Shown piece after piece: positions 1 to 36,613 of a stretch of 36,613 nt of DNA; within the stretch, counting starts at the first letter, position 1, and each line of letters begins with the position of its first letter. Where the stretch lies: contig JAUNGL010000016.1 in the NCBI GenBank assembly GCA_030524665.1, positions 1 through 36,613 of the forward strand, in the 5' to 3' direction. A program made the position numbers and the translations under genes. The notes under the pieces were generated by a model. It saw only the letters and a list, made by a program, of their open reading frames with translations. It was not told the origin of the DNA and made no database searches. Source of the stretch: Lachnospiraceae bacterium. GTDB taxonomy: Bacteria; Bacillota; Clostridia; Lachnospirales; Lachnospiraceae.

Positions 1-9
1 TCCCGTTCT

Positions 10-61
10 GGGGCATCGTACGAAACCTTCCAGTTCTTTAACTAAACACGAATATGGCTGA
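10..61 (+). repeat. Left copy of dispersed intergenic repeat
   Basis: Positions 10-28 match 2080-2098 at 18 of 19 bases (GGGGCATCGTAYGAAACCT), and weaker similarity (CAGT, AAACACG, TAT) continues about 30 bases further. Positions 40-61 match the reverse complement of 36378-36399 at 21 of 22 bases. No coding frame covers this stretch. It reads as a member of a short non-coding repeat family; its function is unknown. Confidence 0.6.
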
Positions 62-104
62 ATCGTAAGTGCGCCCAAGTTTGCGATTCGGATAAAAGCA
101 GGTA

Positions 105-133
105 TTGACAAAAACGGCGTCCTAGTGTACTAT
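105..133 (+). promoter_or_regulatory. Sigma-A promoter of the GntR-ABC cassette
   Basis: A perfect -35 TTGACA (105-110), a 17-base spacer and the -10 TACTAT (128-133) lie 50 bases before the first gene. The -10 box overlaps the left arm of the operator at 125-146, so repressor binding would block RNA polymerase directly. Confidence 0.85.
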
Positions 134-146
134 TTGCCTAGTACAC
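125..146 (+). promoter_or_regulatory. Inverted-repeat operator for the YtrA-type repressor
   Basis: GTGTACTA (125-132) and TAGTACAC (139-146) form a perfect 8-bp inverted repeat around a 6-base centre and overlap the -10 box. YtrA-subfamily GntR proteins commonly repress their own operon through such a dyad. That this repressor binds here is inferred from position and symmetry. Confidence 0.8.
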
Positions 147-182
147 AGATACACTGGAAACCAGCAAAGACAGGAGGAGAAT

Positions 183-539
183 ATGGAATTTAATCCGGCG
201 CTCCCGATTTATCTGCAGGTGATGACTGCCCTGAAACGGGACATCGTGACCGGGCAGTTGTCACTGGGAGAGAAGCTGCCGTCTGTCCGGGACCTGGCGC
301 TGCGGTATACGATTAATCCGAATACCGTCAGCAGGGTTTATAAGGAACTGGAAAACGAAGGAGTCTGTTTTACCAGACGGGGAATGGGAACATTTGTGAC
401 GGAGGACAGAACGAGAGTGGAGAAGCTGAAAGAAGAAATGGCAGGAGAGTTGATGACTCAGTTTCTGGAAGGGATGAAGAGAATCGGTATCACCCCGGAG
501 GAAGCGATCCATATGATTAAGGAGAGGGAATTATGTTAG
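183..539 (+). CDS. GntR-family transcriptional regulator, YtrA subfamily
   Basis: A 118-aa DNA-binding repressor. Residues 10-74 form a GntR winged helix-turn-helix (KLPSVRDLAL, then NPNTVSRVYKELENEG as recognition helix, then the RRGMGTFV wing). Only about 40 helical residues follow, which is the short C-terminus of the YtrA subfamily and lacks a FadR- or HutC-type effector domain. The start is fixed by AGGAGG at 172-177. Its last 7 bases overlap the start of the ABC ATPase gene, so the two are translationally coupled. It probably represses its own operon through the dyad at 125-146; relatives respond to cell-envelope antibiotics or peptide stress, but the inducer here is unknown. Confidence 0.92.
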   Translation: MEFNPALPIYLQVMTALKRDIVTGQLSLGEKLPSVRDLALRYTINPNTVSRVYKELENEGVCFTRRGMGTFVTEDRTRVEKLKEEMAGELMTQFLEGMKRIGITPEEAIHMIKERELC

Positions 540-1261
540 AGTGCAGAGAGATCACGAAGATTTATGGAAAAAAGACAGCGGTGGATCACGTATCGCTGAA
601 GATCGAACCGGGGAAGATCTATGCAATGCTCGGACCGAACGGAAGCGGCAAGACGACACTGATGAAGATGGCAGTAGGTCTTGTGAAGCCGAATTCCGGA
701 GGATTCTTTTACGAGGGCCAGCCGGTTGGAGTGGAAAGCCGCAGAGAGATCGCCTATATGTCCACGGAACCGTATTTTTATGCATGGATGACCGTAAAGG
801 ATGTGGGAAATTACTATCAGGACTTTTTTGAGGATTTTTCCATGAAACAGTATGATCGTCTGATTGAGAGGATGCAGCTTATGTCGGATATGAAGGTGAA
901 GGCACTCTCCTCCGGTATGATGGCGAAGCTGAAGATTGCCGTGACTATGGCGAGAAAGGCGAGAGTCTATCTGCTTGACGAGCCCCTGAACGGCATAGAT
1001 CTGCTGGCACGCGACGAGATCATGACAGCTGTACTAGATGCGGTGGGACCGGATGTGGCGCTCGTACTTTCCACGCACCTGGTGGATGAACTGGAGCGTG
1101 TTGTGGACACAGCGATTTTCATGAAGGAAAGCCATCTGGTGGAAGTGTGTGAGGTGGAAGCACTGCGCATTGAAGAAGGAAAATCACTGGTAGATAAATA
1201 CCGTGAAATCTATGGGCATATGTCGGCAGGTGAGAATTATGCCGACATGCTGAGAAGCTGA
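533..1261 (+). CDS. ABC transporter ATP-binding protein
   Basis: A 242-aa cytoplasmic ATPase that should energise the membrane protein encoded next. Walker A is GPNGSGKT (residues 34-41), the signature is LSSGM (about 125-129), Walker B is VYLLDEP (145-151) and the switch histidine is in STHLVDE (His182). The LSxGM signature and the replacement of the usual Q-loop Gln by Met-Ser (IAYMSTEP) are seen in the small CcmA/YtrB-like ABC-2 ATPases, so I do not read them as decay. It overlaps the regulator gene by 7 bases and is followed 28 bases later by the permease. Its likely job is export or detoxification of an envelope-active compound; the substrate cannot be read from the sequence. Confidence 0.9.
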   Translation: MLECREITKIYGKKTAVDHVSLKIEPGKIYAMLGPNGSGKTTLMKMAVGLVKPNSGGFFYEGQPVGVESRREIAYMSTEPYFYAWMTVKDVGNYYQDFFEDFSMKQYDRLIERMQLMSDMKVKALSSGMMAKLKIAVTMARKARVYLLDEPLNGIDLLARDEIMTAVLDAVGPDVALVLSTHLVDELERVVDTAIFMKESHLVEVCEVEALRIEEGKSLVDKYREIYGHMSAGENYADMLRS

Positions 1262-1289
1262 AACAGGAAAGAGTGTGGAGGAGACAGAG

Positions 1290-2033
1290 ATGTTAAAGTT
1301 GATGAAATATGAATTCAGGAAAACAATGTTTTCCAAAATGATTCTTCTGGTGATTACCGCGGCAGCGGAGATTGCTTATCTGATCGGAGTATTTTTTGAG
1401 TGGGAGAAAGCACTCGGGATTGGCATTGCCGGACTTGTGTTCTGTGCGCTCATCGGTATTACCTATATCGGAATTGACAGTCTGCTGGTATTCCACAAGG
1501 ATCTGAATACAAAGCAGAGTTATATGTTGTTTCTGACACCGAGGAACAGCTATCAGGTGTTGGGAGCCAAGGTGCTGGAAAATGGGATTTCGATCTTTCT
1601 GGCCGGAGTATTTTTTGCAGTGCTTGCGGCCGTGGATGCCACGGTGGGTATCCTCTATATCGGAGGACTGAAGGAATTTCTGGATATTGTAAAGCAGGTA
1701 GCATCCAGTATCTCGATCAATATTAATATCGCACCGGGAGAACTATTGCTGGGATTTTTCACCGCACTGGCATCCTGGCTGATGATGATTGTGACAGGAG
1801 ATCTGGCAATCGTTCTTTCCGCTACTGTATTTGCAGGAAAGAAATTCAGCGGACTGGTGAGCTTTCTGCTGTACCTTCTCCTCGGATGGGGTTCCGGCGT
1901 GCTGCTTGACCATCTGCCGGAGGTAAGAGATGCAAATCTTCAGCTTGCCATGATAATCGCGGGGGCATTTGTAATATCGGCAGTAATGTATGGAATCGCC
2001 GGGTGGATTATGGAACGGAAACTGAGTGTATAG
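1290..2033 (+). CDS. ABC-2 type transporter membrane protein
   Basis: A 247-aa membrane protein with about six hydrophobic segments (near residues 17-37, 45-67, 99-125, 152-180, 183-203 and 219-241). The N-terminus MLKLMKYEFRKT is typical of ABC-2 permease subunits that pair with a separate ATPase. I chose ATG 1290 over the in-frame GTG 1275 because GGAGGAG at 1277-1283 sits 6 bases upstream of it and overlaps the GTG. It is the last gene of the cassette; the terminator at 2049-2078 follows 15 bases after the stop. The substrate is unknown. Confidence 0.85.
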   Translation: MLKLMKYEFRKTMFSKMILLVITAAAEIAYLIGVFFEWEKALGIGIAGLVFCALIGITYIGIDSLLVFHKDLNTKQSYMLFLTPRNSYQVLGAKVLENGISIFLAGVFFAVLAAVDATVGILYIGGLKEFLDIVKQVASSISININIAPGELLLGFFTALASWLMMIVTGDLAIVLSATVFAGKKFSGLVSFLLYLLLGWGSGVLLDHLPEVRDANLQLAMIIAGAFVISAVMYGIAGWIMERKLSV

Positions 2034-2048
2034 AGCAGGAATGCGGCG

Positions 2049-2078
2049 GACGGCAGAGTTTTCTGCCGTCTGTTTTGT
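2049..2078 (+). terminator. Intrinsic terminator of the GntR-ABC cassette
   Basis: GACGGCAGA (2049-2057) pairs perfectly with TCTGCCGTC (2062-2070) across a 4-base loop, and TGTTTTGT follows. Placed right after the permease stop, it ends the cassette before the repeat and the murE promoter. Confidence 0.85.
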
Positions 2079-2079
2079 T

Positions 2080-2130
2080 GGGGCATCGTATGAAACCTGT
2101 CAGTCCGTATGAAACACGCGTATACAGCTC
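2080..2130 (+). repeat. Second copy of the left-end repeat
   Basis: Positions 2080-2098 repeat 10-28 with one difference (T for C), in the same orientation. Weaker similarity continues to about 2125 (CAGT, AAACACG, TAT). The two copies bracket the whole GntR-ABC cassette. Confidence 0.6.
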
Positions 2131-2166
2131 TTGCTTTCCGGAAATGCAAGTGCCTGCAATTTTTTC

Positions 2167-2195
2167 TTGTGAAGAACTGGCAGGAGTGATATACT
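2167..2195 (+). promoter_or_regulatory. Promoter of the murE-priA-def-fmt operon
   Basis: TTGTGA (2167-2172), a 17-base spacer and TATACT (2190-2195) preceded by TG (2187-2188) make an extended -10 promoter. Transcription would start near 2202, giving a leader of nearly 200 bases before murE. Confidence 0.75.
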
Positions 2196-2205
2196 AATGA
2201 TATTG

Positions 2206-2305
2206 TCCGGAACTCTATAATTTTGCAGAAGATGAAAATCGGTTCCGGATAGAATAGAAGTGGAAGCTGCATTCAGAGGCAGAACAGGGATCACATACGT
2301 GTGAT
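2206..2305 (+). other. Structured 5' leader of murE mRNA
   Basis: TCCGGAAC (2206-2213) and GTTCCGGA (2242-2249) form a perfect 8-bp stem a few bases from the predicted transcript start. A second perfect hairpin, ATCACA-TACG-TGTGAT (2290-2305), has a UACG tetraloop. Neither has a U-run, so they look like mRNA-stabilising or regulatory structures and not terminators. I do not recognise a known riboswitch. Confidence 0.5.
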
Positions 2306-2397
2306 GTGCGAAATTCTGGCGGGAAGAATAATGGAATGCAGAAAAGCATACTGGTGAAATTGGAACGGTTATTGTTTCCGGGCAGGAGGTATGAAAT

Positions 2398-3855
2398 ATG
2401 AAGCTTGAAAAATTGTTGGAACGGATTACTTACCAGTGTCTTCAGGGATCGACAGAGACAGAGGTGAAGGACATCACGAATGATTCCCGAAAGGCACAGG
2501 AGGGTTCGCTGTTTTTCTGCATCAAGGGAGCGGTGACAGACGGACATAAATACGTGCCGGATGTAGTGGCACGCGGGGCGAAGGTACTGATTGTACAGGA
2601 TACAGTGGAGGTACCGGAGGATGTGACTGTGATACAGGTGGAGGATTCCCGCTACGCGATGGCACTGATCTCGGCTGCGTGGTACGGATATCCGGCGGAG
2701 CAGCTGAAGGTGATCGGCATTACCGGAACCAAGGGGAAGACGACCACGACCTATATGGTGAAATCTATCCTGGAGTCTGCGGGATACAAGGTCGGTCTGA
2801 TCGGTACGATTGAGGTTATTATCGGCAATGAGCGGATTCATGCGGAAAATACGACGCCGGAGTCGATTAAGATTCAGGAGTATTTCCAGAGGATGGTGGA
2901 GGAAGGCTGCCAGATTGTGGTGATGGAGGTAGCATCTCAGGGTCTGATGCTGCACCGCACGGCAGGGATTCCGTTTGAGATTGGTATTTTTACAAATATT
3001 GAGCCGGATCACATCGGGCCGGCGGAGCATGACAGCTTTGAACATTATCTTGCCTGTAAGAGTCTGCTGTTCCGCCAGTGCAGGATCGGGATCATGAATG
3101 CGGATGACGAGCACCTGGAGCAGATTCTGGAGGGACATACGTGTGAGGTTGAGACCTTTGGATTCTCTGAAGGTGCGGATCTGAGAGCCGAGAATACGCA
3201 GCTTGTCAGCCGTCCGGGATATCTCGGAATTGCGTATACGGTGAGCGGGAAGATGAATTTCGATGTGGAGATCGACATTCCGGGCAAGTTCAGTGTCTAC
3301 AATTCTCTGACCGCGATCGCGATCTGCCGTCATTTCAACGTTGCAGTGGAAGATATAAAAAAGGCGCTGAAGTGTGCCCAAGTCAAGGGACGTGTTGAGA
3401 TGGTGAAGGTGTCGGATGAATTTACGCTGATGATTGACTATGCGCACAATGCAATGGCACTTGAAAGTCTGCTGACTACGCTGAAGGAATACCATCCGCA
3501 CCGGCTGGTCTGCATGTTCGGCTGCGGAGGAAACCGTTCAAAGCTGCGCCGCTATGAGATGGGAGAGGTGTCGGGACGTCTGGCGGATCTGACGGTCATC
3601 ACGTCAGATAATCCGCGGTTTGAAAAGCCGGAGGATATCATTGCAGATATCGTGACCGGCATTGAAAAGACGGATGGCAAGTATGTCACCATCACGAACC
3701 GGAAAGAGGCAATTGCCTATACGATTCATCACGGGGAACCGGGAGATATCGTGGTGCTTGCCGGCAAGGGACATGAGGATTATCAGGAGATAGAGGGAAA
3801 GAAATACCCGATGGATGAGCGGGTTCTGATACAGGAAATTCTGGAGGGCAGATAG
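2398..3855 (+). CDS. murE: UDP-N-acetylmuramoyl-L-alanyl-D-glutamate--2,6-diaminopimelate ligase
   Basis: A 485-aa cytoplasmic Mur ligase that adds the third stem-peptide residue to UDP-MurNAc-L-Ala-D-Glu using ATP. The ATP loop is GTKGKTTTT (110-118), the substrate motif is NTTPES (151-156), and the carbamylated lysine is probably Lys221 (YLACKSLLF). DNPR at 404-407 is the meso-diaminopimelate selectivity motif; lysine-adding MurE enzymes lack the Arg. The central stretch EPDHIGPAEHDSFEHY departs from the more usual DHLDYHGT. The start has AGGAGGT 5-11 bases upstream. It sits apart from the dcw cluster, heading an operon with priA 21 bases downstream. Confidence 0.95.
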   Translation: MKLEKLLERITYQCLQGSTETEVKDITNDSRKAQEGSLFFCIKGAVTDGHKYVPDVVARGAKVLIVQDTVEVPEDVTVIQVEDSRYAMALISAAWYGYPAEQLKVIGITGTKGKTTTTYMVKSILESAGYKVGLIGTIEVIIGNERIHAENTTPESIKIQEYFQRMVEEGCQIVVMEVASQGLMLHRTAGIPFEIGIFTNIEPDHIGPAEHDSFEHYLACKSLLFRQCRIGIMNADDEHLEQILEGHTCEVETFGFSEGADLRAENTQLVSRPGYLGIAYTVSGKMNFDVEIDIPGKFSVYNSLTAIAICRHFNVAVEDIKKALKCAQVKGRVEMVKVSDEFTLMIDYAHNAMALESLLTTLKEYHPHRLVCMFGCGGNRSKLRRYEMGEVSGRLADLTVITSDNPRFEKPEDIIADIVTGIEKTDGKYVTITNRKEAIAYTIHHGEPGDIVVLAGKGHEDYQEIEGKKYPMDERVLIQEILEGR

Positions 3856-3876
3856 GAAGGCAGATAGAGGTCATTG

Positions 3877-6291
3877 ATGGAATTATATGCAGATATCATG
3901 ATTGATATCTCACACAGTGAACTGGACCGAACGTTCCAGTACCGGGTGCCGGAGGAGCTGCGGGGAGAGCTGGAGCCGGGAAATGTCGTGGAGATTCCGT
4001 TTGGGCGGGGGAACCGCCCGACGAAGGGCTACGTGCTGCGGCTGACAGAACAGCCGTCGTATGAGCCGGAGAAGATCAAAGAGATCGGCCGTATTGTCAC
4101 AGACCTGGCAGGAGCTGAATCGAAGCTGACGGCACTGGCACTCTGGATGAGGGATTATTATGGATCCACAACCGTACAGGCATTGAGAACTGTGCTTCCG
4201 CTGCGGCAGAAGGCCGCTTCCAAAGAAAAGAAGACGATTGTGCTGAAGCTTTCGCCGGAAGAGGCACAGGAGAAGCTGGAGTTTTTGAAAAAGAAAAACC
4301 AGAAGGCGCGGGTGCGTCTGCTGGAAGCACTGATTGCTCAGCCCAGGCTTCCATATGAGATTGTGACCGGAAGCCTGAGGATTACTTCGCTGGTGCTGAA
4401 GGCGATGGAAGAACAGGGAGTTCTGGCATGTGAGAGTCAGCACGTTTACCGGACGCCGCAGTTGATCCGGAAGCTGCTGGAGGAAGAGCAGGCGGCAGGC
4501 ATGAAAAATATGCCGAAGGTGCAGCGGGAAGGTCTCAAGTGTGAAGAAGATTTTCAGGAGGTACGGGACGCAGGAGGACAGCGAGAGGCAGATGCTTTAG
4601 AGTTTGCAGGCGCAGGCAGAGGGGCAGAGGTATGGAATGGCGGGAGTGTTTCAAGGGCCGCAGGATCTCCTGGCACCCCAGCGTTTGTTTTGAATGAAGC
4701 TCAGCAATATGCAGTCGATGAAATCTGCCGTGAATGGCAGTCGAATCCGTTAGGAAAATATCTGCTTCATGGAGTGACCGGAAGCGGGAAGACGGAAGTA
4801 TATATGGAGCTGATCGCGTATGCATTGTCGCAGGGCCAGCAGGCGATTTTGCTGATTCCGGAGATTTCCCTGACGTATCAGAATGTGATGCGTTTTTACC
4901 GGAGATTCGGGGACCGGATTTCGATCCTGCATTCCAGGCTGTCGCAGGGAGAGCGGTATGACCAGTTTGAGCGGGCGCGGAATGGCGATATCGATATCAT
5001 GATCGGGCCCAGGTCTGCGCTGTTTACTCCGTTTCAGAGGCTGGGGATTATCATCATAGATGAAGAACATGAGATGTCATACCGCAGCGAGGCGGTACCG
5101 CGGTATCATGCCAGAGAGGTTGCCGTCAAGAGAGGTGCTCTGGAGCATGCCAGAGTGGTACTGGGTTCTGCGACTCCGTCACTGGAGGCCTATTATGGGG
5201 CAGAAGGAGGAGACTATCGTTTGTTTCAGCTTCCGTCGCGTGCGGCGGGAGGGGAACTTCCGCAGGTGAGCGTTGTGGATATGAGGCAGGAATTGCAGGA
5301 TGGCAACCGTTCGATTCTGAGCAGGGAGCTTTATCGGAAGATGGAGCAGTGTCTTTCCACCGGGCAGCAGATGATGCTGTTTTTGAACCGGAGAGGCTAT
5401 GCAGGGTTTGTGATGTGCCGTTCCTGCGGTCACGTCGTGAAATGCCCGCATTGTGATGTAGCACTTTCTGCGCACCGGAACGGCAGACTGGTCTGCCATT
5501 ACTGCGGGCATGAAGAGCAGCCTGTCAAAACGTGTCCGAAATGCGGCTCCTCGTATATCGGGGGCTTCCGGGCAGGAACCCAGCAGATTGAGGAAATTGT
5601 GGCAGGGGCATTTCCGCAGGCGCGTATTCTGCGTATGGATGCCGATACGACGAGGGGAAAGGACGGACATGCAGAGATTCTGCACGCTTTTTCTAACCGG
5701 GAAGCGGATATCCTGATCGGAACACAGATGATTGTGAAAGGGCATGATTTTCCGGAAGTGACACTGGTGGGAATCCTTGCGGCAGATTTATCGCTGCATG
5801 TGAGTGATTACCGGGCCGCGGAACGGACCTTCCAGCTTCTGACACAGGCTGCCGGGCGGGCAGGACGGGGAGAAAAGCCGGGGGAGGTTGTGATCCAGAC
5901 GTACGAGCCGGAACACTATGCGGTTGTCCATGCGGCTTCACAGGATTATGAGAGCTTTTATGAGCAGGAGATCAGTTACCGGAAGATGTCAGGATATCCG
6001 CCGGCCGGGGGGATCCTGGGGATTCATTGTACCTCCAGAGATCAGGAGCTGCTGGAGATGGCGGCAGGATATCTCGGCAGATTTATCCGTCAGGCAGCCG
6101 CACGGTATCAGGTATCGGTTCTTGGACCGGCAGATGAGGCGATTTCGAAGATCAATGATATCTACCGAAAGGTCATCTATGTGAAACACGAGGATACAAA
6201 GCGCCTGATTGCGCTGAAGAATAAAACGGAGCAGTATATTGAAATGAACGAAGGATACCGGACGATCGGGATCCAGTTTGAAATGAATTAA
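3877..6291 (+). CDS. priA: Primosomal replication restart helicase PriA
   Basis: An 804-aa superfamily 2 DNA helicase that reloads the replisome at collapsed forks. The N-terminal 3'-end DNA-binding domain (about 1-105) is followed by a helicase core with GVTGSGKT (299-306) and DEEH (395-398). Eight cysteines from residue 514 (CRSC, CPHC, CHYC, CPKC) form the two zinc sites characteristic of PriA. ATG 3877 is preferred to TTG 3874 because of AGAGG at 3866-3870. Between the two N-terminal domains and the core (about residues 209-270) lies a low-complexity Gly/Ala/Glu linker that looks like a lineage-specific insertion. It is co-transcribed with murE and def. Confidence 0.95.
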   Translation: MELYADIMIDISHSELDRTFQYRVPEELRGELEPGNVVEIPFGRGNRPTKGYVLRLTEQPSYEPEKIKEIGRIVTDLAGAESKLTALALWMRDYYGSTTVQALRTVLPLRQKAASKEKKTIVLKLSPEEAQEKLEFLKKKNQKARVRLLEALIAQPRLPYEIVTGSLRITSLVLKAMEEQGVLACESQHVYRTPQLIRKLLEEEQAAGMKNMPKVQREGLKCEEDFQEVRDAGGQREADALEFAGAGRGAEVWNGGSVSRAAGSPGTPAFVLNEAQQYAVDEICREWQSNPLGKYLLHGVTGSGKTEVYMELIAYALSQGQQAILLIPEISLTYQNVMRFYRRFGDRISILHSRLSQGERYDQFERARNGDIDIMIGPRSALFTPFQRLGIIIIDEEHEMSYRSEAVPRYHAREVAVKRGALEHARVVLGSATPSLEAYYGAEGGDYRLFQLPSRAAGGELPQVSVVDMRQELQDGNRSILSRELYRKMEQCLSTGQQMMLFLNRRGYAGFVMCRSCGHVVKCPHCDVALSAHRNGRLVCHYCGHEEQPVKTCPKCGSSYIGGFRAGTQQIEEIVAGAFPQARILRMDADTTRGKDGHAEILHAFSNREADILIGTQMIVKGHDFPEVTLVGILAADLSLHVSDYRAAERTFQLLTQAAGRAGRGEKPGEVVIQTYEPEHYAVVHAASQDYESFYEQEISYRKMSGYPPAGGILGIHCTSRDQELLEMAAGYLGRFIRQAAARYQVSVLGPADEAISKINDIYRKVIYVKHEDTKRLIALKNKTEQYIEMNEGYRTIGIQFEMN

Positions 6292-6339
6292 TGAGAAAAT
6301 AAGAATCATTTATAAAACAGAAAGTTGGAGGATGATAAA

Positions 6340-6822
6340 ATGGCGTTACGGCAGATTCGGATTATGGGAGATACGATTTTGGAGAAGGTGTGCAGGCCGG
6401 TGAAGGAGATGACACCGAGAACGAAGGAACTGATCGGGGATATGCTGGAGACAATGTATGATGCAAACGGAGTCGGACTGGCTGCACCGCAGGTAGGTAT
6501 ATTAAAACGAATTGTGGTAATTGATATAGGAGAAGGACCGCTCGTGCTGATCAATCCGGAAATTCTGGAGACATCAGGTGAGCAGACCGGACAGGAGGGC
6601 TGCCTGAGTCTTCCGGGGCAGGCAGGGATCGTGACGCGTCCGAACCATGTAAAGATACGCGCTTATAATGAGGATATGGAGCAGTTTGAACTGGAAGGGG
6701 AAGAACTGCTTGCACGTGCGATTTGCCATGAGTGCGATCACCTGGATGGAATTATGTATGTCAGACACGTGGAAGGGGATCTGTTTGATGTAGAGGCTGA
6801 GGAAGAAGAATCAGAAGAATAG
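6340..6822 (+). CDS. def: Peptide deformylase
   Basis: A 160-aa metalloenzyme that removes the formyl group from new protein N-termini. All three family motifs are present: GVGLAAPQ (44-51), EGCLS (86-90) with the metal-binding Cys, and HECDH (130-134) with two His ligands and the catalytic Glu. The start at 6340 is set by GGAGGA at 6327-6332; the in-frame TTG 6325 is upstream of that ribosome site. The tail is acidic. It precedes fmt, whose product adds the formyl group that this enzyme removes, a standard pairing. Confidence 0.96.
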   Translation: MALRQIRIMGDTILEKVCRPVKEMTPRTKELIGDMLETMYDANGVGLAAPQVGILKRIVVIDIGEGPLVLINPEILETSGEQTGQEGCLSLPGQAGIVTRPNHVKIRAYNEDMEQFELEGEELLARAICHECDHLDGIMYVRHVEGDLFDVEAEEEESEE

Positions 6823-6899
6823 GAGCTGCAGGCGGAGCGGGAACCGCTGCGTACAAAGCTTCAAGGCTTCGGTCAGCAGAACAGGAGAGTGAGACAACT

Positions 6900-7928
6900 A
6901 TGATCAAGAATGTAGTATTTATGGGAACTCCCGATTTTGCAGTCGGTACACTGAAGGAACTGATTGCTTCGGAGAAGTACCATGTACAGGCAGTTTTTTC
7001 CCAGCCGGATAAGCCGCGCGGGCGTGGAAAAGCACTTCAGATGACTCCGGTGAAGGAGGCTGCGGTGCAGGCAGGAATTCCGGTGTATCAGCCCAAAAGG
7101 ATCCGGGAGGAAGAGTCACTCAGGATTCTGAGGGAGCTGCAGCCGGATGCGATTGTCGTAGTGGCATTCGGGCAGATGATCCCGGAGAGTATCCTGAATT
7201 TACCGCCGCACGGCTGTATCAACGTTCACGCTTCCCTTCTTCCCAAATACCGCGGAGCAGCGCCGATCCAGTGGGCCGTGCTCAACGGAGAGGAAGAATC
7301 TGGTGTGACGACGATGCGGATGGATGCCGGGCTGGATACTGGAGATATGATTCTGAAAACAGTAGTCAGGCTGGACCCGCAGGAGACGGGCGGCAGTCTG
7401 TTCGACCGGCTGAGTGAGGCCGGGGCAAAGCTTTTGATTCAGACGCTGGATGCGATCAATGACGGAACTGCCGTCTATGAGAAGCAGCCGGAGGAAAGCC
7501 CGACGGAATATGCGGCAATGCTGACAAAAGCGCAGGGAAGGATCGACTGGACGAAAAGTGCCCGTGAGATTGAATGCCTGATCCGGGGAATGAATCCGTG
7601 GCCGAGCGCATATACCGGATACCGGGGAAAGACCCTGAAGCTGTGGCGCGCTGCGGCAGAGCCGGATGATGAAGCAGCGGAAAAATGCACAGAAACAGCA
7701 GCATTCGACTTATTGGAACAGGAAAATACTGAGGCAGAAGCGGATCATGCGGAGAAAAATGATACGAGGCCGGGATGTGTTGTAGAGGTGACGAAGCATA
7801 CACTGAAGATCCAGACCGGAGATGGGATTCTGTCTATTCTTGAGCTGCAGCCGGAAGGCAAAAAGCGGATGGAAACAGATGCATTTCTGCGGGGCTACCC
7901 GGTTACAGCAGGCGATATCTTACAATAA
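6900..7928 (+). CDS. fmt: Methionyl-tRNA formyltransferase
   Basis: A 342-aa enzyme that transfers a formyl group from 10-formyl-THF to initiator Met-tRNA. The N-terminal catalytic domain has NVHASLLPKYRGAAP (from residue 108), with the catalytic Asn and His, and TTMRMDAGLDTGDM. The C-terminal tRNA-binding domain carries MNPWPSAYT. It is about 30 residues longer than usual because of an acidic insertion (about 255-290, rich in Glu and Ala) inside the C-terminal domain. It follows def by 77 bases and precedes the YugP-like peptidase by 34 bases. Confidence 0.95.
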   Translation: MIKNVVFMGTPDFAVGTLKELIASEKYHVQAVFSQPDKPRGRGKALQMTPVKEAAVQAGIPVYQPKRIREEESLRILRELQPDAIVVVAFGQMIPESILNLPPHGCINVHASLLPKYRGAAPIQWAVLNGEEESGVTTMRMDAGLDTGDMILKTVVRLDPQETGGSLFDRLSEAGAKLLIQTLDAINDGTAVYEKQPEESPTEYAAMLTKAQGRIDWTKSAREIECLIRGMNPWPSAYTGYRGKTLKLWRAAAEPDDEAAEKCTETAAFDLLEQENTEAEADHAEKNDTRPGCVVEVTKHTLKIQTGDGILSILELQPEGKKRMETDAFLRGYPVTAGDILQ

Positions 7929-7962
7929 AAGGAATGTTATACTCAAAAAGGAGTGATACTTT

Positions 7963-8718
7963 ATGTTTTTACTGTCATCAGCCAATAATGCATTTTGGGG
8001 CTATGGCGGCCGGGGCTACGGCTATTATGGCTTCGACTGGACCTATCTGCTCGTCATTGCAGGACTTCTGCTGTCCATGATGGCATCAGCCAGAGTGAAG
8101 AGTACATTTGCACAGTACTCCAAACTTCGGTGTATGGCAGGATTGACCGGGGCATCTGCGGCCCAGAAGGTGCTGCACAGTGCAGGGATTTATGATGTTA
8201 CGATTGAACATGTGTCGGGTGATCTGACGGACCACTACGATCCGCGAAGCAAGACGCTGCGTCTTTCAGACAGCACCTATGGCTCGGGTTCCGTAGCGGC
8301 GGTTTGTGTGGCAGCTCATGAGTGCGGACATGCGATTCAGGATAAGGTACAGTATGGACCGCTGGTACTGCGCAGTACGCTGGTTCCGGCTGCGAATTTC
8401 GGCTCTTCTCTGGCATGGCCGGTATTTTTTGCCGGTTTGATTTTTTCTCTGCGTCCGCTTCTGACACTTGGAATCGTTCTGTTTTCACTGGCAGTTCTTT
8501 TTCAGCTTGTGACGCTTCCGGTTGAGTTTGATGCCTCGAGACGTGCACTCCGCGTACTCGAAGAGAATCACATGCTTGGTGAGGTCGAGCTTGCAGGAGG
8601 GAAAAAGGTCCTGAGCGCTGCTGCGCTGACCTATGTGGCGAGCCTTGCGGCTTCCATTCTTCAATTGTTGCGTCTGATCATACTCGCAGGAGAACGGGGA
8701 GGACGCAGACGTGACTAA
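7963..8718 (+). CDS. YugP-like neutral zinc metallopeptidase (membrane)
   Basis: A 251-aa membrane-bound putative metalloprotease of the Zn_peptidase_2 (YugP) family. After a Gly/Tyr-rich N-terminus comes a membrane segment (about 27-43), the zinc motif AAHECGHAIQ (HECGH at 119-123), then hydrophobic segments near 145-190 and at the C-terminus. The substrate is unknown in the family. AAAGGAG at 7947-7953 supports the start. The stop overlaps the GTG start of rsmB by 8 bases, so the two are translationally coupled. The usual place of this gene between fmt and rsmB in clostridia is kept. Confidence 0.9.
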   Translation: MFLLSSANNAFWGYGGRGYGYYGFDWTYLLVIAGLLLSMMASARVKSTFAQYSKLRCMAGLTGASAAQKVLHSAGIYDVTIEHVSGDLTDHYDPRSKTLRLSDSTYGSGSVAAVCVAAHECGHAIQDKVQYGPLVLRSTLVPAANFGSSLAWPVFFAGLIFSLRPLLTLGIVLFSLAVLFQLVTLPVEFDASRRALRVLEENHMLGEVELAGGKKVLSAAALTYVASLAASILQLLRLIILAGERGGRRRD

Positions 8719-10126
8719 GCCGGTGAATCTCAGGGAAATTATTTTGGAAACATTGATGGAGATTACGGAGGAGGAGGCGTACAGCCATATCGTGATCCGT
8801 AATGTCCTGGAAAAATACCAGTATCTGGAGAAACGCGATCGCGCGTTTATCTCCAGAACGACGGAAGGTACGCTGGAGCATATGATCCAGCTCGATTATA
8901 TCATCGAACAGTTTTCAAATGTACCGGTCTACAATATGAAGCCGCTGATCCGCAATCTGCTTCGGATGTCTGTCTATCAGTTAAAATATATGGACAGTGT
9001 GCCGGACAGCGCAGTCTGCAATGAAGCAGTACGTCTGGCGCAGAGGAAAGGCTTTTACAATCTGAAGGGATTTGTGAACGGAGTTCTGCGCAATATCGCC
9101 CGGAGGCTGTATCAGGTACAGTATCCGGATCCGGCGCAGGAACCGCTTCACTATCTGTCTGTCAAATACTCCTTCCCCATCTGGATGCTCGATAAATGGG
9201 TTGCTCAGTTCGGTTATGAGGTGACGGAGAAAATCTGCCGGGAATCTCACATGGAGAGAGGAACGACTGTGCGCTGCAATCTGGAAAAGGCATCGAAGGA
9301 AGAGATTATTGCAAGTTTGAAAAGTCAGAATATTATGGTTAGCCAGCATCCGTATCTGGATTATGCACTCGTGATTTCCGGCTATAATTATATGAAGGCG
9401 GTGACTGCATTCCGGAAAGGATGGATCACGGTACAAGATGTCAGCTCTATGCTGGTCACGGAGGTGGCAGCTCCGAACTGGGGTGATTACTGTCTCGATG
9501 TCTGTGCAGCTCCGGGCGGCAAAAGCCTGCATCTGGCGGATAAGCTGATGGGAAGCGGCTATGTGGAAGCGAGAGATATTTCCGAATATAAAGTAAAGCT
9601 GATGCAGAGTAATATCGAACGCACAGGGGCTATCAATATCCGGGCCGTTGTCAGGGATGCGACGATTTATGACCCGGAATCGCACCAGAGGGCCGATATT
9701 GTGCTGGCCGATCTTCCATGTTCCGGTCTCGGCGTGATCGGGCGGAAGCAGGATATCAAGTATAAGATGTCGGAAAAAAAGCAGGGGGATATTATCCGGC
9801 TGCAGAGGAAAATTCTTAATATCGTGCAGGATTATGTGAGACCGGGTGGGGTTCTTGTGTTCAGTACATGTACGATAGGTGCAGATGAGAACCAGTACAA
9901 TGTGAAGTGGTTTCTGGAGAACTATCCGTTCCGTCTCGAGTCCATTGATTCGTATATCTGTGACGAGCTGAAGTCGAGGACGACACAGGGCGGCTTCCTT
10001 CAGCTGCTGCCGGGAATCCATCAGTCAGACGGGTTCTTCTTTGCACGTTTTAGAAGATTGGAAGATGCCGGAACCAGATATGATGAGACCATGCGGAATG
10101 TGGAGCCGGAAGGAGCATATTTGTGA
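8711..10126 (+). CDS. rsmB: 16S rRNA (cytosine-967-C5) methyltransferase RsmB
   Basis: A 471-aa SAM-dependent methyltransferase with an N-terminal NusB-like RNA-binding domain (about 1-145) and a C-terminal NOP2/Sun fold. The SAM motif is DVCAAPGGKS (263-272). The two cysteines of the mechanism are in DLPCSG (Cys337) and STCT (Cys387, the expected nucleophile). The start is GTG, set by GGGGAGG at 8696-8702, inside the upstream peptidase gene. The next gene also encodes an rRNA-modifying enzyme. Confidence 0.94.
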   Translation: MTKPVNLREIILETLMEITEEEAYSHIVIRNVLEKYQYLEKRDRAFISRTTEGTLEHMIQLDYIIEQFSNVPVYNMKPLIRNLLRMSVYQLKYMDSVPDSAVCNEAVRLAQRKGFYNLKGFVNGVLRNIARRLYQVQYPDPAQEPLHYLSVKYSFPIWMLDKWVAQFGYEVTEKICRESHMERGTTVRCNLEKASKEEIIASLKSQNIMVSQHPYLDYALVISGYNYMKAVTAFRKGWITVQDVSSMLVTEVAAPNWGDYCLDVCAAPGGKSLHLADKLMGSGYVEARDISEYKVKLMQSNIERTGAINIRAVVRDATIYDPESHQRADIVLADLPCSGLGVIGRKQDIKYKMSEKKQGDIIRLQRKILNIVQDYVRPGGVLVFSTCTIGADENQYNVKWFLENYPFRLESIDSYICDELKSRTTQGGFLQLLPGIHQSDGFFFARFRRLEDAGTRYDETMRNVEPEGAYL

Positions 10127-10192
10127 TATGAAAAAAGGAGATGGCTGCTATTTTAGCGGACAGGTGAACCGGAATCTATGGGGAGGCGTGTG

Positions 10193-11266
10193 ATGGAAAA
10201 GAAGGAAATCAGGTCCATGAACTACCGGGAGGTACAGCAGGAGGTTGCTGCGCTCGGGGAGAAAGCCTTCCGTGCAGGACAGCTGTATCAGTGGATGCAT
10301 CAGAAGTTCGCGGATAGTTTTGATGTAATGACAAATCTTCCTGCAGGCTTTCGGGAGAAGCTGCGGGCGGAATATACATACACTGTTTTGGAGGTGGTAC
10401 AGCGTCTTGTTTCAAAGATAGACGGTACGGAGAAATATTTGTTCCGCCTGCCAGATGGAAATGTGATCGAGAGTGTGCTGATGCGCTATCATCACGGGAA
10501 TTCCGTGTGTATTTCTACGCAGGTTGGCTGCCGGATGGGATGCCGTTTCTGTGCCTCCACGCTTGGCGGGCGTACCAGAGATCTGTTGCCCTCGGAGATG
10601 CTGGGACAGGTATATCAGATCCAGAAGCTGACCGGAGAACGTGTCTCGCATCTGGTAGCCATGGGCACTGGAGAACCGCTCGACAATTATGATAATTTCC
10701 TGCGTTTTCTGGAGCTGCTGACGGATGAGCACGGTCTGAATATCAGTCAGCGGAATGTGACGGTATCGACCTGTGGGATTGTGGAGAATATACGGCGGCT
10801 GGCAGATGAAAAGCTTCAGATTACGCTGGCACTTTCACTTCATGCATCCAGCCAGGAAAAGCGGAAAGAGCTGATGCCGGTTGCATACCGGTATGAACTG
10901 AAGGATGTGCTGGAGGCGTGCCGTTATTACTTTGCGCAGACCGGACGTAGGATTACATTTGAGTACAGTCTGGTCGGCGGTGTAAATGACACGAAGCAGG
11001 ATGCAAAGCGCCTCGTGGAGCTGATTGGGGCTATGAACTGCCATGTGAATCTGATTCCGGTGAATCCGATCAAAGAACGCAGTTATGTACAGTCAAATGC
11101 GTCTGCGATCGATGCATTTAAAAATAAACTTGAAAAATACGGGATAAATGTTACTATTAGAAGAGAAATGGGACGCGATATCAATGGTGCCTGCGGCCAA
11201 CTGAGAAAGAGCTATCTGGATACAGGAGCCGCAGAGGAGATAAAGGAGGGGGATGCAGTAGTATGA
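10193..11266 (+). CDS. rlmN: Dual-specificity 23S rRNA/tRNA adenine-C2 methyltransferase RlmN
   Basis: A 357-aa radical SAM enzyme that methylates C2 of A2503 in 23S rRNA and A37 in some tRNAs. The CxxxCxxC iron-sulfur motif is at Cys113, Cys117 and Cys120 (CRMGCRFC). It has YSLVGGVND, and GACGQL near the end carries the second mechanistic Cys. The GEP motif reads MGTGEP, where many homologues have MGMGEP. ATG 10193 is chosen because GGGGAGG (10180-10186) lies just upstream, while the in-frame ATG 10178 overlaps that site. Its stop overlaps the start of the phosphatase gene (ATGA). Confidence 0.95.
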   Translation: MEKKEIRSMNYREVQQEVAALGEKAFRAGQLYQWMHQKFADSFDVMTNLPAGFREKLRAEYTYTVLEVVQRLVSKIDGTEKYLFRLPDGNVIESVLMRYHHGNSVCISTQVGCRMGCRFCASTLGGRTRDLLPSEMLGQVYQIQKLTGERVSHLVAMGTGEPLDNYDNFLRFLELLTDEHGLNISQRNVTVSTCGIVENIRRLADEKLQITLALSLHASSQEKRKELMPVAYRYELKDVLEACRYYFAQTGRRITFEYSLVGGVNDTKQDAKRLVELIGAMNCHVNLIPVNPIKERSYVQSNASAIDAFKNKLEKYGINVTIRREMGRDINGACGQLRKSYLDTGAAEEIKEGDAVV

Positions 11267-11982
11267 ATACATATTGTATCACCGATGTCGGAAAACGGCG
11301 TGAGATGAATCAGGATTATGTCTTTGCGTCCGATCAGCCGGTAGGGAATCTGCCCAATCTGCTGGTCGTGGCAGATGGGATGGGCGGACATAACGCCGGG
11401 GATCTCGCCTCACGCTATACGGTCGAAACGATGCTTGATTATCTGGAACACACGAAGGAAGAACGGCCGATTCCTCTTCTGAGCGGTGCGATACATACGG
11501 CGAATGACAGGGTGGCGGAAAAAGCCAGCTCAGACAGGAGCCTGCAGGGAATGGGAACAACTGTGGTTGCCGCGACAATTAAGGATGAATATCTGTATGT
11601 GGCAAATGTAGGGGACAGCAGACTGTATCTGATCGAGGAAGGGATCGAGCAGATTACACGCGACCATTCACTGGTGGAAGAGATGATACGGATTGGTGAG
11701 CTGAGGCGGGAGGACGCACGCAGCCATCCTGACCGGAATGTGATTACAAGAGCGGTTGGGGTGCATTCACCGGTCAAGATTGATTTTTTTGATGTGCGTC
11801 TGGAACCGGGTGACAAGATACTGCTCTGTTCCGATGGGCTGACGACGATGCTGGAGGATTATGAGATTCTTCGGATTGTCAGAAAAAGCGGTTCGCTGAA
11901 GGAAGCAGCCGAGCGGCTTGTGAATGAGGCGAACAAAAACGGGGGAAAAGATAATATTTCAGTAATCCTTGCTGAATTCTGA
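11263..11982 (+). CDS. stp: PP2C-type serine/threonine protein phosphatase
   Basis: A 239-aa metal-dependent phosphatase that reverses phosphorylation by the partner kinase encoded next. PP2C motifs appear in order: GKRREMNQDY near the N-terminus, VADGMGG (DGMGG 38-42), GTTVVAA, VGDSRLYL, LCSDGLT and GGKDNIS (Asp230). These supply the Asp cluster that binds two or three Mn/Mg ions. The gene overlaps rlmN by 4 bases and precedes the kinase by 17 bases, the usual clostridial Stp-PrkC pair (PrpC in Bacillus). Confidence 0.95.
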   Translation: MNTYCITDVGKRREMNQDYVFASDQPVGNLPNLLVVADGMGGHNAGDLASRYTVETMLDYLEHTKEERPIPLLSGAIHTANDRVAEKASSDRSLQGMGTTVVAATIKDEYLYVANVGDSRLYLIEEGIEQITRDHSLVEEMIRIGELRREDARSHPDRNVITRAVGVHSPVKIDFFDVRLEPGDKILLCSDGLTTMLEDYEILRIVRKSGSLKEAAERLVNEANKNGGKDNISVILAEF

Positions 11983-11999
11983 AAAATGGGGGATTCTTT

Positions 12000-14444
12000 A
12001 TGCTGAAAGTCGGTATGTTTATACAGAACAGATATGAGATTATTTCGAGAATCGGTTCCGGCGGCATGGCAGATGTCTATAAGGCAAAAGACCATAAGCT
12101 GAACCGTTTCGTGGCAGTAAAAGTATTGAAAAATGAATTCCGGGATGATAAGAGCTTCGTCTCGAAGTTCCGGGTAGAGGCACAGTCAGCTGCCGGGCTG
12201 GCGCATGCCAATATTGTGAATATTTACGATGTCGGAGAAGAGGCAGGCATCTATTATATTGTGATGGAGCTGGTTGAGGGTATTACCCTGAAAGGCTACA
12301 TAGAGAAGAAGGGCAGACTCTCTGTGCGTGAGGCGACAAGCATCGCACTTCAGATTTCGGCAGGTCTTGAGGCAGCGCATAACAACGGTATTATTCACCG
12401 GGATGTCAAGCCACAGAATATTATTATTTCTACGGATGGCAAGGTTAAGGTTGCAGATTTCGGAATTGCGCGTGCATCGAATTCCAATACCATCAATTCG
12501 AGTGTCATGGGTTCCGTTCATTATAGCTCCCCGGAGCAGTCAAGGGGCGGTTACAGCGATGAGAAGAGTGATATCTATTCACTGGGGATTACGATGTATG
12601 AGATGCTGACCGGGCATGTACCGTTTGACGGGGATACAGCCGTATCGGTGGCAATCAAGCATCTGCAGGAGGAACTGCACGGACCGAAAGAGCTGGTACC
12701 GGAGGTTCCAAACAGTACGAACCAGATTGTGATCAAATGTACACAGAAGAGTCCGGACCGCCGTTATTCCAATATGTCGGAGTTGATCCGTGATCTGCGT
12801 GAGTCGCTGGTAAATCCGGATGGGGATTTTGTAACCCAGCAGGTAGTGGACAACAAGTCGCAGACGATTATCATGTCCAAAGAGCAGGTGAACCGGATTA
12901 ATGCAGAGCGCAGCAATATGCCGTCTTACGACGAGTCGCTGGATGTCGGGGCAGCAGCAGGGCTGCGAGGTCATAATCCTCATGAGGAGGAGAACCGGGC
13001 ATATCAGCCGGGCAGCTATTATCAGAAGAGCGGCTATCAGGAGGTCGTGACGCCCGGACGGAATGAGAACGGTGGCAGTGACCGATGGGATTCAGACTAT
13101 GATCCTTCAGATTCGGATGATCACGATGACTATAATTCTTACTATGACGTCTACGATGATCGGGATAATTATGGATTTCAGGAAGCAGATTATAAATTGG
13201 ATGAAAGCTATTCTGATCAGGACAAGGATCGGAAAGATGGGGATGATATCGGCATCAATCCGAGACTGGAAAAGGCTGTTACGGTTGGAGGGATTATTGT
13301 CGCAGTTATCATTGGATGTGTGTTCCTTTCATTGCTCGCAAATGCGTTCGGATTGCTCAATTTTTCGAAGAGAGACAGAAAAACCACTAAGAGTACGGAA
13401 AAGATAACGGAAAAAGTGGTTGAAAAGTCGACAGAAAAGAAGGATGACGCGGAAAAAACAAGCGAAAAGACAACCGACGCTCCGGACGAGAAGAACACGG
13501 AAGCTCCCGTTGTAAAGCAGGTAGAGGTACCGTCGCTTCTCGGAAAGACAGAAGAAGAAGTTCAGGCTGCACTGCGTGAGAAAGGTCTTTCCGGCAGCAG
13601 AGGACAGGATGCATCCTCTGCAGAGTATGAAGTAGGAAAGGTATGCAGCCAGACCCCGGTAGCAGGAACGATGGTTGACGAAGGAACTCAGATCACCTAT
13701 CAGATCAACAGCAGTTCCGGGGAAATTATCCTGTCTGATTTGACGAATATCGAACAGAGTCAGGCGCAGGCATTTCTGCTGACACAGGGATTGCAGTATA
13801 AGATTGATGAAACTCAGTACAGTGATACGATAGATACCGGATATGTGATCCGCACGGAGCCGGCGGCCAATACGGCACTCCATGAGGGAGATACGGTTAC
13901 ACTTTATATCAGCCAGGGGTCTCAGGCTGAGGTTTCCTATGTGACGGTGCCGGATTTCTGGTATTGTGATCAGGAGATTTCCACACAGCGTGCAGAGCTG
14001 ACTGGTCTGGGAACACCGGTCTTTGAATATGAGCCCAGCAATGAGGTAAATAAGGATTGGGTTGCACGTCAGAGTATTGAGGCAGGGACAGAGGTGCCGG
14101 AGGGTACCGTGATAACGCTGTATCTCAGTTCAGGTCCGGCTCCGGCAGGTGTAGATACACAGGACAATATCACAGTCGAGAATGGCAGTGAAGGAAAATG
14201 GGAATGCAATGCAAAGCTGGATCCGCCTTCCGGATATACAGGGCAGAAAGTCCGGATTGATTTGGTACAGGAAGGTGTAACTACAACTATCTTTACTGGT
14301 GAGACAACATTCCCGTATCTTCTCAAAGTACAGGGTGCACCGGGTGTGACAACTGGTACGGCATACGTTTATCTGCTGAATGATCAGGGAGAAACTGAGA
14401 GTAAGATTGAATATCCCGGTATTATATTCAATCAGGTAAATTGA
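12000..14444 (+). CDS. prkC: PASTA-domain Ser/Thr protein kinase (PrkC/Stk1 type)
   Basis: An 814-aa membrane kinase that senses peptidoglycan fragments or lipid II. The cytoplasmic Hanks-type kinase has GSGGMADV (19-26), the ATP lysine Lys41, HRDVKPQN (133-140) and DFGIA. A juxtamembrane linker (about 285-420) is very rich in Asp, Ser and Tyr. One membrane helix lies near 427-452, followed by a Lys/Thr/Glu-rich stalk and three PASTA repeats (about 508-571, 576-641, 646-713). The last ~100 residues form a predicted beta-rich domain beyond the PASTA repeats, which I do not recognise. Partner of the phosphatase upstream; rsgA follows after 97 bases. Confidence 0.95.
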   Translation: MLKVGMFIQNRYEIISRIGSGGMADVYKAKDHKLNRFVAVKVLKNEFRDDKSFVSKFRVEAQSAAGLAHANIVNIYDVGEEAGIYYIVMELVEGITLKGYIEKKGRLSVREATSIALQISAGLEAAHNNGIIHRDVKPQNIIISTDGKVKVADFGIARASNSNTINSSVMGSVHYSSPEQSRGGYSDEKSDIYSLGITMYEMLTGHVPFDGDTAVSVAIKHLQEELHGPKELVPEVPNSTNQIVIKCTQKSPDRRYSNMSELIRDLRESLVNPDGDFVTQQVVDNKSQTIIMSKEQVNRINAERSNMPSYDESLDVGAAAGLRGHNPHEEENRAYQPGSYYQKSGYQEVVTPGRNENGGSDRWDSDYDPSDSDDHDDYNSYYDVYDDRDNYGFQEADYKLDESYSDQDKDRKDGDDIGINPRLEKAVTVGGIIVAVIIGCVFLSLLANAFGLLNFSKRDRKTTKSTEKITEKVVEKSTEKKDDAEKTSEKTTDAPDEKNTEAPVVKQVEVPSLLGKTEEEVQAALREKGLSGSRGQDASSAEYEVGKVCSQTPVAGTMVDEGTQITYQINSSSGEIILSDLTNIEQSQAQAFLLTQGLQYKIDETQYSDTIDTGYVIRTEPAANTALHEGDTVTLYISQGSQAEVSYVTVPDFWYCDQEISTQRAELTGLGTPVFEYEPSNEVNKDWVARQSIEAGTEVPEGTVITLYLSSGPAPAGVDTQDNITVENGSEGKWECNAKLDPPSGYTGQKVRIDLVQEGVTTTIFTGETTFPYLLKVQGAPGVTTGTAYVYLLNDQGETESKIEYPGIIFNQVN

Positions 14445-14541
14445 GTACAGGTGTGATATGGAAATCATGAAGCAACAGCTTAATGCCTGTGGGATGTATG
14501 GACAGGCTTCGCATTTTGAATGAATGTCAATGAGGGAATGA

Positions 14542-15420
14542 ATGAGAGGAAAGATAATCAGAGGAGTCGGTGGATTTTATTATGTCCATACGGAAAGCGG
14601 CGGAGTATATGAATGCAGAGCAAAGGGAATTTTCCGCAAGGAGAAGATTAAGCCTCTGGTCGGAGATGATGTGGAGATTTCGGTTTTGGACGAATCGGAG
14701 AAAACAGGCAATCTGGATCAGATTCTGCCAAGACACAATACATTGATCCGTCCGGCTGTGGCAAATGTGGATCAGGCGCTCGTGCTCTTTGCTGCTGCCA
14801 GCCCGAAGCCGAATCTGAATCTGCTGGACCGTTTCCTGATTTCCATGACACAGCAGGAGATACCGGTGTTGATCTGCTTCAATAAGATGGATCTGGTCGG
14901 GGAAGAGGAGCTGTCTGCTTTGAAATGTGCATATGAAATGTGCGGATGCCGAATTTTTTTTACGAGCATCGCGGAAGGAAAAGGTGTGAAAGCTCTGGAA
15001 CAGCTTCTTCAGGGCCGGACAACCGTGGTCGCCGGGCCTTCCGGAGTCGGAAAATCTTCGCTTACCAATACATTGCAGAAAGAAGTGCGGATGGAGGTCG
15101 GTGAGGTCAGCAGGAAGATCGACCGGGGACGTCATACGACCCGTCATACGGAGTTGCTTGCACTCGGGCATGATACATACTTTCTGGATACGCCGGGTTT
15201 TTCGTCACTTTATCTGCAGGGAATTGAGTATGAGGAGCTGAAACAGTATTTTGGTGAGTTTCAGCCGTATGAGCCATACTGCCGATTTCAGGGGTGTATG
15301 CATATCCATGAACCGGACTGTGCGGTGAAGCAGGCCCTTGCAGAAGGGAAAATCAGCCGCTCCCGTTATGAGAATTATGTACTGCTTGCAGAAGAATTGA
15401 AGAGTGTCAGGAAGTATTAA
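14542..15420 (+). CDS. rsgA: Ribosome small subunit-dependent GTPase A
   Basis: A 292-aa circularly permuted GTPase that acts late in 30S subunit maturation. An N-terminal OB fold is followed by the permuted G motifs: NKMD (114-117) precedes GPSGVGKSS (165-173) and DTPGFSS (216-222). The C-terminal zinc knuckle is CRFQGC with MHIHEPDC. The start is supported by a modest GAGGG at 14532-14536. It belongs to the tail of the long housekeeping operon, between prkC and rpe, a common Firmicutes order. A large inverted repeat begins one base after the stop codon. Confidence 0.95.
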   Translation: MRGKIIRGVGGFYYVHTESGGVYECRAKGIFRKEKIKPLVGDDVEISVLDESEKTGNLDQILPRHNTLIRPAVANVDQALVLFAAASPKPNLNLLDRFLISMTQQEIPVLICFNKMDLVGEEELSALKCAYEMCGCRIFFTSIAEGKGVKALEQLLQGRTTVVAGPSGVGKSSLTNTLQKEVRMEVGEVSRKIDRGRHTTRHTELLALGHDTYFLDTPGFSSLYLQGIEYEELKQYFGEFQPYEPYCRFQGCMHIHEPDCAVKQALAEGKISRSRYENYVLLAEELKSVRKY

Positions 15421-15709
15421 GGTTACTGCTCACGAACCGCAGGGACGTGAACAGTAACTATTAAGAAACAGGCTGGAAAAGGGAAACACGGAGTGACTGC
15501 AGTTATGAGGACATTGGACGTCTGTTTGAGGCGGACTGAAACGGAGCAGAGGAGCGGCACCGGACATCGGAGGATGTCTGTCTGCGCAGACGGAAGAGGA
15601 ACGTAAAAACGGGTTTCGAATGTCCATTTTGGAAAGAGAAAAGGTGTGGAAAAAAAGAGAACCGGAGGCGGGATTTTCTGGCATTCCGGTGAACAGGGGG
15701 ACTTACAGG
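15421..15709 (+). other. 289-base spacer between rsgA and rpe
   Basis: It opens with the inverted repeat at 15422-15458. The rest contains no convincing gene: an upstream in-frame TTG at 15620 would extend rpe by 30 residues with no similarity to the family, so I treat it as leader. Confidence 0.5.
15422..15458 (+). repeat. Inverted repeat after rsgA
   Basis: GTTACTGCTCACG (15422-15434) and CGTGAACAGTAAC (15446-15458) pair over 13 bp with one mismatch around an 11-base loop. No U-run follows, so it is not a typical intrinsic terminator; it could stabilise the mRNA 3' end or be a dispersed palindromic element. Confidence 0.6.
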
Positions 15710-16381
15710 ATGAGAAAAAACATTTTGGCACCATCGATTCTGGCAGCAGATTTTGCGCATCTTGAGCGTGATATTACAGAAGCGGTTGAAGCCGGAGCGG
15801 AATATATTCACATTGATGTGATGGATGGAGTATTTGTGCCAAGTATTTCATTTGGAATGCCGGTGATCGAGTCAATCCGAAAGGTTACGGACTGTATATT
15901 TGATGTGCATCTTATGATTGAGAAGCCGGAACGGTATACGGATATCTTTGCAAAATGCGGAGCGGACAGTATTACGGTTCACGCGGAGGCGACGGATCAT
16001 CTGCACAGGACTGTACAACAGATCAAGAGCTACGGGCTGAAGGTAGGGGTTGCGCTGAATCCGTCTACTCCATTGAACGTATTGGACTATGTGCTTGAGG
16101 AACTGGATATGGTGTTGATTATGACTGTGAATCCGGGATTTGGAGGACAGGCTTATATTCCTCAGATGACAGAGAAAATCCGTACGCTTCGTACCAGAGC
16201 AAAGGAGCTTGGACTCGACCTGAATATTCAGGTGGATGGAGGAATCAAGGAGAGCACGATACGCAATGTACTGGAAGCAGGAGCGAATGTATGTGTGGCG
16301 GGTTCCGCAGTGTTCGGAAAGGACATCCGGGAGAATGCAGGAAAGCTGCTTCATATCATGGAAGAGTACAAGGAGTATTGA
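15710..16381 (+). CDS. rpe: Ribulose-phosphate 3-epimerase
   Basis: A 223-aa TIM-barrel enzyme of the pentose phosphate pathway that interconverts ribulose 5-phosphate and xylulose 5-phosphate. Family motifs are LAPSILAADF, HIDVMDGVFVP (metal His and catalytic Asp), DVHLMIEKP, TVNPGFGGQ and QVDGGIK (second catalytic Asp), then the phosphate-binding AGSAVFG. I start it at ATG 15710, matching the family N-terminus, with CAGGGGG at 15694-15700. In many relatives thiamine pyrophosphokinase follows; here a terminator follows instead. Confidence 0.95.
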   Translation: MRKNILAPSILAADFAHLERDITEAVEAGAEYIHIDVMDGVFVPSISFGMPVIESIRKVTDCIFDVHLMIEKPERYTDIFAKCGADSITVHAEATDHLHRTVQQIKSYGLKVGVALNPSTPLNVLDYVLEELDMVLIMTVNPGFGGQAYIPQMTEKIRTLRTRAKELGLDLNIQVDGGIKESTIRNVLEAGANVCVAGSAVFGKDIRENAGKLLHIMEEYKEY

Positions 16382-16478
16382 TGTGAGAGGGTATTGAAGA
16401 AATAAGACGAATGCAATTCTGTTCGTTTTTGGGTGTTCGGCAGGAGGAAGTTCGCTGGCCACAGATGTTTAGACACGG

Positions 16479-16514
16479 CAGCAGAGGATGCAGCAAGATC
16501 TTCTGCTGTTTTTT
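16479..16514 (+). terminator. Intrinsic terminator after rpe
   Basis: CAGCAGAGG (16479-16487) pairs with CTTCTGCTG (16500-16508), with one G-U pair, and is followed directly by TTTTTT (16509-16514). It closes the murE-to-rpe block. Confidence 0.85.
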
Positions 16515-16589
16515 GATGCAGATTTTTGAAAAATAGATGAACAGTAAGTTTTTGGGGAATTATGTCGAACGGTTTTTTGACAGAGACTA

Positions 16590-16618
16590 TTGTTTTATGT
16601 CGGTTTATGTGCTAAACT
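16590..16618 (+). promoter_or_regulatory. Candidate promoter for ychF
   Basis: TTGTTT (16590-16595), a 17-base spacer and TAAACT (16613-16618) lie downstream of the rpe terminator. A TTGACA at 16577-16582 has no good -10 box at the right distance. The resulting leader would be nearly 500 bases, so another promoter nearer the gene cannot be excluded. Confidence 0.4.
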
Positions 16619-16867
16619 GTGACTTGCCTGAGAAAAATACCGAAGAATGTAGAGTACGGGAGAGAAAAGCGGCAGATTCGCGCACAAAACGTCAGAAAAG
16701 GGAAATGGAAAAGCACAAAAATAATTGAGATGAGATGTTTGCTAGCAGAAGAATTGCATTATATTTGTAAAAAACAAAAGAAAATTGTCTGAAGATACGA
16801 AAGAATCCGAAGACAGGATAATTTCGAAGAGATTCGGAATACAGGTGCGGATGAAAAGAAGGACAGA

Positions 16868-16926
16868 AGAGATACCGGAAAACAAAAGAACGCTGAGCTA
16901 CAAAAGAGATACCGGAAAACAAAAGA
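16868..16926 (+). repeat. Purine-rich tandem repeat in the ychF leader
   Basis: A 22-bp sequence (16868-16889) recurs without change at 16905-16926, a 37-base period, with core ATACCGGAAAACAAAAG. The surrounding bases are almost all A or G. A similar pattern precedes lgt (18328-18382), sharing ACCGGA. Confidence 0.7.
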
Positions 16927-17118
16927 GATGTCGGAACTACGGAAGAAATATTGGAAAATGAAAGAAATAACAGAAGTACAAAAGTAAGAGGATATACAGG
17001 CAGGAAAAGTACGAAGAGACATAGAACAGAATGAGACAGTATGTCACGTTTTGTACATGAAAGTACAGAAGATGAGCAGAATATAAATACAGAGGAAAGA
17101 GACAGGAGAGTAGAAATC

Positions 17119-18216
17119 ATGAAACTTGGTATTGTAGGTTTACCGAATGTAGGAAAAAGTACATTATTTAATTCTTTGACGAAGGCAGGAGCAGAATCAG
17201 CGAACTATCCGTTCTGTACGATTGATCCGAATGTTGGTGTGGTAGCGGTACCGGATTTCAGGCTGAAGCTGCTGGCAGATCTTTATCATTCCGCAAAGGT
17301 GACTCCGGCAGTGATTGAGTTTGTGGATATCGCAGGTCTTGTAAAAGGTGCTTCCAAGGGTGAGGGGCTTGGCAACCAGTTTTTGGCGAATATCAGAGAA
17401 GTAGATGCAGTCGTTCATGTAGTACGCTGCTTTGAGGATCCGAATGTAGTACATGTTGACGGTTCGGTAGACCCGGCAAGAGATATTGAGACGATCAATC
17501 TGGAACTGATTTTCTCTGATCTGGAGATTCTGGAAAGAAGAATTGCCAAGACAACCCGTGCAGCCAGAAATGACAAGGCACAGGCGAAGGAACTGGAGCT
17601 TTTGCAGAAGCTGCAGAAGCATCTGGAGGATGGAAAGCTCGCCATCTCTTATAAAACAGACGATGAAGATGAACAGGAGTGGCTTGCAGGCTATAATTTG
17701 CTGACTGCGAAACCGGTGATCTTCGCTGCTAATGTAGCGGAGGATGATCTGGCAGATGACGGTGCTTCGAATCCGTATGTAACAGAGGTACGTGCGCTGG
17801 CATCCGAGAGCGGCAGTGAAGTGTTTGTGATTTGTGCGCAGATTGAGCAGGAGATTGCCGAGCTGGATGATGATGAGAAGCAGATGTTCCTCGAGGATCT
17901 CGGATTAAAAGAGTCAGGACTGGAGAAACTGATAAAAGCAAGCTATAGCCTGCTTGGACTTTTGAGTTATCTGACAGCAGGTGAGACAGAGACACGCGCC
18001 TGGACGATCAAGAAGGGAATGAAAGCGCCGCAGGCAGCCGGCAAGATTCACTCCGATTTTGAGCGTGGATTTATCCGTGCCGAGGTAGTCAACTATCAGG
18101 ATCTGCTGGACTGCGGTTCCTATACGGCAGCAAAAGAAAAAGGACTCGTCGGGCTGGAAGGAAAAGATTACGTCGTAAAAGACGGCGATGTGATTCTGTT
18201 CCGTTTCAATGTCTGA
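17119..18216 (+). CDS. ychF: Redox-regulated ATPase YchF (Obg/OLA1 family)
   Basis: A 365-aa P-loop NTPase of the Obg superfamily that prefers ATP to GTP and associates with ribosomes. The P-loop GLPNVGKST is at residues 7-15, switch II is DIAGLVKGASKGEGLGN, and an FAANVAED motif replaces NKxD, which fits the ATP preference. A coiled-coil insertion and a C-terminal TGS domain (DYVVKDGDVILFRFNV end) complete the usual architecture and length. ATG 17119 is chosen over the upstream in-frame ATG at 17041 because AGGAGA at 17104-17109 and homology both fit. Confidence 0.95.
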   Translation: MKLGIVGLPNVGKSTLFNSLTKAGAESANYPFCTIDPNVGVVAVPDFRLKLLADLYHSAKVTPAVIEFVDIAGLVKGASKGEGLGNQFLANIREVDAVVHVVRCFEDPNVVHVDGSVDPARDIETINLELIFSDLEILERRIAKTTRAARNDKAQAKELELLQKLQKHLEDGKLAISYKTDDEDEQEWLAGYNLLTAKPVIFAANVAEDDLADDGASNPYVTEVRALASESGSEVFVICAQIEQEIAELDDDEKQMFLEDLGLKESGLEKLIKASYSLLGLLSYLTAGETETRAWTIKKGMKAPQAAGKIHSDFERGFIRAEVVNYQDLLDCGSYTAAKEKGLVGLEGKDYVVKDGDVILFRFNV

Positions 18217-18489
18217 TTAGGATAATGGTACGGAAGAAATAAAAGTGTGGCATCAGGCAGTACGTATCATCCGGCAATCAATACAGTTTCTGAAAAAGGA
18301 CATGATGGCCTAGAAGAATTGGAAGCAACACCGGATAAAGCTCCAGAATACAAAAGAACGAATAGGGACACCGGATAAAGCTAAAAGATACAAGAGAACA
18401 AGATGGACACAGAATAAAGAAAAAGGTAAGAAAAGAACGGATGAGAAGGCAGGAGTGTGAAGGCAGGAAAATGGCAGCAGGAGGAGGAT
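18217..18489 (+). other. 273-base spacer between ychF and lgt
   Basis: I see no coding frame, clear promoter or terminator. The second half is A- and purine-rich and holds the imperfect 40-base repeat described at 18328-18420. Confidence 0.55.
18328..18420 (+). repeat. Imperfect 40-base tandem repeat before lgt
   Basis: ACACCGGATAAAGCT occurs at 18328-18342 and again at 18368-18382, and a degenerate third unit (GGACACAGAATAAAG) follows near 18404. Between them AATACAAAAGAAC and GATACAAGAGAAC also correspond. It resembles the repeat in the ychF leader. Confidence 0.65.
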
Positions 18490-19356
18490 ATGACAGGAAC
18501 CATACGTTTTCCGCATCTGGGAATTACGCTTCCCTATGTGATTAAATCGTTCAGCATTGGAGGATTTGAAATTGCCTGTTACGGTGTAGTACTGGCCTTT
18601 GCCATGGTTACGGGGCTTCTGATTGTGATGAGGCTGGCGGATTGTACCGGACAGAATGGAGATGACTATTTTGATTTTGGTCTGATCGCCATTGTGGTTT
18701 CTGTTATCTGTGCGCGAATCTACTATGTTGTATTTTCCTGGGATTATTACAGCAGTCATCTGTCTGAAATTGTGAATCTGCGTCAGGGAGGTCTTGCAAT
18801 TTACGGCGGAGTGATAGGCGGCATAGTCACAGCGGCAGTCTTCTGCAAGGTACGGGAGATGAATTATCTTCAGGTTCTGGATACGGCAGCGCCGGGGCTG
18901 GTATGGGGCCAGATGATCGGGCGGTGGGGAAATTTCTTCAACCGGGAGGCATTTGGTGATTACACGGACGGGCTTTTTGCGATGCAGCTTCCGGTCAGCG
19001 ATGTGAGATCCTATGAAATTACATCTAAAATGATGGAGCATTTGCAGAACATCGACGGGATAGAGTACATTCAGGTGCATCCTACCTTCCTCTACGAATC
19101 ACTTTGGAACCTTGGGGTATTTGTGATACTGCTCATTTTGCTTCTGAAGAAAAAAGAAAGTTCGAATGGGCAAGTGGTTTTCAGTTATCTATTGCTCTAC
19201 GGGGCAGGAAGATTCTGGATCGAAGCGCTCAGGACAGATCAGCTTCTTCTTCCGGGGACACAGATGCCCGTATCACAGCTCCTTTCAGGAGTTCTTGTTG
19301 TGGTAGCAGCGGCGCTTTTACTTGGAAGAAAACGCAGCAGGAATACACGCAGATAG
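18490..19356 (+). CDS. lgt: Prolipoprotein diacylglyceryl transferase
   Basis: A 288-aa polytopic membrane enzyme that moves diacylglycerol from phosphatidylglycerol onto the lipobox cysteine of prolipoproteins. The Lgt signature GRWGNFFNREAFG spans 144-156, containing the essential Arg, and GGLAIYGGVIGG and a C-terminal GAGRFWIEALRTDQ motif are present. About seven membrane segments are visible. ATG 18490 follows a strong AGGAGGAGG run and gives the usual N-terminus (RFPHLG..SFSIGGFEIACYG); the GTG at 18457 adds residues with no match. The Spo0E-like gene follows 86 bases later. Confidence 0.94.
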   Translation: MTGTIRFPHLGITLPYVIKSFSIGGFEIACYGVVLAFAMVTGLLIVMRLADCTGQNGDDYFDFGLIAIVVSVICARIYYVVFSWDYYSSHLSEIVNLRQGGLAIYGGVIGGIVTAAVFCKVREMNYLQVLDTAAPGLVWGQMIGRWGNFFNREAFGDYTDGLFAMQLPVSDVRSYEITSKMMEHLQNIDGIEYIQVHPTFLYESLWNLGVFVILLILLLKKKESSNGQVVFSYLLLYGAGRFWIEALRTDQLLLPGTQMPVSQLLSGVLVVVAAALLLGRKRSRNTRR

Positions 19357-19442
19357 TTTGAAACGATGAAGGCAATTGAAGTGCGGGAATCGGAGAGACA
19401 GCAGAAATACGGACATTTTAACAGAAACGAAAGGGTAAAGCT

Positions 19443-19589
19443 ATGACAGGCAAAGAAGCACTGAGAGAAAAGATTGAAACGGAACGGAAGAAACTGAACC
19501 GGATGCTGGAAGAAGGAAGCTCTGCCGAGGATGCCTATCATCAGAGTGCAGTGCTGGACAGGTTGATCGAAGAGTATATCAGCTTGTGA
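19443..19589 (+). CDS. Spo0E-like aspartyl-phosphatase family protein
   Basis: A 48-aa protein. It consists of two predicted helices: LREKIETERKKLNRML, a turn (EEGSSAED), then HQSAVLDRLIEEYISL. The SxxLDxLI core is the Spo0E signature; Spo0E proteins dephosphorylate Spo0A~P and delay sporulation. GAAAGGG about 10 bases before the ATG is a usable ribosome site. In this family the usual core is SQELD; here it is SAVLD, with the Leu-Asp pair kept. A terminator follows at 19664-19703. Its function here is inferred from family membership; confidence in the gene itself is high. Confidence 0.8.
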   Translation: MTGKEALREKIETERKKLNRMLEEGSSAEDAYHQSAVLDRLIEEYISL

Positions 19590-19663
19590 GAAAAAGTATA
19601 CGTAAGATAAAACAGGAATAAATGAAGTTCAGGAAAAGAATAGAAGTATATAAAATTAACGAT

Positions 19664-19703
19664 AAGGACTGTTGTCTCAAAAGGCAATGGTTCTTATTTT
19701 ATT
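19664..19703 (+). terminator. Terminator between the Spo0E-like gene and mraZ
   Basis: A 13-bp stem (19664-19676 with 19683-19695, four G-U pairs, 6-base loop) is followed by ATTTTATT. A-rich bases upstream mirror the T-rich tail, so it could work on both strands. It isolates the dcw cluster. Confidence 0.7.
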
Positions 19704-19774
19704 GGATTTTTCGCACTTAAACATGCATTTATATTATTAGAAAAAAATGGAAATGATTTTTTTCTATTTAGTAC

Positions 19775-19806
19775 TTGTATTTTACGGTAATTTACGTTAT
19801 TATAAT
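19775..19806 (+). promoter_or_regulatory. Promoter of the mraZ-led division cluster
   Basis: TTGTAT (19775-19780) with a 17-base spacer to TATTAT (19798-19803), or the overlapping perfect TATAAT (19801-19806) with a poor -35. Either register places the transcription start within the MraZ repeats, where the protein can repress it. Confidence 0.7.
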
Positions 19807-19810
19807 GTTC

Positions 19811-19846
19811 AAGTGGTAGAAAGTGGTGAGATGTGGTGGAAAAGTG
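19811..19846 (+). promoter_or_regulatory. MraZ operator: four direct repeats
   Basis: AAGTGG at 19811, AAGTGG at 19821, ATGTGG at 19831 and AAGTGG at 19842 recur with a 10-11 base period. This phased GTGG array matches the direct-repeat operators described for MraZ upstream of its own gene in several bacteria. The repeats lie at the expected transcription start, consistent with autorepression of the cluster. Confidence 0.88.
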
Positions 19847-19918
19847 GGGCGAAAGGGTAGCGCTTATACAGACCGCATCGGAAATACACCCGACAGCAGC
19901 CGGAAGAAGGTGTGTCAT

Positions 19919-20350
19919 ATGTTTATGGGCGAGTACAATCATACGATTGACACCAAAGGCAGACTGATAATCCCTTCGAAGTTCAGAGACCAGTTAGGTG
20001 ATGAATTCATTGTGACAAAGGGATTGGATGGATGCCTGTTTGCATTTCCCAAAAACGAATGGCAGATATTCGAAGAGAAGCTGCGTGCCCTGCCACTGAG
20101 TCAAAAGAACGCCAGAAAGTTCACGCGTTTCTTTGTGTCAGGAGCTTCCACATGTGAACTGGACAAGCAGGGGAGAATTCTTTTACCGCAGACGCTGAGA
20201 GAATTTGCGGGTCTGGAAAAGGATGTGGTACTGGCAGGTAACCTGAACCGCGTTGAGATCTGGAGCAAAGCGAGCTGGGCAGAAAACAATGCTTATGATG
20301 ATATGGACGATATCGCAGAACAAATGACGGATTTAGGTTTAGACATATAA
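19919..20350 (+). CDS. mraZ: Transcriptional regulator MraZ
   Basis: A 143-aa protein with two AbrB-like SpoVT half-repeats, each carrying the DxxGR motif (DTKGRLIIP near residue 14, DKQGRILLP near 86). It forms ring oligomers and binds the GTGG direct repeats upstream of its own gene to control the dcw cluster. The start giving [11 protein letters not shown] matches the family; upstream in-frame codons run through the operator. rsmH follows after 16 bases, the conserved order. Confidence 0.96.
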
Positions 20351-20366
20351 CCTTAGGGAGGATTGT

Positions 20367-21311
20367 ATGGAATTCAGACACAAATCTGTACTTTTGGAAG
20401 AGAGCATTGACGCACTGAAAATCAGGCCGGACGGTATCTATGTGGACGGAACGCTCGGAGGCGGAGGTCATTCACTGGAGATATGCAGACGTCTGTCAGA
20501 GAAAGGCAGGCTGATCGGCATAGATCAGGATGCAGCGGCGATTGAGGCGGCGGGCAGACGCTTAGGGGAGTTTGAAGATAGAGTCACGATTGTTCGCAGC
20601 AACTACTGCAACATGAGAGAGGAACTCAGGAAACTAGGTATTACTTTTGTAGATGGAGTCATTTTGGATCTGGGGGTCTCCTCCTACCAGCTTGACACGG
20701 CTGACCGCGGCTTCACTTACAGAGAGGATGCACCGCTTGACATGCGTATGGACCAGCGGCAGTCTCTCACGGCAAAGGATATCGTGAATGGATACAGCGA
20801 GATGGAGCTTTACCGCATCATCCGCGACTATGGGGAAGAGAAATTCGCGAAGAACATTGCCAAGCATATCGTAAGTGCACGTCAGGAAAAAACATTGGAA
20901 ACGACTGGGGAGTTAATTCATGTGATAAAGGCGGCCATACCGATGAAAGTTCGGGCAGTTGGAGGACACCCGGCCAAAAAGACCTTTCAGGCAATCCGGA
21001 TTGAACTGAACCGGGAACTGGAAGTTCTGGAGAATTCGCTGGAAGACATGGTGGATCTTCTGGGAGACGGAGGGCGTATCTGTGTGATTACGTTTCACTC
21101 TCTGGAGGACCGGATTGTGAAGAACATTTTCAAAAAATGTGAGAATCCATGTACCTGTCCGAAAGAATTTCCGGTTTGTGTCTGCGGAAAGAAGCCGAAA
21201 GGACATGTAGTAACGAGAAAGCCGGTAATTCCGGGTGCGGAAGAACTGGAAGAAAACCCAAGAGCAAAAAGTTCAAAGCTACGAGTCTTTGAACGTGAAA
21301 TACATATATAG
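20367..21311 (+). CDS. rsmH: 16S rRNA (cytosine-1402-N4) methyltransferase RsmH
   Basis: A 314-aa SAM-dependent methyltransferase acting on C1402 in the ribosomal decoding centre. Motifs are GTLGGGGHS (28-36, SAM binding), [23 protein letters not shown] and [13 protein letters not shown] four-cysteine cluster near the end ([16 protein letters not shown]) is common in clostridial members. AGGGAGG 6-12 bases upstream fixes the start. Second gene of the dcw cluster, followed by ftsL after 16 bases. Confidence 0.96.
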
Positions 21312-21327
21312 TCAGGAGAACAGGAAA

Positions 21328-21834
21328 ATGGCCAGAGTAGAAAACAGAGGCGGCAGTGTCCGCAACCAGTACAGGAGAACAGAGAATCGGGGAGTTTCCG
21401 CTTATGTGGACGGTTCCGCAGTGCGCAAGCTGCAGACGGCACCTCGTGAGGAACAGACCAGAAAGACTCCGTCTACCAGCCAGGCTACGAAGAAGAATCG
21501 TGAGCGTGCGCTCCAGATGAATATGGGATATGTATTATTTCTGACAGCGGCAGCGATTATCATGGTATTTATGTGTGTGAATTATCTGAAGCTGCAGTCC
21601 AAAAGCATCAAGCTTGGGAAAGAAGTAACAGCTCTTGAGACGACACTGGATGCTGCACGTCTGGAAAACGATTCAGATTACAATCGGATTATGACAAATA
21701 TCGACATGGAGCATGTGAAGGATGTTGCAATGAACAAGCTTGGTATGATTTATGCAAAGAAGGGACAGATTGTGACGTACAGCCAGAAGGACAGTGACTA
21801 TGTACGTCAGTATCAGGAAGTACCCGAAGAGTAG
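21328..21834 (+). CDS. ftsL: FtsL-like cell division protein
   Basis: A 168-aa single-pass membrane protein. Residues 1-65 are basic and cytoplasmic, one helix lies at about 67-88 (YVLFLTAAAIIMVFMCVNYL), and a coiled coil follows (about 90-130: LKLQSKSIKLGKEVTALETTL) before a short extracellular tail. Position between rsmH and the first PBP and this topology identify FtsL, although its sequence is poorly conserved. It should join DivIC and DivIB (encoded at 32681) in the divisome and recruit FtsW and FtsI. ATG 21328 follows AGGAGA; the longer frame overlaps rsmH. Confidence 0.85.
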   Translation: MARVENRGGSVRNQYRRTENRGVSAYVDGSAVRKLQTAPREEQTRKTPSTSQATKKNRERALQMNMGYVLFLTAAAIIMVFMCVNYLKLQSKSIKLGKEVTALETTLDAARLENDSDYNRIMTNIDMEHVKDVAMNKLGMIYAKKGQIVTYSQKDSDYVRQYQEVPEE

Positions 21835-21842
21835 GTGAACAA

Positions 21843-24131
21843 TTGGCCAAAGGAAACAATACAAAAAAAGAACGAAGATTTACAAAAAAAATGCAAATAA
21901 AGCTTCTGGCTGTATTTGCATTCATTTTATTTATTCTGGTGATACTGCTGCTGCGGATTGCCCACATCAATGTCAAGAGCGGGAAGCGCTATGCGAAGCA
22001 GGTGCTTTCACAGGAAAATTATGACAGCAAGACGCTTTACAGCAGGCGTGGGGAGATTCAGGATAAGAACGGACGGCTTCTGGCATACAGTGAGAAACAG
22101 TATGACGTTGTGCTTGACTGTTACGCTGTGAATCTGCATGAGGATGAAGAAAAGTATGATGAATACGTAGATGCCACGGCAGAGGTTCTGGAAGAAGTTT
22201 TCGATCTTGATAAGTCTGAGATCAAGGATATTATCAAGGATGAAAAGAAGAAATACAGCCAGTATCAGGTAGTGCTGGAGAATATCACGGAAGATCAGAA
22301 GGATGAATATGAGGAATATGTTTCGCTTGATGAGGACAGGGAGCTCTCCGATGAAGAACGGCGGAAGCTGGAAAAGGTAACAGGTATCTGGTTCGAAGAG
22401 ACTTTTGTGCGGAAATATCCGATGAACAGTCTCGCAAGCAACGTGATCGGCTTCTCAAATGAAGTAGGTGACGGTATCTGTGGTCTGGAATCGTATTATG
22501 ATGAAATGCTGAAGGGAACTGACGGAAGAGTGTTCGGATATCTGAATGAAAATCAGGAATATCAGAAACGGACAATTGCTCCTCAGAATGGTTACACTCT
22601 GCAGTCTACGATTGATGTGAATATCCAGCAGATTATTGAAAAATACATTGCTGAGTTTGATGAAGAATACGGTACGGATCACGATGACGGAACTGCGAAG
22701 CACGGTGCGAAAACGGTTGGTGTTGTAGCAATGGATCCGAACTCCGGAGCAATTCTCGGGATGGCGACGAATTCTTCTTTTGATTTGAATGATCCATATG
22801 ACTTGACTGCATGGTATACTCCGTCTGAACTGAAAGCTATGACAAATGAGGAATATGTAGAAGCATTGAATGGCATGTGGAAGAATTTCTGCGTGACGGA
22901 TGGTTTCGAACCAGGTTCCACTGTAAAGCCCATTACCGTTGCGTCAGCGCTTGAGTGCGGTGCCATTACGACAGAGACACCATTTTACTGTGATGGCGGA
23001 GAATTAGTAACGGATACGACCATTCACTGTGACAATGTTTACGGACATGGTGAGGAAACTCTTGCGGATGCAATCAAGAATTCCTGCAACGATGCGCTGA
23101 TGGCGATCGGTCGTGCTATGGGTGTCAGCCGTTTTGTAGAGTATCAGGCATTATTCAACTTTGGTAAGATTACGGGAATTGATCTTCCGAATGAGGCGAC
23201 CGGAGCAGTTTATACACAGAAAGGAATGAATGAAGTAGAGCTTGCGACCTGTTCCTTCGGACAGGGCTTTACGTGTACGATGGTGCAGGAGATTGCAGCA
23301 TTCTGTTCCGTCGTGAATGGTGGATACTATTACCAGCCGCATGTAGTGGACAAGATTCTGGATGAGGATGGGAAGGTAATCCGAAGTATGGACAGCCTTT
23401 TGCTGAAGCAGACGATATCTGCGGATGTTTCGGAGACGCTTAAGGGCTATCTGGAGAATGCGGTAAAAAATGGTACCGGAAGGAAGTCACAGGTGCCGGG
23501 GTACCGGACCGGCGGAAAAACGGGAACTGCTGAGAAGATTAATCCGGAAACAGGAAAACGGTGGGCAGGTAAATACCTGGTTTCCTTCATCGGCGCAGCG
23601 CCGATCAACGATCCTGAGATTGTAATCTATGTAATTGTGGATGAGCCGAACGTTGCGGATCAGGCGGTCAGCACGTATGCACAGACGATTTTCCGTAAGA
23701 TTGCAACGGAAGTACTTCCATATATGAATATTTATCCGACTGAGGAAGTGACGGATGAATTGCTGAATCTGCTGGGTCTCAGCCGCTCGGACATTGTAGA
23801 GGATACGAAGCAAACGTTCGATGCGATGGATTCCTACGGCAATTACCATACGAGAGTTTATGTCAATGAAGCTGGCGTGGTTGTGGCCTCAGACGGGACT
23901 CCGATTGAGGGGGCCTATGTGCGTGACGACGGTACAGTTGTGGATGCTTATGCGAATGAAGTCGGAGTAGTGGAAGGACAGTCGCAGACGGTGGATAAGA
24001 CACTGGACCCGAAGGTAGATAATCCTGATATGGCAACACCGCCCGCGGAGGATACTGGTGATCCGGAGGATTCCGCCGTATGGGATGCAGCAGCCAATCC
24101 TGCTGAAATGGACGATCAGGAGGCAGACTGA
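21843..24131 (+). CDS. Class B penicillin-binding protein (FtsI/PBP2-like) with C-terminal extension
   Basis: A 762-aa division transpeptidase that cross-links septal peptidoglycan. A basic N-terminus and membrane helix (about 18-40) precede the pedestal domain and the transpeptidase domain with STVK (359-362, nucleophile Ser359), SCN (414-416) and KTGT (559-562). About 130 residues follow that are neither PASTA nor another domain I know; residues 674-713 match the C-terminus of DivIB (FtsQ) from this cluster. The start is TTG 21843 with AGGTGA just upstream; no better codon precedes the membrane helix. It is followed by a terminator-like hairpin and a second PBP gene. Confidence 0.93.
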   Translation: MAKGNNTKKERRFTKKMQIKLLAVFAFILFILVILLLRIAHINVKSGKRYAKQVLSQENYDSKTLYSRRGEIQDKNGRLLAYSEKQYDVVLDCYAVNLHEDEEKYDEYVDATAEVLEEVFDLDKSEIKDIIKDEKKKYSQYQVVLENITEDQKDEYEEYVSLDEDRELSDEERRKLEKVTGIWFEETFVRKYPMNSLASNVIGFSNEVGDGICGLESYYDEMLKGTDGRVFGYLNENQEYQKRTIAPQNGYTLQSTIDVNIQQIIEKYIAEFDEEYGTDHDDGTAKHGAKTVGVVAMDPNSGAILGMATNSSFDLNDPYDLTAWYTPSELKAMTNEEYVEALNGMWKNFCVTDGFEPGSTVKPITVASALECGAITTETPFYCDGGELVTDTTIHCDNVYGHGEETLADAIKNSCNDALMAIGRAMGVSRFVEYQALFNFGKITGIDLPNEATGAVYTQKGMNEVELATCSFGQGFTCTMVQEIAAFCSVVNGGYYYQPHVVDKILDEDGKVIRSMDSLLLKQTISADVSETLKGYLENAVKNGTGRKSQVPGYRTGGKTGTAEKINPETGKRWAGKYLVSFIGAAPINDPEIVIYVIVDEPNVADQAVSTYAQTIFRKIATEVLPYMNIYPTEEVTDELLNLLGLSRSDIVEDTKQTFDAMDSYGNYHTRVYVNEAGVVVASDGTPIEGAYVRDDGTVVDAYANEVGVVEGQSQTVDKTLDPKVDNPDMATPPAEDTGDPEDSAVWDAAANPAEMDDQEAD

Positions 24132-24165
24132 TGCTATAAGGCCGGAGAAACAGAAAATCTGACAT

Positions 24166-24215
24166 AACCTCATAAAAGCGGTAATACACTGTATTAAAGC
24201 TTTTATGAGGTTTTT
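24166..24215 (+). terminator. Terminator-like hairpin that overlaps the next ribosome site
   Basis: A 14-base arm at 24166-24179 pairs perfectly with 24199-24212, the loop contains a further AATAC/GTATT pairing, and TTTTT follows (24211-24215). The 3' arm includes ATGAGG (24205-24210), the only Shine-Dalgarno sequence for the gene starting at 24218. If folded, the hairpin would both stop transcription and hide that site. Confidence 0.8.
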
Positions 24216-24217
24216 CT

Positions 24218-25963
24218 ATGCAGAAAACAAGGAGCTTTCACAGGAAAAAGACCGTGGTAATCTTCCTGTTCTGCTTTGCTGCACTTGTAGGACTCGGTGG
24301 GAGGCTGGCGGCGCTGATGGTGGCGGATTCGGAGTATTACGCAACGCTTGCTCAGGATCTGCATGAGCGTGAGAGAACAATCAAGGCGGCACGCGGGAGA
24401 ATTCTGGACCGGAACGGTACCGTACTGGCCGATAACCGGACGGTATGTACGGTGTCGGTGATCCACAATCAGATCGAGGATGCGGAGCAGGTGATTGAGG
24501 TCCTGTGCAGAGAGCTTGAGATGGAAGAGGAGACCGTCCGGAAGCGCGTGGAAAAGGTCAGTTCGATTGAGCGGATTGCGAAAAATGTCGAGAAGGAAAA
24601 GGGTGACAGAATTAGAAACTACGAGCTTGCGGGAGTGAAGGTAGATGAGGATTACAGACGGTATTATCCTTTTGGAAGTATGGCGTCCAAGGTGCTCGGA
24701 TTCACAGGCGGTGATAATCAGGGGATCATTGGGCTGGAAGTGAAGTATGAGGATGTTCTGGAGGGAATACCGGGGAAAATCCTGACACTCACAGATGCAA
24801 GGGGAGTAGAACTGGAGGATACGGGCGAGAGCAGGCAGGAGCCTGTGGATGGAAATGATCTGTGTATCAGCCTTGATTACAATATCCAGCAATATGTGGA
24901 GCAGGCGGCTTACAAGGTGATGGAACAAAAGGAGGCGGACAGCGTATCCATCATTATCATGAACCCGCAGAACGGTGAAATCTATGCAATGACCAATGTG
25001 CCGGAGTTTGACCTGAATGACCCGTATACCCTGCAGAGTGGGAATGATGGACTGGCAGGAGAGGAGCTTCAGGATGCACTGAACCGCATGTGGAGAAATG
25101 GGTGCATTAATGATACGTATGAGCCAGGCTCCACATTTAAGGTGATCACAGCATCAGCTGGTTTGGAGGCCGGTGTAGTCTCACTGAACGATCAGTTTTC
25201 CTGTCCAGGCTTCAAGATTGTGGAGGACCGGAGAATCCGTTGTCATAAAGTAGGGGGACACGGTGGTGAGACATTCGTACAGGCGACGCAGAATTCCTGC
25301 AACCCGGTTTTTATCGAAGTCGGACTGAGACTCGGCGTGGAACGGTATTTTGAGTATTTTCGCCAGTTTGGGTTGAATGAAAAGACCGGAATTGATTTGC
25401 CGGGAGAGGCGGCCACGATCATGCACAAACAGGAAAACGTAGGTCTGGTAGAATTGGCTACGATATCATTCGGACAGTCCTTCCAGATCACCCCGGTACA
25501 GCTTGCGACGACGATCAGTTCTCTGATCAATGGAGGTATACGTGTAATGCCGCATTTCGGTGTACGGGTAAAATCACGTGACGGGACACTTCTGAAGGTG
25601 TACCAGTATGAACAGGAGAGAAGAATTCTCTCGGAAGAGACTTCTGAGACAGTGCGGTACCTGCTGGAGCAGGTAGTCGACGGCGGGGGCGGGAAAAATG
25701 CCTATATCGAAGGATACAGGATCGGGGGAAAGACGGCAACTTCTGAGACTCTTCCGAGAAGTGCTAACAAATATATTTCTTCCTTTGTCGGTTTCACTCC
25801 GGCAGATGATCCGCAGGTACTTGGATTGTGTGTGATCAACAATCCGCAGGGCGTATATTATGGCGGAACAATCGCGGCGCCTGTAATCCGTGAGATATTC
25901 CAGAACATCCTGCCGTATCTGGGAATTGAGCGGGCAGAGGTGGAAAGCGAGACAGAAAGTTAA
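24218..25963 (+). CDS. Class B penicillin-binding protein, SpoVD-like
   Basis: A 581-aa membrane transpeptidase with an N-terminal membrane helix (about 12-33), a dimerisation/pedestal region beginning with ARGRILDRNG, and catalytic motifs STFK (305-308, Ser305), SCN (360-362) and KTAT (505-508). The third motif is KTA where most class B PBPs have KTG. No PASTA domain is present, unlike Bacillus SpoVD. As a paralogue beside the division PBP in a probable spore-former, it may act in spore cortex synthesis; this role is inferred. Expression is likely set apart by the hairpin directly upstream. ATG 24218 lies 2 bases after the U-run. Confidence 0.9.
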   Translation: MQKTRSFHRKKTVVIFLFCFAALVGLGGRLAALMVADSEYYATLAQDLHERERTIKAARGRILDRNGTVLADNRTVCTVSVIHNQIEDAEQVIEVLCRELEMEEETVRKRVEKVSSIERIAKNVEKEKGDRIRNYELAGVKVDEDYRRYYPFGSMASKVLGFTGGDNQGIIGLEVKYEDVLEGIPGKILTLTDARGVELEDTGESRQEPVDGNDLCISLDYNIQQYVEQAAYKVMEQKEADSVSIIIMNPQNGEIYAMTNVPEFDLNDPYTLQSGNDGLAGEELQDALNRMWRNGCINDTYEPGSTFKVITASAGLEAGVVSLNDQFSCPGFKIVEDRRIRCHKVGGHGGETFVQATQNSCNPVFIEVGLRLGVERYFEYFRQFGLNEKTGIDLPGEAATIMHKQENVGLVELATISFGQSFQITPVQLATTISSLINGGIRVMPHFGVRVKSRDGTLLKVYQYEQERRILSEETSETVRYLLEQVVDGGGGKNAYIEGYRIGGKTATSETLPRSANKYISSFVGFTPADDPQVLGLCVINNPQGVYYGGTIAAPVIREIFQNILPYLGIERAEVESETES

Positions 25964-25982
25964 ACAAAAAATGGGAAAGAGG

Positions 25983-26011
25983 TTGAATAATCAAACCAAA
26001 CGAATTATACT
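25983..26011 (+). promoter_or_regulatory. Promoter of mraY-murD-ftsW-murA
   Basis: TTGAAT (25983-25988), a 17-base spacer and TATACT (26006-26011) lie 90 bases before mraY. With the hairpin upstream of the SpoVD-like gene, this gives the second half of the cluster its own transcription. Confidence 0.75.
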
Positions 26012-26101
26012 TAACAAGTGTGACCATGTCGGTATCACAGAAGAATAAAAGCGGCACGACCGGGGATAACGGTGGCTGCGGATAAAAATAAGAGGTGTGA
26101 G

Positions 26102-27082
26102 ATGATAGTAAATCAGGATGTATTGATTCCATTATTTGCAGCATTTCTGGTCAGTGTGCTGCTTAGCCCGATTGTAATTCCGTTTTTACAGAGACTGAAG
26201 GTAGGGCAGACAGAGCGTGAAGAAGGCGTGAAGGCTCATCTGAAAAAGGCAGGTACTCCCACGATGGGAGGTCTGATCATGCTGATCAGTATCGTAGTGG
26301 TTTCTCTGTTTTATATCAGGACGTATCCGCGTATCATTCCGGTTCTGTTTCTGGTGCTTGGATTCGGCATTATTGGTTTTCTGGACGACTACCTGAAAGT
26401 GGTGATGCGCCGCTCAGATGGTTTGTATCCGAAGCAGAAGATGCTGGGGCAGTTGATTGTGACTACAGTGTTTGTGGTATATCTCTGGGTTATGGACAGC
26501 GCCAGCCTTGAGATGATGGTTCCATTTTCCCTGTTCGGAGTTGAGACACTTTCGGGTACTACTGTGAAGATTGTAGCGACACCGCTTGTTTATCTGGCTG
26601 TGATCGGTACGGTCAATGGTGTGAATTTCACGGATGGACTGGATGGACTTGCGACAGGAGTGACTACCATTGTGGCAGTTTTCTATACTGTAGTATCAAT
26701 GACGCTGAAGGCAGGAATTGAGCCGCTGACTGCTGCCGTTACGGGAGCCCTGCTTGGTTTCCTTCTTTTTAATGTTTATCCGGCGAAGGTGTTTATGGGT
26801 GATACAGGGTCGCTGGCACTTGGAGGATTTGTGGCAGGAGCTGCTTATATGATGAAAATGCCGTTGTTCATCCCGATCATCGGTCTGATTTACTTTGTAG
26901 AAGTACTTTCAGTTATGATACAGGTGACTTATTTTAAGAAAACCGGAGGAAAGCGCTTCTTTAAGATGGCGCCGATTCACCACCACTTCGAACTCTGCGG
27001 ATGGTCGGAGACGAGAATTGTAACGGTATTTACCGTTATCACGACATTTCTTTGTTTGCTGGCACTCGTTGCAATTGGTTAA
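26102..27082 (+). CDS. mraY: Phospho-N-acetylmuramoyl-pentapeptide-transferase
   Basis: A 326-aa polytopic membrane enzyme (about ten helices) that transfers phospho-MurNAc-pentapeptide to undecaprenyl phosphate to make lipid I. Diagnostic motifs are TPTMGGL, FLDDYLKV (Asp95, Asp96), NFTDGLDGLATG, FMGDTGSLALGG and MAPIHHHFE. ATG 26102 follows AGAGGTG; the upstream GTG 26072 adds residues outside the family. Lipid I should next be glucosylated by MurG, but no murG is in the window. Confidence 0.95.
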   Translation: MIVNQDVLIPLFAAFLVSVLLSPIVIPFLQRLKVGQTEREEGVKAHLKKAGTPTMGGLIMLISIVVVSLFYIRTYPRIIPVLFLVLGFGIIGFLDDYLKVVMRRSDGLYPKQKMLGQLIVTTVFVVYLWVMDSASLEMMVPFSLFGVETLSGTTVKIVATPLVYLAVIGTVNGVNFTDGLDGLATGVTTIVAVFYTVVSMTLKAGIEPLTAAVTGALLGFLLFNVYPAKVFMGDTGSLALGGFVAGAAYMMKMPLFIPIIGLIYFVEVLSVMIQVTYFKKTGGKRFFKMAPIHHHFELCGWSETRIVTVFTVITTFLCLLALVAIG

Positions 27083-27219
27083 TGCGCGCTTATATGCCCG
27101 GAGAGTATACGCCTGTGAAACAGTGCGGAGCACATAAAATTCCGGGATGCCCGAAAGGGATGTCTCCACGGAGGGCAGGTTTCACATATTAAACAGGATA
27201 ATCGTTTGGAGGAACAGAT
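27083..27219 (+). other. Spacer with inverted repeats before murD
   Basis: TGTGAAAC (27114-27121) and GTTTCACA (27179-27186) are perfect inverted 8-mers enclosing a small CCC-GAAA-GGG hairpin. No U-run follows. A structured leader is possible; no known RNA family is recognised. Confidence 0.4.
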
Positions 27220-28578
27220 ATGGAATGGACAGGAAAGACGGTTTTGGTATTTGGTACCGGTATCAGCGGAATTGGGGCCGCAAGGCTGCTGGCAAAGCTG
27301 CAGGCCGATATCGTCCTGTATGATGGAAATACAGAAATTGATGCGGAGAAAGTACTTGCGAAGCTTCCGGAGGGCTGCCATGCAAGAGTCGTTCTCGGAG
27401 AACTTTCGGAGGAAGTGATCGATACTCTGGAATTGGCGGTGTTAAGTCCGGGAGTCCCGTGTGATCTCCCGGTTGTGAACCGGATGAGAGAGGGAGGAAT
27501 CCAGATCTGGGGAGAAGTGGAGCTGGCTTACCGCTGTGGAAAGGGTGATGTTCTGGCGATTACCGGAACGAACGGCAAGACAACTACGACAAGCCTGCTC
27601 GGAGAAATCATGAGAAGCTGCCGGAATGAGGTACATGTGGTAGGAAATATTGGATTTTCCTATACGGAAGCGGCGATGGAGATGACGGAGAAGGCAGTGA
27701 CGGTTGCTGAGATCAGTAGTTTCCAGCTGGAGACAACTGAGCAGTTTGCACCGCGTGTCAGTGCAATCACAAATATCACGCCGGATCATCTGAACCGTCA
27801 TCATACGATGGCGGAATATATCCGTGTCAAGGAACTGATTGCGGCACATCAGAGACCGGAGGATACGTGTGTACTGAATTATGAGGATGAGGTCCTTCGG
27901 GAGTTCGGGGCGAAGCTGCCGGTAAATGTTGTCTGGTTCAGCAGCAGCCGCAGGCTCGAGCGGGGACTTTATCTGGAGGATGAGAAGATTAAGATAGCTT
28001 CAGAGGATGGGATTACGGAGCTCTGTTCTGTGCATGAGCTGAATATCCTTGGATTACATAATTACGAAAATGTAATGACGGCCGCAGCGATGGCGCTCGC
28101 ATACGGCGTTTCCGTGGAAGAGATTCGTCCCGTTCTGCGCAGCTTTCAGGCAGTGGAACACCGGATTGAGTACGTGACTGAGAAAAACGGCGTTGTATAT
28201 TATAATGATTCCAAGGGAACGAATCCGGATGCAGCGATTAAGGGGATTCAGGCGATGAACCGCCCGACGCTGCTGATCGGCGGAGGATATGACAAGAATT
28301 CCTCCTACGAAGAATGGATCCGGGCATTCGATGGAAAGGTGAAATATCTGGTGCTGATCGGACAGACGAGAGAGAAGATTGCTGAGGCTGCGAGAAGCTG
28401 TGGATTCGAATCTATTATTATGGCGGATTCGCTCGAAGAAGCGGTGCATGTCTGTGCAGCAAAAGCAGTGCCGGGAGATGCGGTCCTGCTTTCCCCGGCT
28501 TGTGCAAGCTGGGGTATGTTCCCAAATTATGAAGTGCGGGGACGGCAATTCAAAGAACTGGTACATCAATTATCATAG
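27220..28578 (+). CDS. murD: UDP-N-acetylmuramoylalanine--D-glutamate ligase
   Basis: A 452-aa cytoplasmic Mur ligase that adds D-Glu to UDP-MurNAc-L-Ala. The N-terminal Rossmann-like UDP-binding domain starts TVLVFGTGISGIG; the ATP loop GTNGKTTTT is at 116-124; the central domain has ITPDHLNRH and the C-terminal domain YNDSKGTNPDA. TTGGAGG upstream supports the start. It precedes the reaction of MurE, whose gene lies about 23 kb upstream. ftsW follows 11 bases later. Confidence 0.96.
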   Translation: MEWTGKTVLVFGTGISGIGAARLLAKLQADIVLYDGNTEIDAEKVLAKLPEGCHARVVLGELSEEVIDTLELAVLSPGVPCDLPVVNRMREGGIQIWGEVELAYRCGKGDVLAITGTNGKTTTTSLLGEIMRSCRNEVHVVGNIGFSYTEAAMEMTEKAVTVAEISSFQLETTEQFAPRVSAITNITPDHLNRHHTMAEYIRVKELIAAHQRPEDTCVLNYEDEVLREFGAKLPVNVVWFSSSRRLERGLYLEDEKIKIASEDGITELCSVHELNILGLHNYENVMTAAAMALAYGVSVEEIRPVLRSFQAVEHRIEYVTEKNGVVYYNDSKGTNPDAAIKGIQAMNRPTLLIGGGYDKNSSYEEWIRAFDGKVKYLVLIGQTREKIAEAARSCGFESIIMADSLEEAVHVCAAKAVPGDAVLLSPACASWGMFPNYEVRGRQFKELVHQLS

Positions 28579-28589
28579 GAAGTGGTTTT

Positions 28590-29669
28590 TTGCGTTTCAA
28601 ACCGGGAAAAACAGACGGACTCCTGCTGGCGGCAGTGTTGTTCCTGACGGGATTTGGTCTGGTGGTTCTTTACAGTATGAGCGCATATAATGGGCAGGTC
28701 CGTTTCGGTGACGCTGCCTATTATTTTAAGAAACAGTTTTTTGCCATGACGCTTGGCATGGCAGTGATGTACGGAGTTTCTAGAATCGACTACCATGCAC
28801 TCGAGAGGCTGGCGGTACCTGCATATTTATTGTCATTGCTGCTTTCCGGTGCTGTGCTTCTGGTAGGAGATACCTATAACGGATCTAAGAGATGGCTTTC
28901 GCTTGGCCCGTTATCTTTCCAGCCGGCTGAATATGCGAAGCCCGCGGTCATATTGCTGCTCGCTGCGATGGTCAGCCGTATGGAGAAGAAAAAGAGTGTC
29001 ATTATGATACTGTCAGTGACCGGCATGGTGCTGCCTATTGTGGCGCTGGTCGGTACCAATAACCTGAGCACGGCAGTCATTATTCTCGGGATTGCCGTAG
29101 TCATGATCTTTATTTCCAATCCCAGGTACCTGCCGTTTGTCTGGATTGTGTTGTGTGGCTCCGGGCTGCTTGGTATCTTTTTGAGTCTGGAGCAGTACCG
29201 CCTGGAACGTCTGGCAATCTGGCGCCATCCGGAGCAGTATGAGAAGGGATATCAGACGATGCAGGGACTGTATGCGATTGGTTCCGGTGGTCTGTTCGGG
29301 CGAGGGTTCGGCAATAGCCTGCAGAAGCTCGGCTTTGTGCCGGAGGCGCAGAATGATATGATCTTTTCCGTGATCTGCGAGGAGCTGGGACTGTTCGGTG
29401 CGCTGCTGCTGATGCTGTTATTTCTGCTGCTTTTGTGGAGATTCATGGTGATCTCGACACATGCACCGGATTTGTTCGGTTCCCTGATTGTGGCCGGGAT
29501 TATGGGGCATATCGCGATACAGGTGATTTTGAATATCGCTGTCGTGACCAATACGATTCCGAATACGGGAATCACGCTGCCGTTTATCAGCTTCGGCGGT
29601 ACTTCCGTATTGTTTCTGCTGGCGGAGATGGGGCTTGCACTGTCGGTGAGCAGGTGGAGCGGGGGATAA
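28590..29669 (+). CDS. ftsW: SEDS-family peptidoglycan glycosyltransferase FtsW/SpoVE
   Basis: A 359-aa membrane protein with about ten helices that polymerises lipid II and works with a class B PBP. The SEDS motifs GSKRWLSLGPLSFQPAE and QNDMIFSVICEELG (catalytic Asp256) and the C-terminal NTGITLPFISFGGTS are clear. The start is TTG with AGGAAG upstream. FtsW and the sporulation paralogue SpoVE cannot be told apart by sequence alone; position in the dcw cluster favours the division role. In most clusters murG would follow; here murA does. Confidence 0.92.
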   Translation: MRFKPGKTDGLLLAAVLFLTGFGLVVLYSMSAYNGQVRFGDAAYYFKKQFFAMTLGMAVMYGVSRIDYHALERLAVPAYLLSLLLSGAVLLVGDTYNGSKRWLSLGPLSFQPAEYAKPAVILLLAAMVSRMEKKKSVIMILSVTGMVLPIVALVGTNNLSTAVIILGIAVVMIFISNPRYLPFVWIVLCGSGLLGIFLSLEQYRLERLAIWRHPEQYEKGYQTMQGLYAIGSGGLFGRGFGNSLQKLGFVPEAQNDMIFSVICEELGLFGALLLMLLFLLLLWRFMVISTHAPDLFGSLIVAGIMGHIAIQVILNIAVVTNTIPNTGITLPFISFGGTSVLFLLAEMGLALSVSRWSGG

Positions 29670-29799
29670 AGAAGGTCTTTTGCTGCCCTGAGAGCGGATA
29701 TCAGCGAAGAACAGCAGAATTTTTGTATCCTTTCAGATATACATGCATATACTAGGATATATGGTCTGCCGCAGGCTGCTGCGGAACGGAAACCGGGGG

Positions 29800-31056
29800 A
29801 TGCATTTGAGATATCTGGAAATTAAAGGAGGAAAAAAGCTTGACGGGGACATCAGAGTGCAGGGTTCCAAGAATGCGGTACTGCCGATTCTGACGTCCTG
29901 TATTCTTGGAGGAGGAGTCTGCCGGATCGGAAATTGTCCGCGTATCAGCGATGTAGAAGTGACGCTGGGAATCCTGAAGGCAGTCGGGTGTAAAGTAATT
30001 CAGGAGAAGCATACGGTCTGTGTGGATGCGACGGATGTGTCTGTCTGTGAGATTCCTGCATCCGAAGCATCCCGCACTCGTTCATCTGTGCTGTTTCTCG
30101 GAGCATTAATCGGAAGATGCAGGAAAGCGGTGCTTCCGGTGCCCGGAGGATGTGCGATCGGAGCCAGGCCAGTCGATTTACACAGGAAGGCGCTGGAGAA
30201 ACTTGGAGTGACGTTTTCCGGGCAGGAATCCATGACTGCGGATGGCAGTGGCCTGAGTGGAGCAGTTATCCATCTTTCTTTTCCGAGTGTCGGTGCAACG
30301 GAAAACAGCATTCTTGCTGCCGTACTTGCGCCTGGAACCACTGTGATTGAACAGGCGGCTCAGGAGCCTGAGATCGATGAGCTGATCCATTTCCTGAATC
30401 TGCGAGGTGCCAGAATCCGGCGAAAGAAGGACGGGAGTATTTGGATTGAAGGGGTAAAAGAGCTGTACCCGGTGAAGTATACGATGCAGGCAGATCGGAT
30501 TGTGGTGGGAACATATCTGTTAGGTGCTGTGTCCGCAGGAGGCAGGGTCAGAGTTCTGAACTATCCGAAACATGGGCTGGAGCTTCCAATGGAGCTGTTC
30601 CGGGAAATGGGAGCAGTGGTCCGGATGGAAGAGGAAAGCTGTGAATTGAAGTGCTCGGGAAGACCAAAGGCGCTATCGTATCTTGAGACGGCTCCGTATC
30701 CGGGCTTTCCGACGGACCTGCAATCGCTGTTTACCGCTGTCTTGGCGTGTGCCGACGGCAGAAGCCGTATCCGCGAAACGATATTTGAAAATCGCTTTCA
30801 GATGGTACAAGAGCTGAAAAGGATGGGGGCACAGATCGAAGTATACGGTAATACCGCATGGATTCAGGGAATACCAAGGCTGCAGGGAGCTGAGGTCAGT
30901 GCGACAGATCTGAGAAGCGGAGCAGGGCTTGTACTGGCAGGACTGGGAGCATCAGATGTCACCAGAGTGCGGAATGTGGAATATATTGAACGGGGATACG
31001 AAGATATCTGCAGGGATTTTGGCAGGCTTGGGGCAGATATACAGATGTGCCAATGA
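29800..31056 (+). CDS. murA: UDP-N-acetylglucosamine 1-carboxyvinyltransferase
   Basis: A 418-aa enzyme for the first committed step of peptidoglycan synthesis, adding enolpyruvate to UDP-GlcNAc. The N-terminus has GSKNAVLPIL (catalytic Lys), the loop PGGCAIGARPVDLH carries the active Cys118 that fosfomycin would attack, and FPTDLQS supplies the catalytic Asp. Starting at ATG 29800 (MHLRYLEIKGG) matches family N-termini; in-frame ATG codons at 29743 and 29761 would add up to 19 residues and cannot be fully excluded because the ribosome site is weak. Confidence 0.93.
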   Translation: MHLRYLEIKGGKKLDGDIRVQGSKNAVLPILTSCILGGGVCRIGNCPRISDVEVTLGILKAVGCKVIQEKHTVCVDATDVSVCEIPASEASRTRSSVLFLGALIGRCRKAVLPVPGGCAIGARPVDLHRKALEKLGVTFSGQESMTADGSGLSGAVIHLSFPSVGATENSILAAVLAPGTTVIEQAAQEPEIDELIHFLNLRGARIRRKKDGSIWIEGVKELYPVKYTMQADRIVVGTYLLGAVSAGGRVRVLNYPKHGLELPMELFREMGAVVRMEEESCELKCSGRPKALSYLETAPYPGFPTDLQSLFTAVLACADGRSRIRETIFENRFQMVQELKRMGAQIEVYGNTAWIQGIPRLQGAEVSATDLRSGAGLVLAGLGASDVTRVRNVEYIERGYEDICRDFGRLGADIQMCQ

Positions 31057-31116
31057 TGGAAGAAGCAACAGAAAGAAACAACAGATGAAAGAGACAACAA
31101 ATGGAGAGTATGGGTC

Positions 31117-31995
31117 ATGTACGAATTGATACAAGTTTCAGAGCAAAGCTACTATATTCAAAGCCCTGCCAAAATCGGGCTTGTGAAGCTGAACGATAAG
31201 GATGTCTGCTTAATTGACAGCGGCAATGATAAAGATGCAGGGCGGAAGATACGGAAAATTCTGGACGAAAACGGCTGGCATCTGATTGCCATTTACAATA
31301 CGCATTCCAATGCGGATCATATCGGCGGAAACAAATACCTGCAGGGACAGACCGGATGTAAAATTTATGTGCCGGGGATGGAATGTGATTTTACAAGACA
31401 TCCGGTTCTGGAGCCGGCATTTTTGTACGGCGGATATCCCTGTAAGGATCTGCGGCATAAATTCCTCATGGCACAGGAAAGCGATGCGGAGTACCTGACG
31501 AAGAACGTTTTACCGGAAGGCTTTCAAATGATTTCCCTGCCGGGACATTTCTTTGATATGACAGGATTCCGGACACCGGATGATGTCATTTTCCTAGCGG
31601 ACTGTCTTTCCAGCCGGGAAACGCTTGACAAGTATCAGATTGGCTTTATTTATGATATTGCAGCTTACATAAAAACGCTTGAAATGGTGAAAACACTGGA
31701 TGCCAGGATGTTTGTGCCGGCCCATGCGGCGGCAACAGAGGATATTGCGCCGCTGGCGCAGTTTAACATAGATAAGGTTCTGGAAATTGCAGACCGGATT
31801 ACAGAGATTTGCCGGGAACCGCTCTGCTTTGAAGTTATTTTGCAGAAGCTGTTCGATATGTATGGTCTGACGATGAATTTCGAACAGTATGTACTGGTCG
31901 GCAGCACGGTACGTTCTTATCTTGCCTGGCTGAAGGACACCGGCAGAGTCAGCGCACGGTTCGAGCACTGCATGCTGCTCTGGGAACGGACTTAG
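31117..31995 (+). CDS. Metallo-beta-lactamase-fold hydrolase with variant metal motif
   Basis: A 292-aa cytoplasmic protein of the MBL superfamily; no signal peptide. The metal motif reads THSNADHIGG (from residue 62): the second His of HxHxDH is Asn65, while Asp67 and His68 remain. Further ligands are PGHFFDMTG, FLADCLSS and VPAHAAA. A C-terminal helical segment (about 215-290) resembles the winged tail of LACTB2-like members. The substrate is unknown. It interrupts the usual murA-to-ftsQ spacing, followed 23 bases later by a truncated RpiB-like gene, so both may have arrived together. Confidence 0.8.
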   Translation: MYELIQVSEQSYYIQSPAKIGLVKLNDKDVCLIDSGNDKDAGRKIRKILDENGWHLIAIYNTHSNADHIGGNKYLQGQTGCKIYVPGMECDFTRHPVLEPAFLYGGYPCKDLRHKFLMAQESDAEYLTKNVLPEGFQMISLPGHFFDMTGFRTPDDVIFLADCLSSRETLDKYQIGFIYDIAAYIKTLEMVKTLDARMFVPAHAAATEDIAPLAQFNIDKVLEIADRITEICREPLCFEVILQKLFDMYGLTMNFEQYVLVGSTVRSYLAWLKDTGRVSARFEHCMLLWERT

Positions 31996-32018
31996 AATGT
32001 GAAAACGGAGAAACGATT

Positions 32019-32321
32019 ATGAAAATAGGTGTAATACAGGCCAGTTCACAATCTGACAAAAACGAGCTGCTTTATAATTGTGTTGCCAAAAATGTGAAAA
32101 GGCATGGATACGAAGTGATTAACTTCGGCTGTTTCAAAGAGGAAGCTCAAAAGTATTCATATGTAGAAACATCATTGGAGGTTGGACTTCTTTTGGCGAG
32201 CAAAGCAGTTGATTTTATTGTTACGGGGTGCTCGTCCGGACAGGGAATGATGCTGGCCTGCAACAGTCTGCCTGATGTGATATGCGGATATATTTCAAAT
32301 CCACAGGATGCCTTTCTCTAA
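32019..32321 (+). pseudogene. Truncated RpiB/LacA/LacB-family isomerase
   Basis: A 100-codon frame with the N-terminal half of an RpiB/LacAB-type sugar-phosphate isomerase: MKIGVIQASSQSDKNELLY, then FIVTGCSSGQGMMLACNSLPDVICGYISNPQDAFL, where it stops. Full-length members continue with the rest of the active site and C-terminal helices. Translation of the next 140 bases in the other frames gives nothing like the missing part, so this is a deletion or recombination remnant and not a simple frameshift. A short functional product is possible but unlikely. Confidence 0.7.
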
Positions 32322-32377
32322 GATTAGTGAATCATAACATTAACAATGCTTGCACAGAAATGTATTTCGATTCGTTC

Positions 32378-32406
32378 TTGACATTATGTATATACAAATA
32401 TAGAAT
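32378..32406 (+). promoter_or_regulatory. Promoter with internal palindrome for the RHH gene and ftsQ
   Basis: TTGACA (32378-32383), a 17-base spacer and TAGAAT (32401-32406) make a near-consensus promoter. The spacer contains the perfect 10-bp palindrome TGTATATACA (32387-32396), a plausible operator for the ribbon-helix-helix protein encoded next. Confidence 0.8.
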
Positions 32407-32462
32407 ATGTGTGGAAGAAGACAGTTTCCCTTCATAGATGTTACGATTCAGGGGGTGACGGA

Positions 32463-32657
32463 GTGGCGAAGGTGGGAAGACCAAAAGCAGAAAATCCGCG
32501 TGCGGAGACGATGTACCTCCGTCTGACGGCACAGGAAAAGGACACGCTGGAGAAGTATGCTTCCAAACATGGCCTTAACAAGACACAGGTGGTCGTGAAA
32601 GGCATTCAGGCATTGGTAGACGCAGATGAGAAAGATAATAACAGTGCCATAGGATAA
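32463..32657 (+). CDS. Small ribbon-helix-helix DNA-binding protein
   Basis: A 64-aa protein. After a basic arm (MAKVGRPKAENPR) comes a beta strand (TMYLRLT), then two helices (AQEKDTLEKYASKHG and NKTQVVVKGIQALV), the pattern of Arc/CopG-type repressors. GTG 32463 with GGGGGTGA at 32451-32458 is the likely start; a longer frame from 32409 adds residues that do not fit. Such proteins commonly repress their own promoter as dimers; the palindrome at 32387-32396 is the obvious candidate site. It is not part of canonical dcw clusters and lies 23 bases before ftsQ, so it could influence division gene expression. Confidence 0.75.
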   Translation: MAKVGRPKAENPRAETMYLRLTAQEKDTLEKYASKHGLNKTQVVVKGIQALVDADEKDNNSAIG

Positions 32658-32680
32658 AATGAAAAGGTACGGGTGACACG

Positions 32681-33856
32681 ATGGAGAGAATACGGAGAAG
32701 AAGAAAGCGGATGATGCGGCTGATATCCGTTGCGTTTCTGATGATCGCAGCCGCAGTGATATTACTGGGATTCCGGGTGAGGACAGTGGTTGTTACAGGG
32801 AATACGAGGCATACGGGGCAGGAGATCGCTTCCGGCCTGTCGCATGATTTCCTGACACAGAATACGCTGTATCTTCTGTGGAAATACAGAAAGGAGGATA
32901 TACCGGAAGCACTGCCGTATTTGAATGCTATGAAGATTAAGATGCAGTCGCCATCCAGGATCGAAGTGACTGTAACGGAAAAAGAACCGGTAGGTTATCT
33001 GGATAAAGAGAGCAATATTTATTTTGACAAAGATGGAATGGTATTGGAGATCTCGGATGAGGTGTATGAGGATGTGCCGGTAGTGACCGGGGTTTCCGCA
33101 GGAGAGGCGGTGCTGTATCAGAGAGTTCCGACAGACAGCAGCGCACAGCTTCGTACGATTCTGAGTCTGACACAGCTTTTGAGTTATCAGGAGCTGCGTG
33201 CAAAGGAGATCCGTTTTGGCGAAAATATGGATATCACTGTGACGATCGGCAGTGTGGATGCGGTTCTTGGACAGGATGAGTATCTGGAAGAAAAGATCGC
33301 CAATCTGAGGGCAATTCTGGACTCCATGGATGGCCGTGCAGGGACACTTCATATGGAAAACTTCACCGGCAAAAATGAACCGGTGACATTTACCAATTCG
33401 GATGGCACGGAAGAGACGAATCCGGGCAGCAGTGAAGGAAACAGTTCAGGTGACGAGAATGGCACCGGAGACGGGAACGCGGCAGGCGGAGAAGGCGATG
33501 ACAGCAGCGGTGATGGAGCCGGAGCCGATGATGGTACGGTTTCCGGTGAAGATGGAGCAGGAAGCACTGGCGAGGGAGCCGCACAGGGCGAAGACGGAAC
33601 TGTGGACGAAGGAGCTGCTCAGGCGGGAGAAGGCAGCGGAGAAGCCGGAACGCCGGAGGAAGAACAGCCGCAGTCGACGACGTTTATGGTATTTAATTCG
33701 AGCGGCACGCTGGTATATGATGCACATGTAGTCAATGGCGTCGTTGTGGATGGAAATGGCAATCCGATTGATGGCTGTTCAGTGAACGAGGACGGCAATG
33801 CAGTAGACGCGTACTGGAATGTCATAGACCCTGCAACCGGCCAGTTGGTACAGTAG
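32681..33856 (+). CDS. ftsQ: Cell division protein DivIB/FtsQ with low-complexity insert
   Basis: A 391-aa single-pass divisome protein. A basic N-terminus and membrane helix (about 12-31) are followed by a POTRA domain (about 32-103: VRTVVVTGNTRHTGQEIAS) and the beta domain up to about 235. Residues 240-331 are a Gly/Glu/Asp/Ser/Ala-rich tract without hydrophobic residues, which is unusual for the family. The last 60 residues contain a motif (349-388) shared with the C-terminus of the first PBP of this cluster. Its partners should be FtsL and DivIC. The start is fixed by GGGTGA. Homology is clear for the POTRA part only. Confidence 0.88.
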   Translation: MERIRRRRKRMMRLISVAFLMIAAAVILLGFRVRTVVVTGNTRHTGQEIASGLSHDFLTQNTLYLLWKYRKEDIPEALPYLNAMKIKMQSPSRIEVTVTEKEPVGYLDKESNIYFDKDGMVLEISDEVYEDVPVVTGVSAGEAVLYQRVPTDSSAQLRTILSLTQLLSYQELRAKEIRFGENMDITVTIGSVDAVLGQDEYLEEKIANLRAILDSMDGRAGTLHMENFTGKNEPVTFTNSDGTEETNPGSSEGNSSGDENGTGDGNAAGGEGDDSSGDGAGADDGTVSGEDGAGSTGEGAAQGEDGTVDEGAAQAGEGSGEAGTPEEEQPQSTTFMVFNSSGTLVYDAHVVNGVVVDGNGNPIDGCSVNEDGNAVDAYWNVIDPATGQLVQ

Positions 33857-33880
33857 CGGTAAAAAAAGTGAAAATAGGGC

Positions 33881-33909
33881 TTGATAAATTCAGAAAATAC
33901 CTATATTAT
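33881..33909 (+). promoter_or_regulatory. Promoter of ftsZ
   Basis: TTGATA (33881-33886), a 17-base spacer and TATTAT (33904-33909) lie 25 bases after the ftsQ stop and imply a leader of nearly 200 bases. Confidence 0.75.
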
Positions 33910-33918
33910 AAGAAAGAG

Positions 33919-34074
33919 TACGGTGATACTGGGGAAGGTACAGCTCAGCAGAAAGAGGCACCGTAATATAAGGAAGTGTAATGATGAGTATTCTCCGACA
34001 GATGGGTGCGGGGATAGGGAAACGTTCGCAGGGCTCCTGATATCCTGAACTAGAGGACGGGGTCAGACAGGAGC
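33919..34074 (+). other. Structured 5' leader of ftsZ mRNA
   Basis: TACGGTG (33919-33925) pairs with CACCGTA (33959-33965). Further on, GCTCCTG (34033-34039) pairs with CAGGAGC (34068-34074), enclosing a TCCT/AGGA stem. Neither is followed by a U-run. The function is unknown. Confidence 0.45.
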
Positions 34075-34115
34075 AGGGACAGTTATCTGCTCAGCTACAA
34101 GAAGGAGGAAACACG

Positions 34116-35297
34116 GTGTTAGAGATTATGTCTAATGAAACGGAATCGGCTGCAAGAATCATAGTTATTGGTGTAGGCGGTGCCGGTAATAACGCAGTAA
34201 ATCGAATGGTTGAAGATACAATCAGCGGTGTTGAATTTATTGGAGTAAATACAGATAAGCAGGCGCTGCTTTTGTGTAAGGCGCCGACGACGATCCAGAT
34301 TGGTGAGAAGGTTACCAAGGGACTTGGAGCCGGAGCAAAGCCGGAAGTAGGACAGCAGGCAGCAGAAGAGAGTGTAGAGGAGATTCGTCAGGCGATTCAG
34401 GGTGCGGATATGGTATTTGTTACCTGTGGTATGGGAGGCGGTACCGGTACAGGTGCGGCTCCGGTGATTGCAGGGGTTGCGAAGGACATGGGTATTCTGA
34501 CTGTAGGTGTTGTGACGAAGCCGTTCCGTTTTGAAGGGCGCACGCGTATGAATAATGCCCTTGCAGGTATTGAGCGCCTGAAACAGAACGTAGATACGCT
34601 GATCGTGATTCCGAATGATAAATTGCTGGAGATTGTAGACCGTCGGACTACGATGCCAGAATCTCTGAAGAAAGCAGATGAGGTACTTCAGCAGGCAGTA
34701 CAGGGCATTACAGACCTGATCAATCTGCCGGCACTGATTAACCTCGACTTTGCAGATGTACAGACAGTTATGACGGATAAGGGCATCGCTCATATCGGTA
34801 TCGGTCAGGCAAAGGGTGATGACAAGGCTCTGGAAGCTGTAAAGCAGGCCGTAGCCAGTCCGCTGCTTGAGACAACGATTGAGGGTGCAACACATGTAAT
34901 TATCAATATTTCAGGAGATATCTCCCTGATGGATGCCAACGATGCTGCAAGTTATGTACAGGAGATGGCAGGCGACAATGCAAACATTATCTTCGGTGCG
35001 CTGTACGATGATACATACGCAGATGAAGCAAGCGTAACAGTCATTGCTACAGGACTGGATGATGTCAATGCAAAGCAGTCCAGAGGACAGGGAAGCACAG
35101 GGGCATCCGCAGGGGCTTACAGTTTTGCGAGAAAAGAGAAGAGTTCCACTCCGCTTTCCTTCCAGAGAAGCACAGGAACATCAAGTTCTGTTGGAACGAC
35201 ACCGAGACCAGCTTCACAGCTGAATTCGATGCGTACACCGGAGCGTAAGGTACAGGAGAGAGATATCCAGATTCCGGATTTCCTGAGAAGAAGCTGA
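34116..35297 (+). CDS. ftsZ: Cell division protein FtsZ
   Basis: A 393-aa tubulin-like GTPase that forms the Z-ring. The N-terminus has [14 protein letters not shown], the tubulin signature GGGTGTG is at 107-113, and the T7 synergy loop region reads [12 protein letters not shown] Ser/Thr-rich linker (about 325-375) leads to the conserved C-terminal peptide IQIPDFLRR that binds membrane anchors. GTG 34116 is preferred because AGGAGG at 34103-34108 is 7 bases upstream; ATG 34128 is too far. No ftsA or sepF is in the window. It is the last gene of the cluster, followed by a bidirectional terminator. Confidence 0.97.
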
Positions 35298-35325
35298 TGA
35301 CAGAAGAATAGAATTAAGCATATAA

Positions 35326-35353
35326 AAACCGGGCATGAACTGTCCGGTTTTTT
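35326..35353. terminator. Bidirectional terminator between ftsZ and aroE
   Basis: AAACCGGGCA (35326-35335) pairs with TGTCCGGTTT (35341-35350) around a 5-base loop, with TTTTTT after it on the plus strand and an A-run before it that becomes a T-run for aroE on the minus strand. It serves both convergent genes. Confidence 0.85.
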
Positions 35354-35420
35354 GCGTGGCGGTATGAATGGATTGATAATACATTGAATGATACTGGCAG
35401 TTATGAATCCGGTAAGCAGT

Positions 35421-36287
35421 TCAGGAGAAATACTTCTCACGGATCGCTTCTACGGGCATATCCTGTCCGGTCCAGATGCGGAATGCAGCTTCTCCCTGGT
35501 ACAGCAGCATATACATTCCATTGAAGGTACGGCATCCGGCTGATTCGGCATCTTCCATTAATTTCGTGCGGCGCGGATTATAGATGATATCGGAGACAAG
35601 CAGCTCCGGGTGCAGCATGGAAGAATCCTTGATCGGGGAAATCCCGGCATTTGCAGCCATTCCGATAGAGGTAGCATTTGTCAGCAGGCGGCTTTCGGAG
35701 AGAATCTGCCGAAGCTCCGTTTCATCTGCCAGATCAGTGACATCTGCATGGCAGGAAGTGCTTCGGTTGATCTCGTCGGCAAGCCGGAGGGCATTGTTCC
35801 ACGAACGTCCTTTACGGTTCACGATATGCAGTGCGGGAACACCGTCGAGTGCCGCCTGTATGGCGATAGAAGAGGCAGCACCGCCTGCGCCAAGAAGTGT
35901 CATTGCGCCGCTTTTGATGTCATATTCATGATCTGCAACGGAACGCATATAGCCGATGCCATCCGTATTGTGGCCGATCAGTCTGCCATTCTCATTTTTT
36001 ACCGTATTGACTGCACCGATCATCCGGGCTGCAGGGGAGAGGTCATCGAGATATTCGATGATCCGTTCTTTGTCCGGCATGGTCAGATTGAAGCCGAACA
36101 CCTGCATGTCGCGCAGGGCATGGACCAGGTTGCCAAGATCTGCCTGTGCAGTATCAAAGCAGAGATAAACGTAATCAATTCCGAGAAGACGGAAGGTTTC
36201 ATTGTACATCATGGGGGAGATGCTGTGTGCGACCGGAGTGCCAAGCAATCCGCCGAGTTTCGTGTGGCCGGTGATTTGATATGACAT
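35421..36287 (-). CDS. aroE: Shikimate dehydrogenase (AroE/YdiB family)
   Basis: A 288-aa NAD(P)-dependent enzyme reducing 3-dehydroshikimate to shikimate in aromatic amino acid synthesis. The shikimate site shows HSISPMMYN (21-29), NLTMPDKE with catalytic Lys73, and NTDG with Asp109. The cofactor site is GAGGAASS (133-140), followed by VNRKGRS, an arrangement seen in NADP-binding members. The NLTMPDK variant of NVTxPxK, also seen in some quinate/shikimate dehydrogenases, leaves quinate as a possible substrate. AGGAGGA (36295-36301, read on the minus strand) fixes the start. Transcribed towards ftsZ from its own promoter. Confidence 0.9.
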   Translation of the reverse strand: MSYQITGHTKLGGLLGTPVAHSISPMMYNETFRLLGIDYVYLCFDTAQADLGNLVHALRDMQVFGFNLTMPDKERIIEYLDDLSPAARMIGAVNTVKNENGRLIGHNTDGIGYMRSVADHEYDIKSGAMTLLGAGGAASSIAIQAALDGVPALHIVNRKGRSWNNALRLADEINRSTSCHADVTDLADETELRQILSESRLLTNATSIGMAANAGISPIKDSSMLHPELLVSDIIYNPRRTKLMEDAESAGCRTFNGMYMLLYQGEAAFRIWTGQDMPVEAIREKYFS

Positions 36288-36336
36288 GGAAAATCCTCCT
36301 GTGAATTATTAATGATGACAGTTCTTTCTGACTTGT

Positions 36337-36365
36337 AATATAACGGTTTCTGAAATTTCTGTCAA
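36337..36365 (-). promoter_or_regulatory. Promoter of aroE
   Basis: Read on the minus strand: TTGACA (36365-36360), 17-base spacer, TATATT (36342-36337), about 50 bases before the start codon. A near-consensus sigma-A promoter. Confidence 0.85.
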
Positions 36366-36377
36366 GTTTTGAATAGA

Positions 36378-36399
36378 TCAGCCAGATTCGTGTTTAGTT
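36378..36399 (-). repeat. Right copy of dispersed repeat, inverted
   Basis: The reverse complement of this 22-base stretch matches 40-61 at 21 positions (core AACTAAACACGAAT, then TGGCTGA). The copies lie near the two ends of the window in opposite orientation. Confidence 0.7.
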
Positions 36400-36486
36400 G
36401 ACGACGGACGGACGCCGGGAATCCGCATTTGGGCTGCTCTGTAGGTTTACAAAAGGCATCGGAGGGCAGCGGCAGGGGGCTCGGAA

Positions 36487-36547
36487 GGCGAATCATTCAC
36501 GGAGACCTACTAAGGCGCTGGTCTTCCCCTACATAGCACCGTTCGCC
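36487..36547. other. Nested stem-loop element
   Basis: GGCGAA (36487-36492) pairs with TTCGCC (36542-36547); inside it GGAGACC (36501-36507) pairs with GGTCTTCC (36520-36527) with a one-base bulge. This could be a structured RNA or a palindromic mobile element; the strand is undetermined. Confidence 0.45.
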
Positions 36548-36613
36548 AATCAAGAGGTATTGCGCTGAAGCGCAAGCAGGTCGCAAGTTTTCTGCGAAAA
36601 CTTGTGACAAATC

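Follow-up and report, generated by a model that had tools for sequence, protein, structure and literature searches.

Why should two different proteins of the bacterial divisome carry the same short segment? This question arises from a stretch of 36,613 nucleotides of Lachnospiraceae DNA (contig JAUNGL010000016.1; in the following, the window), in which a septal class B penicillin-binding protein (PBP) and DivIB (FtsQ) resemble each other. What they share is a small conserved module near the outer ends of both division proteins, which is previously undescribed: a literature search found no report of it, and none that joined Lachnospiraceae and DivIB.

The PBP gene (21843..24131, forward strand, 762 residues, TTG start) lies in the dcw cluster at the position of ftsI/pbpB, and its product scored above the Pfam cutoffs for the transpeptidase (E 7.4e-64) and PBP_dimer (E 6e-16) families. 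With both PBPs of the dcw cluster, spoVD_pbp was the top NCBIfam match, but the score was under the cutoff of this family, and PASTA domains were absent from both PBPs of the window in a Pfam search at E ≤ 1. Upstream of the PBP lies an open reading frame that is FtsL-like by position and conservation, without a Pfam match. The FtsL-like frames that we read had no module-like extension, that is, a third copy of the module was not seen there. The DivIB gene (32681..33856, forward strand, 391 residues) encodes a protein just under the Pfam cutoffs for POTRA_1 (E 1.6e-4; 22.4 versus 23 bits) and FtsQ_DivIB_C (E 0.0028; 19 versus 21 bits). Its assignment as DivIB/FtsQ is supported by its position in the dcw cluster together with family-wide orthologues, which were found in 145 of 150 genomes.

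In the PBP, the core (defined by the BLAST match to residue 640) is followed by a short gap (residues 641-656; 23763..23810, forward strand), which measures 16-22 residues across 49 loci (one a duplicate), and then by the module (residues 657-713; 23811..23981, forward strand; E 2.7e-23 with the joint profile A4). In DivIB, a variable linker of 51-130 residues that is rich in G, D, E, and S (residues 241-333 in the window; 33401..33679, forward strand) leads to the module (residues 334-391; 33680..33853, forward strand; E 5.8e-29 with A4 over 33680-33844). The first-pass annotation was right in placing both copies on the outer side and in divisome proteins, but its description of both as C-terminal applies to DivIB only: in the same 49 loci, 3-6 residues remain after the DivIB module, which thus forms a true C-terminus, whereas 41-62 residues follow the PBP module. 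The acidic end of the window PBP (residues 727-762; 24021..24128, forward strand) opens with the separate motif NPDMATPP, which by eye looks conserved. In carriers, and also in several members of the family that lack the module, the PBP ends contain similar motifs that were likewise recognized by eye.

The likeness had originally been described as a gapless alignment of PBP residues 674-713 with DivIB residues 349-388 at 18 of 40 positions, and we recovered exactly this number. The likeness holds, but its extent had been set too short, as the unit comprises about 50-56 residues and starts about 16 residues earlier. In alignments of 22 PBP tails (A2) and 27 DivIB tails (A3), it begins with F.AFDS.G and ends with DAYMN or DAYWN, and the DivIB copies add an IDP.TG end after the common unit. 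A gapped Smith-Waterman alignment of the whole proteins gave a score of 92 for PBP 658-713 and DivIB 334-388, which was reached by none of 5000 residue shuffles of the tails (maximum 72, mean 37.2), and the segments alone scored 90 compared to a maximum of 56 in 5000 shuffles. When the profiles of the PBP tails and DivIB tails, both of them shallow, were compared one to one by hhalign, they aligned over 49 columns with a probability of 99.4, an E of 1.7e-21, and 41% identity. In the genome to which the window belongs, a search with the DivIB query at E ≤ 10 returned the PBP tail (E 2.5e-4) as the sole match apart from the query, and the joint profile A4 also matched only the PBP and DivIB at this threshold; as this assembly consists of 242 contigs and is 82% complete, the genome may hold a further copy. 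Judged from these alignments, the PBP and DivIB modules are homologous.

Both copies have a period of 19 residues, and weaker peaks occur at 7 and 12 residues. Using 20 DivIB and 19 PBP rows that were distinct and of modal length, the 19-residue period was matched by 0 of 200 column shuffles for DivIB and by 1 of 200 for the PBP. As a period of this length fits about three hairpins, the module would probably be formed by approximately three beta-hairpins.

Repeats of the choline-binding type carry conserved aromatic W/Y pairs in each hairpin. In the module, five columns are invariant in A4, none of which is aromatic, and no family of this type was among the 25 matches listed. No Pfam family matched the module above its cutoff, in agreement with the earlier view that it is not a known domain. 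DUF3659 (PF12396) reached 22.6 bits with the DivIB module of the window and 13.9 bits with the whole PBP, compared to a gathering cutoff of 24.8, and 39 of 41 module sequences matched this family at E ≤ 1 (best E 4.8e-5). Composition alone was rejected as the source of this likeness, since no Pfam match at E ≤ 1 was obtained with nine shuffled modules and one reversed module, and a distant likeness of the hairpin units to DUF3659 is therefore possible. A literature search for the name DUF3659 found no paper. The beta-flower families PF21784 and PF21785 gave weak matches with 7 and 3 of the 41 modules (best E 0.0026 and 0.024, respectively). These families are described as consisting of four, five, or six repeated hairpins that carry a [DNEQ]xxG motif (PMC10584680), in contrast to the about three 19-residue units of the module. 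The carboxypeptidase regulatory-like family PF13620 shares a G.V.D..G.PI.GA.V stretch and matched 14 of the 41 modules (best E 0.0063), but the matches in large surface proteins span only 19-42 residues of the module, and the rest is unlike. A sequence search of the PDB gave nothing significant (best E 0.026). The module is filed under none of the DUF3659, beta-flower, or carboxypeptidase-regulatory families.

When profiles were used to search related genomes for further carriers, strong matches were limited to PBP and DivIB frames. All 47 genomes of the genus contained the module, with a PBP-sized frame in 46 and a DivIB-sized frame in 46 of them, and the 92 strong matches (E ≤ 5.7e-19) corresponded to 46 PBP-sized and 46 DivIB-sized frames, where gene identity was established by BLAST for the fetched loci and by frame length alone for the remaining genus genomes. 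Exactly two matches were present in 44 of the 47 genomes. The one weak extra match (E 0.005), which is the third in its genome (G183), falls in a protein whose sequence, judged by eye, contains wall-binding repeats that resemble the choline-binding type. Genome G157 had only the PBP copy, but as the respective contig is 8,625 bases long and lacks DivIB, and as the genome is 78% complete, its DivIB was simply not seen. A true exception is genome G955 (98% complete), in which the DivIB copy is intact (E 4.6e-27) and the PBP, a frame of 704 residues with 60% identity and a retained NPDMA motif, is without the module (E 0.11 with A4). The PBP copy can thus be lost.

In a sample of 397 genomes of the family, 29 had a match at E ≤ 0.01. 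Six of these, belonging to four genera, had two strong matches each, including G284, whose second match (E 5.5e-9) covers just 24 residues at the edge of a contig, and this joint-profile search revealed no PBP-only carriers among the six. The other 23 genomes had only partial weak matches (E 3.4e-5 or worse), which by eye were mainly carboxypeptidase-regulatory stretches of surface proteins; further ones were N-terminal parts of other PBPs, GH25-like lysozymes, flagellar hook-like proteins, and unrelated enzymes. The order sample (246 genomes) and the phylum sample (299 genomes) each gave, at E ≤ 0.001, only the own genome and one match of 23-26 residues. A scan of named genomes, which cannot show PBP-only carriers because it started from the DivIB copy, yielded 64 loci, nearly all from metagenome-assembled genomes titled Lachnospiraceae, Clostridiales, or Clostridia, with one titled Oscillospiraceae; Candidatus Choladousia, Candidatus Merdiplasma, Porcincola intestinalis, and Bacterium 1XD42-54 were among them. 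The module was found in both genes at 47 of the 64 loci, 16 had no PBP match on the DNA examined, and at one locus (L196) the sole PBP-like match was a 32% paralogue. The first-pass annotation had considered that the segment might be a common repeat of secreted proteins or that the similarity might vanish in orthologues. The former does not apply, as no other strong carrier was found in the own genome or in the genus, family, order, and phylum samples, and for the same reason we rejected a general wall-binding repeat. The latter is true in part: the similarity is kept in the orthologues of one clade of the family and vanishes outside this clade.

Conservation was analyzed by mean identities, which were calculated from 250 of the 1176 pairs of the 49 loci (one a duplicate). 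In DivIB, the module was better kept than the core, with mean identities of 0.68 and 0.52, and the linker had a value of 0.35. In the PBP, the module (0.55) was kept less well than the core (last 300 residues; 0.71) but better than the end behind the module (0.41). Taken together, the sequence data support the view that the module is real, homologous, and selectively kept. The distances between PBP modules and between DivIB modules did not co-vary beyond what the protein cores account for, as the partial correlation was -0.17 and 4988 of 5000 permutations were at least as high, and co-evolution of the two copies was thus not found. Gene conversion between the copies was rejected, since a module tree, which comprised 96 rows but just 55 columns, separated the PBP copies from the DivIB copies by a single branch with a support of 97/95 that was recovered in 98% of 200 bootstrap trees.

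With regard to the origin of the module, a PBP-core tree that was generated by a quick method from 23 carriers and 27 non-carriers, the latter picked for long DivIB frames, placed all 23 sampled carriers in one clade (SH-aLRT 99). The neighbors of this clade were G027/G140, followed by G121 and G105. In three of these neighbors (G027, G121, and G140), DivIB has a related end, for which hhalign gave a probability of 92 over 35 columns with the DivIB profile and of 13 with the PBP profile, and the PBP tails of these three genomes contain D..GN.I repeats or show little likeness to the module. A profile of this related end matched 7 of the 397 family genomes, with one match each, all in DivIB and without a PBP partner. 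Because of these DivIB-only relatives of the tail, the DivIB copy is probably older than the PBP copy. The PBP probably acquired its copy a single time, in the ancestor of the clade, by copying, as we infer, from DivIB or from a common source. As there is essentially one origin, the co-occurrence in both proteins counts as few independent events.

What could such a module do at the divisome? In P. aeruginosa, the residues by which FtsI and FtsQ make contact fall late in both chains. The sole FtsI-FtsB-FtsQ site reported there consists of R226, R551, and N554 of FtsI and P264 and N265 of FtsQ (PMC7614612). The C-terminal gamma domain of pneumococcal DivIB is reported to be shielded from trypsin by PBP2x, and residues near the C-terminus of B. 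subtilis DivIB to bind PBP2B (PMC3798694), and in a model of the S. aureus complex, the PASTA domains of PBP1 meet the beta and gamma domains of DivIB (PMC10994846). The contact described for these Bacillota thus involves the same two proteins and the same ends, but it is made there by the gamma tail and PASTA domains, whereas here the PBP has no PASTA match and a homologous module is present on both proteins. As these two ends are reported or modelled to touch in other bacteria, and as the PBP of the window has no PASTA match, we infer by analogy that the module may be a lineage-specific docking element of the septal synthase complex, in a mutual or a common-partner form, which is our best explanation even though we hold it with slightly less than even confidence. 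DivIB would then end in a small extracellular module on a long variable tether, the PBP module would sit 16-22 residues behind the transpeptidase core, and the like modules on the DivIB tail and the PBP C-terminus would bind each other or the same site of a divisome partner. The loss in G955 and the lack of co-variation are more easily reconciled with a partner shared by both modules, or with a PBP copy that can be dispensed with, than with an obligate mutual pairing.

Instead of docking, both modules could bind the same non-protein ligand at the septum, such as nascent peptidoglycan, lipid II, or teichoic or lipoteichoic acid, which would enrich both proteins at the new wall without any need for contact. 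Wall ligands are often bound by beta-hairpin repeats, the weak match in G183 belongs to a protein with choline-binding-like repeats, and the loss of only the PBP copy as well as the absent co-variation would fit independent binding. However, no other exported carrier of comparable strength was present in the own genome, although a general anchor to the septal wall should be of advantage to wall hydrolases as well. As a third exported protein with a comparable module was also not found in the 47 genus genomes, we favor a wall ligand less and consider it unlikely.

It is improbable, in our estimation, that recombination inside the dcw cluster merely placed a copy of a functional DivIB module on the PBP, where this copy would contribute little or nothing itself. 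Such an idle copy would be compatible with the related tails that 7 of 397 family genomes carry in DivIB alone, with the clean loss from the PBP of G955, and with the lower conservation of the PBP copy, but the copy is retained in 46 of 47 genus genomes, is present at 47 of the 47 named loci at which a PBP end was found besides the DivIB copy, and has remained separate from the DivIB copy without a trace of gene conversion. Convergence, by which both tails would have drifted to short acidic hairpin-like repeats (D..GN.I) that are good soluble spacers, would mean that the likeness says little about function. Simple DENGNVI/DEYGNVI repeats do occur in PBP tails of sister genera (G027, G140) and D..GN repeats in their DivIB tails, and the module itself is periodic, but the two copies keep one register over 49 columns, share the repeat-specific DAYMN/DAYWN and the N-terminal F..FDS.G part, and in DivIB the module is more strongly conserved than the core, unlike the adjoining linker, which makes convergence improbable.

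If the module is a docking element, a more specific scenario, which we regard as doubtful, is that this clade of gut Lachnospiraceae rewired its divisome by copying the DivIB hairpin module onto the septal PBP in replacement of the PASTA/gamma-tail contact, with homologous modules that clip, stack, or pair. The same module on the contact ends of both partners would provide a compact handle on the control of the septal synthase by DivIB/FtsQ, as it would be a soluble domain of about 50 residues that can be deleted from either partner, and G955 represents a single loss already made by nature. The septal complex meant here could also be that of the sporulation septum, and the genomic data are compatible with either. 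In C. difficile, the PBP and synthases of the dcw cluster are reported to serve sporulation, with the dcw PBP being sporulation-specific (PMC10693644).

In the genus genome G955, the module was cleanly lost from the PBP (locus L249, 3321-5432), and the DivIB encoded at the same locus retained it. A sister form of the DivIB end, with the sequence TDGYGYIDPYTGAYI, occurred in 7 of the 397 sampled family genomes (loci L252-L258), and in these seven it was confined to DivIB.

Outside the two divisome proteins, the stretch G.[YF]V...G..I.GA was common to the module and two GH25-like lysozymes, which were named as such by eye, at loci L109 and L122. The module profile matched them with E-values of 3.4e-5 (L109) and 0.0037 (L122); we take this likeness to be due to chance. 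A PASTA match was absent from the PBPs of the window, in contrast to the PASTA-type serine/threonine kinase upstream of the dcw genes (12000-14444), which carries three PASTA stretches. A gene for a metallo-beta-lactamase fold protein (31117-31995) has the murA-like gene of the EPSP synthase family on one side and divIB on the other.

Behind the module, the PBP end keeps the short motif N-P-x-[MIL]-x-x-P (window 24021-24128). PBP ends compared by eye showed this motif also in several module-less family members. The motif could be a binding element distinct from the module. Other outer tails of DivIB or the PBP contained expanded simple repeats (L006, L098-type tails; genomes G105, G098, and G138), such as YYGDG in the DivIB tail of G105 and GDTGEWTGDED in the PBP tail of G098.
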